From contig NZ_CP032683.1 of the NCBI RefSeq assembly GCF_001304615.2, positions 1,426,001 through 1,490,000 of the forward strand: a DNA stretch of 64,000 nucleotides. The letters run 5' to 3'. This document shows, in pieces, positions 1 through 64,000 of the stretch (its first letter is position 1; each line of letters opens with the position of its first letter). Under the pieces are notes generated by a model, which saw only the letters and a program-made list of their open reading frames with translations, was not told the DNA's origin and did not search any database. The translations under genes and the position numbers were made by a program. The DNA comes from Methanosarcina flavescens. Lineage in GTDB: Archaea; Halobacteriota; Methanosarcinia; Methanosarcinales; Methanosarcinaceae.

Positions 1-477
1 AAACCCAATATTAAAATTGGATGTACTTGTATTTATATATGACTAATAGAAAAAAATTGGAACTTATTAGAGGAAAAAATAGAAAATAAAACTAAATTAT
101 TATTTAGGTGCAGGAATCTTTTATTTCTCAGGTACTTTTCTAACCGGATATTTTGAGATAACTCAGATAATCTGTAGGAATTTTACATATTTTTGAAAGA
201 GTTGTTTTAATCTGTAGAGAATTAATAAAATTTCCTTTATTTCAACCAACTGTCAGAAGCATTAGAGAATATACCAGCCTTAAACTTTCTACTCTAAATT
301 TTTGGATGAAACTTCTAAACGCTATATGGGAATTAAGTGTCTGTTTTTAGAAAGGGTATCCAAAAAGATAATACTCTGGCACTTAAGATAAAAAATTTTC
401 AGGCATAAAGCTTGGTGAGCTATATTTTCGTTGGGTCTGGTGGGCGAGTCTCTTATCTCCCGCCCCTTATCTCCGTA
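1..477. other. AT-rich intergenic region, no gene seen
   Basis: No credible coding sequence on either strand. Near its right end GGGCG (442-446) can pair with CGCCC (461-465) across a 14-base loop, just beyond the stop of the leftward gene that follows. This could be that gene's transcription terminator. The rest is AT-rich sequence without recognisable motifs. Confidence 0.5.
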
Positions 478-807
478 TTAGAGAGCACCAGATATTCCAG
501 ATAGCACTAAATATAGAGAGACTACATAGAAAATTAAATTTATAAATATCTTACCCGCTTTATAATCAGATTTAGCTTGATGCTCATTTTCATATAACTC
601 AACATATAATCTGTAATCTATTGATTTTCGATTCCAGTTGTCAATTAATATACAAAATCCTCCTACTAGCATAATTAAAAAGCTAGCTTTTGTTGCTAAA
701 TTAACAACAACTGGATAACTCTTTATTATTAAAAAAGTAAGTATAATGCCATCAAGTCCTATGAAATATCTATAATAATTATCTAAAGAAGAGGAATGCT
801 GATTCAT
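478..807 (-). CDS. Hypothetical small membrane protein (109 aa)
   Basis: I do not recognise the family. The protein has a hydrophilic N-terminus, two closely spaced hydrophobic stretches at about residues 16-32 and 38-56 (the second containing IMLVGGFCILI), a polar loop of about 30 residues rich in Tyr, Glu, Lys and Asn, and a last hydrophobic helix near residues 88-107. A helix-hairpin plus C-terminal helix resembles SLATT-like small membrane effectors, but this is only a shape resemblance. It stands alone, with hundreds of bases of gene-free DNA on both sides and no operon partner. Base composition is as AT-rich as its flanks, so it could be a recent or weakly expressed gene. Start is an ATG. 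Confidence 0.5.
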   Translation of the reverse strand: MNQHSSSLDNYYRYFIGLDGIILTFLIIKSYPVVVNLATKASFLIMLVGGFCILIDNWNRKSIDYRLYVELYENEHQAKSDYKAGKIFINLIFYVVSLYLVLSGISGAL

Positions 808-1355
808 AATTATACACCGTATAAAGTCTTTTAGTTATATTAAAACATTAAGATAAATATTAATTTAATGCTCTATGCAAATTTTGTTTATCTGCTGTTT
901 GGCAGATTTGAAGGCCAGTCTATCTAAAGAAATAGATCCATTTTTAGCTATATTTCAGGAAGCAGGCGAAACACCTTAATTATCCGGAAAAAGCGCAAAT
1001 TTAAGCTTTAATAAGCCTGCATACATATCGATAAAAGCTAAGATTTTGGAATACAACTTAAACAGAAAATATGTATAAGTTGCCTGGGTGAAATTTAAGA
1101 TTTCTACAGAACGCGAGATTTTGCAGTATATGATTAAAAATCTGATTTCTTTTACAGCGCTCATAACCCATGTACCTGGTATTTCTAAAATTTCTCTACT
1201 CTGCCAGGCATGATAACAAACTCCTTCAATGCTCTGACAATTCCGTTAAATAACTGGTTCATTATCCGGCACCTTAGCATAAAAATCTGAATATCTATAG
1301 GACTCATAAACTATCTGAATCTCGATATATAATGTAGTCAAAAACGTAGAAATTT
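808..1355. other. Gene-poor gap, possibly decayed coding DNA
   Basis: The only open frame of note is a 62-codon leftward frame at 976-1164, with no family resemblance and no clear ribosome binding site. The sequence looks like non-coding or heavily decayed DNA. I see no inverted repeats of insertion-sequence type and no RNA gene. Confidence 0.4.
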
Positions 1356-2096
1356 TTAGAGCTCAAAAACCTGTCCGTCATATCCAAGGGGCAAAAATAA
1401 TGCCTCAACATGGTGAGGACGAAACAGATGACTGAGATGGGTCAAAACCACCTCTTTTGCATTGAGCCGCTCTGCAAGTGCCATAGCTTCTTCTGAATTC
1501 ATGTGCTTTTCTATATGAATATGGGGCGGAACTATAGCGTCGGCAACAAGAAGGTCAGGATCCTGCATCAGCTCAAGGCTCGCTTCGGGAATCTCCGAGT
1601 TTGTGTCTCCTGTAATCACTATTTTTTTGTCGCCTTCGAGGATTATAACCCCTATAGGAACCTCCACTGGGGGGTGATTTACCTTAAAAAAAGTAAATTG
1701 CAGCCCTATTAGTTCGAACGGCTCATAAAGCTTTACGTAGTGATACCTTGGTTTAAGAAAGGAGACATACTGATCTATGTATTCGAGAGTTTCACGAATC
1801 CCATAGACATCAACATTATTTTGAACCCTGTAGAACTCGCCGAACCCAGAATAGTGGTCGTAATGCCCGTGTGTCCAGATAACTCCATCTACACAGGAAA
1901 GATTTTGCTTGAGGAACTGCTGCCTGAGATCAGGGCTTGTGTCAATAAGGATTTTACCTTCCCCGGATTCCACTAGGATGGAAGAACGAAGACGCTGGCT
2001 CTTTCCACCTTCTCGGGCGTCTTCACAGGCAGGGCAATAACATCCGATTTTAGGAGTACCGACGGCATCACCAGTCCCAAGCAGTGTTAACCTCAT
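1356..2096 (-). CDS. Metallo-beta-lactamase fold hydrolase, PhnP-like
   Basis: A 246-residue metal-dependent hydrolase of the MBL superfamily. The metal-binding motif THGHYDH lies at residues 75-81, and further metal ligands are likely in the TGDTN segment and in the THLSH segment near the C-terminus. A GCYCPAC cluster at residues 18-24 matches the structural zinc site seen in PhnP-type phosphodiesterases and related LipB/PQQB-like proteins. This suggests cleavage of a small phosphodiester, probably a cyclic or nucleotide-derived one. It begins only two bases after the stop of the AAA ATPase gene upstream on the same strand, so the two are almost certainly cotranscribed. The substrate cannot be told from sequence. 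Length is normal for the family and all metal motifs look intact. Confidence 0.85.
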   Translation of the reverse strand: MRLTLLGTGDAVGTPKIGCYCPACEDAREGGKSQRLRSSILVESGEGKILIDTSPDLRQQFLKQNLSCVDGVIWTHGHYDHYSGFGEFYRVQNNVDVYGIRETLEYIDQYVSFLKPRYHYVKLYEPFELIGLQFTFFKVNHPPVEVPIGVIILEGDKKIVITGDTNSEIPEASLELMQDPDLLVADAIVPPHIHIEKHMNSEEAMALAERLNAKEVVLTHLSHLFRPHHVEALFLPLGYDGQVFEL

Positions 2097-2098
2097 CT

Positions 2099-3379
2099 TT
2101 ACTTCTTCCTTTCGTACTCCTCGGATTTGAGATCAGACCTCTCATCAAAGGATCTTACAGCTTCCAGCAGATCCTCCTGGGTAAGTATTTTACGTTCCTC
2201 AAGAAGAGCACTCAGGACAGCTTCTCTTATAACCATGCGCAGGTCCGAACCCGAATAGCCTTTAGTTAATTCAGCAATTTCCCCTGTATCGAAATCCCCT
2301 TCAATGTGCCGGGTCACAATGTCCAGGATATTTTTACGCATATCAATATCAGGAAGAGGGAAATGCACGATCTCATCAAAACGCCTCCATGCCGCACTGT
2401 CAAGCATGCGGGGGTGATTGGTTGCAGCAATAAGAAGAACCCCATGCTCTACAAGGCTAATCTCGTCTATGGCTTTAAGGAGAGTGTTGACTGCTCGCTT
2501 GATGGCAGCATTTTCGTCCGAAGTCCTTGCCTTTGCTACGAAATCCAGCTCATCTATGAAAAGAATGCAGGGATTCAGTTTCTTTGCAAGCAGAAAGACT
2601 CTATCAATGTTCTTTGCAGTCTCACCAAGATACTGATCCGTTATCATGGAGAGCTTGACCTCAACAAACGGAATTGAGAGCCGCTCAGAGAGCGCGCGAG
2701 CAACCGAGGTCTTTCCGGTGCCAGGAGGACCGACAAACAGGAGTTTTCCGATATCATGAAGTCCGATTTCCCGCAAGTATTCCCTATGCTGAATGGCTTT
2801 CATGATTTTTTCGACTTCATTTTTCTGTTCTTCGGTAAGTACAAGGTCGCGGATTTTTTGCTTCACATCTTCAGGGGCAATAATAACCACGAGTTTAAGC
2901 ATCTCTTCGCTTTTGTCCTCTTTTTTGATCTCTGCTATCAGGGACTCTATCCATTCCCTGTCGACTTCCTTGGGTCTTATTTTTGCCTTTGCAAGTGCGT
3001 AGTTTGCAGCCTCAACCTTTCTTATCTCTCCAAAGTAATAAGCCAGGACAGGGTTATTTTCAATCCGCTCCTGGGAGCCTTCCTGCTTTTCAAACCATTC
3101 CGCAGCAAGTTCGAAAGCACTGAGATGAAGTTCAAAATGAGACTTATCAGTATTTATGAAGGGGATATTTCTTACAAATTTTTCGATATCCTTAATCCCA
3201 TACAGTTTTTCAATTTGTATAAACGTGGCTCTAATAGGTTTGGGAACTGTTTTTTCTGTGCTATTCCAGTAATTTTTCCGAATGTTTTTTGGTAGGTCGT
3301 TTACATCCAGTTCTGGGTAGCGTTTATAGATCTCTGCAGTCAGCAGTAGTTCTACTATATCTAATATAGTGCCTGACAT
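2099..3379 (-). CDS. AAA family ATPase
   Basis: A 426-residue protein with one AAA module. The first 200 or so residues form a helical N-terminal domain without a recognised family. Walker A (GPPGTGKT) is at residues 217-224 and Walker B (ILFIDELD) at about 272-279. A sensor-1 Asn lies in ATNHPRM, and the arginine pair in AAWRRFD fits the second region of homology. The C-terminal GYSGSDL lid and helical bundle are typical of the proteasome-activating/VCP-like classic AAA clade. It is not a proteasome activator, since it lacks the N-terminal coiled coil and the C-terminal HbYX tail (it ends in ERKK). It likely works as a hexameric remodeller of an unknown client. The PhnP-like hydrolase gene follows two bases downstream, suggesting a functional link. 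Confidence 0.85.
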   Translation of the reverse strand: MSGTILDIVELLLTAEIYKRYPELDVNDLPKNIRKNYWNSTEKTVPKPIRATFIQIEKLYGIKDIEKFVRNIPFINTDKSHFELHLSAFELAAEWFEKQEGSQERIENNPVLAYYFGEIRKVEAANYALAKAKIRPKEVDREWIESLIAEIKKEDKSEEMLKLVVIIAPEDVKQKIRDLVLTEEQKNEVEKIMKAIQHREYLREIGLHDIGKLLFVGPPGTGKTSVARALSERLSIPFVEVKLSMITDQYLGETAKNIDRVFLLAKKLNPCILFIDELDFVAKARTSDENAAIKRAVNTLLKAIDEISLVEHGVLLIAATNHPRMLDSAAWRRFDEIVHFPLPDIDMRKNILDIVTRHIEGDFDTGEIAELTKGYSGSDLRMVIREAVLSALLEERKILTQEDLLEAVRSFDERSDLKSEEYERKK

Positions 3380-3858
3380 GTTTTTACCTGTTGCGTGCTT
3401 GGATTAATCCACTATCAAGTGTTGGGCACTCAAATGCGGTAAGTTCTTAAATCTTTGTTTAAGTTGCTAAACCTAGTAATTGATTTTCTTCAATGATAAA
3501 ATTTACGAAGCCATCGGCGGTAAGAGGAAAGACCGGCTGGAGATGATAGCTTTATCTAGCAGAAGACGTTATCATCTACTCTATCTCTTTCGAGATTTAA
3601 GGCATATTTCGGGAAAGGCCTTTGCCGTGTCCAGAAAATGTCTCACACCCGGAGAGTAATCGTGAATTCTGGAAATAACCGAATTGTCTCCGTGAGAATA
3701 CTCGCGTTTTAGAGAGAATTCGATCTATATAGCTTATCTCTGGAATACCACGGCACCATCAAAACTCCTTCATTATCAGAACTAGTATATTAAAACTATC
3801 ATTCCTAAGATCTCTCTATCTAAGGAAACCCAGAATTATCCCTAGAGAGGACCATTGC
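3380..3858. other. Divergent intergenic region upstream of purC
   Basis: A 479-base gap between the leftward AAA gene and rightward purC. The stretch at about 3500-3760 is less AT-rich than its flanks and holds several inverted repeats: GATGATA (3541-3547) with TATCATC further on, ATCTC/GAGAT around a short loop near 3582-3596, and GGAGA/TCTCC around 3650-3693. It may be a structured 5' leader of purC or a small RNA. No known riboswitch was recognised. A GAGAGGACC ribosome binding site lies just before the purC ATG. Confidence 0.35.
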
Positions 3859-4572
3859 ATGATAAGAGAACAGCTCTATTCAGGGAAAGCAAAAACTATC
3901 TACAAGACGGATGATCCTGACACCCTTATTGCCGAATTCCGAAACAGTCTGACTGCATTTAACGGAGAGAAGAGAGGGGAAATGGAAAAGAAAGGGTATT
4001 ACAACGCCCAGATCTCAAAGAAACTTTTTGAGATGCTTGAAGCAGAGGGGATAAAAACCCACTTTATCGAAATGCTTTCTGACATCGATATGCTTGTGAA
4101 GAAAGTCGATATCATAAAAATTGAGGTCATTGTCAGGAATATTGCCACAGGCTCGATTACAAAGAAATACCCCTTGAAAGAAGGTACTGTTTTCAAGTCA
4201 CCAGTACTTGTTTTTGACTTCAAGAGCGATGAATATGGGGACCCTATGCTGAATGATGACATTGCTCTAGCGCTTGGGCTGGCGACAGAGGAAGAACTTG
4301 CCACACTCCGAAAACTCGCTCTGAGAATCAATGAATTGCTTGTGCCCTATCTGGACGAAAGAGATATTGTACTTCCGGACTTCAAGCTGGAATTCGGAAG
4401 AAGAGACGGAGAAATTATTCTTGCAGACGAAATTTCCTGCGATACCTGTCGGTTCTGGGACAAGAGCACCGGACAGTCCATGGATAAGGATGTCTTCAGG
4501 TTTGACAAAGGGGACATTTCCAAAGCCTACGAAGAAGTTGCGCGGCGTATAGTGCCCGAGATCTTCAAATAA
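3859..4572 (+). CDS. purC: Phosphoribosylaminoimidazole-succinocarboxamide synthase
   Basis: SAICAR synthetase joins CAIR and aspartate using ATP in de novo IMP synthesis, in the cytosol. The 237-residue protein has the family's normal length. Recognisable features are the N-terminal YSGKAKTIY strand, the VRNIATGSI segment, the ALALGLAT region, and the C-terminal [12 protein letters not shown] motif of the nucleotide/substrate site. It is monocistronic here, with divergent and convergent neighbours unrelated to purines. Other pathway genes in this window (purL, purH) are at separate loci. The ATG at 3859 is well placed after GAGAGGACC. Nothing looks damaged. Confidence 0.97.
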
Positions 4573-4597
4573 ATCTGATAACGGTAGAAAGCTCGAA

Positions 4598-4623
4598 AAG
4601 CCTCTTGAAAAGCTTCAAGGCTT
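4598..4623 (+). terminator. Hairpin after purC
   Basis: AAGCC and TTGAA on the left pair with TTCAA and GGCTT on the right around an AAGC loop, with a two-base bulge. It starts 26 bases after the purC stop and is followed by T-rich sequence. It lies between convergent genes, so it could serve purC. Confidence 0.45.
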
Positions 4624-4718
4624 CCTACCCATTACCTTAATTTAGTTAGTATTTTTATTCAAGCCATTTCTGCTACTTAGACTCTCTATCATTTACGTTA
4701 CTCCCGCTTTTAACCCAA

Positions 4719-5945
4719 TTATCCTTTAAAAAAGAAATCGAGAGTCGTTTGAAAACGGAAGTCTGAAAGCAGCTTTGCCTGTTGTATCCATTCGGCTTTT
4801 GGTGTGCTTACTCTGCCTGCAAGATCTGAAACTGCGGCTTCGAGAGAATCGAACTTCTTTGGAGGGTTCTGGAGAGCCTTTCTCATGCCTTCCCTGACAA
4901 CCCATACACCCAGGGGAGCCCAGTAGTCCGGAGTTATTTCCCTGAGTACGAAGATCGAAGCCTGCCTTTTAATTTTCTTAAGGTATTCAAGTACAGGCAG
5001 TCTTGCAGCATAATAGCCCCCAGCAAGGGGAGAATATCCTTTCTTACCGTCATAACCTTCACTGTCTTCGGCAATCCAGCTTGACTCTCCAGACCAGACT
5101 GTTTTTGGGAGCCAGATTTCAATGAGCTCAAAGGAATAAGCCCGTGGGAGGATAAGGACCTCAAAATGATTTCCGAAATGAGTCCCGCTAAAAAGCTGGA
5201 TTTCTGAAATCCAGGGAAAATCCTTTATACGGTCTGCAAATTCCTTTCCAGCCATATCATCAACAGCTGTAATTGACCAGCGTGTTGGCACGATTTTTCG
5301 TGCTTTTCCGAGCAGGCCAATGGAAAGCAAGCGCGTGATATGTTCAGCCGGGATATCTCCTTTATAGAGTTCAAGCACAGCGTCTTTCGCCAGCGCATCA
5401 GTGTCGTAGACAAGGTAATCAACTTTTTTAGGGACTTTTGGGTTTTCGGCAATCTCAAAGTTTTTTACAAGCCCTGAGGGTCCCATAGGTGTGAGCACTG
5501 CATCGAATTTGAGTTCCTGTTTAGGGGCTTTGAAAAACCAGGCTTCGGTATCTACGGGCTTTCTGGAGAGGGCAAGTTCCTGAGCCTTTACAAGGAGAGG
5601 ATTTTCTTTGCCTAGAGCTTCTTTTACGTGGAAGTTTGTGTTTGCCCTGATCATGCGGGAACGAAGGGAAATAATGTCTTCAATCTGCATGTTTGCCCAG
5701 GTTGAGGGTTCTTCAAAAATAGAAGCTTCACTCTCCTTTGCCAGGGGGGGAATGAGCGGGCCTGCCGATACCCTGGGGTAACCATAGCTTCCAACAAAAA
5801 TAGCTGGGGGAGATGCTCCAAAAACCGAGTTTCCTGAGATTACAGGAGAAATCGATTGTAAGGATTTAAACTTCTCAAGAATTGGGCAGCGGGGACGCCC
5901 ACAAAGTCCTTTTCCTTTACATTTAATACACAGTGTATCATTCAC
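4719..5945 (-). CDS. nreA: NreA-type archaeal DNA repair protein
   Basis: Nre proteins are archaeal factors linked to DNA repair that bind PCNA. The N-terminus carries a treble-clef-like zinc motif (CIKCKGKGLCGRPRCPIL), followed by the long conserved Nre core, with a segment reading GPSGLVKNFEIAENPKVPKK and a WLPKTVWSGESSW stretch. The C-terminus ends in QTTLDFFFKG, an excellent PCNA-interacting (PIP) box. Start choice: an in-frame ATG exists at 5966, but GTG at 5945 overlaps the stop of the upstream regulator as GTGA, the usual translational coupling here, and puts the zinc motif right at the N-terminus. I prefer GTG (408 aa). The overlap with the HTH regulator points to joint expression. 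Confidence 0.88.
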   Translation of the reverse strand: MNDTLCIKCKGKGLCGRPRCPILEKFKSLQSISPVISGNSVFGASPPAIFVGSYGYPRVSAGPLIPPLAKESEASIFEEPSTWANMQIEDIISLRSRMIRANTNFHVKEALGKENPLLVKAQELALSRKPVDTEAWFFKAPKQELKFDAVLTPMGPSGLVKNFEIAENPKVPKKVDYLVYDTDALAKDAVLELYKGDIPAEHITRLLSIGLLGKARKIVPTRWSITAVDDMAGKEFADRIKDFPWISEIQLFSGTHFGNHFEVLILPRAYSFELIEIWLPKTVWSGESSWIAEDSEGYDGKKGYSPLAGGYYAARLPVLEYLKKIKRQASIFVLREITPDYWAPLGVWVVREGMRKALQNPPKKFDSLEAAVSDLAGRVSTPKAEWIQQAKLLSDFRFQTTLDFFFKG

Positions 5946-6307
5946 TTTGGATCCATGTCCTCGCATATGATACAGGGTTTAGCTTCGGGAGCGTTCCTGT
6001 ATAGCCAGCCGGATTTCTGAACAAAACTGCAAATTTCGCACATGCCTTTTGCTTTCTCCTGAGAGGATAGACCTCGACTTAGAAGCACTGATGCAAACTT
6101 CCGGATTTCACTCTGGGTCTCCTCGGAAAAACCAACTTCAGCACCGCGTTTCTCACTAACGTACTGGGATACCGCAGCCCTTGAGAGTTCCAGGATATCC
6201 GCTACGTCCTGCTGCGTGCACCCGTACTCAAAAATCATTGTTCTGGAGAGCTCTGCCCGAATTGCAGGCAAGACTTTCTGTACCATAACTTCACATGTTG
6301 TTTTCAT
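5942..6307 (-). CDS. HTH transcriptional regulator with C-terminal Cys motif
   Basis: A 121-residue predicted DNA-binding protein. Residues near 27-55 (TQQDVADILELSRAAVSQYVS) form a clear helix-turn-helix of the Xre/COG2522 type. The C-terminal part has CEIC and CIIC pairs about 27 residues apart, which could bind zinc or an iron-sulfur cluster, so the protein may be redox- or metal-responsive. The gene overlaps nreA by four bases, if GTG is the nreA start. The pair probably forms an operon in which the regulator controls itself and the repair gene. That role is inferred from context only. Confidence 0.8.
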   Translation of the reverse strand: MKTTCEVMVQKVLPAIRAELSRTMIFEYGCTQQDVADILELSRAAVSQYVSEKRGAEVGFSEETQSEIRKFASVLLSRGLSSQEKAKGMCEICSFVQKSGWLYRNAPEAKPCIICEDMDPK

Positions 6308-6521
6308 GGGAGACCGACACCGGATAAGTCAGGTAAATTTTAAGATATTATATCTCTTATAACCTTTCATATATCTGTATATTTTTATTTTTCGGGTAGA
6401 GCATGTCTCCCTTAATTATAGAAAATGCATGCTATCGAAAAATATGTGAAAATATATTAGTTCCGAGCCTGAAAATCCTTTCTATTCTGCAGACCCGGTT
6501 TATCCTTAGAAGCGTCAGAGT

Positions 6522-6830
6522 TTAGTTTTTAATCTGTTCAGCAGAGAAACCCTTTTCCATGAGGACTTCTTTCATGCGGGCCAGGTGATTACCCTGAAGT
6601 TCCACAGTATTTCCTTTTACCGTACCGCCGCATGCAAACTTTGATTTAAGATAAGTGGACAGTTCGTGAAGGTCAATTTCACTTGCGTCGAAACCTTCTA
6701 CAACGGTAACTTCTTTTCCGTATCTTCTTCTGTTGACTTTTACAGTAATTCTCTGTTGCTCTTTTGCAACCTCTTCGCAAATGCAAAGTTCTTTTGGAAG
6801 CCCGCATACCGGGCACATTCCGCTACTCAT
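6522..6830 (-). CDS. Translation initiation factor eIF1/SUI1 homologue
   Basis: A 102-residue archaeal aIF1 (SUI1/YciH family) that helps start-codon selection on the 30S subunit. The N-terminus has a small zinc-binding motif ([13 protein letters not shown]) typical of archaeal forms. The SUI1 fold follows, with [13 protein letters not shown], the conserved CGGTVKGN turn, and QGNH before the last helix. Length is normal and nothing is missing. It is monocistronic, and its upstream region is shared with the divergent HTH gene at 7370. Confidence 0.93.
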
Positions 6831-7369
6831 TTGTTGGTATGTCCTCCGAATTTGTAATCATAGTATATGTGCATCAAAAAATAACTGAATAGATATAAAG
6901 TACTTATCAATGATGGTATTAAAGCCTAATGGTATTTTTAAGGCACTTTACGCTGAATTTCAGTAAATAACAAGGATTCACGAAAGCGTGAAAAAACAGC
7001 CAGAGCTTTTATAATTTTATATAACATTGTGTTCGTATGTAAGTAGAATTTAACAATAAATTTATTATTGAATAGTATATATCGTAAGCGAAAAAGCTGG
7101 AGTTATAGGAGAGTTCCATATGTTAGGGACGAATCCAGGCTGAAAAAGTTTAAAGGTCGAAGAAGCTAAAAAGGTTAAAAAGCCTAAAAAGCTGGAGAAT
7201 CCTGAAATTCTGTCTTTGCTGGGAAGAACTTCTATTTCCTGGCAAGAAGTTAAATATATCTTGAACCCCATCTCTTTCTCTATTCTGTAAACACATGTAT
7301 GTACTTCTATTATATAAATATGATCACATAAAAACGTTGAATAACCTGATTCACTTTTGGGGGCTTTAA
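6831..7369. other. Divergent intergenic region
   Basis: Shared upstream region of the eIF1 gene (leftward) and the winged-helix gene (rightward). It holds a small perfect hairpin, TTCACG (6977-6982), loop AAAG, CGTGAA (6987-6992), and several imperfect AAAAAG-CT repeats near 7150-7190. No gene is supported. GGGGGCTTT just before 7370 is the ribosome binding site of the next gene. Confidence 0.4.
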
Positions 7370-7618
7370 ATGAATGATTTGAACGAGTTAATAGGTTTTG
7401 TGAACGGAAACAGTATAAGGCAAAAAGTACTCTCTTTACTCTCCTCAAAAGGAGAAATGGAAGGGAAAAGAATATCAAAAACTATGCGAGTTGCACATCC
7501 CACCGTCGCAAAAACACTAGAAGAACTTGAGCAGAAAGAATTAATCACAAAAAAAGGTGAAACATACTCCCTGACCGAATCAGGAGTAAAAGTAGAAAAA
7601 ATAATCCAGCAAATTTAA
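7370..7618 (+). CDS. Winged-helix DNA-binding protein
   Basis: An 82-residue protein that is essentially one winged helix-turn-helix domain. The N-terminal helix (GNSIRQKVLSLLSSKGE) is followed by a recognition segment (VAHPTVAKTLEELEQKELI) and a wing (KKGETYSLTESG). This is the MarR/ArsR-like layout common in Methanosarcina. No ligand-binding domain is present, so it may work as a simple dimeric repressor or activator. It stands alone, with a strong GGGGG ribosome binding site before the ATG. The target is unknown. Confidence 0.8.
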   Translation: MNDLNELIGFVNGNSIRQKVLSLLSSKGEMEGKRISKTMRVAHPTVAKTLEELEQKELITKKGETYSLTESGVKVEKIIQQI

Positions 7619-7901
7619 TAAAAATCCGCTAATAGAACCAGTTAATCTGTCACCAGTAAAGCAGTAGTATTTTTATCTTTTCCTTTTATATTAAATACTG
7701 AATTTTTTTACTCAGGAGCTATCCAGTATCTTCCCACAACTAATTTTTGAATTACTTCTTACATATTTACATTCATTAATTCAGATTTCATTGAAAGTCC
7801 GGGAGCCTGAAAGCTCATCATAATTTACAACTGAAGGAAATTATAAGGATCGGAAAGTTTCTGTTTCATAAATTATCCCCTTAAGCCGCAATCGCTATGC
7901 A

Positions 7902-8206
7902 GAAACCGTTGCGCCGAAACCCTTTTACGAAAAGGCTTGACCGCAAACTTTTTAGAAAAAAGTTTGATCAAAAACCGGCATGATGGCGTGATAAACCGGC
8001 GCAACGGTTTCGCTCAAGCCTTTTTTGAAAAGGCTTGTGATCAAAATTTTTCTTAAAAAGTTTGTGTTTATCACGCCAGATAGGGTTAGGGGATAAGGTT
8101 ATCAAATCCAAAAGTTCGCTGTTTTCGCTCAAGCCTTTTTTGAAAAGGCTTGTGATCAAACTTTTTCTCAAAAAATTTGCGCTCAAGCCTTTTTGAAAAT
8201 GGCTTG
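7902..8206. repeat. REP-like palindromic repeat cluster, locus A
   Basis: A nested set of palindromes upstream of purL. CAAACTTTTT (7944-7953) pairs with AAAAAGTTTG (7957-7966). Palindromes starting CAAGCC and ending GGCTTG lie at 8015-8037, 8130-8152 and, degenerate, 8184-8206. AAACCGTTGCGCCG at 7903-7916 is mirrored by CGGCGCAACGGTTT at 7997-8010, and GGCGTGATAAA (7985-7995) is mirrored by TTTATCACGCC. The same modules recur at 34760-34965 and in traces at 27350 and 46940, so this is a dispersed repeat family. It has no coding capacity. Confidence 0.8.
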
Positions 8207-8226
8207 TGAAAAGGGCACCATCCTCC

Positions 8227-8258
8227 CGAGACAGGACTCTGGCGAGATAGGACTCAGG
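8227..8258. repeat. Tandem 16-bp direct repeat upstream of purL
   Basis: CGAGACAGGACTCTGG (8227-8242) is followed at once by CGAGATAGGACTCAGG (8243-8258), with two differences. TCCTCCCGAG, just to the left (8221-8230), is identical to the first ten bases of the structured element after purL at 10551. Related sequence therefore flanks purL on both sides. Confidence 0.7.
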
Positions 8259-8402
8259 AGTCAGAAATATTTATCTAATCCTTATCCCTTTATGTCGCCA
8301 TAGGCTGTTAGCGCTAATACTAAAGATTCTGGATTTAAAAAAAATAACCTATTAAAAACAAGATTTCAGTATCCAAAAAGGATTAGCATCAGAGGCAAGG
8401 CA

Positions 8403-10550
8403 ATGTTACCTGAAGAAGATCTTAAGATTATTAAAAAAGAACTCGGGCGAGAGCCCACCCTGGTAGAACAGGGCTGCTTTTTAAACTTATGGAGCGAACA
8501 CTGTTCTTACCGCTCAAGCGCTCCTCTCCTGAAAACTTTTACTACGACTGGCAAGAACGTAATTATCGGTCCAGGAGACGATGCTGCAGTTATTAGATTC
8601 GAGGATGGATACGTACTTGCCATAGGCATGGAAAGCCATAATCACCCCTCATATGTCGATCCCTATAATGGGGCTGCTACCGGTATTGGAGGTATTGTAA
8701 GGGACATAATCTCTATGGGAGCCCGCCCTATCGCTCTCATGGATCCTCTCTATTTTGGGCCTCTTGACACTCCGAAAAATCTATTCCTTTTCGAGCAGAT
8801 AATTAAGGGAACTGCAAGCTATGGAAACTGCATAGGAGTGCCTGTGGTCAATGGTGAGACTTTCTTTGACAGAAAATACAGTGGAAACCCTCTTGTAAAT
8901 GTGGTTGCAGTAGGGCTCTGCAAGGAAGAAGAAATTATAACTGGACGCTCCCAGAAAGCCGGAAACAAACTCGTGCTCGTAGGTTCAAGCACAGGAAGAG
9001 ACGGGCTTGGAGGAGCTTCCTTTGCCTCCAGGGATCTTTCCGAATCAGCCGAAGCTGAGGATCGACCAAGTGTCCAGGTAGGAGATCCCTATACTGAGAA
9101 GCTTGTAATTGAAATGACGCTGGAAGCTATGAAGGAGGGATATATAAAATCCTGCAAGGACCTTGGAGCTGCCGGCTTAGGAGGGGCGAGCTCGGAACTG
9201 GCTGCAAAAGGTGGACTTGGAGCCCGGATCATTACAGACGCCGTGCCGCAACGCGAACCCAATATGAATGCTTATGAAATCCTGCTTGCGGAATCTCAGG
9301 AACGCATGCTCTTTGAGGTAGCTCCTGAAGACGTCGAAGCCGTACTTGCTCTGGTAGCAAAATACGACCTTAACGGAGCTGTAGTAGGACACCTGACAGA
9401 AGAACCAAACTATACAGTTGAGTTTAAAGGGGAAATTGTTGCCGATATACCAATAGCTTTACTGACAGGCGGCGCTCCGACCTGCGAGAAACCCTCAGTA
9501 ATTCCTATTTCCCAGGTTGAGGAGAGTAAAGCACCAGAAACTCCGAAAGACCTGAAAGCAGCTTTCCTAAAAGTCCTATCTTCCTATAATATTGCCTCAA
9601 AAGAATGGATTTACAGGCAGTATGACCATGAGGTTCAGTTGAGAACAATTGCCAAACCCGGAGAAGATTCTGGTGTGCTCAGGATTACAGATAAAAAAGG
9701 AATTGCACTTTCCTGCGGCTGCCAGCCAAGAGCTACCCTTCTTGACCCCTACAACGGAGGAAAGACCGCAATTGTGGAAAACGCCATGAACCTTGCAGTA
9801 AAAGGTGCAGATGGGCTTGCAATTGTAAACTGCCTGAACTTCGGAAACCCCGACCGTCCGGAAATCTACTGGCAATTTAAAAACGCCGTGCTCGGTCTTG
9901 GGGATGGAGCCAGGGAACTCTCGATCCCTGTCGTTGGGGGAAATGTCTCTCTATATAATGAAAGCGATGAGTTCAGGACTGCAATTCTCCCAACTCCCTC
10001 GATTGGAATGATAGGTAAAGTTGACCTTGAAACTCCACTTCCTTCAGGCTTCTTTGCGGCATCCGGAGACACCATTATCCTGGTAGGAGAAACAACTGCC
10101 GACATGGGAGGTTCCGAATATTATGCTTGTTTTGGAGCCCAGAATGCCGGAAAAGTTCCCCCTGTCCCGATAAACTCCCCGGAGATAATAAAAGCCATAA
10201 TTGAAGCTGTAAAGAGTGGAAAACTAAACTCGGCACATGACCTTTCCCTTGGAGGAATTGCTGCAGGGCTTGCAAGGATGTGCAGAGACCTCGGCGCAGA
10301 AGTAGACCTGAGTGAGGTTGCAGAAGTTAAAGCTGATGAACTGCTATTCTCAGAAGCTCCTGCACGGGCTTTGCTTGCTACAAACGAGCCGGAAGCTGTA
10401 CTGGAGATCCTCAAAGATGTGCCCCACATCATAATCGGTAAGGTAGGAGGCAATTCACTTAGGATTAAAGGAAAAGATTTTGAGATTTCCTTTTCCTTCA
10501 AAGAGATCTCCGATGCTTACGGCAGCCTTACAAGATTTATGATGGGCTGA
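8403..10550 (+). CDS. purL: Phosphoribosylformylglycinamidine synthase II
   Basis: The 715-residue synthetase subunit of FGAM synthase, which converts FGAR to FGAM with ATP and ammonia passed from the PurQ glutaminase, with PurS as a bridge. It is the small PurL type, so separate PurQ and PurS are needed, and neither is in this window. The N-terminus has the [11 protein letters not shown] catalytic motif, followed by [11 protein letters not shown] and [19 protein letters not shown], which build the ATP/Mg site. The second half repeats the PurM-like fold ([28 protein letters not shown]). Start ATG follows GAGG. The gene is flanked by repeat-rich DNA on both sides and has no operon partner. Confidence 0.97.
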
Positions 10551-10664
10551 TCCTCCCGAGTCTTGTCTCGCCCGAGTTCCGCTTCGGGATCACAGAAAAT
10601 CGAAGATTTTCTGGGAGTTGCACTACAAGTGCAACAGCACGGCCCGAGTCCCGTCTCGGGAGGA
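10551..10664 (+). repeat. Multi-hairpin structured element after purL
   Basis: TCCTCCCGAG (10551-10560) is perfectly complementary to CTCGGGAGGA (10655-10664), closing a domain that contains further hairpins. CCCGA (10571-10575) pairs with TCGGG (10584-10588). CAGAAAATC (10593-10601) pairs with GATTTTCTG (10605-10613). GTTGCACT (10617-10624) pairs with AGTGCAAC (10628-10635). CCCGAG (10643-10648) can also pair with CTCGGG (10655-10660), competing with the closing helix. It could end purL transcription, be a small RNA, or be a composite repeat. Confidence 0.7.
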
Positions 10665-11004
10665 CGGTCCGAACTATACTCTAAAACTATAGCTCGAGTC
10701 CCGAAGAGGGCAGATTTATAGACTATAATCAAGTTCTGCTCAAACGGAGTGACTTATAAGACTGTGATTCCTTTGTGCGGTCTTGTTTTGGAGGTATAAG
10801 ACTTTCTTTGCTCCAATTAGATGGGATAACATCCCTTCTTATTTTTTAAACTGTTTTTAATCTAAGCTGATCTTATTTAGCCTTTGTATCATCTTATCTT
10901 TAGCTCTTTTTGATACTTTGCAAGTTTAGATTTAACATGAAAAGTAGTTTAGAAGTAAATTAAACAATAGTTTTTAGTAGGTCTCCGCACTAGATTACTT
11001 TGTT
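10665..11004. other. Leader region before the glucan-degradation operon
   Basis: No gene is supported. A further weak hairpin (CTATA with TATAG, near 10674-10692) and one more CGAGTCCCG unit extend the structured element. The remainder is AT-rich and should hold the promoter and a long untranslated leader of the operon starting at 11005. Confidence 0.4.
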
Positions 11005-12141
11005 ATGAAAGCCGTATGCATCTGTATGGGAGTGCATTTGCCTTACAGTCCCAAGTGGTACTGGCCTGTAGAGGGTTTTTTGGGGATGCCTGAAATGGAT
11101 AGATATTTTGACCAGAATAGTATTTTTTCAAAATTTTTAAAAACGAGCAGGCAACTATTACGCCTTAATGATTTGATTATGGAATCTATTGAAAGGGGAG
11201 GAAAATATTCCTTTGATCTGTCCGGGCCCTTCCTTGAACAGTGTAGATGGGACCCTGAACTTCTCGAATCATTCTACGAACTTGGGGAAACCGGTAGTGT
11301 AGAGTTTACAGGGAGCTGTAATTATCACTCCCTGAGTTCACTATATCCCGATCTATCCTGGTTCAATGAAGAAGTGCTAATGTACATGAAAACACTTAGG
11401 GAATTACTTGGCATTACACCCGAAACATTTGTAAATACCGAACTTCTATATACTGAGAGAGCAGGGAGAATTCTTACCGATCTGGGTTTTAAGTGTCTTA
11501 TCGCAGAAGGGTCGAGAAATCTTATGAATGGGTACGACCCTGTACATGTTTTTGAAAACCACGTTCCGACCCTTCTAAGACATATAAACCTTAGCGAGGA
11601 TCTTGAACTGCGTTTTTCGGAGAAAAACTGGCAAGGCTACCCTCTTATTCCGGAAAAGTTTGTGGATTGGATTGACAGTATGGATGGTGACGTCCTGACC
11701 CTTTATATTAATTATGAGAATATCTGCTTCCATTATAGAAATAAAAGTATGATAGCTGATTTTATCCGGTTGCTTCCCGAAATACTCAAATCCAGGGGAA
11801 TTGAGATGTTGACACCAGCTGAAGCTGTAAAGAGATTCAAGCCTCTGAAACTTCCGACGCTGGCAACTGAACAGACAATACGTTATGGGATGCATAATGC
11901 ATTAGGAAACCATGCTCAACAGCTTTACCTGCGAGAACTGGTAAGAGTTGGCGAGGAACTCTCAGGACTTAAGGGAAAAAAAGATTATAGTAAACTTAGA
12001 GATGTATACGGTTATCTCCAGCAAAGTGAAATATTTTTTTCAATGAACCCTGGAAATATAAGAGAAGGGTATGAAAGAGCTGTAAACTATTTTTCCATTC
12101 TGTCAGATTTCAGAAGAGCTGTGCTGGAGGAGGGAGCATGA
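11005..12141 (+). CDS. GH57-family protein, probably catalytically inactive
   Basis: A 378-residue glycoside hydrolase family 57 homologue, first gene of a glucan-degradation operon. It aligns along its length with the next gene product. The usual HQP near the N-terminus reads HLP (residues 11-13). The nucleophile position is kept (NTELLY, Glu146). The segment matching the catalytic Asp (MDYETFGEHQ in the neighbour) reads INYENICFHY, so Asp is replaced by Asn236 and the GEHQ motif is lost. GH57 enzymes need both acids, so this protein is inferred to be a non-catalytic paralogue, perhaps a glucan-binding or regulatory partner. It overlaps the next gene by four bases (ATGA). The reading frame is intact and conserved-looking, not decayed. 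Confidence 0.82.
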   Translation: MKAVCICMGVHLPYSPKWYWPVEGFLGMPEMDRYFDQNSIFSKFLKTSRQLLRLNDLIMESIERGGKYSFDLSGPFLEQCRWDPELLESFYELGETGSVEFTGSCNYHSLSSLYPDLSWFNEEVLMYMKTLRELLGITPETFVNTELLYTERAGRILTDLGFKCLIAEGSRNLMNGYDPVHVFENHVPTLLRHINLSEDLELRFSEKNWQGYPLIPEKFVDWIDSMDGDVLTLYINYENICFHYRNKSMIADFIRLLPEILKSRGIEMLTPAEAVKRFKPLKLPTLATEQTIRYGMHNALGNHAQQLYLRELVRVGEELSGLKGKKDYSKLRDVYGYLQQSEIFFSMNPGNIREGYERAVNYFSILSDFRRAVLEEGA

Positions 12142-13334
12142 CCTCGGTTTGTATCTACTTCCAAGCGCATCAACCGTTCAGACTACGAAGGTTTTGGCCG
12201 GATGACAGATCAGGGTTTTTCCGCTATTTCGACGAGAGAAGCAACAGGGAAATCTTTGAAAGAGTAGCCCGGAAATGCTACATTCCTGCAAACAGAGTAC
12301 TTCTGGACTTGCTTGAGAGGTATAAAGGAGAATTCAGGTTTTCTCTTTCAGTCACCGGAACCCTGCTCGAGCAATGCGAACTTTGGGGAAAAGATGTACT
12401 CGAGAGTTTCCGACAGATGGCGGAAACCGGATCAGTGGAGTACCTAGACGAAACCTTCTATCATTCTCTCTCAAGCCTTTTTGACGACAAAACCGAATTT
12501 GTTGAGGAGATAAGAGAGCACAGAGAAAGTATGTCTGATCTTCTGGGAGTTAAACCTGAGGTATTTCGGAATACCGAACTGCTTTACAATAACACGATAG
12601 CAAAGCTTGTTTCTGACCTCGGGTATAGGGCTATCCTTACTGAGGGTGCGGATCATATACTTGATGGAAGGTCTCCCAACGTGCTTTACAAGGCAAAAGG
12701 CTCGGGACTTCCAGTTATACTCAGGAATTATAAACTGAGTGACGATATAGGATACAGATTTTCGGCAAGGTGGTGGGAAGGATACCCTCTGACTGCAGAA
12801 AAATGGGCCTCATGGGCATCTGGGATTAATGAGGATTGTATTAATATCTTTATGGACTATGAGACCTTCGGAGAGCATCAATGGGAAGAAACCGGGATAT
12901 TTTCCTTTCTGGAAAAGCTGCCAGAGGAAGTTCTCAAGACTCGCCTGAATTTCAGCACTCCCCTTGAGCTTACCGAAAAATACTCACCCGTTACCGAGAT
13001 TGATATAGGGGATTTTTCTACAATCTCCTGGGCTGATATGGAACGCGACACCAGCGCATGGCTTGGCAACGACATGCAAAGGCGCTGCTTTGAAGAGATA
13101 AAGCTGCTTGAGCCATTTGTAAGGAAAACAGAGGATCCTGAAATCCTGCGCATTTGGAAGCACCTTCTAACTTCGGATCACTATTACTACATGTGTACTA
13201 AGTGGCTCGGGGATGGGGATGTCCACTCATATTTCAGCGTCCACTCCACGCCCTTCGATGCCGCTGTTAATTTCATGGCTGTACTTATGGATTTCAAAGC
13301 GCAGGTATTCAGGAAACTTAGCGCAATAGCTTAA
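12138..13334 (+). CDS. GH57 alpha-amylase-type glycoside hydrolase
   Basis: A 398-residue intracellular GH57 enzyme that would hydrolyse or rearrange alpha-glucans such as glycogen. Motifs in order: AHQPF (HQP at 11-13), the nucleophile in FRNTELLY (Glu147), LTEGAD around 168-172, and the acid/base Asp240 in FMDYETFGEHQ. All catalytic elements are present, in contrast to the paralogue upstream. No signal peptide is seen, so it acts on stored rather than external glucan. Its start lies inside the last codons of the upstream gene, and the ACT-V4R gene follows after 38 bases. Activity could be alpha-amylase or 4-alpha-glucanotransferase; sequence does not decide. Confidence 0.9.
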   Translation: MTSVCIYFQAHQPFRLRRFWPDDRSGFFRYFDERSNREIFERVARKCYIPANRVLLDLLERYKGEFRFSLSVTGTLLEQCELWGKDVLESFRQMAETGSVEYLDETFYHSLSSLFDDKTEFVEEIREHRESMSDLLGVKPEVFRNTELLYNNTIAKLVSDLGYRAILTEGADHILDGRSPNVLYKAKGSGLPVILRNYKLSDDIGYRFSARWWEGYPLTAEKWASWASGINEDCINIFMDYETFGEHQWEETGIFSFLEKLPEEVLKTRLNFSTPLELTEKYSPVTEIDIGDFSTISWADMERDTSAWLGNDMQRRCFEEIKLLEPFVRKTEDPEILRIWKHLLTSDHYYYMCTKWLGDGDVHSYFSVHSTPFDAAVNFMAVLMDFKAQVFRKLSAIA

Positions 13335-13372
13335 TTAAATGTGCACATACTAATTCATGGGAGTCGAGTCAC

Positions 13373-14182
13373 ATGGTAAGGGACTTATTCATGTTTGCAG
13401 GCCTCAATGAGAGGTCGCAGATTGTATGGTTTAAAATTATTTATTCAAAGGAACCCGGATCTTTATCCTCAATAATCAATTTTCTGGAAAAAGAGAACGC
13501 ATTCATTATGTTTGGTCATCTGGATAACATAACACAAAAAACAGGAGAATATTCAGTATTTATCGAGCTTGATAAAAATATCGATCCAGAAGACTTTGCC
13601 AGGAAGATAAAGGAGCTTGACGTTGTAAGTGAGGTAGAATATGGAATTTCAAAGTACAGAATGATCTATTCTGCGGACTTTCCCCTTAATGTCGTAGGAG
13701 TCAGAGGAGTTGCGGCAAGAGCACTCACAATTGTCGATATCATTAAGACTCTCAACCAGAATGTGCCACATGCCGAGGGACTTCTCACAATGTCAGGACT
13801 TAAGGGAGGGATTCACTCAGCAAAATATTTTAAGAGTATTTTGAACCTTAATGATAGTAATTTCGCAGATGTGCTTGCAGAACTCTACAGGGCTGTAGGC
13901 TGGGGAATCCTTGAGATCGAATGCGATCCAAAGACGTATCAAGGAAAAATTATTGTTAAAGATTCGTTTATAGCTGACGTTTACGGAGGATCGGACCAGC
14001 CAGTTTGTGCCTTTATGAGCGGCTATTTTGCAGGTTACCTGACCGATTATTTTGGGAAAAACATTAGTGTGAGGGAGGTAAGCTGTAAAGCTACAGGAAA
14101 GAATGTCTGCGAACATATAATCTCACCGGCACCGTCGGGCGGCACAGGTCAGGAATACCAGCTGAGAGGGGAGACGCGGTGA
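13373..14182 (+). CDS. ACT-like plus V4R domain protein
   Basis: A 269-residue protein with two apparent ligand-binding parts. Residues about 17-95 look like an ACT domain (KEPGSLSSIINFLEKENAF, then an FIELDKN strand). Residues about 100-255 form a V4R (4-vinyl reductase) domain ending in a SCKATGKNVCEH motif, the typical cysteine pair of V4R proteins. V4R domains bind small hydrophobic molecules or tetrapyrrole-related ligands and often serve as sensors. No DNA-binding domain is visible. It sits between the amylase genes and the glucoamylase gene, overlapping the latter by four bases (GTGA), so it is probably a metabolic sensor for glucan breakdown. That role is inference. Confidence 0.78.
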   Translation: MVRDLFMFAGLNERSQIVWFKIIYSKEPGSLSSIINFLEKENAFIMFGHLDNITQKTGEYSVFIELDKNIDPEDFARKIKELDVVSEVEYGISKYRMIYSADFPLNVVGVRGVAARALTIVDIIKTLNQNVPHAEGLLTMSGLKGGIHSAKYFKSILNLNDSNFADVLAELYRAVGWGILEIECDPKTYQGKIIVKDSFIADVYGGSDQPVCAFMSGYFAGYLTDYFGKNISVREVSCKATGKNVCEHIISPAPSGGTGQEYQLRGETR

Positions 14183-16200
14183 TAAGGCTACCCAATGCCG
14201 TTTTAGGAAATGATGAGCTGCTTGTAACAATGGGGAGAAAAGGAGAAATCCTGGGCTTTTTTTATCCCCGACGAGACCACGCTCAGCACGTCGAAGAATC
14301 CGTCGCCTGTATCCATACAGGCGAAAAGCTTCTCTGGACCAACGATAACGATTGGCACTGCATCCAGAATTATATAGAGGATACCAATATAGTATCCACA
14401 AAACTCTATCATGATTCGGGAATCCGAATTTCCATTCTTGATCTTGTACATCCCGATGTGCCTGTTCTTATCCGCAGGTTTAAGGTTCAGTCCCAGAGAA
14501 AAATTTCGGGAAAATTCTTTTATTATTCTAATTTTAATGTAGGGGAAACCTCTAAGAAAAACTCAGGTTTTTGCGATACCGATACTCATTTGCTCGCACA
14601 GTACTGGCAAAACCACTATATAGGGATTTATTCCCTACCAGAGTTTACCGAATGGCAGATAGGAAAGGCAATGGATACTATTTGGTGGACTAATTCCAAG
14701 TATGATATGGAAGATGGGAAACTCCAGAGAAATAAGGAAGATATAGGAAATATTAATAACGCAGCTGGCTGGGACCTTGAACTGGAGGCTGGCGGAGCAA
14801 ACGAATTTGTTATCCTGATAGGAGCTGCATCTTCCAGACACCTCCTGTATAAGAGGATATACGAACTCTCAAAACTGCCCCTTGAATACATTTTCGAAAA
14901 GACAAGAGAACACTGGGTCATGTGGCTTTCAAGAAAGCAGGTGCTCAGGATGCCTGGAATAGAGGGATACGATAGCCTGCGGCAGGAGCTATTCAGTGCT
15001 TATAATCGAGCTCTCCTTGTGCTTTATCTCCTTAATGACCGCGAGTACGGGTCTTTTGTGGCTGCTCCGGAGTTTGATTCCAACTTTGAGAAATGCGGAG
15101 GTTACGGCTTCTGCTGGAACCGAGACACTTCAGAAATCGTGCTTGCACTAAAACGTTCCGGCTATCCAGAGTATTGTGATACGTTTTTCAAATGGTGTAT
15201 CCGTACCCAACTTCCTGATGGATCTTGGTTTCAACGCTACTGGCTCAACGGGGACATAGCTCCTTCCTGGGGCAATTTTGATTACTCAACTCAGATAGAT
15301 GAAACCGGATCCACGCTTCATGCTATGGATGTTTATTACAGGGTTCTCGAGGGTCTGAAAAAAGCTGAGTTTCTCGAAGAAGTCTGGGTTTCCATACTCA
15401 GGGCTGCGGAATACCTGATGAAACGAACCAAGTCAGGAATCCACGAAAGCTGTATGGATCTCTGGGAAACTTATTACGGAATTTTCACTTATACAAACGC
15501 TTCAATCTACGCCGGGCTTATGGGTGCTTCCCACCTTGCTGAAGAGAACGGGGAAACTGGTATGGCAAGACGCTGGAAGAAGAGGGCGGAGTTCATCAAA
15601 CAGGCTACGATTGATCGTTTCTGGCTTCAGGAAGGTTATTTTGCAAAAGGAGTTATTAACGGAAAACTGGACAAAACCGCTGATGCAAGCATTCTTGGAA
15701 CCTATGTTCCTTTTGGAATGCTCTCCCCGAAAGATCCCATAGAGAGGGATATGATCCAGTTTATGATAGAGAATATTCAGAAAAAGCTCTCAGTACCTAT
15801 CAATCTCAATTATGGCATCAAAAGGTATGAGAATGACAGTTACATAAACGGAAATCCGTGGGTAGTGACCACTCTATGGCTTTCAAAAGCTATGTTTGCA
15901 TTTGCCCTTGATCTTCCCTATGAAAAAGCAATATCTTCCCCCATACAGGAGACCCACTATGAAAAAGAAGACAGATATGATGAGAACGTAAAAAGGTTTA
16001 CCAGTGAAGGGATTAAATGCCTTAAGTGGGCTCTTGCCGGGGCAACCAGCACAGGACTTCTCCCGGAGCAAGTAGATCAGTCTACAGGCAAGCCTGCCTG
16101 GGCAATTCCCCTCGGATGGAGCGGAGCCCTGATGCTTGATAACATTCTGCTGCTGGACAAAATATGCAGGAGAAAAGCCGGGAGTAAAAATGAAAGTTAA
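14179..16200 (+). CDS. Glucoamylase / glucan 1,4-alpha-glucosidase (GH15)
   Basis: A 673-residue GH15 enzyme that releases glucose from the non-reducing ends of alpha-1,4-glucans. The N-terminal 250 or so residues form the beta-sandwich typical of prokaryotic GH15 proteins (LGNDELLVTMGRKGEI opening). The alpha/alpha barrel follows, with GYGFCWNRDTSE, the likely general acid Glu in CMDLWETYYG, and the likely general base Glu in TGLLPEQVDQ. There is no signal peptide, so it is cytoplasmic. GTG start overlaps the ACT-V4R stop. Together with the GH57 enzyme it would turn storage glycogen into glucose and maltodextrins. It ends the operon. Confidence 0.92.
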   Translation: MIRLPNAVLGNDELLVTMGRKGEILGFFYPRRDHAQHVEESVACIHTGEKLLWTNDNDWHCIQNYIEDTNIVSTKLYHDSGIRISILDLVHPDVPVLIRRFKVQSQRKISGKFFYYSNFNVGETSKKNSGFCDTDTHLLAQYWQNHYIGIYSLPEFTEWQIGKAMDTIWWTNSKYDMEDGKLQRNKEDIGNINNAAGWDLELEAGGANEFVILIGAASSRHLLYKRIYELSKLPLEYIFEKTREHWVMWLSRKQVLRMPGIEGYDSLRQELFSAYNRALLVLYLLNDREYGSFVAAPEFDSNFEKCGGYGFCWNRDTSEIVLALKRSGYPEYCDTFFKWCIRTQLPDGSWFQRYWLNGDIAPSWGNFDYSTQIDETGSTLHAMDVYYRVLEGLKKAEFLEEVWVSILRAAEYLMKRTKSGIHESCMDLWETYYGIFTYTNASIYAGLMGASHLAEENGETGMARRWKKRAEFIKQATIDRFWLQEGYFAKGVINGKLDKTADASILGTYVPFGMLSPKDPIERDMIQFMIENIQKKLSVPINLNYGIKRYENDSYINGNPWVVTTLWLSKAMFAFALDLPYEKAISSPIQETHYEKEDRYDENVKRFTSEGIKCLKWALAGATSTGLLPEQVDQSTGKPAWAIPLGWSGALMLDNILLLDKICRRKAGSKNES

Positions 16201-16327
16201 AGAGAAAGAGAATCAAAAGGAAATTATAAAAATAAAGAAAGAATCGGAGACTCCTGAATTTTCTATAATTTGAGTTATCTATCTGCTTCAGTATTCCCTT
16301 TTAAAATTTATGTGCTTTTGAGCACTT

Positions 16328-17518
16328 TCATGCGAGGATTCTTCCATATGGACTTTCTTCAAAGTAACTGACAAACTGCCCGACAGTTTCATTAGATCCT
16401 CCAGAACCCGAACCCAGAAGCAGTCTTGAGATACTTACCCTGTTCATGTATTCAACTCTAGGTTCCCCTTCAATTCCTCCGAGTTCCGCAGCTTTGTCAA
16501 TTGCATCATAAAGGTTTCCGAGTCCATCTACAAGCCCAAGTTCCTTTGCTCTGGCTCCGGTGTATATTCGGCCATCGGCAATCTTTTTTACTTCACTCCG
16601 GGATATGTTGCGTCCTTCTGAAACCTCGGTTATGAAATCTTCATAACTTTCCATTACCACGGCGTCAGCATATTCCTTTTCCTCATCAGTAAGCCCTCTC
16701 CAGTTGCTTCCCATGTCCTTTAATTCTCCGGACTTTGCAATGTAATGATCTATACCTCCTTCTTCATAAGAGGCAGACTTATTCTGGAAGACCCAGATCA
16801 CCCCAATAGACCCGGTATTCGTTGAAGGGTTTGCAATAATATAATCAGTCGGCGCAGAGATGTAATATGCAGCACTGGTTGCAAGATCTCCCATTGACAC
16901 AACGACAGGGATTCCCTTTTCCCTGGCTTTCTCAATTTCTCCCGCAATTTCCTGTGCTGCTGCAGGAGATCCCCCTGGACTGTTAATCCGGAGCACAATT
17001 GCCTTGACTCCACTGTCTGCAACAGCCCTGCGAATATTTTCGGAAATCTCTTCAGAAGTAGCATAGCCAAGCCCTGTAGGAACGTTTCCGGAAAGTATGG
17101 TACCCTGGACGTAGATAACAGCCACTTTTTCAGAACTCCGCAGATCTCCTCCAGCACCGAGACTGAAGGAAATAACCGCAATACTTACCATTATAACAGC
17201 AATCAGAGCCAGTACTACCAGCACGTAGGGCATCAAATTATGTTTTTTTCTCTGTGGAGATGGATCGGAATTCATACTTAAACTCTTATTTTCAATTTCT
17301 TTATTTTGAGGAGAATCTTTAAAGGAAGCTTCATGATTACCTGTTTTTCTTGGAGTGCCTGAAGCAAAGCCTAAGCCTGAGGAGTCCTCGTTAGTGCTGT
17401 AAGCTCCTTTATCAGAGATGAGATCCTCTCTTCCATTGTGAGGACTGTTTTGTAAGTTGCCTTCTCCAGATTGCTTTTCTGAGTTCGTACCTTCAGGGTT
17501 TGAGCTTTTATCGTTCAT
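16328..17518 (-). CDS. sppA: Signal peptide peptidase SppA, S49 family
   Basis: A 396-residue membrane-anchored serine protease that degrades cleaved signal peptides and misfolded membrane segments. The first 90 residues are polar and low-complexity, rich in Ser, Asn, Glu and Lys. They are followed by one transmembrane helix (LMPYVLVVLALIAVIMVSIA) at about 93-117. The S49 domain has INSPGGSP, the catalytic Ser in GDLATSAAYY, and the catalytic Lys in the GRIYTGARAKELGLVD region. It is the short single-domain form (SppA36A-like), expected to be oligomeric. The extended disordered N-tail is unusual, and a start further downstream cannot be excluded. It stands alone and converges on the GH15 gene. 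Confidence 0.9.
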   Translation of the reverse strand: MNDKSSNPEGTNSEKQSGEGNLQNSPHNGREDLISDKGAYSTNEDSSGLGFASGTPRKTGNHEASFKDSPQNKEIENKSLSMNSDPSPQRKKHNLMPYVLVVLALIAVIMVSIAVISFSLGAGGDLRSSEKVAVIYVQGTILSGNVPTGLGYATSEEISENIRRAVADSGVKAIVLRINSPGGSPAAAQEIAGEIEKAREKGIPVVVSMGDLATSAAYYISAPTDYIIANPSTNTGSIGVIWVFQNKSASYEEGGIDHYIAKSGELKDMGSNWRGLTDEEKEYADAVVMESYEDFITEVSEGRNISRSEVKKIADGRIYTGARAKELGLVDGLGNLYDAIDKAAELGGIEGEPRVEYMNRVSISRLLLGSGSGGSNETVGQFVSYFEESPYGRILA

Positions 17519-17851
17519 ATATAATAATACTGTATATATTGAGCTCGTAACCTTAATCTGCGATCTTAATTGTAGTTGAAACTTAATTAAGATAACAAAT
17601 ATATTAAGTTAGCCAGAATGCAGGAAGGAGAACTTGCAAAGCCTCAAGGCAAGAGAATTGTTAAGAGCCTCAATTATCTGAGCTCTTAGTTATCTGTATC
17701 TACATTCCACTCTTCTTTATATAGGATAATTAACTATCCCTCAAATAGGTTACCTTGTAAGCAAACTTTTTCAAAAAGCATAAACGAAATATATTTTAGA
17801 ATTACAATCATCGAAGAGGAATATATTTACAAAAAATGTATGGAGATAAAA
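17519..17851. other. Divergent intergenic region sppA / metG
   Basis: AT-rich, no gene supported. It contains the promoters of sppA (leftward) and metG (rightward). Close to its right end, GGAG at 17842-17845 forms the ribosome binding site that decides the metG start. Confidence 0.45.
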
Positions 17852-19966
17852 ATGCCAAAATCATCCAGTAAACCCGTACTTGTCACATGCGGCCTGCCTT
17901 ATGCTAACGGCAAAGCTCATATCGGGCACCTCCGGACCTATGTGCCGGCTGATATTTTTGTCCGTTCCCTTAGAAAGGAAGGGAGGGACGTTACCTTTGT
18001 CTGCGGCTCAGACACTCACGGCACCCCAATTGTCGTAAATGCCGAAGAACTCAGGATCACTCCCAAAGAACTTGTAGAGATATATCACAAACATTTTGAC
18101 GAGACCTTCAAGCAGCTGGGAGTTTACTTTGATGCCTTTGGGACAACGGATGATCCTGAGAATCACAATAGAACCCTGGATATTGTCAACAGGCTGATTG
18201 AAAAAGGTTACGTGTACCCAAAGACTATTGAGATTGCCTACTGCCCGAGTTGCAATCGTTTTCTTCCTGACCGCTATGTTGAAGGCTCCTGCCCTCACTG
18301 CGGTGAAACCGCAAGAGGAGATGAGTGCGACCAGGGATGCGGAAAACACCTTGAGCCCGGAGAACTTCAAAACCCTGTTTGCACTATCTGCGGGGGACCT
18401 GCCGAGTACAGACAGCAGGAACACTTCTTTTTCAAGCTTTCTGATTTCAGCGATTACCTCATGAACTACCTCTCAAACGATCTTGGAGGAACAGCAAATG
18501 CCCGGAATTATGCACTGGGCTGGGTAAAGCAGGGGCTTACAGACTGGTGCATTACCCGGAACCTTGAATGGGGAGTAAAATTCCCTGGACATGATGACCT
18601 TGTGGTCTATGTCTGGGTAGATGCCCCTATAGGATATATTGCCTTTACCGAGCAGTGGGCTGCAAAAGCCGGGGATTCATGGGAGAAATACTGGAAAAAT
18701 GATGGGGAAATTGTCCATTTCATAGGAGGGGACATTACCTATCACCACTGCATTTTCTGGCCGGCAATGCTTAAAGGTGCGGATTATTCGGTGCCTACGG
18801 CTGTCGTAGCTTCAGGCATGGTCAAAATCGAGGAGAAGAAGTTTTCCAAGACCAGGGGTTATGTGGTCTGGGTAGGAGAGGACTACCTTGATCACGGTTT
18901 CCATCCCGACCTTCTGAGGTACTATCTCGCGAGCTACACCTCCCACACGAGAGAACTGAACTTCTCCTGGCACGTGCTCCAAGAAAAAGTCAACACCGAA
19001 CTTGTTGCCGTGCTAGGGAATTTCCTGTACCGGACAATGCTTTTCGCTTTCAAGAATTACGGGGAAGTTCCAGCCGGAGAACTCGAACCTGCCATAAAGG
19101 AAGAGATCGAAAAAACTTTAAAAGAAGTAAAAGCAGCAATGGCTGAATACGAGTTCAAAAGAGCTGTTGATTCTGCAATGGCTCTTGCGTCTTTCGGAAA
19201 CACTTACTTCCAGTCTCACGAGCCATGGAACCTGATAAAACAGGACAAAGCAGCCTGCGGACATGTGATCTATAACTGCCTCCACTTGGCAAAAGCTCTC
19301 AGCCTTATATTTGAGCCTGTAATTCCGGAAACCATAGAAACCGCCTGGAAAGAACTCGGACAGGAAGAAGACCTGCATACTGCCCTGTATTATGAGGCTC
19401 TTGTGCCAATAAAAGCAGGCACAAAGCTTGCAAAACCCCAGATTCTCTTCACCAAACTCGAAGACGACAGGATAAGGGAGATGGAAGAAATCGCAAGCCA
19501 GAGGGTAAAAGCTGCCAACGCGAAAGCAGCGGGAAGGGTGGAAGAAAAAGAACCCTCGAAATCCGAAGGAATGGGCACTGCCAGAGATGTCGCAGAAGCG
19601 AAAAAAGCAGCCGCTGAGAAAGGAGAAATCCTTCCCACGATCGAGTACAGAGACTTTGCGAAACTCGATATCCGTGTAGGAAAGGTTTTACTTGCCGAAC
19701 CCGTAAAAAAGTCCAGAAAGCTTCTCAGAGTTGAAGTGGATATCGGCGAAGAAAAGCCAAGGCAGCTTGTTGCAGGCATGGCTCCTTATTACACTCCCGA
19801 GGAACTAGTAGGTAAATATGTAATCGTACTCGCCAACCTGAAACCTGCGAAACTCTGCGGAGTTAAATCAAACGGCATGATGCTTGCAGCCGACGATTGT
19901 GCAAATGATATCGTAGCAGCCCTGACGCCGGACAAAGAGATAAAGCCCGGTTCGAGAATAAGGTGA
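17852..19966 (+). CDS. metG: Methionyl-tRNA synthetase
   Basis: Class I aminoacyl-tRNA synthetase charging tRNA-Met. The HIGH motif appears as AHIGHLR near the N-terminus, and the KMSKS motif as KKFSKTRG. The connective peptide holds a double zinc-knuckle (CPSCN, CPHCG, CDQGCG, CTICGG). The C-terminal 110 residues are the EMAP-II/Trbp111-like tRNA-binding domain ([11 protein letters not shown] to [11 protein letters not shown]), joined by an Ala/Lys/Glu-rich linker. An ATG 12 bases further upstream (17840) lies before the GGAG at 17842, so the ATG at 17852, six bases after GGAG, is the better start (704 aa). The gene is complete. Confidence 0.96.
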
Positions 19967-19992
19967 AAAACAAGAGAACCTAATTTAATTGT

Positions 19993-20022
19993 GGGCAGCT
20001 CCCTTACCATAAAGAGGCTGCC
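19993..20022 (+). terminator. Hairpin after metG
   Basis: GGCAGC (19994-19999) pairs with GCTGCC (20017-20022), extended inward by imperfect pairing of TCCCTT with AAAGAG around ACCAT. It lies about 27 bases after the metG stop and is followed by AT-rich DNA. Confidence 0.6.
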
Positions 20023-20546
20023 TAACAATTAATTTCTAATAAGTTAACTTCTTCTTTTTTAATTTAAAAGCTTTAAACTTTTTGCTATTTTCTCACTATG
20101 AAATTGATTGCCTCTCAGCCTGAGAAACCAGAGTATTCATGGTCTTCTACACTCCCTGTGAAAAATTATCCGTTAGCAGCATTCAGTTTAAAAAGTTGTT
20201 TTCAGATCTTTCAAATTATAGAGAGTAACTTTATTGAATAAAACAGGAAATAATATAAAAATTTGTAAATAGATGGTGGAATATCATTTTTTATTTGGTA
20301 TTATCAACTAAATATGGCTAAATCTTTATTTTTATATTTCATTATTAGAAGAAACGAGTACTTTAGCATCTCATCAGAATATCTAACTCTATTTAATTAC
20401 CAAAGCCTTTTATTTTTAGTATTTTACTAGTTAAAATTATTCATATATTCTATTCATAAGCTTTTAATGTTTTTTAATGTTTTTTTAATGTTTTTTTACG
20501 TGTCTTAGAAAATATTGAAATCTAAGAAAATAAAGAAGTAGGATAA
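20023..20546. other. Long AT-rich leader of the PKD protein gene
   Basis: No gene. At 20460-20500 a slippage-prone tandem repeat of TTTTTTAATG-like units occurs three to four times in front of the PKD gene. Repeats like this can vary in length and may alter promoter spacing. Nothing else is recognisable. Confidence 0.45.
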
Positions 20547-20990
20547 ATGAAAAATAAGGAAAAACTTTGTTCAATAGCCAAAGCTTCAGCAGCTGTGGTC
20601 TTATTTTTAATTCTTGTTTCGTCTGCAGCTTCGGCATCTATTACCGAAAAGTGGATAACCACAAACCCATCCATTTCACAGAATCCTGCTATTTATGGTA
20701 ATAAAATAGTATGGCAGGATTACCGCAATGGAAACCCGGACATCTACATGGGAACTATCAGTTCTGCTTTTACCGCATCTCCGACCTCTGGAAAGGCACC
20801 TTTAACAGTAAAATTTGCAGATAAGAGTACGGATGTATATTACTGGACCTGGAACTTTGGCGACGGAACCACTTCAACTGACCAGAGTCCCACGCATAAA
20901 TACATGAAAGCAGGAAAGTACACTGTTACCCTGACTGTAAAGAATGCAGCAGGAAGTAGCACTGCAAAAAAGACTCTAACTGTATCGTAA
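20547..20990 (+). CDS. Small secreted PKD-domain protein
   Basis: A 147-residue exported protein. The N-terminus is a classical signal peptide (positive start, hydrophobic LVLFLILVSSAASAS-like core at about 14-31, Ala-x-Ala cleavage area). It is followed by about 40 residues matching one blade of a TolB/YVTN-like beta-propeller (NKIVWQDYRNGNPDIYMG) and then one PKD domain (FADKSTDVYYWTWNFGDGT, SPTHKYMKAGKYTVTLTV). In larger Methanosarcina surface proteins many propeller blades precede PKD repeats, so this looks like a minimal or internally deleted version. No C-terminal membrane anchor is seen, so it may be secreted or held by other surface proteins. Confidence 0.82.
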   Translation: MKNKEKLCSIAKASAAVVLFLILVSSAASASITEKWITTNPSISQNPAIYGNKIVWQDYRNGNPDIYMGTISSAFTASPTSGKAPLTVKFADKSTDVYYWTWNFGDGTTSTDQSPTHKYMKAGKYTVTLTVKNAAGSSTAKKTLTVS

Positions 20991-21065
20991 ATTAATTGAA
21001 TATTATAAATAGAAACCTAATAAAAATGCTAAATTTGAAAGGAGTAGGGTTTTATTAATCAACTA

Positions 21066-21599
21066 TTAACTTTTACTTTTCTCCAGCACCATCTCAAGAT
21101 AGGAAGTCCTGATCGAATCCTCTTCACCGGCACCGAACTGATTTAGCAATTTGAATAACTTCGCTCTTGAAGCTTCGAATTCATTTTCACTTTCAGCCAT
21201 GATTTCGACCTCAAGGAATTCTCCGAGCTCTTCAACAGCATCGAGGCAGACGGTTATTTCTCCTGCGCTGAAAACTTCTCTTTTTTTGCGGACTACTCCG
21301 GCTTCCGAGAAGCCGAGAGCATGCAGGATTTCTATTGTGGCAGCCTCGTCTACAGGAGTTTCGAATTCTTTCCGGGTTTTGGAAACGCTATCGAGTTTAG
21401 GGCCTTTGTAGGTCAGTACAGCCTTGCCATCTAAGGAACGGATTCGGAGTGCTTCATCGGTTTTCGCAAAATCCCTGTAAGGAACCGCAAAATAAATGTC
21501 AGATTGGCTTTCAACGCCGATTTTTATTGCCCCAATTTTATCCAGAATGGGACGGGCTTTTGAATGATCTGCTCTGACCTTGACCTCGATTTCGATCAT
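21066..21599 (-). CDS. cyaB: CYTH-domain protein, CyaB-type adenylate cyclase/triphosphatase
   Basis: A 177-residue CYTH (CyaB/thiamine triphosphatase) family protein. The diagnostic EIEVK motif is at residues 3-7, and alternating charged residues in later strands (LRIRS, LTYKGPK, EVEIMAE) line the triphosphate tunnel. Family members cyclise ATP or hydrolyse inorganic or thiamine triphosphate with Mg or Mn. In archaea the true activity is usually unproven, so the class IV adenylate cyclase name should be taken loosely. It lies about 120 bases downstream of the mevalonate-entry operon on the same strand, but separate transcription is likely. Confidence 0.85.
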   Translation of the reverse strand: MIEIEVKVRADHSKARPILDKIGAIKIGVESQSDIYFAVPYRDFAKTDEALRIRSLDGKAVLTYKGPKLDSVSKTRKEFETPVDEAATIEILHALGFSEAGVVRKKREVFSAGEITVCLDAVEELGEFLEVEIMAESENEFEASRAKLFKLLNQFGAGEEDSIRTSYLEMVLEKSKS

Positions 21600-21721
21600 A
21601 GTTTCCAGATATCTCCAGTTAATTCCGATTAAAACTGGCTAAACGCAATATTAGATGCCTGCTTTGCTAAAAATTTACTTAAATAAGCTGGAAAAATAGA
21701 ATCCGGAAGATCCGGATCTTT

Positions 21722-22120
21722 TTATGCATCTATGGGGACGAATTTAGTGCCGTAGTAAATCATACCGCGTTCGCCATCTTCCCCGAGCTTGCGGAAAACG
21801 GATCTTACTCTCATTCCAATATGAATCTCTCCCGGATCGCCAACTACCTGGGAGGTTAATCTGGGCCCTTCATCCAGCTGGATTATGGCGAGGGTGTAAG
21901 GAGCCTGAATCTCAAAACCTTCCGCAGCTGTGTGAATAAATGTATATGTTACTATTTCGCCAGTGCCTTTGAACATATAAGGCTCAATCTCTCCTTCACG
22001 CCTGCAGTTCACACAGACATTGCGTGGGGGATAGAAATGCTCCCCGCATTCACTACAGCGAGTACCTTCAAGATTGTACCGGCTGCCGAGATTTCTCCAA
22101 AATCTAGGAACGGAAGACAT
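21722..22120 (-). CDS. DUF35 OB-fold / zinc-ribbon acyl-CoA-binding protein
   Basis: A 132-residue protein with a rubredoxin-like zinc ribbon (CSECGEHFYPPRNVCVNC at about 18-37) followed by an OB-fold (GEIVTYTFIHTA to RSVFRKLGED). Archaeal DUF35 proteins are known to bridge acetoacetyl-CoA thiolase and HMG-CoA synthase in a complex that channels acetoacetyl-CoA by a shared CoA site. Here the gene follows the thiolase by five bases and the synthase gene just before it, exactly that arrangement. All four zinc cysteines are present. It is therefore very likely the scaffold of this complex. Confidence 0.9.
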   Translation of the reverse strand: MSSVPRFWRNLGSRYNLEGTRCSECGEHFYPPRNVCVNCRREGEIEPYMFKGTGEIVTYTFIHTAAEGFEIQAPYTLAIIQLDEGPRLTSQVVGDPGEIHIGMRVRSVFRKLGEDGERGMIYYGTKFVPIDA

Positions 22121-22125
22121 CTATA

Positions 22126-23298
22126 TCACCTCTCCCTCGAAAAAATATGCACTACTGCTGTTGCACCTGACCCTCCGACATTGTGGGTCATGCCGTATTC
22201 TGCACCTTCTACCTGGCGCTTTCCTGCTTCTCCGCGCAGCTGAGTTACAATTTCTACAGCCTGTTTTATGCCTGTTGCTCCCACCGGGTGTCCACAGGCT
22301 TTAAGACCGCCGGATGTGTTGACAGGAATCCTGCCTCCAATTGCAGTTTCTCCATTTTCAGTAACAATCCCACCTTTTCCTTTCTCTGCAAACCCGAGAT
22401 CTTCAATTGCGCAGATTTCGGCAATTGTGAAGCAGTCGTGCACTTCCACAAGGTCGATATCCTCAGGCCTTAGCTTTGCCATGGAATATGCCCGCTGTCC
22501 AGCGATTACAGTGGCATCCAGGGTTGTCAGATCACGCCTGTCATGGAGCGCAATGGTATCGCTTGCCTGGGAAGTTGCTTTGATATAAATGGGAGTATCA
22601 GTATATTTGTGTGCAACATCCGCAGGGGCAAGCACAAGAGCTGAAGCTCCGTCCGTTATTGGGGAACAGTCAAAAATATGCAGAGGGTCGGCCACCATAG
22701 TTGAATTCAGCACATTATCAACAGTAATTATGTTTTTGTACTGGGCAATCGGGTTCAGGCTTCCGTTTCTATGATTCTTTACGGCAACCTCAGCAAGTTG
22801 CTCGCTTGTAGTCCCGTACCTGTGCATGTGCAGCCTTGCAATCATTGCATAAAGTCCAGGAAAGGTGGCTCCTGCCATGCCTTCCCACTCCCTGTCAGCT
22901 GCTGCCGCAAGAGCTGAAGATGCTTCCTCAGACCCGACATCTGTCATCTTCTCGGCTCCCGCTGCAATCACGATCTCGCTATAACCGGATGCTACAGACA
23001 TGATAGCCTGCCGCAGAGCAAGCCCCCCCGAGGCACAGGCAGCCTCCACTCGTGTGGCGGGAACGTGAAGGTTCTTGGAAAGCCCAGAATAATCCGCAAT
23101 AAGAGCTCCTATATGTTCCTGCTCAATAAAACGGCCTCCGCTCATGTTTCCTACATAAAGAGCATCGATTTCTTTTCCGCTAACACCTGCATCTTCGATT
23201 GCTCCTATTCCGGCCTCTACCACAATGTCCCTCAGGGAACGTTCCCAGAGTTCTCCGAACTTAGTATTTTTCACTCCGACAATTGCTACATCTCTCAT
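22126..23298 (-). CDS. Acetyl-CoA C-acetyltransferase (thiolase)
   Basis: A 390-residue thiolase of the archaeal/SCP2-like type that condenses two acetyl-CoA to acetoacetyl-CoA, the first mevalonate-pathway step. The nucleophile Cys is in [13 protein letters not shown], the catalytic His in CGHPVGATG, and the C-terminal motif reads MTHNVGGSG with His in place of the Cys found in bacterial thiolases, as expected for this subgroup. Together with HMG-CoA synthase (17 bases upstream) and DUF35 (5 bases downstream) it makes a channelled complex that overcomes the unfavourable condensation. The gene is full-length. Confidence 0.94.
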
Positions 23299-23315
23299 TT
23301 ATACTCACTCCGTTC

Positions 23316-24365
23316 TCAGGCCAGGCGAATCTTGCCTTTATGCCTGGCATACCTTGCATAGTCAATATATATTGGGTTTTTAATCAGTTCGGAAACCGTC
23401 GGAGCTTTGTTTCGGATTTCCTCGATTCTATCTGTAACTGTGATACTAAAAGCGTCAGACCCTGCGCCTGACCCGAAGGCAGTTGCAAAAATCCGATCTC
23501 CTGGTTTCGCCTGATCCAGAGTCGCAGCAATTCCCATAAGGCAAGAGCCTGAATAAGTGTTCCCGATTTTTGAAACTATAAGCCCTGGAGCAATCTGGGC
23601 TTTGTTGAAACCAAGGATTTTTGCAACTTTGCTTGGGAACTTCCCGTTTGGCTGGTGGAAAACAGCATAGTCGTAATCTTCCGGCTTCGTTCCGAGTTTT
23701 TCCATAAGACCTCTGGCGCCATTAGTTACATGCTTAAAGTAACCTGGCTCTCCTGTAAAACGGCCCCCGTGTTCAGGATAGGGCATTCCTTCCCTTCTCC
23801 AGAAGTCAGGGGTGTCAGTTGTAAAAGAATAAGTGTCTTCAATTATTGCGGCAAGCTCAGACTCTTTTCTCCCTATGAGGCAGGCAACTCCGCCTGCTGC
23901 CGCAGTGTACTCAAGTGCGTCACCTGGAGCTCCCTGGGAAACATCTGCCCCTATAGCCATTCCCAGGTCTATCATCCTTGAACCCACCAAACCCATACAG
24001 GCCTGAATTGCGGCTGTACCTGCCTTACATGCAAATTCAAAGTCTGCTGCAGTCATATTTGGAGCCGCTCCAATAGCCTGGGCAACAATTGTGCTTGTCG
24101 GTTTAACAGCATAGGGATGGCTCTCAGAACCAGTGTATATTGCCCCAATTCTGCCTGGATCGATACCACTTCTTGCCATTGCGTGTCTTGCCGCTTCCAC
24201 AGCTATAGTAGCTGCATCTTCGTCTATATCAGGCACGGATTTCTCATGTACCATTAGACCGTTTTTAAGAGCCTCTGCGTTATCACCCCAGAGCCGGGCA
24301 ATTTCTTCAATTTTTATACGGTAACGGGGAACATAAGCACCGTAAGATACAATTCCAATAGTCAT
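23316..24365 (-). CDS. Hydroxymethylglutaryl-CoA synthase
   Basis: Archaeal HMG-CoA synthase, about 349 residues, forming HMG-CoA from acetoacetyl-CoA and acetyl-CoA for isoprenoid lipid synthesis. The catalytic triad is visible: Glu in [13 protein letters not shown], Cys in FACKAGTAA, and His in [10 protein letters not shown], with the GNTYSGS loop. Start choice: a GTG at 24374 opens the frame, but AGGTGG covers it and sits five bases before the ATG at 24365, which gives the conserved N-terminus [17 protein letters not shown]. It is preceded by an HTH regulator on the same strand and followed by thiolase and DUF35. Confidence 0.95.
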
Positions 24366-24413
24366 TATTTCCACCTGTTTTTGGGTTTTTCAGGGCATCA
24401 GTAATCAGGGAGT

Positions 24414-25154
24414 TTATTCCCTGGCATAATATTGACTGTATTTTTTCAGTAACTGGACAATCTGGTCAAGATCCATTGTAGTTGCGATGAGAGGTATGCG
24501 GTCGACCTCCGCCATTTTGATTGCAACGGGTTCTACCTCTTCCTTTCGAAGCCCGTGAAGTACCACCGCGCCTGGCTTAAGGTTAGTAACCCGGATGGCT
24601 ACCATAGGGGATTTCCCGGTACTGACCTTGGTAAAGACCATAGCCCTGTCCGTACTCCAACCGTAGAGTTTCTGGAACTCATGGGAGGAAAGCTCCAGGA
24701 TTGCCCTCTGGCTGTCAACAACAGAGAAACCATAAAGAGGCTTCTCAACTCCTTTGTAGACAATGTCTCCCTCGATAAGGTTGACTAATTTCGCAAGCTG
24801 TATAGGGAGGGTATATTCGTATGTTGAGTAAATGGACTTTATACTGCTTTCGGCGTTAAGTATTGATTCATAAGCGTGAATCTTTTTGCCTCCCCTATCA
24901 GCATCAATCTCAAGAAGAGACTCCACAATTTTCTTGATAATCAGTGTCCCCGGAGACTTACGTCTCCCGCTTTCATAATCGCTAATAACAGAAGGGGAAA
25001 CCTTAAGATAATTTGAAATATCGGTCTGGGATATCTCGAAATTCGACCTCCATTTTTTGAGTGACTCTCCTGGCTTTTCTGAAAGAGTGATATCTCCAGC
25101 CATTTTTTCCGCCAAACGGTTGCGCAGATTTTCTGAGGATTCATTAGATGTCAT
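24414..25154 (-). CDS. HTH regulator preceding the mevalonate-entry operon
   Basis: A 246-residue COG1709-type archaeal regulator. Residues about 30-65 form an Xre-type helix-turn-helix (SLKKWRSNFEISQTDISNYL, then SPSVISDYESGRR). The C-terminal two thirds form an unassigned domain with GDIVYKGVEKPLYGF and a TDRAMVFTKVSTGKSPMVAIR core. The gene is 48 bases from the HMG-CoA synthase start on the same strand, so it likely leads the operon and may control isoprenoid flux in response to a bound metabolite. Start ATG is followed by a polar N-terminus. The ligand is unknown. Confidence 0.85.
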   Translation of the reverse strand: MTSNESSENLRNRLAEKMAGDITLSEKPGESLKKWRSNFEISQTDISNYLKVSPSVISDYESGRRKSPGTLIIKKIVESLLEIDADRGGKKIHAYESILNAESSIKSIYSTYEYTLPIQLAKLVNLIEGDIVYKGVEKPLYGFSVVDSQRAILELSSHEFQKLYGWSTDRAMVFTKVSTGKSPMVAIRVTNLKPGAVVLHGLRKEEVEPVAIKMAEVDRIPLIATTMDLDQIVQLLKKYSQYYARE

Positions 25155-25293
25155 GACTCACGTACTCTAAGAGGAAACATTACCATATATATCTAACGAA
25201 TAGGAGTTCGGCAATTGTCGCAGGTGTTTTGTATCGAATTACGGCAAATACTTTCAAAAAAATATATAACACTTGTGAAAGAATTATTATCTA

Positions 25294-26112
25294 ATGCCAG
25301 CCGAATCACCCAATCAAGAGACAAATGTTTCAGATCTTCTTCTATATGTCAACTGCCCACGAAAGGTATACTTTATCAACCGGGGGTATGAATTGTTCCC
25401 AGAAATGAATGGGCAAAGGCTCGAAAGGATGATCCTGAAAGAACTGTCCCTTACTTATCCTGAAATTTTGAGAAAGTGTTCGTTAAACGCCGATACCCTC
25501 CGTAAAGAGCTTGAAGCTTCTCTGACACAGACATGTACAGATTTACCGCTCCTGTTTCCACGAGAACTTGCCGATGTCACGAGGGAGATTCTAGAGGAAG
25601 GAGAAGCGCGGGCAAGAGCCAAAATTCCCGAAATTGCAGCCAATCTTGTAGGAGCACTTGAGGAATATGGGAAAGAGCCCATGCTTGCGGCACTCACACC
25701 TGTTAAAACCGAGCCATTTCTTTCTTCAAAAAAACTCAACCTTAAAGGTGTTCCCTCCAAACTGGTTTGCTTTGAGGGCGCACAAGTCCCGTCGATTTTA
25801 AAGCCTGGAAGCTGCCCTGAACAGGGAGTATGGGCTTCTGACAGGATACATGCCGCAGCTCTCGCCATGCTTCTTGAAGCTGGGAGTGAGAAAGAAGTTC
25901 CCTTTTCCTTTGTTGAATATGTGAGTTACGGCCTGCTCAGACGTGTAGTTGTCCGAAGCTCAGACAGGCGGGAAGTACTCAAAATCTCCAGGGAAGTTGA
26001 GAAAATTAAAGCAGGACTTATGCCCGAGAGAAAAGAAGGAAAATTCTGCAAAGAATGTAGCTTTTTGGAACATTGCGCTCCAGATTCGTCCCTTATGTCA
26101 AAATTTTTCTGA
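25294..26112 (+). CDS. Cas4/RecB-like Fe-S protein with degenerate nuclease motif
   Basis: A 272-residue protein with the Cas4 (DUF83, PD-(D/E)XK) layout. Four cysteines that would hold a 4Fe-4S cluster are all present: Cys21 in NCPRKVYF, and Cys252, Cys255 and Cys261 in FCKECSFLEHC. The active site is altered. Where Cas4 has G-x-(I/V)-D the sequence reads GVPS (Ser155), and where Cas4 has E-x-K it reads ILK (Ile168, Lys170 kept). The usual QL after the core reads RIHA. It is therefore inferred to be a cluster-binding, nuclease-inactive relative. No cas genes or CRISPR array are nearby. It is divergent from the HTH regulator gene. Confidence 0.75.
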   Translation: MPAESPNQETNVSDLLLYVNCPRKVYFINRGYELFPEMNGQRLERMILKELSLTYPEILRKCSLNADTLRKELEASLTQTCTDLPLLFPRELADVTREILEEGEARARAKIPEIAANLVGALEEYGKEPMLAALTPVKTEPFLSSKKLNLKGVPSKLVCFEGAQVPSILKPGSCPEQGVWASDRIHAAALAMLLEAGSEKEVPFSFVEYVSYGLLRRVVVRSSDRREVLKISREVEKIKAGLMPERKEGKFCKECSFLEHCAPDSSLMSKFF

Positions 26113-26187
26113 ATTAGAAATGGATGGAAAAAGGTTACTGCACAATAAAAAAGATTATAGAATATGCACTTCTATCACGAGAATTAT

Positions 26188-26823
26188 TTATTTAGTAATG
26201 GGTACTGGAGAGCGTTCCATCTTTGCAGCAATTTCAGAAGTGTTAGAATGGAATAGTTCATTATTTGAGACTGTGGTTCCGCCTGTTCCTTTATTATTTA
26301 TTTTTCTAGCAGGAACTCCTGCAATTGAAATCCCTTTTTCATAAAATGATTTGTTTACAACGGAGTTTGCTCCAATTGCGATATTATCAGCAATTGTAAT
26401 ATCTCCAAAAATTTTAGCGCCTGGTCCAATATAGACATTATTACCTATTTGCGGCGCCGAAACACCATCTATGTTAGATCCTATATTAGTACAGGCGTGT
26501 ATTCTGCAATTCTTTCCAACTTTAGCATTTTTATTTACAACAATAGTTCCTCTATGAGCGATACATAATCCAGGTCCGAAAACGTTTAGTGGGATAGTAA
26601 ACCCTAGACGGATGCTCATCTTGTGATATCTGTACAATATATATTTTAGATATAATTTAGAAAGAAGGGACTTCTTACAATTAGTATAATATTCAGCCTG
26701 TCTTAATAGTCTCTGAAATTTCCATATATCATCGCCAATTAGCTTAGGTCTTCTATATTTTTTCCCAGAAGCTAACTTATCTGCTCTAAGATAAAAATCA
26801 TAATCTGCTTTTGATCTGATAAT
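26188..26823 (-). CDS. Serine O-acetyltransferase-like hexapeptide protein, apparent ATT start
   Basis: A left-handed beta-helix acetyltransferase (CysE-like small form) that would make O-acetylserine or acetylate another small acceptor. Hexapeptide repeats run from NAKVGKNCRIHACTNIG to IADNIAIGANSVV, with the active-site His in LCIAHRGTIVV. A TTG inside the gene (26637) gives only 149 residues. The frame stays open upstream and encodes a typical N-terminal helical part (SKADYDFYLRADKLASG, RRPKLIGDDIWKFQRLL, AEYYTNCKKS). The only suitable initiator is ATT at 26823-26821, seven bases after AAGGGGG. The full protein would be 211 residues. No cysteine-synthesis gene is adjacent. An original ATG may have mutated. 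Confidence 0.75.
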   Translation of the reverse strand: MIRSKADYDFYLRADKLASGKKYRRPKLIGDDIWKFQRLLRQAEYYTNCKKSLLSKLYLKYILYRYHKMSIRLGFTIPLNVFGPGLCIAHRGTIVVNKNAKVGKNCRIHACTNIGSNIDGVSAPQIGNNVYIGPGAKIFGDITIADNIAIGANSVVNKSFYEKGISIAGVPARKINNKGTGGTTVSNNELFHSNTSEIAAKMERSPVPITK

Positions 26824-27425
26824 GAATAATCCCCCTTACTAAGTTTTTAAATTTTGGAAATTTCCGATATACCCCAACTAGAGTTACAGACGCATTCAAT
26901 TAATCTGGTCCGTTTTTATATAAAAATATGCATATTATATAAATTAACTATACATATATTATATAAATGAATGAATTTACATAAATTTTTTCCGAACAAT
27001 TTAGAGGGACTTATAATTTTACTTTCGAATGATAGAAACTATATTTACTGAAAGTAAATGCTGGTTTTCAAGATTCAAATTATTGAAAGAATTAGATTGT
27101 AAGAACGGCATATGCTTAAAATCTGCGTACTGAAATCCTTAGTTTCTGATTAGATCATCAATATTTAACATCAAATGTCCGTTTAAAAGATTGTAATCTC
27201 ATATTATAAAAGATTACAATCTAATTTTCAGAATTATTCGGAAAAAAGTAACTGTCTACCCTGCAAATTTCAGTCTACTTGTTACTAGAAGATCCGACCC
27301 AAAGGCAATACGATATTAAAAACATCCAGTGAATAAATACGCAGATATTTTTGATCAAGCTTTTTTAAAACGCTTGCGAAAAAGCCAAAACCTTTTAAAG
27401 GGGAACTTATCTCAATCTGCATGTC
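26824..27425. other. AT-rich intergenic region with repeat fragments
   Basis: No gene. TTGTAATCTCATATTATAAAAG and AGATTACAATCT near 27190-27225 form an inverted repeat. At 27350-27405 a degenerate copy of the dispersed palindrome family appears (GATCAAGC with GCTTGCG, then AAACCTTTTAAAGG). The remainder shows nothing recognisable. Confidence 0.4.
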
Positions 27426-29330
27426 ATGTCCAGACCAGCATATCTTGGTAAAATGCTTCTGCACTGGTGCGAGGCCTGCAATGTGCCTGTACTGGGAAAA
27501 CGGTGCGGATGCGGCAAAAGTACAAAAAAAGTCGAGGTAACCCCTCCTGCGGATATCCGTCCAGCTTTTGATTACGATATTAAACGCATAAACTCGGTTT
27601 CTAAAAAACAATTCAATGCGCCCCTTATACCTGAAGGGCACCTGGTAGTGTTGAATAAAGCCCCGTATGAAGACCGCATGGATGAGATTATAGTCGATGG
27701 AGAAGTGCTTGCATCTATCAGATTTGAGATTGAAAGCTGTGAATGGGTTTTGCTTCCAAGGCTCGAAGGGGCAAGAAGACTTTTCCAGGGCAGGGATAGA
27801 AAAGCCCTGAAGAAATGGGTCATTATTGAGCAGTCCGTTGTACCTTTTATTCTGAAAAAGGGCGCAAGTGTCCTTGCTCCTGGAGTTCTTGATGCTGATC
27901 CTGATATCAAGAAAGAAGATGAGGTTGTTGTATTGAACCCTGTGGGAGAGGTAATCTGCTGTGGGCGTGCCCGAATGTCAGGGAAAGAAATGTGTGAGGA
28001 AAACCGCGGACATGCTGTAAAACCACGCTGGAGTGGAGAGCCAGCACCTCAAAAAACAAATTTTGCAGGTCAGAACTGGGAAGATGCCGTAAAAGCCAAC
28101 GAGAAAATTCTGGACAGCATGATAGAAAAATCCCATGCTTTCATCAAAAACGTAGCAGACAGCATGGATATGAAAGTAAGCGTATCTTACTCCGGGGGAA
28201 AAGACAGCCTTGCCGTGCTCCAGCTAGTTGATGAGTGCCTTGAAGATTATGAGATCATGTTTGCAGATACAGGGCTTGAGTTTCCGGAGACTCTCGATAA
28301 TGTCAAACAGGTTGCTGAGCACTATGGGAAAGAGCTCAGGACTGCAAGTGCAGGAGATTCTTTCTGGGATTCGATAAGTGTCTTTGGCCCTCCTACAATG
28401 GATACCCGCTGGTGCTGCAAGATCTGCAAACTCGGGCCAATTACCAGGCTAATTGATGAGAACTACGAAGGCGGATGCCTGAGCTTTATAGGGCAGCGGC
28501 AGTATGAGTCCCACGCCCGTTCAATCAGCAAGAAAGTATGGAAAAATCCCTGGGTTGGAAACCAGGTCGGAGCTTCCCCTATACAGGAATGGACTGCCCT
28601 TCATATCTGGCTTTATCTTTTCAGGGTAAAAACCCCATATAATCCGGCTTATGAAAAAGGATATGACAGGATGGGTTGCTGGCTCTGTCCGTCTTCCTCG
28701 CTTGCCGACTTTTTCCAGCTTGAAGAAAGCCATCCCGAGCTTGCAAAAAAGCTCAATTCCCATCTCCTCGCCTATGCCGAGAAAATGGGACTCTCTGCTG
28801 AATGGGTAAAGTACGGTTTATGGCGCTACAAGCGGTATCCCAGGGTTCTCCAGACACTTGCGGAAAAAAAAGGAATTCGCCTTCTTCCGTCACAGGAAAC
28901 CCCAAAAGAGCTACATTTTGAAGTAGCAACAGGATACAGACCCTGCAAAGCAGGAGGAATATCTGCGGATGGAAGTTTTGGGCAGGCAATCGACATAGAG
29001 ACCCTGGAAGAAAGCGGAATGCTATCCCCGATCGGAAAGGCTTTTTTTATAGAGGGTGCGGCGTCGGTCACCTTCGGAGAATCCAGAGCGCAAGTTTTTG
29101 CCTCGGGGAATGTTAACGGAAGAAGTGACAATGAAAAGACTCTGAAGAGGCTTATGAGATTTATTGAGTTTTCGGTAAGAAGAGCTTTGCTCTGCCAGGG
29201 ATGTGGAGTTTGCGTGGGCCATTGTGAGTATAACGCGATTGAGATAAAGGAAAAGAAGGCCAAGATTAAAGAAAACTGTGCTCACTGCGGGGCATGTATT
29301 GAAGTCTGCCCGCTTGTTAAATTTATTTAA
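27426..29330 (+). CDS. PAPS reductase-like PP-loop protein with Zn ribbon and ferredoxin domain
   Basis: A 634-residue multidomain protein of the archaeal COG0175 group. In order: a zinc-ribbon (WCEACNVPVLGKRCGCG, residues about 14-30), a region with a PUA-like segment (NPVGEVICCGRARMSG), an adenine-nucleotide alpha-hydrolase PP-loop (SYSGGKDS, about 258-265), a CysH-like core with paired cysteines (TRWCCKICK, MGCWLCPSSS), and a C-terminal two-cluster 4Fe-4S ferredoxin (CQGCGVCVGHCEYNA, CAHCGACIEVCP). It may reduce an adenylylated sulfur species or transfer sulfur to RNA or a cofactor, with ferredoxin-type electrons. True PAPS reductase activity is unproven. Start could also be the ATG at 27453. 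Confidence 0.85.
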   Translation: MSRPAYLGKMLLHWCEACNVPVLGKRCGCGKSTKKVEVTPPADIRPAFDYDIKRINSVSKKQFNAPLIPEGHLVVLNKAPYEDRMDEIIVDGEVLASIRFEIESCEWVLLPRLEGARRLFQGRDRKALKKWVIIEQSVVPFILKKGASVLAPGVLDADPDIKKEDEVVVLNPVGEVICCGRARMSGKEMCEENRGHAVKPRWSGEPAPQKTNFAGQNWEDAVKANEKILDSMIEKSHAFIKNVADSMDMKVSVSYSGGKDSLAVLQLVDECLEDYEIMFADTGLEFPETLDNVKQVAEHYGKELRTASAGDSFWDSISVFGPPTMDTRWCCKICKLGPITRLIDENYEGGCLSFIGQRQYESHARSISKKVWKNPWVGNQVGASPIQEWTALHIWLYLFRVKTPYNPAYEKGYDRMGCWLCPSSSLADFFQLEESHPELAKKLNSHLLAYAEKMGLSAEWVKYGLWRYKRYPRVLQTLAEKKGIRLLPSQETPKELHFEVATGYRPCKAGGISADGSFGQAIDIETLEESGMLSPIGKAFFIEGAASVTFGESRAQVFASGNVNGRSDNEKTLKRLMRFIEFSVRRALLCQGCGVCVGHCEYNAIEIKEKKAKIKENCAHCGACIEVCPLVKFI

Positions 29331-29486
29331 TTGCCACAAGTCAAAACAAAAGCGGCTTGCAAAAAGGAGAGTTTCAAGAGATAGGGCTGGAGCAGCTTAC
29401 AAAAACGAGAAATGAGAGGAAAGAATAGATGAGAGATGAGGTAGTAAAGATCTGAAAAAATCTGAAAAGTAATAAAATGACCTCCA

Positions 29487-29512
29487 GCAAAGCCGGGCAA
29501 ATCTGGCTTTGC
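29487..29512. terminator. Hairpin between convergent genes
   Basis: GCAAAGCC (29487-29494) pairs perfectly with GGCTTTGC (29505-29512) across ten bases. It lies between the PAPS-reductase-like gene and the convergent chagasin-like gene, so it may end transcripts from both sides. Confidence 0.6.
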
Positions 29513-29559
29513 CGGAGAAGGCGTTTCTGGCAGGGTGTAGGAACTTGGGGACCAGGGCG

Positions 29560-29814
29560 TTACTCTGCATCAATAGTAATCTCAAAGCAACTTACTATTT
29601 GCTTACCCTTGCGGTATGTACCTTTAAGTTTTTGACTACCCTGGGACGTTACCTGAATATCCCATACGTGGTACCCCCCGCCACCAACATTTCCCTCCTC
29701 TTCAGGGACGAAACTGTCCCTCATTACCTGCAGTCCACTACTGGTTGCAATGTCCCAGCTAAACCCACTGATAGGGTTTTCTGGAAACTGGATGGTAAAC
29801 GGTTTTTTAATCAT
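29560..29814 (-). CDS. Chagasin-like cysteine protease inhibitor (I42)
   Basis: An 84-residue protein matching the chagasin/ICP immunoglobulin-like fold, whose members block papain-type cysteine proteases. The first inhibitory loop (NPTTGF in chagasin) reads NPISGFSW, at residues 12-19. The second (GxGG) reads VGGGGYHVW. The third (RPW) is not conserved, reading TYRKGK. No signal peptide precedes the domain, so the protein as read would be cytoplasmic, unlike most family members. It stands alone between convergent and same-strand neighbours. Identification rests on two of three loops and on length. Confidence 0.72.
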   Translation of the reverse strand: MIKKPFTIQFPENPISGFSWDIATSSGLQVMRDSFVPEEEGNVGGGGYHVWDIQVTSQGSQKLKGTYRKGKQIVSCFEITIDAE

Positions 29815-30160
29815 ACAAACCTCTCCTAACCGTCACTGTCTGCAGCCGTCCTTTCATGTCCCAATTTACACATTCCGACAAAAAATCCAAATAGAAAATA
29901 GCCACCATTGAGAATATGGGAGTAGAAATTCAGGTTATGGATGCAATTCTGAAATATATCTCATATTATTATTACATTTCTTGTGTGATAAATTTTATGA
30001 AAAAAGCACATTGGAATTGATAGAAAGGAAAAATGTAATATTATATTCCCTTAATTGGGGCAGGACATATGAAAAGGCAGTCTGGGAGTGTATTACTGTA
30101 AGGGACCAACACGGTTTTGCTCCCAGATTGAGGTAAACGTAAATCTCAAAAAGGCAAAAC
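29815..30160. other. Intergenic region with a long inverted repeat
   Basis: No gene. TCTGGGAG (30081-30088) and CTCCCAGA (30120-30127) form a stem with a 31-base loop; with one mismatch it extends to CAGTCTGGGAG/CTCCCAGATTG. It lies just after the stop of the leftward dinB gene and could be its terminator or a small repeat remnant. Confidence 0.4.
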
Positions 30161-31258
30161 TCAATAATCAAAAAGGCTTTTCTGACCCATTCTTTTCTTG
30201 AGTCCCCCTACCCTGATGCCCACACGCCTGAACTCGGTCTGACTTTCCAAGAGGAATTCACCCAGGATTTCCCGAGCGACTTCAAGAAGGGCTTCCTTTG
30301 AATAGGCTGGATGGTTTAGTGTGCGACTTTTTGTATACATTTTGAACTTTGAGTTTATGACCGTAATGGTTACAGTCTTGAAGGAAAGCTCTCTTGAATC
30401 AAGTTTTGAGATTACATCCCCTGCCAGCCTGTTAAGTAACTGAGAAATAAGGTTAATTTCTAAGGTATCCTCAGGCAGGGTTGCAATCCTTCCAATCTGT
30501 TCAGAGCCATCCCTCTCTTTCACAGGAGAATCATCGATTCCTGCCGCTACCTGTTTAAGCCAGATTCCCCGCGTTTTCCCAAAGGTGGAGATCAGATCAA
30601 TAACATCGTGTTCAGCAAGATCTTTTAGTGTAACTACACCCATTTCCTGCAGCTTTCCTGCGGTTACATTCCCTATCCCCCAGAGTTCAGACACCTTAAG
30701 GGGCTGGAGAAAGCTCGCGAGGTTATCCGGGCTTATAACAGTAATCCCTTCTGGTTTCTGTACTGAGGAAGCCATCTTGGCAATAAGCTTATTTGGGCCT
30801 ATACCTACTGAGCAGGTCAGTTTCTCCTTATCTTTTATTTCGTTTTTAATCTGGGACCCTATTTCAAGAGCTGCACTGAAATCCCCACCTGTCTTCTCGG
30901 TAATTTCCAGAAATGCCTCATCTATGCTGATCTGCTCAAACGCTGCCCCGACATCCGTAGCATCCGCATAATTTCTGAGAATTTCCATAACCCTGTCCGA
31001 AACCGAAATGTAAAAATCCTTTCTGACAGGCAAAAAGACAGCCTCAGGATTCAGCTTTTTTGCCTTTGAACAGGACATACCTGCCCTGATCCCGGACTCT
31101 CGCGCAGTATAATTACAGGTACTTACAGCCCCACTCAGTCCACCTCTTCCAGAGAGCATGCAGACAACAACGGCTTTTCCCTGAAGCTCGGGATTTTCCC
31201 GTTCTTCAATGGCTGCAAAAAAATAGTCCATATCCACATGTAGAACGACGCGCTGCAT
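30161..31258 (-). CDS. dinB: DNA polymerase IV (Y-family)
   Basis: A 365-residue translesion polymerase. The metal-binding Asp residues are in HVDMDYFFAAIEE at the N-terminus and SIDEAFLE (Asp/Glu pair) in the palm. GIGPNKLIAKMAS and the helix-hairpin-helix-like segment GIGNVTAGKLQEMG mark the thumb, and the little-finger domain follows. The last residues, QKSLFDY, are a PCNA-interacting box. Full-length for the Dpo4/DinB family. It is transcribed leftward from an ATG at 31258, divergent from the cobalt/nickel transporter operon. Confidence 0.96.
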   Translation of the reverse strand: MQRVVLHVDMDYFFAAIEERENPELQGKAVVVCMLSGRGGLSGAVSTCNYTARESGIRAGMSCSKAKKLNPEAVFLPVRKDFYISVSDRVMEILRNYADATDVGAAFEQISIDEAFLEITEKTGGDFSAALEIGSQIKNEIKDKEKLTCSVGIGPNKLIAKMASSVQKPEGITVISPDNLASFLQPLKVSELWGIGNVTAGKLQEMGVVTLKDLAEHDVIDLISTFGKTRGIWLKQVAAGIDDSPVKERDGSEQIGRIATLPEDTLEINLISQLLNRLAGDVISKLDSRELSFKTVTITVINSKFKMYTKSRTLNHPAYSKEALLEVAREILGEFLLESQTEFRRVGIRVGGLKKRMGQKSLFDY

Positions 31259-31424
31259 TGGAAAAAATATGCCGGGAAGATTTGTATAATTATCTCTTAA
31301 ACTTCAGAAGCAGAAAAGTATAAACCATAACGCATAAAAAAGATAAATTCATTAATAGTAGCACTATTTTGAAAAAAGTTAGTTTCCGCAGTTAGACGCG
31401 ATTTTCATTCAGGATGCTTTCAGT

Positions 31425-32408
31425 ATGAACACTCCGAATTCCCCACATAACCCCGATAAAGCAGCAACTTTCCAGGAAGAAACGACAGCCGGGAGAAGGC
31501 ATAAATCCGGAACAGGTCCCGAGATAAAGAGTCAGGTCTCCGAAAGAAACATTGTTCCTATCCTTGAAACCAGAGATCTCTGTCACAGGTATCCTCATCT
31601 TGATTCAAATTCCCTTGATAAAATCAACCTTAAAGTGTTTAAAGGGGAGAGAGTTGCAGTGCTTGGGGCTAATGGGGCTGGAAAATCGACTTTATTTAAG
31701 CACCTTAATGGAATCCTGCGCCCCCTTTCAGGGGAAGTCTTGATAAAAGGGGAAAAGTTGACCAGGAAAAATGTTCGGGCCTGCAGGGAAACAGTAGGGA
31801 TTGTCTTTCAGAATCCTGACGACCAGGTGCTTGCGCCGAGTGTCGAGGAAGATATAGCGTTTGGTCCGATTAATATGGGTCTGTCGAGAAGCGAGGTCGA
31901 AGTGAGAGTTAAAGAAGCCCTCAAAATGGTAGGACTCACAGGTTTTGAGGAGAGAGCCCCACATCATCTTAGTGGAGGGCAGAAAAAGCTTGTGGCAATT
32001 GCAGGCATTCTTGCCATGCGCCCTGAAGTTATAGTCCTTGATGAGCCTACAGCCAACCTCGATCCTCTCAGTTCTGCCCGCATTCTTGATCTGATCATGA
32101 AAATGAACCGAGAGCTTGGAATCACCCTGCTCCTTTCCACCCATGATGTGGACGTCGTGCCTTATTTTGCAGAGAGGGTTTTTGTCCTTCATCATGGAAG
32201 ACTTGAAGCTGACGGAAGCCCGAATGAGATCTTCAGCAATCCCGAACTCCTCAAGAAAGCCCATCTGAGGCTTCCGAGAGTGGCTGAGGTTTTTGAGATG
32301 CTCCAGCATGAGGGACTGGATGTCAATATACAAATTACAGCCGAGACAGCCAGGGATGAAATCCTCAGGGTTATCGGGCTCAGAGACCAGAAGGCAGAGA
32401 TAAAATAA
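31425..32408 (+). CDS. cbiO: Cobalt/nickel ECF transporter, ATP-binding protein
   Basis: A 327-residue ABC ATPase energising Co or Ni uptake. After a polar N-terminal extension of about 45 residues unusual for CbiO, the nucleotide-binding domain has Walker A (GANGAGKST), Q-loop (VFQNPDDQ), signature (LSGGQKK), Walker B (VIVLDEPTANLD) and the switch His (STHDVD). Genes for the transmembrane (CbiQ), substrate-capture (CbiM) and PDGLE (CbiN) components follow in order. A start further downstream near IVPILETRDLCHRY cannot be ruled out, but the ATG at 31425 is in frame. Confidence 0.94.
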   Translation: MNTPNSPHNPDKAATFQEETTAGRRHKSGTGPEIKSQVSERNIVPILETRDLCHRYPHLDSNSLDKINLKVFKGERVAVLGANGAGKSTLFKHLNGILRPLSGEVLIKGEKLTRKNVRACRETVGIVFQNPDDQVLAPSVEEDIAFGPINMGLSRSEVEVRVKEALKMVGLTGFEERAPHHLSGGQKKLVAIAGILAMRPEVIVLDEPTANLDPLSSARILDLIMKMNRELGITLLLSTHDVDVVPYFAERVFVLHHGRLEADGSPNEIFSNPELLKKAHLRLPRVAEVFEMLQHEGLDVNIQITAETARDEILRVIGLRDQKAEIK

Positions 32409-32445
32409 CAGCCAGAGAAAAAACTTCTGCGCAGGAGAACTTTTA

Positions 32446-33252
32446 ATGGTAACCCTTACGGATATTGAACGTGAATCATATAAAGACAGTCCAGTACACA
32501 GGCTTGATCCAAGGATAAAACTGATTTTTGCACTTGCAATAATCGTATATGCAGTCAGCCTGCCCCGAATTCACGAAAAAAATACAATCCGTCTTCTTGC
32601 CATGGAAGTCTATTTGATGCTTCTTGTGCTTGTCGCAGGGTTGGATTTAAAATATTTTTTCCTTCGAATCCTTGCAATCTTACCTTTCGGGCTTGGGGTT
32701 GCCATTATACAGCCTTTTCTGAGACCTTCCTTTGTGGAGAATTACACACCATATCCTCTTGACCTGCCTCTCGGGCTCAGCATCACCTATGAAGGACTGG
32801 CCTTCGGGAGTATGTTGCTCATGAAATTCCTGGTATGTGTAACAGCCGTAGTCCTTCTTTCTTCCACCACACGGCTCAAGGATATGGTTGTAGCCGCAGA
32901 CAGGATGGGCGTTCCAAGGGAATTTACCCAGCTCATCAGTATGATGGTACGTTATCTTTTCCTTTTCTTGGCCGTCCTGAAACGAATAAAAATTGCACAG
33001 GAAACCCGTCTTTTCGATATATGGAATAATGCTGTGCCCAGAAAATGGATTCTTAAGCAGATCGGATACAGTATCAGTGCAATTTTCGTGCGTTCTTATG
33101 AGCAGGGAGAAAGGACATATATCAGCATGCTCTGCAGAGGTTATGGAAGCGGCCATGAAAAAGCATATTACAGAGCAAAGATTCGGACCAGGGATATACT
33201 CTTTTTGCTTCTCAGTACTGCAAGTATAGCATGTATTCATTTTTTTGTCTGA
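32446..33252 (+). CDS. cbiQ: Cobalt/nickel ECF transporter, T component
   Basis: A 268-residue integral membrane protein. The N-terminus (SPVHRLDPRIKLIFALAIIV) is the CbiQ hallmark. Several transmembrane helices follow, with cytoplasmic coupling helices near AADRMGVPREFTQL and the MLCRGYGSGHE segment that contacts the ATPase. AGGAGA precedes the ATG and lies 38 bases after the cbiO stop, so the two genes are coexpressed. Confidence 0.95.
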   Translation: MVTLTDIERESYKDSPVHRLDPRIKLIFALAIIVYAVSLPRIHEKNTIRLLAMEVYLMLLVLVAGLDLKYFFLRILAILPFGLGVAIIQPFLRPSFVENYTPYPLDLPLGLSITYEGLAFGSMLLMKFLVCVTAVVLLSSTTRLKDMVVAADRMGVPREFTQLISMMVRYLFLFLAVLKRIKIAQETRLFDIWNNAVPRKWILKQIGYSISAIFVRSYEQGERTYISMLCRGYGSGHEKAYYRAKIRTRDILFLLLSTASIACIHFFV

Positions 33253-33763
33253 AGGGTTATGTCGCTGTTATTCTTATTTTTCAAAATCCTTTTTTGTTCT
33301 TTTTCGTACTTTTTTTAAGCGGTTTTCAATCCGGAAAATAGAAAAAAAGAGCGTCTAATATAACAGATTATAAATTATAAAATATAATACTAAATGGTTA
33401 TTCTCGGATACTCGGTTATATATATATATATATATATACAGCCGGATAGAATACATAATTTGACGTATATATAAATAAAGAGATACTGAATCCGATGAAA
33501 GTGAAAAGTTGTCAAACAAAGTAATATCAAAACGTATATATGTAATACTGGACAATCAGTTATTGTCAAGAATATTCATCTAAAACGACAGTCCGAAACA
33601 GCGTAAAAGGATCTCAAATATTGAGATCTTCCCTGAGAAAGGATTTCAGGCTTAATTTTAGAACATTTTCTAGTCTTCGTTTCAGGAATATTCGCCAACG
33701 TAAAAAAAGATTCCTGTTTGAGTTGACAGGAAATAAGAGATAGGGGTAAAAGAGGGAAAATAA
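33253..33763. other. Gap inside the Co/Ni transporter locus with an AT microsatellite
   Basis: No gene. A run of alternating TA of about 22 bases lies at 33416-33438, a slippage-prone tract. No cobalamin or NiCo riboswitch was recognised. A 511-base gap splits cbiOQ from cbiMN, so the second pair may have its own promoter here. Confidence 0.5.
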
Positions 33764-34429
33764 ATGCATATACCTGATTCGTTCATACCGCCTGACCAAG
33801 CGTTAATCTACTGGGCTCTTGCCCTTCCATTTATTATAATGTCAGTTAAGTGGGCAAAAAACGAGCTTGATGAGATGAAAGTGCCGATCCTTGCGGCTCT
33901 TGCAGCCGGTATCTTTGCAATCCAGGCCATGAATATACCAATTGGGATGGGGACAAGCGGACACATGATCGGGGCAGCCCTTGTAGCCATAGTTTTCGGG
34001 AGTCCCTGGGCAGGAGTGCTTGTACTGACACTGGTGCTGCTAGTTCAGGGTTTTGCCTTTGCTGATGGAGGAATTACTACAATGGGCGCAAACATCCTGA
34101 ACATGGGCGTTGTGTCTGGATTTATCGGGTATTACACTTACAGTATCCTTCGTAGAGGTCTGAGCGTAAATATTGCAGCTTTCGTAGGCGCCTGGCTTGG
34201 CCTTTTTATCTCGGCAATTACCTGTACTATCCAGTTATGGCTGGCTGGCACTTTTCCCCTAGTTCCAGGACTTATAGCTATGGGAACTTTTCACCTTATC
34301 ATCGGCTTCATAGGAGAGGGGCTTATTACCTCGGTTGCAATTGCAGCCATTGCAAAATCCAGGCCTGATCTTCTTGAAGATGATCTCAATACCAGAACCG
34401 ACAGAGCTGAAACGGAGGCTATGGCATGA
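33764..34429 (+). CDS. cbiM: Cobalt/nickel ECF transporter, substrate-capture protein
   Basis: A 221-residue membrane protein. The N-terminus MHIPDSFIPP carries the free amino group and His2 that bind the metal in CbiM/NikM. Later signature segments are GTSGHMIGAALVAIVFG and GFAFADGGITTMGANILNMG. About six or seven transmembrane helices are present. The metal could be Co for corrinoids or Ni for F430, CODH and hydrogenase; both are in heavy demand in this organism. AGAGGG lies just before the ATG. It overlaps the next gene by four bases (ATGA). Confidence 0.95.
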   Translation: MHIPDSFIPPDQALIYWALALPFIIMSVKWAKNELDEMKVPILAALAAGIFAIQAMNIPIGMGTSGHMIGAALVAIVFGSPWAGVLVLTLVLLVQGFAFADGGITTMGANILNMGVVSGFIGYYTYSILRRGLSVNIAAFVGAWLGLFISAITCTIQLWLAGTFPLVPGLIAMGTFHLIIGFIGEGLITSVAIAAIAKSRPDLLEDDLNTRTDRAETEAMA

Positions 34430-34731
34430 GCGGGAAAGCTAATAAGAAATTTTTTTATCTTGGGGTTGTAGTCGCACTCTTGATTGCAGTACTTGCCCCC
34501 TTCCTTGCCTCCCCGGACCCAGACGGACTGGAAAGTGCAGCAGCAGGCGTGGTTGAAGAATCAAAACTTTCCGAGCTGGAAGAAAGTGGACCAGTTGTAA
34601 GTTCTCCGATGCCTGATTACTCAATTGAAGGCATGGGCAAAAGCGGAGAAGTAGCAGCAATAGTAGCCGGGACGCTCGCAGTGCTGGCAATCAGTTTTGG
34701 GTTTGGAAAAGTGTTCAAAAAGAAAGCCTGA
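34426..34731 (+). CDS. cbiN: CbiN-like PDGLE component of the Co/Ni transporter
   Basis: A 101-residue membrane protein with a transmembrane helix at about 9-27, then the ASPDPDGLESAA segment (PDGLE motif) in an external loop, and a second helix at about 75-95 before a Lys-rich end. This topology matches CbiN/NikN, which activates the M component. Start overlaps the cbiM stop. It completes the transporter. Confidence 0.9.
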   Translation: MSGKANKKFFYLGVVVALLIAVLAPFLASPDPDGLESAAAGVVEESKLSELEESGPVVSSPMPDYSIEGMGKSGEVAAIVAGTLAVLAISFGFGKVFKKKA

Positions 34732-34759
34732 AGTTTTAATACTGGTTCACAAATTTGGC

Positions 34760-34965
34760 TGCTCAAAAACCGTTGCACCACAACCCTTTTATGAAAAGGC
34801 TTGACCGAAACCGTTGCGCTACAACCCTTTTCAAAAAAGGCTTGACCGAAAATGCTGTTTTTGATCAAACTTTTTCTTAAAAAGTTTGTGTTTATCACCA
34901 ACCGTGGCGCCGCTTGACCACGCCGTCGCGCCGGTTTTTGATCAAACTTTTTTCTAAAAAGTTTG
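34760..34965. repeat. REP-like palindromic repeat cluster, locus B
   Basis: A second copy of the family at 7902-8206. It holds AACCGTTGC followed by CCCTTTTatgAAAAGG, then the same again, then CAAACTTTTT with AAAAAGTTTG around 34867-34889. A last palindrome, CAAACTTTTT...AAAAAGTTTG at 34943-34965, ends two bases before the nth stop codon. It lies between the convergent cbiN and nth genes, and the final palindrome could terminate both. Confidence 0.75.
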
Positions 34966-34967
34966 GT

Positions 34968-35681
34968 TTACAAATAATCTCGCGTCATAAAGATTATACT
35001 CGAAGGGCAGAGCTGATTAACAACGCAGGAAGGGCATTTTGGCTTTCTTGCCTGGCAGATTTTCCTCCCGTGATAAATGAGGGTCATGGAGATCGAGTCA
35101 AGGTCTTCCTTTCGAGCAAGCGCGATAAGATCCTTTTCAATTTTAACAGGATCGGAGTTCCTGGTGAGTCCCAGCCTTCTTGAAACCCTTTTTACGTGGG
35201 TATCTACAGCAATTCCCTCAATTATCCCAAATCCCCTGGCAAGCACTATATTGGCTGTTTTTCTTCCGACGCCTGGCAAAGTAATCAGCTCTTCCATAGT
35301 TTTTGGAACCTCTCCATTATATTTCTCAATAATTATCTGGGCAGCGGCTTTGATGTTCTTTGCCTTGCTTTTGTAAAAGCCTGTGGAATAGAGGTCATTC
35401 TCAAGCTCCCTCAGATCTGCACTGGCATAGTCTTCTACAGTCCTGTACTTTTTGAACAATTTCTCAGTCACTTTATTAATCTGGACATCAGTTGACTGGG
35501 CTGAAAGTATTGTTGCCACAAGTAATTCAAGAGGATTGGAATAATTGAGAGAAGGTTTTACATCAGGATACTCTTCCTTTAGAAGAGCCCAGATTTTGTC
35601 GAAGTTATGTGTATTGTCAGGAATATCGTATTCAGAGACTAGATCCTGTGTATTCGATTGTTCTGGCTTTTTTTCAGGCAT
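34968..35681 (-). CDS. nth: Endonuclease III
   Basis: A 237-residue base-excision-repair glycosylase/lyase for oxidised pyrimidines. The helix-hairpin-helix LPGVGRKTANIV carries the catalytic Lys, and the catalytic Asp is in VDTHVKRVSRRLGL. The C-terminal 4Fe-4S cluster motif is C-x6-C-x2-C-x5-C (CQARKPKCPSCVVNQLC). The first 25 or so residues are a polar extension. The gene is complete and stands alone. Confidence 0.96.
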   Translation of the reverse strand: MPEKKPEQSNTQDLVSEYDIPDNTHNFDKIWALLKEEYPDVKPSLNYSNPLELLVATILSAQSTDVQINKVTEKLFKKYRTVEDYASADLRELENDLYSTGFYKSKAKNIKAAAQIIIEKYNGEVPKTMEELITLPGVGRKTANIVLARGFGIIEGIAVDTHVKRVSRRLGLTRNSDPVKIEKDLIALARKEDLDSISMTLIYHGRKICQARKPKCPSCVVNQLCPSSIIFMTRDYL

Positions 35682-35811
35682 AATAGCTCCATTTTCAGAT
35701 TGCTTTCAGGTATTAGGTATTAGTCAGAATGATATGTTTGCAGAAGCTGTATTTGAAACTGTGTTTTTTGAGAAAATTAAGGTTTTTCAGTTCCTGTATC
35801 CAATCCTCAAG

Positions 35812-37164
35812 TTATAGCATATAAGGGATATCTGAGCACGTAGTCGGATAGGAGAAGATCAGCTTTTTTATATCCGAGGCTCTGAGTCCGAGCCGCATTA
35901 CTGCAGCAAAGATATTGATAGCTTCTCCGGCATGCGGACCCAGAATATGAGCTCCCATTATACGGTCGTTTGCTTCATCAATAATAACTTTTGAAGCCGC
36001 AAACTTTATTCCTGCTCTCCGAGTTGTATTCCAACTGCTTCTGTCCTGAAAAATTACTTTATATTTATCGCTATCTTTAGGCGCACTGATTCCTACGGAA
36101 GCCATAACAGGAATGGTAAAGACTGCACTTGGAATGCCCGTATAGTCTGCCTCGATGCTGTCACCCTCAAGGACATTAATCGCAGCAATTATTCCCTGAA
36201 GGGTTGCTACAGGAGTAAGCTGCACGCCCTCCAGTGCACAATCTCCACCTGCATAGATCCGAGGGTTTGAGGTTTTCATAAATTTATCAACTACAATAGC
36301 TCCTTTTTCAATTTTAACTCCGGCTTTCTCGAGCTGCAAATCTTCTATATCTGCAACACGACCTGCTCCGTGCACTACCATATCAGCGCGGAAAGTCTGA
36401 GTTTCGGACCCGGTTTCAGTTTTCGACTTGACCCTGACCAGAAGACCATTGTTTTCTTTTTCTACCGAAATAACGGGTTTGTTTGTAAGAATTTTGATTC
36501 CTGCGGCTTCGGATGCTTTTATAAGCATATCCACTATATCAGGATCAAAATTTTTCAATATTTTTTCACTTCTGTGAAGGATTATTACTTCGGCTCCAGC
36601 TCTTCGCACAACATGAGCAAATTCCATGGATATATAACCGCCTCCGATGAAAATAATCCTCTCAGGAAGTTTTTTGGTTTCCATTAACCCTTCACTTGTG
36701 GTAATGTACTCTTCGCCTGGAATATTGAGTTTTCTGGGCTTTGCGCCTGTAGCAAGGAAAATATACTCTCCTTTAAGTTTATCTTCTCCGACAACGATTG
36801 TGTTCTGATTCTCAAAATAAGCTCTTCCGTGATATGTATCAATTCCCATCTCAACCAGACGTTTCTCTATTTTGGTGGGATATTCTTCTGTAAACGTCCT
36901 TTTAAACTCGATAAGTGAAGCCCAGTCGATAGTCAGGGAAGTATCTGTCCCTACACCTTTCCCTACAAACCGATTGCTCGAGTCAACGACCTCAGTGATA
37001 TCAATTAATACCTTTTTCGGATCGCATCCCCTTAGAGGGCAAGTGCCCCCATATTTCCTTGAGTCAATAATAGCAATTTTTAATCCTGAATGTGAAACTT
37101 TACCCGCGAAGGTTCTGCCTGCAGTACCTGTCCCTATAATTATGATATCATATTTATTTTCCAT
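35812..37164 (-). CDS. FAD-dependent pyridine nucleotide-disulfide oxidoreductase
   Basis: A 450-residue class I flavoprotein disulfide reductase. The FAD site GTGTAGRTFAG is at the N-terminus and the redox-active pair is GGTCPLRGCDPKK (Cys-x4-Cys). The NAD(P) site is FIGGGYISMEFAHV, and RIYAGGDC closes the FAD domain. The dimerisation domain has GPHAGEAIN. The usual active-site HPTxxE near the end reads YPTTCSD, so the catalytic His is Tyr. Substrate is therefore uncertain; dihydrolipoamide dehydrogenase is unlikely given the lack of lipoate enzymes nearby. It may reduce a low-molecular-weight disulfide or a protein. Confidence 0.9.
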   Translation of the reverse strand: MENKYDIIIIGTGTAGRTFAGKVSHSGLKIAIIDSRKYGGTCPLRGCDPKKVLIDITEVVDSSNRFVGKGVGTDTSLTIDWASLIEFKRTFTEEYPTKIEKRLVEMGIDTYHGRAYFENQNTIVVGEDKLKGEYIFLATGAKPRKLNIPGEEYITTSEGLMETKKLPERIIFIGGGYISMEFAHVVRRAGAEVIILHRSEKILKNFDPDIVDMLIKASEAAGIKILTNKPVISVEKENNGLLVRVKSKTETGSETQTFRADMVVHGAGRVADIEDLQLEKAGVKIEKGAIVVDKFMKTSNPRIYAGGDCALEGVQLTPVATLQGIIAAINVLEGDSIEADYTGIPSAVFTIPVMASVGISAPKDSDKYKVIFQDRSSWNTTRRAGIKFAASKVIIDEANDRIMGAHILGPHAGEAINIFAAVMRLGLRASDIKKLIFSYPTTCSDIPYML

Positions 37165-37573
37165 TAAACTCCCCTACCTGTTGAGATTATTTTTGAAAAT
37201 AAATTAAAAAGAAATCCGAAGGCATATTTTCCATACATTCTTTATCCACTGTGATTCCAAAGAATAAGTATTTCAGCTGAATTCGAATTTCAAAGAAGAG
37301 GTACTTCACTTGAGTTCTGGTTTTAGAAAAGAAGTATTTCACCTTACTATTATCCCTCTGAGGAACAAAATTACAGTTCTTTGGGGTTATGCGTAAAAAG
37401 TACCAAAAACTTAAAGAACTATATTCCCAGAAGATTTCTGACAGAATACTGACAGAATACTGGGTTTGCAAAATGAAGTCCAGCATTCAAAAAAAGCCTC
37501 TTTTCAATATAATAACATCTAGACCATAAGTTTTATAGCTAAGAATTTTTAAAGCAAGTATATTGGTGATTTT
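37165..37573. other. Gap with decayed tandem repeats before purH
   Basis: No convincing gene. At about 37257-37345 a unit of roughly 33-35 bases (AAAGAA-AGTATTTCA...GAATT-like) is repeated two to three times with many differences. It is open in a leftward frame, but the encoded repeat (KYLFF-x-IR-x-Q) looks accidental. Purpose unknown. Confidence 0.4.
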
Positions 37574-39190
37574 TTGGTAAAAAGGGCACTGCTCAGCGTC
37601 TCAGACAAAACAGGAATTACAGAATTCGCACGCGGGCTTCAATCACTTGGCGTGAAGATTATCTCAACAGGCGGAACCGCGAAAATTCTTCGCGATGCCG
37701 GCATAGAAGTTACTGATGTCTCAGAGATCACGGGTTTTCCGGAAATGATGGGAGGAAGGGTTAAAACTCTCCATCCGAGAATTCACGGCGGGATCTTATG
37801 CTTGCGGGAAAGCAGGGAACAGATGGCTGAAGCTATAAAAGAAGATATCTCACTCATCGATATGGTGGCTGTAAACCTCTATCCTTTTGAAGAAACTGTC
37901 TCAAAGGAAGGTGTGAAACTTGAGGAGGCCATCGAAAATATAGACATCGGAGGCCCAACCCTTCTTCGCTCAGCAGCGAAAAACTACCGTTCTGTTACAG
38001 TGCTTTCCGACCCGTCGGACTACGAGCATGTACTGGAAGAACTGCGTTCAACCGGGGTAATTTCGGAGTCAACCCGGGCTGCCCTTGCAATTAAGGCTTT
38101 CAGGCATACTGCGGATTACGATGCAGCCATTGATGTCTATTTAAGCAAAACCCTGCTCGGAGAAAACATACTTCGTCTGAATTTTACTGACGGCGTAAAA
38201 CTCCGCTATGGAGAGAACTGGCACCAGGAAGCCTTTTTCTATAAAGATCCCGAAATAGAAGGTCCTACCCTTGCAAAAGCTGTCCAGCTTCATGGAAAAG
38301 AACTCTCATATAATAATTATGTGGACGCCGACAATGCCCTTCAGACAGTCAAAGAAATCGGGAATGCTTCTCCTGCAGTTGCAATCGTTAAACATAATAA
38401 CCCATGCGGGCTTGCTACAGGAAGTACGCTCCTGCAAGCCCTTCAAGCTGCCTGGGACGGAGACCCTGTTTCAGCTTACGGAAGCATAATCTGCACCAAT
38501 GAAATCTTTGACCTGGAGGCTGCAACTTTTCTGAATGGAAAATTTGTAGAAATTATCCTTGCTCCTGACTTCAAGCCTGATGCCCTTGAGTACCTGAAAA
38601 AGAAAAGCGAGAATCTCAGACTCCTTAAACTGCCTGAACTTAGAGAAGCTTTCGGGACAGACTACACATATAAGTATATAATCGGAGGTATGCTAAAGCA
38701 AAGCCGCGACATCGGCATCTACGAAAAATGGGAGTCTGTGACCGACATACCGTATCCTGAAGAAAAACGTCCGCTCTCAGAGTTCTGCCTGAAAGCCTGC
38801 AAAACAACCAAATCCAACGCAGTAATTCTTGCTCGCGAATACGAACCAGGATTCTTCATGGTGCTTGCCATGGGCGCAGGACAGCCTAACAGAGTAGATT
38901 CAATTCGCAAACTGGCAGCCACAAAAGCCGTCGAAAACCTCAGGATAATTTATGAGAGAGAACAGCCTGCAATCTCTTTTGAGGCATACAGACAGGAAAT
39001 TATTTCGGAATGCGTAATGGCCTCGGATGCCTTCTTCCCCTTCGATGACAGCATAGTTTATGCCGCACAGAATAATATCCGCTACATAGTCTCTCCAGGA
39101 GGATCAATTCGTGACAGTGAGGTCATTGCTACTGCAAACCGGCTCGGAGTTTCCATGATTTTTACAGGCATGCGCCACTTCCTCCACTGA
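37574..39190 (+). CDS. purH: Bifunctional AICAR formyltransferase / IMP cyclohydrolase
   Basis: A 538-residue two-domain enzyme for the last two steps of IMP synthesis. The N-terminal MGS-like IMP cyclohydrolase domain has STGGTAKILRDAGI and GRVKTLHPRIHGGIL. The AICAR formyltransferase domain holds RYGENWHQEAFFY, IVKHNNPCGLATG (catalytic Lys-His pair) and the C-terminal FFPFDDSIVYAAQ, and ends in MIFTGMRHFLH. Many archaea use PurP and PurO instead, so this bacterial-type fusion suggests ancient acquisition. TTG start at 37574 is preceded by GGTGAT. It is not linked to purC or purL here. Confidence 0.97.
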   Translation: MVKRALLSVSDKTGITEFARGLQSLGVKIISTGGTAKILRDAGIEVTDVSEITGFPEMMGGRVKTLHPRIHGGILCLRESREQMAEAIKEDISLIDMVAVNLYPFEETVSKEGVKLEEAIENIDIGGPTLLRSAAKNYRSVTVLSDPSDYEHVLEELRSTGVISESTRAALAIKAFRHTADYDAAIDVYLSKTLLGENILRLNFTDGVKLRYGENWHQEAFFYKDPEIEGPTLAKAVQLHGKELSYNNYVDADNALQTVKEIGNASPAVAIVKHNNPCGLATGSTLLQALQAAWDGDPVSAYGSIICTNEIFDLEAATFLNGKFVEIILAPDFKPDALEYLKKKSENLRLLKLPELREAFGTDYTYKYIIGGMLKQSRDIGIYEKWESVTDIPYPEEKRPLSEFCLKACKTTKSNAVILAREYEPGFFMVLAMGAGQPNRVDSIRKLAATKAVENLRIIYEREQPAISFEAYRQEIISECVMASDAFFPFDDSIVYAAQNNIRYIVSPGGSIRDSEVIATANRLGVSMIFTGMRHFLH

Positions 39191-39237
39191 GACCTCCTTA
39201 TTTATCAATAAATAAAACGAAGCCCAAGTCCGAACAA

Positions 39238-39257
39238 CCCTGCCGCCTAGGGCAGGG
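39238..39257 (+). terminator. Hairpin after purH
   Basis: CCCTGCC (39238-39244) pairs with GGCAGGG (39251-39257) around a six-base loop. It lies 48 bases after the purH stop. Just beyond, AAATTTGATCC occurs twice in direct repeat, near 39271 and 39286. Confidence 0.6.
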
Positions 39258-39895
39258 GAAAACTTAATTCAAATTTGATCCCCTCAAATTTGATCCTGGA
39301 AAGCCCAGATACTCTCCTCTAGCACCTGTTTTGAGTATTAAAAGAAGTTCCGGACGTTTATTAATAATAGTGCTGTTAATAAATTAAAATATAAACAGAT
39401 ATAATTTATTTATTCTCATATTGAACATATTTTTTCGTACAAATATTCATATACTTTTTTTAAATTATTGGATTATTTCTCAATTTTGAATATTAATTTT
39501 TTAATAATCAATTGATTATGTTTCTAAGCAAATTAGTTCCGAATTTTATATTAGTAAGATAATCTGATACTATTGACATATAAATTTTTTTTGGTTTTGA
39601 GAAAAAATTATTCAAAAAGATTAATTGCATTTTCGGGAGGCAGACACATATAGTCTGGGAATAGGATAGAAAAATTACCAATAACCAAATAAACTGTAGA
39701 AAAAGAAATATATGTTGAAATCGTATAGCATTCTAGCATTAGTATATCATCCTATTATAACTCTCACCTTAATTTAATATAAAAAATTAAAAAATATAAA
39801 ATTTAAATTTTTATTTATTGTAAAATGAAAGCAAATAGAATGTTTATAGATATTAAACTCCAATTAGCCCCCGAAACATATGGTAAAAATATGAG
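39258..39895. other. Long AT-rich leader before the DUF1724-type regulator
   Basis: Over 600 bases of very AT-rich DNA without a gene. Methanosarcina genes for methanogenesis regulators often have such long leaders. No riboswitch or repeat family was recognised apart from the AAATTTGATCC direct repeat at its left edge. Confidence 0.4.
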
Positions 39896-40690
39896 TTGAT
39901 AGAAGTGAAATCCAGCGGATTGTTAAGCGTTCTGACTTTCTCAGAGAAAAGAAAGGAGATTTTGTTTTTACTTCAGGAGAATCCAAGAACTCTCTCCGAG
40001 ATCAAAGATTATTTTGATGTAAGATCACCTGAGATCCTTCCTCGTCTTAAAGAAATGGAAGCTGCAAATTTGATTGTTAGGCAGGAGGGAATGTACAAAT
40101 TAACATCTTTGGGGAGAGTTTCAGCCACATATTACAAGCCTTTCCTGGATACTCTTACAGCTATAGAGACAAACGAAGAATTCTGGAGAGATCATGACCT
40201 TACTGCAATCCCTGAGGTATTGTTAAACAGAATTCAAGAACTTAAAGAATGCAGAGTCATAAGAGATGAACATGAGCATATTTATGATACTCATAAGGCA
40301 TTTAGTGAGAATGTAATGTCTGCTACCCACTTCGTAGGCTTTTCATCAATTTTCCTTCCAAGCCATCCCTCAATGTTTTTGGAGTTAGCCCGCAGGAATA
40401 TTCCTGTTTCCATAATCCTTACACCCAATGTATTTTTCAAAATAAAAAGTGAACACAGCGCCGAGATTGAAGAGTTCCTTAAATACAAGCACACGAGCTT
40501 CCATGTGTACGACAATGCAAAGATAGCCTTTGTAATAACAGACCGTTTTCTATCCCTTTCGCTCTTTTTCAAAAACGGAACTTTTGATCCCCGAAACGAT
40601 CTGATAGGCTTCGACTCATCCTCAATCAAATGGGGAGAGGATCTTTTTAAGTATTACAAAGAGAACTCGATCGAGATAAAGAGTTTATGA
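39896..40690 (+). CDS. Winged-helix regulator with DUF1724-type C-terminal domain
   Basis: A 264-residue regulator of the large Methanosarcina COG4742 family. The N-terminal ArsR-like winged helix covers about residues 12-75 (EKRKEILFLLQENPRTLSEI, VRSPEILPRLKEMEAANLI). The C-terminal DUF1724 domain has the phospholipase D-like core (FSENVMSATHFVGFSSI; SLSLFFKNGTFDPRNDLIGFD). Some members, such as the Msr proteins, control methyltransferase genes. No target gene is adjacent. The start is uncertain: TTG at 39896 or GTG at 39905 (giving MKSSGLLS) are both possible, and neither has a clear ribosome binding site. Confidence 0.82.
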   Translation: MIEVKSSGLLSVLTFSEKRKEILFLLQENPRTLSEIKDYFDVRSPEILPRLKEMEAANLIVRQEGMYKLTSLGRVSATYYKPFLDTLTAIETNEEFWRDHDLTAIPEVLLNRIQELKECRVIRDEHEHIYDTHKAFSENVMSATHFVGFSSIFLPSHPSMFLELARRNIPVSIILTPNVFFKIKSEHSAEIEEFLKYKHTSFHVYDNAKIAFVITDRFLSLSLFFKNGTFDPRNDLIGFDSSSIKWGEDLFKYYKENSIEIKSL

Positions 40691-40870
40691 AACTGTTGAA
40701 GCTTTAGTAAGTCTGTTAAAGATTTCAGAAAAGAAACCTTAAAACTAATAGAGAAATAGGGTTTTGGATTTTTTTCCCGTAAGTTTCCGGGGAATTGGAT
40801 CGCTTTTTCTGACAATTTGACTGTGTTATTGTTTTTGCATTTGAGCATAGACCTCATTTCAGGAATACGT

Positions 40871-41794
40871 TTATGCCAGGAAGGCATTTGAAATTGTTCT
40901 CAGTCCGACAATTGAAGCAGATTCTCCATCCACAAGGATGGTTCTTTCGAAATTCAGGAAAGAAGTCTCTTCTTCGTCAGTTATAGTATAGTTCTGGATG
41001 CATATCAACCCGCATATGAAACTGTAGAGAACAATGAGAGGCTCGAAACCAAGAACTCCATTAATCAAAGCAATACCGAGCATCAGGTGTGAGAGCAGGT
41101 GCAATCCGAGAAGGAAATTACGGGTATTTCGTGCCCCGAGAGTTACAGGGAGAGTTTTGATACCTGCAAGAGTATCTCCTTTGATATCCTTGAAATCATA
41201 TATGGCAGAGTTGATAAAAAGTTTGATTCCAAAGAAAGTAAAAACTAGAACTATGGGTAGCATGCTATTACAGGCACTGCCTGCAAGTCCTGAAATAAAA
41301 GCACCCCAGGTGAGACCTACAACAAAGTTTTTGACTCCAAGTCCACCTTTGAGTTTCAAAGTGAATTTTCCGATTGTAATGCCTTTACTGTAAAGGAAAC
41401 CAATTATGAAAGGTAAAAATGCAAGTGCAAGCATTCCTTCTTTTGCGAGTACATAACTTCCTATTACAAAGGTTAGCATAGAAACTGCAAGTCCTATTTC
41501 CTTTCTTGAGCCGCTTAACTCCTTCCGGTTTACAATATCTTCTTCAGAGCCGAGGCCCCTATCAAGTGTATATACACTGTAGATTACGAGTCCTCCCGCA
41601 ATGCAGGTAAATATACTTGAATCGGTCTGAAGCAAGAGGAAAGCAATGTGAATTCTTAGTGCGCCTGAAAACGCAACTAAAATAGAACTTTTTAAGAGTT
41701 CAAGTGTAGCATTTTTCTGCTTAAATTCGGGGGTATTATTTCGTCTGTACCTGAGAAATCGTTCAAATCTTCCGAAAAATACATTGGAGCTCAT
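40871..41794 (-). CDS. UbiA-family prenyltransferase
   Basis: A 307-residue integral membrane prenyltransferase. Two Asp-rich motifs that bind prenyl diphosphate through Mg are present: the first in VYTLDRGLGSEED, the second in YDFKDIKGD. About seven to nine hydrophobic helices follow the usual UbiA order. Family roles in methanogens include membrane-lipid assembly and methanophenazine synthesis, but nothing nearby decides between them. The gene stands alone, convergent with the regulator. All motifs are intact. Confidence 0.85.
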   Translation of the reverse strand: MSSNVFFGRFERFLRYRRNNTPEFKQKNATLELLKSSILVAFSGALRIHIAFLLLQTDSSIFTCIAGGLVIYSVYTLDRGLGSEEDIVNRKELSGSRKEIGLAVSMLTFVIGSYVLAKEGMLALAFLPFIIGFLYSKGITIGKFTLKLKGGLGVKNFVVGLTWGAFISGLAGSACNSMLPIVLVFTFFGIKLFINSAIYDFKDIKGDTLAGIKTLPVTLGARNTRNFLLGLHLLSHLMLGIALINGVLGFEPLIVLYSFICGLICIQNYTITDEEETSFLNFERTILVDGESASIVGLRTISNAFLA

Positions 41795-42042
41795 AAAATT
41801 AATACTGGGCGACTTCCAAATATTATTTATTCGATATAAGATTTTATAATGTGTGTAAGATATGAGGAATCAACTATGTTTTAGAGGAATGGACTAATAT
41901 TAGTCGAATAAACTAACCGTTATTTTAATGAAATTGTTTTCTTATTATTCCATAAAAAGATATTAACATACGCTGTATAAGTAATCGTAATACTTGCAAA
42001 TTCAGAATCAGTAAGATCAAATAAATTTACCGAGTGGCTCCA

Positions 42043-43341
42043 ATGGAAATCCTGGAAAAGTTATTCAAATTACACCAGAATAAAACCGACCCTAAAACCG
42101 AGATTCTCGCCGGGCTGACTACTTTTGTAACAATGGCTTACATAATTTTTGTAAACCCCACTATCCTCAGCAGCACAGGGATGGATTTCGGAGCTTTGAT
42201 GGTTGCAACCTGTCTCTCAGCAGCAATCGGGACTCTCATTATGGGGCTGTGGGCCAATTACCCATTTGCCCTGGCTCCTGGAATGGGATTGAACGCCTTT
42301 TTTGCATTTACTGTAGTCCTCGGCATGAATGTCAGCTGGCAGGCTGCCCTTACTGCGGTTCTTATCGAGGGAATTATCTTCATCCTGCTAACTCTGACAA
42401 AATTCAGAGAGACCGTAGTTAATGAAATTCCGAAAAATCTTAAAATTTCAATAAGCGCAGGAATAGGATTCTTTATTGCTTTTATCGGGTTTACAGGATC
42501 AAAGATTATTATTCAGGATCCTACCACCTTTTTAACTCTGGGAAACCTGAGGGAAACAACGGTGCTTCTTTCTATACTTGGCTTCACTATCATGATAGTG
42601 TTGCAGGCTTACAGAGTAAGGGGGGCAATTCTATGGGGAATACTTGCAGTGACCGTTCTGGGAATGGTTCTTGGTATTGCAGAATTTCCTGACAGATTAT
42701 TTTCAATGCCTCCTTCTCTTGCTCCCATAGCTTTCAAGTTTGATTTCTCAATCCTTACCGATCCCGACTTCTATATTATTATGTTCACCTTCCTCTTTAC
42801 GGATTTCTTTGATACAGTGGGCACTCTGGTTGGAGTTTCTTCGAGGGCGGATTTCCTGGACGAGGAGGGAAAACTTCCCAGAGCCAGAGAAGCTCTTATG
42901 GCTGATGCCATAGCCACATGTGCCGGTGCAGCTATGGGAACGTCTACAGTTACTACCTATGTTGAGAGTGCATCAGGGGTTGAGGAAGGAGGAAGGACAG
43001 GACTTACTTCAGTTGTAGTAGCAGGATTATTTTTGCTTGCGATTTTCATATCACCAATAGCAGCTGTTATTCCAGAGTATGCTACCTCTCCTGCCCTTAT
43101 TATGGTAGGAATTTTTATGATTCAGAGCTTAAGAGACCTCGATTTTGAGACCTGGACCGAGGTTGTCCCTGCAGTAATTACCATTCTGGTGATGACATTC
43201 AGCTATTCAATTGCAGAAGGAATTGTCTGGGGCATAATTTCCTACACCGTGATAAAAATTGGAAGTGGAAAATTCAAAGATATAAGCTTAATCATGATTT
43301 TCCTATCTCTGATTTTCCTGTTAAAGGAAATATATCTTTAA
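42043..43341 (+). CDS. NCS2-family nucleobase permease (AzgA/PbuG-like)
   Basis: A purine or uracil permease of the AzgA-like branch. It starts KLHQNKTDPKTEILAGLTTFVTMAYI, has the family motif ALAPGMGLNAFF, and later FTDFFDTVGTLVGV and MGTSTVTTYVESASG, which form the substrate site. About 12 to 14 transmembrane segments are present. Start: GTG at 42034 opens the frame, but GAGTGG there sits five bases before the ATG at 42043, so ATG is preferred (432 aa). Likely substrates are adenine, guanine or hypoxanthine, used for purine salvage. Confidence 0.93.
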   Translation: MEILEKLFKLHQNKTDPKTEILAGLTTFVTMAYIIFVNPTILSSTGMDFGALMVATCLSAAIGTLIMGLWANYPFALAPGMGLNAFFAFTVVLGMNVSWQAALTAVLIEGIIFILLTLTKFRETVVNEIPKNLKISISAGIGFFIAFIGFTGSKIIIQDPTTFLTLGNLRETTVLLSILGFTIMIVLQAYRVRGAILWGILAVTVLGMVLGIAEFPDRLFSMPPSLAPIAFKFDFSILTDPDFYIIMFTFLFTDFFDTVGTLVGVSSRADFLDEEGKLPRAREALMADAIATCAGAAMGTSTVTTYVESASGVEEGGRTGLTSVVVAGLFLLAIFISPIAAVIPEYATSPALIMVGIFMIQSLRDLDFETWTEVVPAVITILVMTFSYSIAEGIVWGIISYTVIKIGSGKFKDISLIMIFLSLIFLLKEIYL

Positions 43342-43475
43342 GAAAATTCAAGAAAATGCTCCCTCTGAAAGTTTTTTATCCTGGGAAAATAGTCTTTAAA
43401 CAAGAAACAGTCCAATAATAAAAATAAGGGATTAAGAGAAGTCCCAGCAGGCAACTACCAAAAAATAACAATAGA

Positions 43476-43488
43476 GGGCAAAAAGCCC
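43476..43488. terminator. Small hairpin between convergent genes
   Basis: GGGC, AAAAA loop, GCCC between the permease gene and the convergent acetate transporter gene. The stem is only four base pairs, so its role is uncertain. Confidence 0.3.
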
Positions 43489-43506
43489 GGAAATAACAGA
43501 GTATAA

Positions 43507-44121
43507 TTATAAAGGAACAATTTTCCTTCCATACGCTTCATTTAATACCTGACCAAGACCTGTGTAGATTGCAGCGAGACCTGTAAAGATTCCTTCATAG
43601 CCAGCTATTCTCAGTATTCCAGCACCTGCCCCCTCGGCACCCAGATAGTTACCAGCTGCAAGCAGGAAAAACAGAATTGCGAGAGCCAGAAAAACTACAG
43701 AAAGAGCCTTTGAGCCTTTGAGCGTACCTATGAACATGACAAGGGTAAAAAGCCCCCACATAAACAGGTATATAGCAAAAGGAAGTGACTCTGTAAGAAA
43801 TACCGCATATTCCTCAGTCTTAGGGATCATAATAATTCCTACAAGAGTAAGCCAGAAAAGCCCATATGAGGTAAAAGCTGTAGTTCCAAAAGTATTACCT
43901 TTCTTCCATTCCATTATTCCGGCAATGATCTGAGCTATTCCACCATAGAAGAAACCCATAGAAAGGATCATAGCGTTTATCGGATAGAAGCCTGCATTGT
44001 GTACATTCAACAGTACAGTCGTCATCCCGAAACCCATCAAGCCCAGAGGAGCAGGGTTTGCGGATAAATCCGTTATTTTTACATCACGAATGTTCATAAC
44101 ATCTTTAATATCTTGACTCAT
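43507..44121 (-). CDS. aceP: GPR1/FUN34/YaaH-family acetate transporter (AceP-like)
   Basis: A 204-residue, six-helix membrane protein of the SatP/AceTr family. The signature [14 protein letters not shown] occurs near residue 21, and polar residues in helix 1-2 (NVHNAGF) match the narrow gate of succinate-acetate channels. Methanosarcina members are thought to import acetate, a methanogenic substrate. It is complete and monocistronic, leftward, with a 26-base inverted repeat about 170 bases upstream. Assignment of the aceP name rests on family and organism. Confidence 0.9.
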
Positions 44122-44294
44122 TGATTCAGATCCTCCTTCCCGTTAACCGGTGATTTAGCCTGAACTCCTAATGAAAAACATATTTAGAGATATTAGACTG
44201 TTTTTAGGATCTGTTTTTTACCTCTTGAAAATATGTCATTGTTAATAGTTATAGAGTTTACGATACAGTCAAGAGAAAAAAAGCAAAGACCAGT

Positions 44295-44320
44295 CATTTG
44301 TTTGACATATTAGACAAATG
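44295..44320. promoter_or_regulatory. Inverted repeat upstream of the acetate transporter gene
   Basis: CATTTGT (44295-44301) is mirrored by ACAAATG (44314-44320) with 12 bases between. It lies about 175 bases upstream of the acetate transporter ATG, within its likely leader or promoter, so it might be an operator. Confidence 0.35.
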
Positions 44321-44460
44321 AATAATAAAATGTTTGTTTTAAGCCATAGTTTGCTCTGTAACTAACAGTATACAAATTGAAAAAAGTGGCGGAAAGAGTT
44401 AATTTTACATCTTTGTCTGTTAACTGTTGAGTACTTGAAGATGATTGCTAAGGCGGCTTC

Positions 44461-44650
44461 AGCAGCACAAAGACCACAATTAAACCTGATACCGAAGTGT
44501 CACTGCGTACTTAAAGGCATTAATATATCCTCTCAGGGCATTTTTTGCCGCGTCTGCCATCAGGTTTCCTGAGATAGTACCTGCACCACAGACTGTGAAG
44601 ATCAGGCTATAGTTGCCGCAAAGTCCATGGTGCTGAAGTAGCTAACTGCA
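44461..44650 (-). pseudogene. Decayed 3' fragment of an OFA-family transporter gene
   Basis: This stretch aligns base by base with 45470-45655, the C-terminal part of the intact OFA transporter gene about 1 kb away (for example GCCATCAGGTTTCCTGAGATA against GCCATCAGATTTCCGATAATA, and ACTGTGAAGATCAGGCTATAG against GCTGTGAAGATTAAGCCATAG). No open frame remains and it has small insertions. It is a remnant of a second copy, probably left by tandem duplication and deletion. Nothing of the N-terminal two thirds was found. Confidence 0.75.
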
Positions 44651-45006
44651 ACTCAGGTGCAAGGATATAAGGGTAAACATTTGTACAAGGAGATCAGATG
44701 AGTATCTGATCTAGACAAATTATTCCAATATCAGACTTAGGATTAACACTGGTTATGGTTAACTATCCAGTAATCAGGCGTAAGCCACGATAAGAAGATG
44801 AAACTGACTGCATAGACTATTTTCGTTGAAGCGCTTATCAACGTTAATTGCCTGGTTAATCAGCTATGAGGGTGTTGTCCGACTATTTGTGTACCTGAAA
44901 ACTACCTTTTAAAGCACTGTGTTACTGGCTTTACTCCAGAAAATTCAAAATGAGTAATTCATAGCTCCAGAAATAAACTGAAAAAATATAAAACTAGCCT
45001 TTGGCT
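44651..45006. other. Gene-free stretch after the transporter remnant
   Basis: No gene and no family resemblance seen. It may hold further, more decayed parts of the duplicated transporter region. Confidence 0.35.
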
Positions 45007-45207
45007 TCATTCTTCGACCTTCACAGGTTTTATCTTTTCTTCAATCTTGCGTTCTGTCTCCTCGGATATTTCTTTCATACCGTGCTCACTAGCCATGTGG
45101 GCTTTAGCATGTTCCATAGCTTCTTCCTTTGTCTTTGCCTGGACACGGAAGCCACACTGCTGCTCTAGATCTCTGCAACAAAATAGCATATATTCAACAT
45201 CTGGCAT
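45007..45207 (-). CDS. Small DUF1059-family protein
   Basis: A 66-residue soluble protein. The Cys-containing opening (MLFCCRDLEQQCGFRVQAKTKEEAM) followed by AHMASEHGMKEI fits the DUF1059 family, small alpha-beta proteins of unknown function common in archaea. A Lys/Glu-rich C-terminus follows. It lies downstream of the OFA transporter gene on the same strand, separated by about 195 bases that include the transporter's promoter-distal side, so coexpression is unclear. Confidence 0.75.
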   Translation of the reverse strand: MPDVEYMLFCCRDLEQQCGFRVQAKTKEEAMEHAKAHMASEHGMKEISEETERKIEEKIKPVKVEE

Positions 45208-45401
45208 AAATATCCCCCAAATATTTATTTTAATAAATAATTTCTATGAATAATGTTTTCGATCAGCCCTTGCTAAATAAATCCCGAAAATTCTCGGATT
45301 TATCTAGCAATAAAGGTATATAATTTAACTTTACACTTTTATATTCTAAGCCTTTTTAACAGATATAACGTCCGAAATTATAAAAAATAAAAAAGTGAAA
45401 A

Positions 45402-46736
45402 TTAAGTAGCAGACTCCTTTTTCTCACTCGCTGGAGCAGTCTTTGGGGCAGCCATTGCAGGTGGTCTCATCAGTACAAATGCTACGATAATGCCAAGTAC
45501 TGACAGCACAGCGACATACGGAAAGACATTGACGTATCCACCCAGGATGTCTTTTGCTGCACCCGCCATCAGATTTCCGATAATAGCACCTACACCATAA
45601 GCTGTGAAGATTAAGCCATAGTTACGTGCATAATCTTTGGTGCCGAAATAACTGGCTGTGGCTGCGGGAGCAATAGCCAGCCATCCACCAAGACAGAGCC
45701 AGAGCAGGGAGAATGCAATAGTATACATATTGACCGATGCCGGATTGAGATATACCAACAGAGATGCGATTATAATAAGGACATATGATAAAATTGCGGC
45801 TCTTGATGGAGTAAGCTTATCCGTTAACGTGCCGAAGAGAGGTCTTCCACCTGCGTTACAAATTGCAAACGGAAGAATGAGGTTAGTCATCAGCACACCT
45901 GCAGCTAGTTCATCTATGCCTGCATTGCCAGCAACTTCCATACCCGCGGGCTTCGCAACACCAATAGCCATGAGTCCTGCAAGAGCACCTATAGTGTAAC
46001 AGACCCAGAGACCGATAAAGGTCTTGGTCCTTATCATTTCTTCTCTGGTAAAATCAACTTTAGAGATACCTCCTACCGGTGCAGGTTGAGTCCAGCCTCT
46101 CGGGCACCATCCTGCTGGTGGGAAGACAAGGAACATTGAAAGAATCACAATCAATGCAAGGAAACCGATGCCCAGGAGACGAAAAGTATTAAATATCCCG
46201 AAGTTTACGGTCAATATATCCGCTACCTTCCCGGTAACAAACGCAGAGAAACCGAATCCCAGCAGTGTAAGTCCTACTGCAAGACCTCTCTTGTCCGGGA
46301 ACCACCTTGCAGAAGTTGTAATCGGGCAGCCGTAAGCAATGCCAACACCCACACCTGCAACAAAACCATATAGAAGAGCCAGAGTTATCGGCGAAGTCGC
46401 AAAGGATGCCAGAATCCAGCCCAATCCTACAATAACACCACCGATCATTCCCACCTTTCTGGGCCCCAGGCTTTCTATGTATCTGCCGACCAGTGGCATG
46501 GTTACCGCAAACATGGCCAGGGACACGATATACGGTAGCTGCATCTCAATTGCACTGACCGTTAAACCAAAGCCTCCAGATGATACAGGATCTGTAAAGA
46601 TTTTCTTTAATGGTACACTGAGTATACTATAAGCATAAACGGCACCCAGACAGAGTTCAATAATGGTACCGATGATAACTAATATCCATCGCCCCGATTC
46701 TGCGGGCATACCTAATACCTTGACATCATCTGCCAT
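45402..46736 (-). CDS. OFA-family major facilitator (oxalate/formate antiporter-like)
   Basis: A 444-residue, 12-helix MFS transporter. The N-terminus (ESGRWILVIIGTIIELCLGAVYAYSILSVPLKKIF) is typical of the oxalate:formate antiporter family, as are GLGWILASFA and AYGCPITTSARWFPDKRGLAVGL. Archaeal members probably carry small monocarboxylates; substrate is unproven here. The C-terminus is a soluble Lys/Ala/Pro tail. A decayed partial duplicate lies at 44461-44650. Upstream DNA contains a MITE-like element. Confidence 0.92.
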   Translation of the reverse strand: MADDVKVLGMPAESGRWILVIIGTIIELCLGAVYAYSILSVPLKKIFTDPVSSGGFGLTVSAIEMQLPYIVSLAMFAVTMPLVGRYIESLGPRKVGMIGGVIVGLGWILASFATSPITLALLYGFVAGVGVGIAYGCPITTSARWFPDKRGLAVGLTLLGFGFSAFVTGKVADILTVNFGIFNTFRLLGIGFLALIVILSMFLVFPPAGWCPRGWTQPAPVGGISKVDFTREEMIRTKTFIGLWVCYTIGALAGLMAIGVAKPAGMEVAGNAGIDELAAGVLMTNLILPFAICNAGGRPLFGTLTDKLTPSRAAILSYVLIIIASLLVYLNPASVNMYTIAFSLLWLCLGGWLAIAPAATASYFGTKDYARNYGLIFTAYGVGAIIGNLMAGAAKDILGGYVNVFPYVAVLSVLGIIVAFVLMRPPAMAAPKTAPASEKKESAT

Positions 46737-46797
46737 AAGTTTAACACCTCTGAAAGAAAATTATCTACTTTTTTCGATGCAGGCAATAAATGTCAAA

Positions 46798-46907
46798 GAC
46801 TTACGCAGTTGAAACAAAGAATGAACGGCATTAAACTTTTTAGCTGTCTAAAACGTAAACTGAACTGCAATTTTTTTGTGTTTATCTTTGGATCTCATGC
46901 GTAAGTC
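46798..46907. mobile_element. 110-bp MITE-like element
   Basis: GACTTACGCA (46798-46807) and its exact reverse complement TGCGTAAGTC (46898-46907) bound a 110-base AT-rich segment with no coding capacity; AAAGA follows each end about eight bases inward. Terminal repeats of this GACTTACGCA type occur on insertion sequences. No clear target-site duplication is visible. It is best read as a miniature inverted-repeat element or a deletion derivative of an IS. Confidence 0.55.
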
Positions 46908-47396
46908 CTGTATTAACCTGATTAGCAAATACTCAGCCTGCTCAAAAACGGCTTGTGAATGGCGTTTTTGATGGAACATGTTAGCATAACACTAACCGAT
47001 AAAATGAAAAACACAATCAGTAACCAGTAATTAAAATCCAGTTCATAAGAATTTCATAAATCCAAAGAAATGGTTACCGGTATTTTACCCAGGCCGAATA
47101 GTTACCTCTATTTAACAAAGACCTGTGCAATTTAGTTTTACCAATCCCCCATTATTCTACTCGGCTCCTCCCATATTTAAACTTGGTGGCGATTTATCAG
47201 GATTATTCATTATAGTATTAAGAGTTGCCTCTAAGGGCTTACAGTATAAGCTTAACTCTCCAATTAATAAAAAAGCGTAGCAAAAGAAATATTACTGCCC
47301 TTCGCATCGATTATTTAAGAGGCATTTTCTACAGGGAACTGGTCCTGATAGTGGTTTCTTTTAAAGAGACCAGAAACGAAAAGGGGTGGTGTTAAT
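46908..47396. other. Intergenic region with a repeat fragment
   Basis: No gene. TCAAAAACG (46942-46950) and CGTTTTTGA (46963-46971) form an inverted repeat around CGGCTTGTGAATGG-type sequence that resembles a fragment of the dispersed palindrome family. GGGGTGG just before 47397 includes the ribosome binding site of the next gene. Confidence 0.4.
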
Positions 47397-47972
47397 ATGC
47401 TGAAGAGCAATCCAAAGACTTCGTGGAATAGCACAGAGCGCATGCCGACAGTATCGGCAACTGCTTATGTGGATGATTCAGCTACACTCATAGGGGATGT
47501 GAGGATTGGCAATAATGTATATGTCGCGCCTGCGGTCTCACTCCGGGCGGATGAAGCCTACCCTATTATTATAGGTGACGAGTGTAATATTCAGGACGGC
47601 GTAATTTTTCACGGCCTTGAGGGTAGCTCAATTGAACTTGGAAAACGCGTCTCAATAGCCCATGGAGCCGTAATTCACGGTCCCATTAGAATCGGCAATG
47701 ATAGCTTTGTGGGTTTTAACGCAGTGGTGCATGCATCTACTCTAGGAGAGAAGTGCTTTGTAGCCCACGGGGCAGTAGTCATAGGCGTAAAGCTCGCAGA
47801 TGGAAAGTTTGTACCACCTGCTACTTTAGTTGATACACAGTATAAAGCCGATGCACTTGGATATATCCCGGACGACCTTAAACACTTCAATGAAGAGGTA
47901 ATCAAGATAAATAAGGAGTTTGCTGCCAGCTACGGTCTGAAGTCCAGAATGAGGAGAGTAGGGGTAAGATAG
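47397..47972 (+). CDS. Gamma-class carbonic anhydrase-like protein (CamH-type)
   Basis: A 191-residue left-handed beta-helix protein of the gamma carbonic anhydrase family, which hydrates CO2 to bicarbonate. The metal ligands match: His in VIFHGLEG, and the pair in SIAHGAVIHGP (His-x4-His). Arg/Asp (SLRADEAYP) and the Gln of NIQDG, which support catalysis, are kept. Unlike Methanosarcina Cam it has no signal peptide and lacks the acidic loop carrying the proton-shuttle Glu. It therefore fits the cytoplasmic CamH group. It stands alone. Confidence 0.88.
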   Translation: MLKSNPKTSWNSTERMPTVSATAYVDDSATLIGDVRIGNNVYVAPAVSLRADEAYPIIIGDECNIQDGVIFHGLEGSSIELGKRVSIAHGAVIHGPIRIGNDSFVGFNAVVHASTLGEKCFVAHGAVVIGVKLADGKFVPPATLVDTQYKADALGYIPDDLKHFNEEVIKINKEFAASYGLKSRMRRVGVR

Positions 47973-48264
47973 AGGTCTTTTATTTCACTTGCTGGAATGA
48001 TTTGCAGGCAGCTGTTGCTGGCCCCAAAATCATGAGAGCAACCATATACAGTTATAGATAGCGTAGTCATAGAAGGAAATTATATAAGTGTCCTATAGCT
48101 GGTGAGAATGGGTTTATGATCGACAAATTACAAATATATTACATAGTATAAGATATTATATAATAGAAATTATAATATCTTATAAATATACAATGTACGA
48201 TATTTTGCAACTATACAGGATTTCATAATAAGATATTTATGAACATGTGTGGAATTTGCTTCAT

Positions 48265-49812
48265 ATGACTCAGGCAAAAAGACCTCTTATGCTCATTATT
48301 CTTGATGGTTGGGGCTACAGGGAAGCCAGAGAAGGAAATGCTATTCTGGCAGCCAGAACTTCAAACCTTGACCGCCTGATAGAAGAATATCCCTCGTGCT
48401 TTCTGGAATGCTCAGGTGAAGCAGTCGGTCTTCCGGAAGGTCAGATGGGAAATTCTGAGGTAGGGCACCTGAATATAGGAGCAGGGCGAATTGTTTACCA
48501 GGATCTTACCCGCATAAACCTCGCTATTAGGAATGGAGATTTCTTTGAAAATCCGGCTTTTTTGAATGCTATCTCAAACGCCAGGGAGAATGACTCAAGC
48601 CTGCATCTCATGGGGCTTGTTTCTTATGGAGGCGTTCATAGTTATATAACCCATCTTTATGCCCTTATCAAACTTGCAAAGGAGAGGGGGTTAAAAAAAG
48701 TATATATACATGCATTTCTGGATGGCAGAGACGTGCCTCCCAAGGCTGCACTCAATGATATAAAGGAGCTTGATTCTTTTTGTAAGGAGAATGGGGATGC
48801 TAAGATTGCGACAGTATCAGGGCGCTATTATGCAATGGATAGAGATAAACGCTGGGACAGGACAAAACTTGCCTATGATGCCCTGACTCTGGGGGTTGCC
48901 CCATATAAAGCTTCGGATGCAGAGACTGCGGTTTCTGAGGCTTACAGCAGAGGAGAAACTGACGAGTTTGTGAAACCGACTATAATCACGGATTCAGAAG
49001 GAAAACCCGAAACAGTCATACACGATAATGATTCTGTGATTTTCTTTAATTTTAGACCAGATAGGGCACGGCAGCTGACCTGGGCCTTTGTAAATAAAGA
49101 TTTTGAAGGCTTCCCCAGGGAAAAACATCCGAAGTTGTACTATGTCTGTATGGCTCAGTACGATGAGACTCTGGATTTGCCCATAGCTTTTCCACCGGAA
49201 AAACTGGAAAATGTACTTGGTGAGGTTTTGAGCAAGCAGGGGTTAACCCAGCTTCGGATTGCCGAAACCGAGAAGTATGCCCATGTAACTTTTTTCCTGA
49301 ATGGAGGGCAGGAGAGATGCTATGAAGGAGAAGACCGCTGCCTCATCCCGTCCCCAAAGATCTCTACTTATGATCTCAAACCTGAAATGAGTGCATACGA
49401 GGTTACGGACGAAGTGATAAGAAGAATTAAATCAGGAAAATATGACGTGATAATCCTTAATTTCGCAAATATGGATATGGTAGGACATACCGGAGTTTTT
49501 GACGCCGCAGTAAAGGCTGTAGAAGCTGTGGATAACTGTGTGGGTAGAATTTCAGCGGTTCTGAGAGAAGTGGGAGGTGTAGCTCTTATAACTGCGGACC
49601 ATGGGAACGCCGAACAGATGGAAAATTCATCTACCAGAGAACCTCACACTGCACATACCTCAAATCTGGTAAGATGTGTTTACGCTGGAAATCGTGAAGT
49701 GAAGGCTCTTAAGAATGGAAAACTGTGTGATCTTGCACCAACTCTTCTGGAAATTCTCAAGATCAAAAAACCTGAAGATATGAAAGGGGAGTCCCTTATT
49801 ATAAAAGAATAA
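48265..49812 (+). CDS. gpmI: 2,3-bisphosphoglycerate-independent phosphoglycerate mutase
   Basis: Interconverts 3- and 2-phosphoglycerate in glycolysis and gluconeogenesis, using two Mn ions and a phosphoserine intermediate. The alkaline-phosphatase-superfamily domain starts ILDGWGYRE, with catalytic Ser in [12 protein letters not shown]. The transferase domain covers about residues 80-300 ([27 protein letters not shown]). Metal ligands recur in [21 protein letters not shown] and EPHTAHT. GTG at 48247 opens the frame, but ATG at 48265 gives the usual N-terminus ([17 protein letters not shown]; 515 aa). Confidence 0.96.
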
Positions 49813-50056
49813 TTAGACAAAAAAAGAGTGTAGATATAGAATTAAGCAGAAAAAAGGCATATGAGTCCTCAGACATCTATATTCTCTTCTTCCCTGCTCT
49901 CCTCTTGCCTTTGTCTTACTCTTTTATATCATTTTCACTAAAATTAAGTTTTGATGAAGATAATTATTAAAAGATTAAATATCAGCAGTTATAATAAAAG
50001 AGCACAAATAGTTCGCAAGTCATGAGATTTAAATCCAGTATTGGAGCTTAACACTA

Positions 50057-51013
50057 ATGATCGAAATAACCACCCCTTGCCGAATTCACATGACTCTTAT
50101 TGATATGAATGGGGAGATCGGAAGAGTTGATGGAGGAGCTGGACTGACCCTTTCCTCTCCCAATATAAAGATTACGGCAGAAGAAGCCGAAGGAGTCAGT
50201 ATAGAAGGTCTGCAGGATTTTGCCGATCGAATGAAAAGAGCTGCAGAATCTCTGCTCCCTGAAGGGAAAGGAATAAGAATCAACGTACAGGAAGTGTACC
50301 CAGCCCATGTGGGTTTTGGATCAGGAACTCAGTCTTCACTGGCCGCAGCAGCAGCTGTGAATGAGCTTTATGGGCTTAATAAAAGTGTTAGAGAACTTGC
50401 AGTTGCGGTAGGTAGGGGCGGCACTTCCGGAATCGGAGTCGCAGCTTTTGAGAACGGCGGATTCATAGTTGACGGAGGCCATAGATTTAAGGATAAAGGT
50501 GGTTTTATGCCGTCGGCTGCCTGTCCCGCGCCCCCAGGACCCGTACTTTTTAGGGAGGACTTTCCTGAATGGGATATGGTAGTAGCAATTCCTAAAGATA
50601 AGGGAATGCATGACCAGGAGGAAATTGACACTTTCAAAAAATTCTGCCCTATCCCTATAGAGGAAGTCAGGGAAATCTCCCATGTCGTACTCATGCAGAT
50701 GGTGCCTGCCGTAATAGAGAAAGATATCGTAAGTTTCGGAGCCGCAGTAAATCATGTCCAAACTGTCGGGTTCAATAAAAGGGAGAATCTTATCTGGCCT
50801 GAGTTTGTAAAGAATATTGCTTCTTTCATGCGCAGCAGGAGTTATGGAGCCGGGGTAAGTTCCTTTGGACCTGTAGTATATTCCTTTGTAGACAATAAAT
50901 CCGAAGGCAGGAGGCTCCAGGCAGAAGTCCAGAAAATGCTCAACGAATCCGTTGGCGGGACTGTCATCCTTACAAAGGCAAAAAATAGTGGTGCAGAGAT
51001 ATCCAGAGTCTAA
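50057..51013 (+). CDS. mptG: Beta-ribofuranosylaminobenzene 5'-phosphate synthase
   Basis: A 318-residue GHMP-superfamily enzyme that condenses p-hydroxybenzoate or p-aminobenzoate with PRPP, the committing step of tetrahydromethanopterin (here probably tetrahydrosarcinapterin) synthesis, the C1 carrier of methanogenesis. It opens ITTPCRIHMTLIDMNG, then GRVDGGAGLTL, and has the phosphate-binding glycine-rich loop VGFGSGTQSSLAAAAAV. A further motif is GRGGTSGIGVAAFENGGFIVDGG. It lies between gpmI and a convergent CDF transporter and is transcribed alone. Confidence 0.93.
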   Translation: MIEITTPCRIHMTLIDMNGEIGRVDGGAGLTLSSPNIKITAEEAEGVSIEGLQDFADRMKRAAESLLPEGKGIRINVQEVYPAHVGFGSGTQSSLAAAAAVNELYGLNKSVRELAVAVGRGGTSGIGVAAFENGGFIVDGGHRFKDKGGFMPSAACPAPPGPVLFREDFPEWDMVVAIPKDKGMHDQEEIDTFKKFCPIPIEEVREISHVVLMQMVPAVIEKDIVSFGAAVNHVQTVGFNKRENLIWPEFVKNIASFMRSRSYGAGVSSFGPVVYSFVDNKSEGRRLQAEVQKMLNESVGGTVILTKAKNSGAEISRV

Positions 51014-51024
51014 AACCTTAAGAT

Positions 51025-52023
51025 TCAGTGCGAGTGAGAAGGGAGATTGTCGTGCTCATGCTCAGACAGTCTGTGAAATGATTCCCCTGCTGAACCGAGT
51101 GGGTCCACGTGCACGACTACGTTGGAGAGATAATCCAGGCTGTGCATCATCCTGTGCCGTACCTCCACGGCAATTGCGTGCCCTTCTTCAACCGAAAGCA
51201 CTGGGTCTACAGCAATGTTTACTTCTGCGTATAACCTGTGTCCTAGCCAGCGAACCCTTACCTCGGTCACATCTCTTACCTCTTCTACTTTTTTGACTAT
51301 CAGGTAGATTTCGTCAACAATATCCGGTTCCACACCATCAAGCATGCGGGAAAACACGGATTTGCCAGCATCCCAGACGATTTTAAGAATTGCAATTGTG
51401 ATGAGAAATCCTGCTAGAGGATCAGCAACTGGATAACCCAGCCAGATCCCAAGTGCCCCTAAAAGCACGGCAAGGCTTGTAAAACCATCTGCCCGAGCAT
51501 GGTAACCATCAGCCACAAGAGCCGCACTTCCAATCTCCTTTCCTATTTTGATTCGGAATTTCGCAACCAGCTCATTTCCAAGAAACCCAACAATAGAAGC
51601 TGCCATTACTCCTCCAAGAAACTCCACGGGCTGCGGGAAGAAAAATCTGGAAATTGACTCATAGGCTGCAACAACTGCGCTAAGAAAGATTAAAAAGACA
51701 ATTATCAGGCCTGCAAGGTCTTCCACTCTGCCGTAGCCGTAAGTGAAACGCTTATTGGGCTTTTTCCTGGAAAGAAAAAAGGCGAGACCCAGAGGAACCG
51801 CAGTTGCGGCATCACCGAAATTATGGAGCGTGTCAGCCAGAAGGGCTACACTTCCCGAGACCCAGACAATGGAAACCTGAAAAAGAGCTGTAGCTATCAG
51901 CCCGGCAAAGGACCATTTGACTGCATAAAGCCCTTTGGATGTGGAGAGAAGCTCAGGGTCCACAACTCCATGAGTATGAGCACGCGAGTGCTCTTTCCGG
52001 GAAGTGTTCGGGCCTGTTTTTAT
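51025..52023 (-). CDS. Cation diffusion facilitator transporter, apparent ATA start
   Basis: A CDF-family exporter of Zn, Fe, Mn or similar divalent metals in exchange for protons. Six helices include the metal site segments LLADTLHNFGDAAT and ADGYHARADGFTS, and a cytoplasmic ferredoxin-like domain follows (VRDVTEVRVRWLGHRLYAEVNI). The C-terminus is His-rich (EHEHDNLPSHSH). A GTG at 51963 would start at VDPELLS, but the frame stays open upstream and encodes SRAHTHGV, the usual HTHG lead-in of this subfamily. A perfect AAGGAGGT (52033-52040) lies nine bases before ATA at 52023-52021, the likely initiator (332 aa). There is no ATG, GTG or TTG between. Confidence 0.82.
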   Translation of the reverse strand: MKTGPNTSRKEHSRAHTHGVVDPELLSTSKGLYAVKWSFAGLIATALFQVSIVWVSGSVALLADTLHNFGDAATAVPLGLAFFLSRKKPNKRFTYGYGRVEDLAGLIIVFLIFLSAVVAAYESISRFFFPQPVEFLGGVMAASIVGFLGNELVAKFRIKIGKEIGSAALVADGYHARADGFTSLAVLLGALGIWLGYPVADPLAGFLITIAILKIVWDAGKSVFSRMLDGVEPDIVDEIYLIVKKVEEVRDVTEVRVRWLGHRLYAEVNIAVDPVLSVEEGHAIAVEVRHRMMHSLDYLSNVVVHVDPLGSAGESFHRLSEHEHDNLPSHSH

Positions 52024-52110
52024 CTGCCTCAGACCTCCTTGACTGAAAATTTGAGATAAGATTTTATAAAAGAAAATTTTGGGATAAGGATATTTCTGAA
52101 TAAACCCCCT

Positions 52111-53127
52111 TCAAATCCACTGGTCAAGGGTCCTCTGTCTGGCTCCTGAGGCTGCTTTAAGCCGTTCTGCAGCTTTTTCCACCCTGTCAATCGAGAAGTC
52201 GTGATCTTCGCAAAGGAATTTGAGGAGCTTTTCGGAGTCAGGCTTACCCCACTTTATTTCGTAGTTCTCCGTTACATCAGGATGGAGAAAAATTTCCCTG
52301 ATCCTGTCCACAGCTTCGATCTCTGCCCCTTTTTCACGGAGCACGGCGTAAATATCTCCATGCTTTTTAATAAGTTTGAGTGCTGTTTTAGGACCTACTT
52401 TTTCCAGTCCTTTGTTATAATCCGTTCCCACACATATTGCTATATCTATGAGCTGCTCCCTAGTAATTTCCAGGGCTTTGAGAGTCTCTTCCAGCTCAAT
52501 TATTTCGGGCTCGACATCAATGTAAGCGTTTTTTCCGGGAAGCTTGCGTTTTCCCGTGATTGCCAGATTCCGGACGACAACCGGAGCTCCGAAAAGGAAT
52601 GAATCATAATCCTGTGATGCAACACAGTTCGCATCTCCTTTAAGAACAATATGTGCAGCCTGCGCTTCTCCCTCACAGGGAGCCTGAACAAAAGGAATTC
52701 CCATAATATCAAGCAGGTACTTGGAATCTTCAATGATCTCCTGATTTACCTTTGAAGAAGCCTGAGCATACTTATAAGCCGATTTTAAATCTCCTGCAGC
52801 CTTTGCGCTTTCCCATTTTTCCCATGAAGACTCCCTTACTTCTTTCCTTTTACTCAGAGTTTTGGACTTGAGGTCAGGAGGCTTGCCGTCAAAAACAAAA
52901 AGAGGCTTGATCCCGGCTTCAACAAGGCTTGCTGTCCGGTAGAGCAGGCCTGAGAGATGAGAGGTTACCCTCCCTGTGGAATCGATCAGAGGGCTTCCAT
53001 CCCGCTGGCGAATAATGCTCAAAAACTGGTGCAGCGTGTTAAAACCGTCAATTGCAACCACCTGGTTTGTAAAATCCGAGAGCTTAGCTTTTCTTTTCTG
53101 GAGCAGGCTGCCTATATCTGTACCCAT
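52111..53127 (-). CDS. fen: Flap endonuclease 1
   Basis: A 338-residue structure-specific nuclease that removes 5' flaps in Okazaki-fragment maturation and repair. Metal-binding acids appear in order: [36 protein letters not shown] and [17 protein letters not shown] (helix-hairpin-helix-type segment). The C-terminus ends in RQRTLDQWI, a PCNA-interacting box. Length is normal. MGTDIGSLL is the usual N-terminus. It has no operon partner. Confidence 0.96.
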
Positions 53128-53699
53128 GTTTTCCCTCGAGTATCTGAAGTTTCCCTGAAGCTTAGAGCTTCCTTTACTTTTTTTCTTAGTCCGTCTTTAA
53201 TCTATGGCTTTCAACTTTTCTTTAGAAAGCCAAGGTCAGGATGTAGATCAAGATTTTTACTGCTGGCCGATATCAAATAACTTTACCGCAATGCAGCGCC
53301 CAATATTTTAGATGAGTTTTATTTTTATCACAGTTATTTTATTTGTTGATCTATACGTCTTATAGATGCTATGGCTTTATATTTACCGCGTACTCATGGT
53401 TATCCTGAACCTATTGAAAGATAGATACTATTAGAAATAGCAATTGCTAAGGAGGAAAAGTGAAGCAATCAGATTTATGGAGTTTCAGTTCAATTCACGG
53501 AATGTTACCTAAATTAATGGAAATACAGTCAAATTAACAGGATCTTTTAGTCAAATTCATGAAGTTCAGACCAAGGATGGAACTTCAACCAGGTTATAGA
53601 GTTTATATCCACCAAGCCTTCCTGAGAGCTAATCAAAGCTATCCAGTATGGAAAAAGAAAAAAATATAAGATTTTAAGCCTTTACATGTACCTCAAAAG
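53128..53699. other. AT-rich intergenic region
   Basis: No gene. A loose repeat (CAGTTCAATTCACGG, CAGTCAAATTAACAGG, TAGTCAAATTCATG) occurs three times at 53486-53566. No RNA gene was recognised. Confidence 0.4.
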
Positions 53700-54002
53700 T
53701 CAGGCAGTAAGGTCAAGTCGAACATCGATCACTGAGTCTTCGTTTGCTTCTATTTTGGATATTGTCAGCAAATTACCATTTCTCTCCAGTAAGGTCGCTT
53801 TCGTTACCTGTACCTGGTGGCCATCCATCTGTTTTATATTGTTGTTTTTATGGATGACCAGGAGCTTCTGTCCCCTCTCAGCTCCTTCCTCTATTTTCGA
53901 CACAATATTTTTTATGACCTGTTCAAAATCAGAATAAATCAAAATTTCCGATTTATTTGCAACCTTCTTGATAATGCCAATCGGTTCCAGATTAAGGTGC
54001 AT
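53700..54002 (-). CDS. Small TrmO-like beta-barrel protein
   Basis: A 100-residue protein. The start (LEPIGIIKKVANKSEILIYSD) resembles the N-terminal strand and turn of TrmO (UPF0066), and the end (LLTISKIEANEDSVIDVRLDL) resembles the C-terminal DGTPVLDIKPY strand. The middle, with the RPNPIG catalytic and SAM-binding motif of true TrmO, is absent and replaced by a short helix-strand (QKLLVIHKNNN). It is probably a shortened, non-methylating relative. The assignment is tentative. It stands alone. Confidence 0.5.
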   Translation of the reverse strand: MHLNLEPIGIIKKVANKSEILIYSDFEQVIKNIVSKIEEGAERGQKLLVIHKNNNIKQMDGHQVQVTKATLLERNGNLLTISKIEANEDSVIDVRLDLTA

Positions 54003-54503
54003 ATTAGCTTTCCTTCTTTACCTGCTTACACAAGTAATCAAATAATACTAACTATGAGTAATAATAACTTACGATGCGCAATATCTGAATTATTATTTTT
54101 TGATGATCATAATTTCAGATATTCCCCTTTACTACAGAAGAACCCGTATATATACTTTACTAAACTATGGAGCTTGCGCACGAAATTCCCTAATTAGAAG
54201 CAAAGTAGATTGAAAATTAGTGGATATTACGGTTAAAACGAAGATTGTTAGTAACAAATTTATGCTCAAAATCAAATGAAACTCGAAAATCTGTTTTAAA
54301 AATCTTAAAGTTACTGTTCCTTTAAATTAATATCTCTATTTGGAAAAACCCCGCAATATAGAATGTATACTGAAAGATTGTTAAATAAATCTAAATAAAA
54401 AATTATACTTGCATTTTAGCAAAATTTGAATATACAATTATAATCTTTTTAAAAATCAAAAATTAAAATCAGAGCCTTATGAAAAAATAATTATAAGTAA
54501 AGT
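54003..54503. other. AT-rich gap
   Basis: No gene. Very AT-rich sequence without recognisable repeats or RNA motifs, upstream of the small TrmO-like gene and downstream of the leftward coiled-coil protein gene. Confidence 0.4.
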
Positions 54504-54827
54504 TTAGTGGTACTTTCTGCGGTTGAATTCATAGATTGCGTTATCAACTTTGCTTGAGAGCTCATTCATTCTTTCTTCGATCTTTATTCCCGTGCTCTCC
54601 ATATTGACCTTGAGAGTGCGGTCCTTAGCTTCCATTTTGTCTCCGAGCTCCTGAAGCGTGTTGTTGATAGAGATGAGCATAACAGCCAGCGTTCCAACCA
54701 GGACCATAACAGAGAGAATAATCAGGGGGTTTGTGGGTCTGTATGCAAACCTTCTAAGCCACTCAAAGGATAGAAGAAAGGCTGACAGAACCATCACAAC
54801 AAGAAATACTGTATCTCTAGTTTCCAT
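54504..54827 (-). CDS. Hypothetical membrane protein with C-terminal coiled coil
   Basis: A 107-residue protein with two hydrophobic helices at about 7-22 (VFLVVMVLSAFLLSFEW) and 33-52 (NPLIILSVMVLVGTLAVMLI), then a charged amphipathic stretch from about 53 to 100 with heptad-like spacing (NTLQELGDKMEAKDRTLKV, ERMNELSSKVDNAI), which probably forms a coiled coil. No catalytic motif. I do not recognise the family. It could anchor or oligomerise another protein. Confidence 0.6.
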   Translation of the reverse strand: METRDTVFLVVMVLSAFLLSFEWLRRFAYRPTNPLIILSVMVLVGTLAVMLISINNTLQELGDKMEAKDRTLKVNMESTGIKIEERMNELSSKVDNAIYEFNRRKYH

Positions 54828-55262
54828 CGTATACCTCTAACATACCTGTAATATTTTTCCACATACACAAGTGTTCTGTGATAGCATATTTCAAAATTAT
54901 TAAGCGGAGATACTTTCGTTTAAGTATTTACTGCTTTTCTATCTTTACTATTTTCTATTTTTACTATTTTCCATTTTCGTTTATTTTTTAAACAGATATA
55001 ATATATAGTTTTTTTTACAAGCTACTTATCTATAGTCCTATCCTGTCACTTTTATTATTGTCTCTGCGAAAAAAGCCAGTGCCTCAGGGATATATACCGA
55101 AAGTATCATTGAGGGAAACTTCAGTGCTGAGATACATAAAAAGAAAAATGCTTTCCAGGTAAAATCATTATATAAATACTTCAGAAGAATCGAAGATAAA
55201 TATACAGTAAATATATAAAGTAATAGATGAGGGATACTGTTAAGAATTAAGGAGTTTAACAC
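54828..55262. other. Divergent intergenic region upstream of the presenilin-type protease
   Basis: AT-rich. An 80-codon leftward hydrophobic open frame crosses it (55038-55280), but it overlaps the start of the protease gene and lacks a clear ribosome binding site, so I do not call it. Confidence 0.4.
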
Positions 55263-56159
55263 TTGAGTTCCAGCGAACAATCAGTTAAAGATTATTTACC
55301 TATTCTCTCCATGGGAGGATTAATCCTGATAGTGCAGATTCTTGCACTTTTTTTGTCCATGCCCATGAAAGCTAACGAGATGCAAGCTTTTGAAGACCCA
55401 ACCCAGGTGTCCTATTCCATATATTATATTGTAATGATCCTGGTTTTTACCCTGTTTGTCCTGATAGCACTAAAGAGAAATATGAAGTGGGCAATCAGCT
55501 TTTTTATTTACCTAGCTATAATAAGCACACTTTACTATGTGTTCTTCGCCCTATTTACTCTCATTCCGGATCTATCGGGATTTGAAGTCAAAGCAGCTTC
55601 AGCTGTGCTATCTATGGGAATAACAGTGTTGCTCTATAAATATCCAGAGTGGTACATAGTTGACATCGTAGGCGTTTGTATTGCAGCCGGGGTCAGTGCC
55701 CTGATAGGAATTTCCCTTTCAGTAATCCCTATAATAGTACTTCTGCTACTTCTTGCAATCTATGATGCCATTTCGGTATATAAGACAAAACATATGATCG
55801 TTATGGCTGAGGGAATAATGGATCTGAAGCTTCCAATCCTGTTCGTAATACCAAAACACTTGAGTTACTCCTTCCTGGAGGAAAATTTTAAACCTGGAGA
55901 AACGCGTGAAGCTTTTTTCATGGGTCTTGGAGATGCGGTTATGCCTACCCTGCTGGTAGTCTCGGCAAACGTCTTTATGGAGAACAACGGGATTTCGTAT
56001 CCAGTTCTCGGGGCTATCCTGGGTACTCTTGTAGGGCATGCAGTACTCTCCATTCTGGTAATGAAAGGAAAACCCCAGGCAGGACTTCCCTTCTTGAATT
56101 CCGGGGTAATTCTGGGGTTTTTTGCTGGTGTTCTGATCTCAGGGGCTTCAATAATGTGA
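55263..56159 (+). CDS. Presenilin/signal-peptide-peptidase-like aspartyl protease
   Basis: A 298-residue intramembrane protease with about nine hydrophobic segments. The two catalytic Asp motifs are present: YD (Asp168, in LAIYDAISVYK) and GxGD (Asp224, in MGLGDAVMPT). The PAL motif near the C-terminus is weak (AGLPFLNSG). This is the archaeal PSH group of family A22, which cuts peptides within the membrane, for example leftover signal peptides. TTG start at 55263. The HAD gene follows after about 90 bases on the same strand. Confidence 0.88.
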   Translation: MSSSEQSVKDYLPILSMGGLILIVQILALFLSMPMKANEMQAFEDPTQVSYSIYYIVMILVFTLFVLIALKRNMKWAISFFIYLAIISTLYYVFFALFTLIPDLSGFEVKAASAVLSMGITVLLYKYPEWYIVDIVGVCIAAGVSALIGISLSVIPIIVLLLLLAIYDAISVYKTKHMIVMAEGIMDLKLPILFVIPKHLSYSFLEENFKPGETREAFFMGLGDAVMPTLLVVSANVFMENNGISYPVLGAILGTLVGHAVLSILVMKGKPQAGLPFLNSGVILGFFAGVLISGASIM

Positions 56160-56251
56160 AGTTAACTTTTCTTCAAACTTATTTTTATGAAATCATGCTG
56201 GATTTCCGAATTTTTGCAAAGATTTTTTTATTTATAGGGTAATCACTTGGT

Positions 56252-57052
56252 ATGCCCAAAAGAATTGCAGTGGTCTTTGATAGCGCCGGAACCCTTCTAC
56301 AAATGTACAGAGTAGCAAAGGAAGCCAGCACCGGGAACATCCTTGAAAATATAGAGAGTACTGCTATTGTCGCACAAAAAAACGGATGTGGGCTTGTAGT
56401 CCTGAACGCCGAAAGTGATATAATTCTGGGTTCAAGAAAAGACATGCCTCTATTTGAGTTTATAAAGGAATACAGGATTTCAATAGGTATAAGCTATTCA
56501 AAAGGAAAATTTACCCCGGAAATTGCATGTGAAATTATAAGAGGAACAGCACCTAGAATGGGTGATGTACATGATGTGCTGGAGGCAGTCTCAGCCCGCT
56601 GCCCGAATATTTTTTACCTTGCAGCTGGCCTGATAGTTGACTCTGAGGCCAGAAGCGTACCTTATATACTGAGCACAGGCGGACACGTATTCAATACCAC
56701 GCTACAAACGGTTCAGACTCTCCATACCATGAAAGTAGATACGTATATAGCATCCGGGGATAGTCTGTTCGCTCTCACACAACTTGCTGAGTTCATAAAC
56801 ATTCCACAGGAGAGGGTCTTTGCCTTTTCAGACACCCTGATGAAGGAAAAAATTGTGCTTGAGCTAAAAAGCAAGTATGAAAAAGTAGTCATGGTAGGGG
56901 ATGGAATCAATGACATACTGGCGTTCAGGGCAGCGGATGTGGGAGTTATGACAACGCAGCAGGGTGACAAAAGGCCCAAAGAACTCAGAGAGGCAGCAGA
57001 CGTGATAATTGACAACATAATAAAAGTTGTGGATGTGGTAAAAGCATTGTAA
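56252..57052 (+). CDS. HAD-superfamily phosphatase-like protein
   Basis: A 266-residue soluble HAD protein (P-type-ATPase-like, COG4087 group). Motif I is FDSAGT, with the nucleophile Asp10, but the second acid of phosphatases is Ala12. Motif II is Ser/Thr in YIASGDS, motif III a Lys near KSKYEKVV, and motif IV MVGDGINDILAF. An extra domain fills residues about 60-150. The missing general acid suggests slow turnover or a role in forming a phospho-enzyme. It lies 358 bases upstream of atwA, but no shared function is proven. Confidence 0.8.
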   Translation: MPKRIAVVFDSAGTLLQMYRVAKEASTGNILENIESTAIVAQKNGCGLVVLNAESDIILGSRKDMPLFEFIKEYRISIGISYSKGKFTPEIACEIIRGTAPRMGDVHDVLEAVSARCPNIFYLAAGLIVDSEARSVPYILSTGGHVFNTTLQTVQTLHTMKVDTYIASGDSLFALTQLAEFINIPQERVFAFSDTLMKEKIVLELKSKYEKVVMVGDGINDILAFRAADVGVMTTQQGDKRPKELREAADVIIDNIIKVVDVVKAL

Positions 57053-57410
57053 CCAGTATAAAAACATTTTTTATATAAAACGAACCGATATATTACGACG
57101 GGTCAATATAGTAAGAGGAATCAATAATAACACAACGAGTCAATATAATAGAGCGAAATTAACACTGATTATAAGCAAACTCGCCAGATGAATCGCTTTA
57201 AGTACTGCTTTAAATGTTAACAGTGAAAAAATAATGCGTTATGTTTATGTAATCTTTACTCTTATGTAGTTGTTGCCCAAATGTGCGAAATTCATTGTTT
57301 ATATTATTGTGTTATTCACCTGTAATAATTGCTTTTCGCTCTTGAGCTATATGCCCAGGCAGGCAAGAGCCACCAGAAAGTTTTGCAGCTCATAATGCGG
57401 AGGAAAATCC
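57053..57410. other. Leader of atwA with a degenerate 37-bp repeat
   Basis: No gene. CGACGGGTCAATATAGTA (57096-57113) recurs at 57133-57150 as CAACGAGTCAATATAATA, an offset of exactly 37 bases, with partial similarity continuing beyond. This matches the period of the tandem repeat before mmp6. GGAGG precedes the atwA ATG. Confidence 0.5.
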
Positions 57411-59024
57411 ATGCCAGTATTTATTGAAGTAAAAAACTTAACCGTAGATTTCAACGGTCACAAAGCCCTGAAAAACGTAAATTTAAGCATTAACGAAGGA
57501 GAAGTCGTTGGAATTCTGGGAAAAAGCGGGTCCGGGAAAACAATCCTGATGCACGTACTGCGCGGTACAGAATCTTTTGAAAACGTCTCAGGTGAAGTGA
57601 TTTATCATCTTGCCCGCTGCCCGAAGTGCGGATATATAGATCGTCCCAGCAAAACAGGTCAGAGATGTCCTGTATGTGGAGAAACCCTGGAAGCTTTCGA
57701 TGCGGATTTCGTGAAACTTTCCCTTTACGACCCAATAAGGAAAGACGTTACCAAGCGTATAGCTATCATGCTTCAGCGTACCTTTGCCCTTTATGGAGAC
57801 GAGAGAGTTCTTGTAAACGTTATAAACTCTCTGAATGAAATTGGATACTCTGGAAAGGACTCTATGAGAAAAGCAGTCGAACTGCTGGAAGAAGTAAACC
57901 TGAGTCACCGCATGATGCATGTTGCAAGAGAACTTTCGGGTGGAGAAAAACAGAGGGTTGTGCTCGCAAGGCAACTTGTGAGGAATCCCCTGCTTCTGTT
58001 AGCTGACGAGCCCACAGGCACCCTTGACCCCATGACCGCAAGACTGGTCCATGATGCTATGACCGGGGCGGTAAAGAACTATAATATGAGCATGATCCTG
58101 ACTTCTCACTGGCCTGAAGTTATAGAACAGATGGCAGATAAGGCCATCCTGCTTGAAAATGGAGAGGTAGTCCAGGAAGGTGACCCGCTTGAGGTTTCTG
58201 CAATCTTTATGCAGAGCGTGTCCGTGGTAAAACAGGAAAGAAATGTCATGGTCGGGGAACCTATAATCAGGGTAAGAAACCTCTCCAAACGTTATATCTC
58301 AGTTGACCGTGGCGTAGTAAAAGCTGTAGATGATATATCCTTTGATGTAAAAGAAGGAGAAATCTTCGGACTTGTCGGGGTGAGCGGAGCAGGCAAAACC
58401 ACAACTTCAAAGATTCTTATGGGAATCTTACCACCCACATCCGGGGAAGTTGAGGTTCGCGTGGGAGATGAATGGGTTGATATGACAAAGCTCGGAGTGG
58501 AAAACAAAGGAAGGGCGACCAAGTACATGGGATTCCTGCATCAGGAGTATGGCCTTTACACTCACAGCTCCGTAATTGACAATCTCACTGAATCTATTAG
58601 CCTTGACCTGCCTTTTGAACTCGGAGTCAGGAAAGCCGTAATGACTCTCAAAGCTGCAGGCTTTGAGGAAAACAAGGCAAAAGCTATTTTACCCAAAATG
58701 ACCGATGAACTAAGTGAAGGGGAGCGGCATAGAATTGCACTTGCACAGGTCCTGATCAAGGAGCCCAGAATCGTCATTATGGATGAGCCGACAGGCACTA
58801 TGGATCCTATTACCAAGGTATCAGTAACTAATTCCATCCTGAAAGCCAGGGAAGAGATAGGAGAGACATTTGTTATCGTTTCTCATGATATCGATTTTGT
58901 AAACGAGGTCTGTGACCGTGTTGCACTTATGCGTAATGGTAAGATTGTAGACATAGGTAAGCCGAAGAGCGTACTATCTCAGCTCACTGAGGAAGAAAGG
59001 ATCAAAGCTACAGAAGAAATATAA
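57411..59024 (+). CDS. atwA: Methyl-coenzyme M reductase activation ATPase (component A2)
   Basis: A 537-residue protein with two fused ABC nucleotide-binding domains and no transmembrane part. It is the ATPase of the MCR activation complex that drives reduction of F430 nickel to Ni(I). NBD1 has Walker A GKSGSGKT (residues 37-44), an inserted zinc ribbon (Cys70, Cys73, Cys86, Cys89), LSGGEKQ signature and [14 protein letters not shown]2 has [16 protein letters not shown] signature and [11 protein letters not shown]. The cluster of marker genes follows at once. Complete, with a clear ribosome binding site. Confidence 0.95.
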
Positions 59025-59064
59025 ATATGCTGCCACCTCTTAGTATGGAAAATACTGAAATGAG

Positions 59065-60627
59065 GTGCCGATTACGAGTAATGAGATAAGCGTAGAGGTG
59101 AACGGGCAAAAATATACCTTACCTGCAGGTTCTACTCTTGGAGACTCCCTTAAAGTTTCCGGAGCCCCTTACGTGGAGGGTACAGCGATCGGAATTCTGA
59201 AAGAGACCGCTGAAGAAAAGACAGAGATAACCACCGAGTACGCTATCAATACTTCCAGAGGAGAATTCAGGATAGAAGTAAGAGACCCTGAGTCACCTTC
59301 AGGAAACTTATGGGCTAAACATTTTAAAGAATATCAAGGGAAGCCTGTACACTGGGCAAGCCCTGAAGCTCTAGCTTTTGGGCCCTTTGAAGCCGCTATT
59401 AAACCTTCGCATGAGACAGGTAATTTTGAAGCGTTTGAAGTGATGTTTGGAGCAGGTGGGTTTGACCCCCGTAACACTCATCTTATCCTTTCACTGAAAA
59501 GACATGCTGCGGAGTATGGGACTGCTGAAGACGGAGTCTTTGCAGAAGTTGTGTCTGGAAGAAAAATTTTGTCCAGGCTTTCCAGAGAGGATACTATTCT
59601 TAATATTGAGCCAATTATAGAGTGGGAGCAAATCTCAGAGAAGGTCTGTACAACTGATCTCTCTACTCCACTTGAAGATGGAGATAGCATATTTACTTAT
59701 TTTGAGGTAGAACTTTCCAGAAATGCTCCCAACGGGGCAGAGCATTTCTATGCCCTGACCCGTGAAGGAACCTTTGCTGTAGATGTTACTACCAGTTCAT
59801 TTATTTCAGACGATGGCCTGAAAGGAGAATCTGCCCCTTACGAAAATTTCGAGCCGAGGAAAGAAGGTGCAATCTCTGCCCGAACAGTAGGATACGGATT
59901 GGGCAGGATATATATTTCTAAAGAAGATCGACCTTCAAGCCTCGTACATTCGGTTGTAGGGCAGGTAACGAAAGGTATCGAACTGATCAAGCTAGCAGAA
60001 GAAGGACAGAAACTCTCAGTTGAAAGCCTTCCTCCCCAGATAGTTCTTCTGGGGCACACCTTTGAGGAAGTTGAGCCCGTACTTTCTTTAATAGGAGTTG
60101 AACTGGTAAGGGACGGATATACCGAAGAGGATGGAATAATTGTCAGTCAGGATCCGCCAACAACTCTGGAGATTCTTGGAGAAGCAAAGGTGACTGCATA
60201 TGCAGTATCCAAAGAAAAATTGATTGAAATTGAACTTTATCCTGAAAAAGCCCCCAAATCTGTGGATTTTTTCCGGCATGCTCTTGAACTTAAGACAAAA
60301 ACCGTAGGAAAATTGCCTGTTTATATGATATACGACGACACCTATCTTTTTAAAACTGAAAAAGAAGTCGTCAAATATAAAGAAATCCTTCCGGAAAACA
60401 CACCAACTGATAAAGTACTCGGAGGAGAAATAGGAATTACAAATCAGGCGGCAAAGAGAATGGGAACTATTGGAGTAAGAATTGGCGACGACGAGCTCTT
60501 TGGCCCTACCGGAGAAAGATTCTCCTCAACCAATATTGTCGGTCGGATAATAAATCCTGAAAAACTCCTCGGTGTCAAAGAAGGAGAAACTATATATGTA
60601 ACTGAAATTGTGCGCAAGCAAACTTAA
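59065..60627 (+). CDS. mmp3: Methanogenesis marker protein 3
   Basis: A 520-residue protein. The N-terminus (EISVEVNGQKYTLPAGSTLGDSL) is ubiquitin-like/sulfur-carrier shaped, and the C-terminal part resembles a cyclophilin-type fold (IEIELYPEKAPKSVDFFRHAL). Mmp3 is a known member of the MCR activation complex purified from Methanococcus maripaludis with McrC, Mmp7, Mmp17 and A2. GTG start at 59065; 40 bases after atwA, same strand. No catalytic residues are known for it. Confidence 0.92.
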   Translation: MPITSNEISVEVNGQKYTLPAGSTLGDSLKVSGAPYVEGTAIGILKETAEEKTEITTEYAINTSRGEFRIEVRDPESPSGNLWAKHFKEYQGKPVHWASPEALAFGPFEAAIKPSHETGNFEAFEVMFGAGGFDPRNTHLILSLKRHAAEYGTAEDGVFAEVVSGRKILSRLSREDTILNIEPIIEWEQISEKVCTTDLSTPLEDGDSIFTYFEVELSRNAPNGAEHFYALTREGTFAVDVTTSSFISDDGLKGESAPYENFEPRKEGAISARTVGYGLGRIYISKEDRPSSLVHSVVGQVTKGIELIKLAEEGQKLSVESLPPQIVLLGHTFEEVEPVLSLIGVELVRDGYTEEDGIIVSQDPPTTLEILGEAKVTAYAVSKEKLIEIELYPEKAPKSVDFFRHALELKTKTVGKLPVYMIYDDTYLFKTEKEVVKYKEILPENTPTDKVLGGEIGITNQAAKRMGTIGVRIGDDELFGPTGERFSSTNIVGRIINPEKLLGVKEGETIYVTEIVRKQT

Positions 60628-60828
60628 AAACTCAGACAATAAAAAACTGGATAAATATTGAGCGCACATAATAATATATAAAAGAAGTAATATATATTAG
60701 CACAAACAGATAAAATAGCCATAATAAGTACCAGGCTAATAAACAACTGAGCAAAATATCGGCTTGCCAGTATAAGGTTAAACTTGGCTGATAAGCAGAT
60801 CAACCAGTTATAATTTGGTTAATTTAAC
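60628..60828. other. Gap between mmp3 and mmp6
   Basis: No gene. AT-rich DNA separating atwA-mmp3 from the mmp6 operon, so a second promoter for mmp6 onward is likely. It leads into the tandem repeat at 60829. Confidence 0.45.
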
Positions 60829-60902
60829 AAATTCAAACGTTTGAACGGATTCACATTGATTTAATAAATTCAAACGTTTGAACGAATTCACATTGATTTA
60901 TA
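60829..60902. promoter_or_regulatory. Tandem 37-bp repeat with palindromes, likely operator of mmp6 operon
   Basis: Two head-to-tail copies of a unit of about 37 bases, with only a few differences, each containing the perfect 14-base palindrome TTCAAACGTTTGAA (60832-60845 and 60869-60882) followed by ATTCACATTGATTTA. The spacing of 37 bases is 3.5 helical turns. The position just upstream of the mmp6 start suggests a paired binding site for a dimeric regulator. Confidence 0.7.
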
Positions 60903-60938
60903 GAGGCTAAGTCTCCCGGGGCTAAGGAGAGACGAAAG

Positions 60939-61385
60939 ATGACGGAAACTAAAAAAGAAGAGATTACAACAAAGTACATTGTAATCAGTTCGGATAAAGT
61001 GCTGCCTTCAGATGCAGCTATGAAGATTTACGAATCAGAGTCTCCAGTTACGGTAAAGGAGACATGTTTTGGACTTATCGTATCAGGAGCTAAAAACGAT
61101 GTCCAGACAGTGGTCGAAGAGATCCGACAGCTGGACAAAAATCATATTTTTGTAAAGGATAGGGGATTCCCTCCAGGAGATGAGAGACGCTGCCGCGCAA
61201 GCAGGGGTGGAGGCCCGCGGCCTGGATTCCATTTTTTGAGGGAAGAAGTGGAAATGCTTCCGGCTATAGGAGCTGCACTTGACGAACTTGAAGCAAAGGA
61301 ACATGTAAAAGAGAAATGCAAAACGAAATGCAGGCTTAAAACTTCGGACCTTGAAAAAGTTATTGAAAAGGAGCTTGCGAGGTGA
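60939..61385 (+). CDS. mmp6: Methanogenesis marker protein 6
   Basis: A 148-residue protein, first gene of the mmp6-5-15-17-7 run. Basic central Gly/Arg segment (CRASRGGGPRPGF) and a CKTKC pair near the C-terminus. Function is not known in detail; the gene is found with MCR activation genes in methanogens. AGGAG at 60925 precedes ATG. The stop overlaps the next start by four bases (GTGA). Confidence 0.9.
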   Translation: MTETKKEEITTKYIVISSDKVLPSDAAMKIYESESPVTVKETCFGLIVSGAKNDVQTVVEEIRQLDKNHIFVKDRGFPPGDERRCRASRGGGPRPGFHFLREEVEMLPAIGAALDELEAKEHVKEKCKTKCRLKTSDLEKVIEKELAR

Positions 61386-61894
61386 GTTTTTTGGCAAAAG
61401 TTTTCATTTACCCTCTAAACAGTCTTATTCTGGCTGACCTAGTTGAACGTTTCGGGCACAAACCCTTAACCATTATGAGCCAGGTCCGAGAAAAAGTTAC
61501 AAGTCTCAGCCTGGATTCTCCTCCTATAAATATAACTCCGGAAGACCCTAAACTGGGTCTTAAATATGCTGCAATTGAAGTCCCGGCTGGAGTAAGAGGA
61601 AGAATGTCCCTTATGGGTCCCCTTATAGAACAGGCAGAAGCTGCAATTATAGTTGAGAACCCGCCCACAGACTTCGGCTGTGTGGGCTGTAACCGTACAA
61701 ACGAACTGATAAAATATCTGATTCGCTCAAAAGGTGTCCCTGTTCTTGAGGTAAAGTATCCGGAGTCCGACGAAGAAGCCCGCGATTTTGTAAACAAAAT
61801 TGCAGAATTCCTTAAAATGCTGCCCGAGGAAAAACCTGAAGAAGAGGAAAAGGCGGGAGAGAAAGAATCATCAGAAGAGGAGGGAAAGGAATGA
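61382..61894 (+). CDS. mmp5: Methanogenesis marker protein 5
   Basis: A 170-residue protein, GTG start overlapping mmp6. [15 protein letters not shown] motif lies near residue 100, and the C-terminal 25 residues are almost all Glu, Lys and Ser. The function is unknown. It overlaps mmp15 by four bases (ATGA), so the operon is translationally coupled. Confidence 0.9.
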
Positions 61895-63138
61895 GCGCTC
61901 AAAAATCCGGGGTTGTAAAGATTGCGCTGGTTTCCTGTGGCTCTGAGTATGCTGGAGTTCAGCCCGAGTTTGAAGAAGCTGCAGCTAAAGTGAATGCAAA
62001 ATTTGTTTTCCCTGAGGTTGATATTGCATCTATAGATACTATAGGCAGGGATTTCGGGCTTGAGGTTGCAAGCGGGGACCTAAGGCTTATGATGGCCAGG
62101 GCAAAGGCTGTCGTCGAAGGCACAACCAATGTGGATGGAGTTTTTATTACTACCTGCTTCCGCTGTGCCGAAGGGGCTATTGTACGAAATGAGATCAGAA
62201 GGTACATCTTCAGGCACTCCAGAATCCCGGTAATCAGTTACTCATTTACTGAAAGCACAAAGGCAGGTACCCTGCTCACGCGTCTGGAAGCCCTGACCAC
62301 GATTGTCAGACGCAGGCACCTCCTTACAAGGGAGGTTCAGACAGGACTGACTGCGGGAATAGATTCTGGGTCGACAACTACAAAAGCCGTGATAATGAGG
62401 GATAACAAAATAATAGGCAAGGGATGGGTACCCACAACAAAAGTCCTTGAAAGCGCCGAAGAGGCGTACTCTATTGCCCTGAAAGAAGCCGGGGTCTCCA
62501 GGGAAGAAATCCAGGCTCTGGGTACTACCGGATACGGACGCTTCCTTATAGGGAACCATTTTAAAGCTCAGCTTATCCAGGAAGAAATTACCGTCAATTC
62601 GAAAGGAGCAGTCTATCTTGCAGACAAGCAGAAAGGCCCTGCAACCGTTATTGATATAGGTGGTATGGACAACAAGGCAATCTCGGTTGAAGACGGAATA
62701 CCCGGAATGTTTACAATGGGCGGGATCTGTGCAGGTGCCTCAGGACGTTTCTTTGAAATGATCTCAAAACGGCTTGGGGTAGACATCACCGAACTCGGAG
62801 CCCTGGCAGTCAAAGGGATGCACGAAAGGGTATCCATGAACAGCTACTGTATAGTCTTCGGAATCCAGTCCCTTGTAACTTCCCTTGCTAAAGGATCTAC
62901 ACCTGAAGACGTGGCGGCTGCGGCTTGTTACAGCGTGGTGGAACAGATCTACGAGCAGCAGTTGCAGGAAGTGGATGTAAGAGAACCGTTGATTCTTGTG
63001 GGCGGCTCATCCCTGATTGAAGGAGTTCCAAAAGCCCTGGGAAGGCTCCTCAAGATCGATGTCCTCGTGCCCAAAGATTCTCACCTTATAGGAGCAGTAG
63101 GAGCAGCTTTGCTTGCTTCAGGATATGTAGAGGAGTGA
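61891..63138 (+). CDS. mmp15: Methanogenesis marker protein 15, BadF/BcrA-type ATPase
   Basis: A 415-residue protein. The N-terminal part has a Cys89-x2-Cys92 pair (TTCFRCAEG). The C-terminal ASKHA domain has the phosphate loop [12 protein letters not shown] (residues 156-167), a second one [13 protein letters not shown], and a Cys in [11 protein letters not shown] that could hold an Fe-S cluster across a dimer, as in 2-hydroxyacyl-CoA dehydratase activases. By analogy it would give ATP-driven low-potential electrons. Its role in MCR activation is inferred from gene order. Confidence 0.92.
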
Positions 63139-63145
63139 GGAAAAG

Positions 63146-63745
63146 ATGGATTCGCTTGAGGTTTTTGCTGTCGAGTCCGCAATCGCTTCTGAGCAGGAAT
63201 TTTACAGGAAAATAATCGAAGACAACATGGCAAGTCTCAGGCTTGCCCCGGCAATAGGGAGAATAAAGGTTGTACTGAGACCTGAAGACTCCCTCTTTCA
63301 AATGGCAATCATCCTTAGGGACGTAGGAACCAGAGATACAACAATTGATATTGCCGATGTAGAAGCAAAACCGGTTGCAGGCGAGATAATAATCTCAATA
63401 AAGAAAGAGCAATATATCCCGGAGCTACTGGGAAAACTCTGGGAACGTTACGGGAGAGCTAATATCAGCCAGCCTGATCGCTGGACTGTGGCCATAAGTA
63501 CGGACAGGCCAGAGGAAGAAGCGAGTTTTCTTAAAGATATGATTGTCACAGACCCCAGGCACAGACTTCATGAGAATCTTGTTGATTTTGCAATCCGCAT
63601 TACTCCCGAGGGCTTCAGAGTTCGTTATCACCTGTATAAAGGCAACAAGTTTATTTTCGTAGCGTCCGAGGAAGCATTAAAACATGAATGGATCGAAGAA
63701 ACAAAAACAATGCTCGAGAAATTGATGGAAGGAGGGAAAACGTAA
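63146..63745 (+). CDS. mmp17: Methanogenesis marker protein 17
   Basis: A 199-residue protein, seven bases after mmp15 with GAGG before the ATG. It is a named member of the purified MCR activation complex, where it shares iron-sulfur clusters with Mmp7 and McrC. The sequence lacks cysteines in its visible core, so any cluster ligands would come from partners. It is followed by mmp7 after one base. Confidence 0.92.
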   Translation: MDSLEVFAVESAIASEQEFYRKIIEDNMASLRLAPAIGRIKVVLRPEDSLFQMAIILRDVGTRDTTIDIADVEAKPVAGEIIISIKKEQYIPELLGKLWERYGRANISQPDRWTVAISTDRPEEEASFLKDMIVTDPRHRLHENLVDFAIRITPEGFRVRYHLYKGNKFIFVASEEALKHEWIEETKTMLEKLMEGGKT

Positions 63746-63746
63746 G

Positions 63747-64000
63747 ATGGCTGTATTCAAACCCTACCTTTACACAGGTGGTGTCCACAAGCATGGGCTT
63801 TTAATCGAGCTGCTGGAAGATTTGGGAGGCTACATAATCCAGAAAGTGGTCACAGGGACTGAAGTAAATCTCATAATGCTTATCCCTGAAAAAGATATCC
63901 CAGTAGTAAAAAAGCTATCTGACGAACTGTTAGGGATAATGGTAGAAGCTCCCCTGACCGGAGTTGAGATTGCAGTTGTTTCCCCTACCCTTGCCTCTCA
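63747..64000 (+). CDS. mmp7: Methanogenesis marker protein 7, 5' part (cut by window end)
   Basis: The first 84 codons of mmp7, starting at ATG 63747, one base after the mmp17 stop. The frame reads MAVFKPYLYTGGVHKHGLLI, then DLGGYIIQKVVTGTEVNLIM, matching the conserved start of Mmp7. Mmp7 carries the complex Fe-S clusters of the MCR activation complex in Methanococcus maripaludis. The gene continues beyond the window. Confidence 0.93.
   Translation, partial: MAVFKPYLYTGGVHKHGLLIELLEDLGGYIIQKVVTGTEVNLIMLIPEKDIPVVKKLSDELLGIMVEAPLTGVEIAVVSPTLAS

Follow-up and report, generated by a model that had tools for sequence, protein, structure and literature searches.

A degenerate GH57 alpha-amylase-like protein, very probably a pseudoenzyme, encoded in tandem with an active-looking paralogue in an archaeal glycogen operon

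Introduction

The closest described relatives of the proteins treated here are the "alpha-amylase-like" GH57 proteins, for which the accessible part of a 2018 survey gives 126 sequences, 60 of them archaeal; their analysis was deferred, and some of them keep both catalytic residues (PMC6037648). For the alpha-amylase specificity, the same part of the survey names a single characterised member, the GH57 enzyme of Methanocaldococcus jannaschii. Inactive isoforms are flagged in the archaeal table of a 2024 review, which also cites a GH57 null mutant of Sulfolobus that contains little glycogen (PMC11046441). The plant isoamylase ISA1-ISA2, as far as the accessible part of its description goes, combines a catalytic and a degenerate paralogue in alpha-glucan metabolism (PMC12510319), and the plant proteins BAM4 and BAM9 are non-catalytic amylase paralogues that regulate polyglucan breakdown (PMC8774843). 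Our literature search found no papers on a GH57 pseudoenzyme.

Here we describe two tandem GH57 genes, A and B, located in a window of 64,000 nucleotides (the whole stretch of DNA that was analysed) from Methanosarcina flavescens. Like the "alpha-amylase-like" proteins, A has a fold near the alpha-amylase specificity and belongs to a set in which one or both catalytic residues are substituted, with exceptions that keep both; it thus appears to be a member of this recognised kind. The tandem pair, the operon and the lineage-by-lineage decay are features of A/B that do not figure in the accessible survey text. B shares with the M. jannaschii alpha-amylase the E/D pair, the R that starts CSR-3 and the two tyrosines that end CSR-5, but B proteins of the pair clade are about 398 aa long and have A as a partner, and B is a predicted enzyme. 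ISA1-ISA2 can serve as a model for A-B, although it is a eukaryotic GH13 complex for alpha-1,6 debranching and A-B is a putative complex. BAM4 and BAM9 resemble A in the role proposed below, but are GH14 proteins of plants and, unlike A, are not co-transcribed with an active partner. By analogy, A would work like ISA2 or BAM4/BAM9 and be homologous to neither. Inactive GH57 homologues have been catalogued without an assigned function; in the present case one is tied to a single active-looking paralogue, a glycogen operon and GT3 glycogen synthase across several archaeal families. What is new is this fixed pairing, the operon and a series of independent decay states.

Results and discussion

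Gene pair and predicted structures

The features of the locus are as follows (all on the forward strand).

11005–12141 (+): A, alpha-amylase-like GH57 protein whose active site is degenerate, 378 aa; PF03065, 202.6 bits; E146/N236; defects common to 100 relatives
11440–11442 (+): codon GAA for Glu146, nucleophile position of A; aligns with Glu147 of B
11710–11712 (+): codon AAT for Asn236, acid/base position of A; aligns with Asp240 of B, and model strand 230–236 ends there
12138–12141 (+): ATGA, shared by the stop of A and the start of B; the same 4-base overlap recurs among the fetched loci (52 of 63, with some genomes represented more than once)
12138–13334 (+): B, GH57 protein of alpha-amylase type with complete catalytic motifs, 398 aa; PF03065, 292.5 bits; E147/D240, CSR motifs invariant
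12576–12578 (+): codon GAA for Glu147, nucleophile of B
12855–12857 (+): codon GAC for Asp240, acid/base of B; ends model strand 234–240
13373–14182 (+): R, V4R-domain protein, probable operon sensor/regulator; PF02830, 69.7 bits; same place in families f1, f2, f3 and f6
14179–16200 (+): GH15 oligosaccharide amylase/glucoamylase; TIGR01577, 964.5 bits (cutoff 820.7); PF00723

The GH15 gene starts with GTG and overlaps R by GTGA. The PF03065 scores of A and B exceed the curated cutoff of 21.2 bits, and no further PF03065 protein was found in the genome of 3.28 Mb. A first-pass annotation of the window had described A as an intact frame, translationally coupled to an active paralogue, that keeps the nucleophile Glu146 but carries Asn236 opposite the catalytic Asp240 of B. 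On checking the sequence, the frames, coordinates, ATGA overlap and residue numbers (Glu146/Asn236 in A, Glu147/Asp240 in B) were all found to be correct. The reported HLP in A in place of HQP in B was likewise present, and the GEHQ motif is indeed missing from A, which reads NICFHY where B reads TFGEHQ. Of the catalytic residues of a GH57 alpha-amylase, a Glu nucleophile and an Asp proton donor, B has both and A only the Glu. The two tyrosines that close CSR-5 in B (SDHYYYM) are also lacking in A (SEIFFSM).

AlphaFold2 models of A and B built from the family alignments reached a pLDDT of 85 each and display the incomplete TIM barrel of GH57. A sequence search of the PDB with A, B and their profiles gave no match at 1e-3, and fold comparison alone was productive: the best Foldseek matches of both models were the GH57 structures 5wu7, 1k1x, 1ufa and 3p0b, with a probability of 1.00. 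Strand beta-7 ends at residue 236 in the model of A and at residue 240 in that of B. Together with the alignment to Asp240 of B, this common strand end supports the assignment of Asn to the acid/base position of A. The annotation had considered that another Asp might take up the catalytic position, which would have spoken against its reading; the models contain none, since beta-7 ends at Asn236 and Asp240, respectively.

Decay of the catalytic centre

One A protein per genome, 100 in total, was aligned with 34 B proteins. All 34 B proteins keep the E/D pair, while the nucleophile/acid-base pairs of A were E/N (41), E/K (35), E/D (12), E/R (4), Q/N (3), D/D (2), E/S (1), Q/D (1) and H/deleted (1). 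One or both catalytic residues are therefore lost in 88 of the 100 relatives; Asp persists at the acid/base position in 15, and Lys is nearly as frequent as Asn. We had to abandon the idea that Asn at this position is a conserved hallmark of A, as the residue varies among the 100 proteins. Parsimony on a tree built without the two catalytic columns required at least eight acid/base and at least four nucleophile changes. The states, from an intact E/D through N, K, R, S and the replacement of E by Q, D or H to a deleted segment, form a natural series that can be compared directly. In family f6, the nucleophile of A is replaced by His and its acid/base segment is deleted, yet the gene still stands within the order A-B-R-GH15.

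Other defects are uniform. His348 of CSR-5 and Asp304 of B are absent from every one of the 100 A proteins, D202 is replaced by Glu in 97, and E242 is left in only two. E246 is replaced throughout a set of 31 A sequences, and the loops bearing D300, D304, V362, H363 and F366 are missing in A. Among 56 positions invariant in 65 B-type proteins, 17 were lost in the 31-sequence set and 20 were kept in at least 90% of it, including the pocket-like H11, E169, D203 and W213. The defects common to all A proteins lie in CSR-5 and the preceding loop, and Asn236 is one lineage's version of a wider decay. Since every A lacks His348 and Asp304, the loss of these CSR features probably predates the radiation of A. 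Most likely, the CSR-4/CSR-5 features were lost first, in the ancestor from which all A proteins descend, and drift of the two named catalytic residues followed.

From these alignments, A is very probably a pseudoenzyme. One could argue that it is still a catalyst that uses a non-canonical acid/base or substrate-assisted chemistry, as Glu146 is conserved in 93 and His243 in 87 of the 100 proteins and 12 of them, from Argoarchaeum/GoM-Arc1 and Methanomethylovorans, still have both Glu and Asp and might be active. We regard this as quite unlikely: the nucleophile was lost in several separate lineages (to Q, D or H), His at position 348 is never present, the loops listed above are gone, and the deletion of the acid/base segment in f6 left the operon in place.

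Selection and evolutionary rates

The median dN/dS was 0.094 for A and 0.063 for B (Nei-Gojobori, 167 within-genus pairs), so A is under purifying selection. Tree lengths of 9.0 for A and 4.8 for B indicate that A evolves faster. Its eroded catalytic motifs and higher rate could be taken as signs of a decaying duplicate on its way to a pseudogene, but we reject this reading, to which we assign only a minute chance, in view of a dN/dS of about 0.09. Moreover, no internal stops occur in A among the full-length matches listed, and A is present in practically all genomes that carry the pair, across a range as wide as a class. Relative-rate covariation gave a partial r of 0.55 for A-B and 0.57 for A-GH15 and hence no specific A-B signal.

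Distribution and co-inheritance

A search of the order with A returned matches in 109 of 186 genomes. Nearly all genomes with matches in families f1 (including Methanosarcina, Methanolobus, Methanococcoides, Methanomethylovorans, Methanohalobium and Methanosalsum), f2 (Argoarchaeum/GoM-Arc1) and f3 had two adjacent ones, A followed by B, and the pair also occurs in f6, another family of the same class. With about 100 genomes carrying it, the pair is not a chance association. In a maximum-likelihood tree, A forms one clade (support 100/100), the B proteins of A-bearing genomes form another (99/97), and f6, f2, f3 and f1 separate in corresponding order in both; the branch of the f6 A is very long, which makes its exact position uncertain. 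A/B is thus an old pair that has been inherited together throughout the history of the A clade. B-type proteins without A were found in f4, in f7 (probably Methanotrichaceae), in other archaea of the phylum and in six aligned Bacteroidales records. The converse, A without B, was not found in unfragmented assemblies, and no rearranged pair was seen in the fetched loci. Within f1 and f3, the 4-base overlap is a conserved feature.

This distribution bears on whether A might act on its own, as a non-catalytic regulator or glucan sensor of the BAM4/BAM9 kind that forms no stable complex with B and for which operon and overlap serve co-expression only. An active site that is degenerate but preserves some of its pocket would suit such a protein, the operon holds a sensor-like V4R protein, and in plants BAM9 regulates starch breakdown without being an enzyme (PMC8774843). 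The absence of A without B from unfragmented assemblies, the lack of any rearranged pair in the fetched loci and an ATGA overlap that is stable across two families, which favours coupled assembly, make this reading unlikely in our view.

Two side observations concern B. In f4, a family of the same taxonomic order that lacks A, the B-type proteins (loci L053, L056, L059–L062) group with the solo B of other archaea, outside the pair clade, which suggests replacement or transfer; GT3 was absent from the two f4 genomes tested. In f6, the B gene (L244, G186:C4; near L214, 1441–2680) contains an in-frame TAG and is otherwise intact, so that the codon may represent pyrrolysine, a sequencing error or a lesion.

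Operon and glycogen context

The order A, B, V4R, GH15 recurs in f1, f2, f3 and f6. In four f1 loci (L204, L208, L210 and L042) no V4R gene was detected, implying that it is dispensable for the A-B pair. The N-terminal region of the V4R protein (13373–14182) may be an ACT-type domain. A GT3 glycogen synthase gene adjoins the pair in several genera, and in a panel of 22 genomes A and GT3 agreed in 20, being present together in 12 and absent together from 8, the exceptions being one f2 genome with A and no GT3 and one f7 genome with GT3 and no A. As the panel was picked partly by the presence of A and its genomes are not phylogenetically independent, this co-occurrence is supporting and not independent evidence. 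It agrees with a published study in which the joint presence of glycogen synthase and alpha-amylase was predicted for some Methanohalophilus species only (PMC6491703).

Six GT3-bearing genomes (G092, G107, G106, G108, G015 and G189) revealed no GH13 and no GH57 beyond A/B or B. In several of these genomes no candidate for a branching enzyme was seen other than B, with or without A, and the review cited above asks whether a GH57 'amylase' is the missing branching enzyme (PMC11046441). A and B could accordingly be imagined as a heteromeric glycogen branching or glucanotransferase enzyme, in which B cleaves and forms the covalent intermediate and the dead GH57 subunit A holds and presents the acceptor chain. 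If true, such a heteromer would supply the branching step that is missing from methanogens lacking a branching enzyme of GH13 or GH57. We consider it improbable: the f7 genome tested has GT3 and B without A, so A is not generally required for branching; CSR-5 of B (SDHYYY) is of the alpha-amylase type and not the branching-enzyme fingerprint; and A (378 aa) and B (398 aa) fall short of the average of 546 aa for GH57 branching enzymes. Methanosarcina offers a genetically tractable case in which to study the function of GH57 pseudoenzymes and the identity of the enzyme that branches methanogen glycogen.

In the M. flavescens genome itself, a GH13 gene (G000:C1, L198, 3978–5854, minus strand) is split into two overlapping frames of 356 and 293 aa, which reach no GlgB cutoff, and its counterpart in a congener is a single frame of 627 aa (L199, 3470–5353). 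In this finished genome, the split gene is probably broken.

Proposed role of A

The first-pass annotation had proposed that A is retained in a non-catalytic role, such as a glucan-binding or allosteric subunit. The general part of this proposal, a pseudoenzyme kept by selection, is well in agreement with purifying selection, monophyly, co-inheritance with B, the overlap and repeated catalytic loss without gene loss; as to the specific part, we infer a physical A-B complex, glucan binding by A and an effect on B. Overall, we lean with modest confidence towards A serving B as a subunit or partner without catalysis of its own in the glycogen metabolism of the cytoplasm, and having arisen by an ancient GH57 duplication. 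According to this model, a GH57 gene of alpha-amylase type would have been duplicated, and the copy that became A would have lost its CSR-4/CSR-5 catalytic features before the present clade radiated and then been kept as the partner of B. Translational coupling would fix the A:B ratio. A retains the barrel and some of the sugar pocket (His11, in most cases Glu146, Glu168, Asp199 and Trp209), yet would be unable to complete catalysis. Most likely, its task would be to hold or position either an alpha-glucan chain or the conformation of B, and thereby to give B the right chain specificity on glycogen; the V4R protein would probably be a sensor of state and the GH15 enzyme probably trim the products.

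Several points count against this model. Pure scaffolding does not require Glu146, which is so widely conserved, and the proteins with an intact Glu/Asp pair might be active. B occurs alone in other archaea and hence does not need A in general, and the rates of A covary with those of B no more strongly than with those of GH15.

We also considered that A might replace a C-terminal domain missing from B. This was rejected, as solo B proteins are short as well (about 390–405 aa in f4, f18, f21 and some Bacteroidota). No natural A-B fusion was seen among the A open frames listed, the longer ones inspected (L035 and L036) being upstream extensions. In genus g5, A (L035, 5944–7323, minus strand) bears at its C terminus a charged tail of some 57 residues with a repeat-like character (PEKR/QEKR), directly ahead of the B gene.
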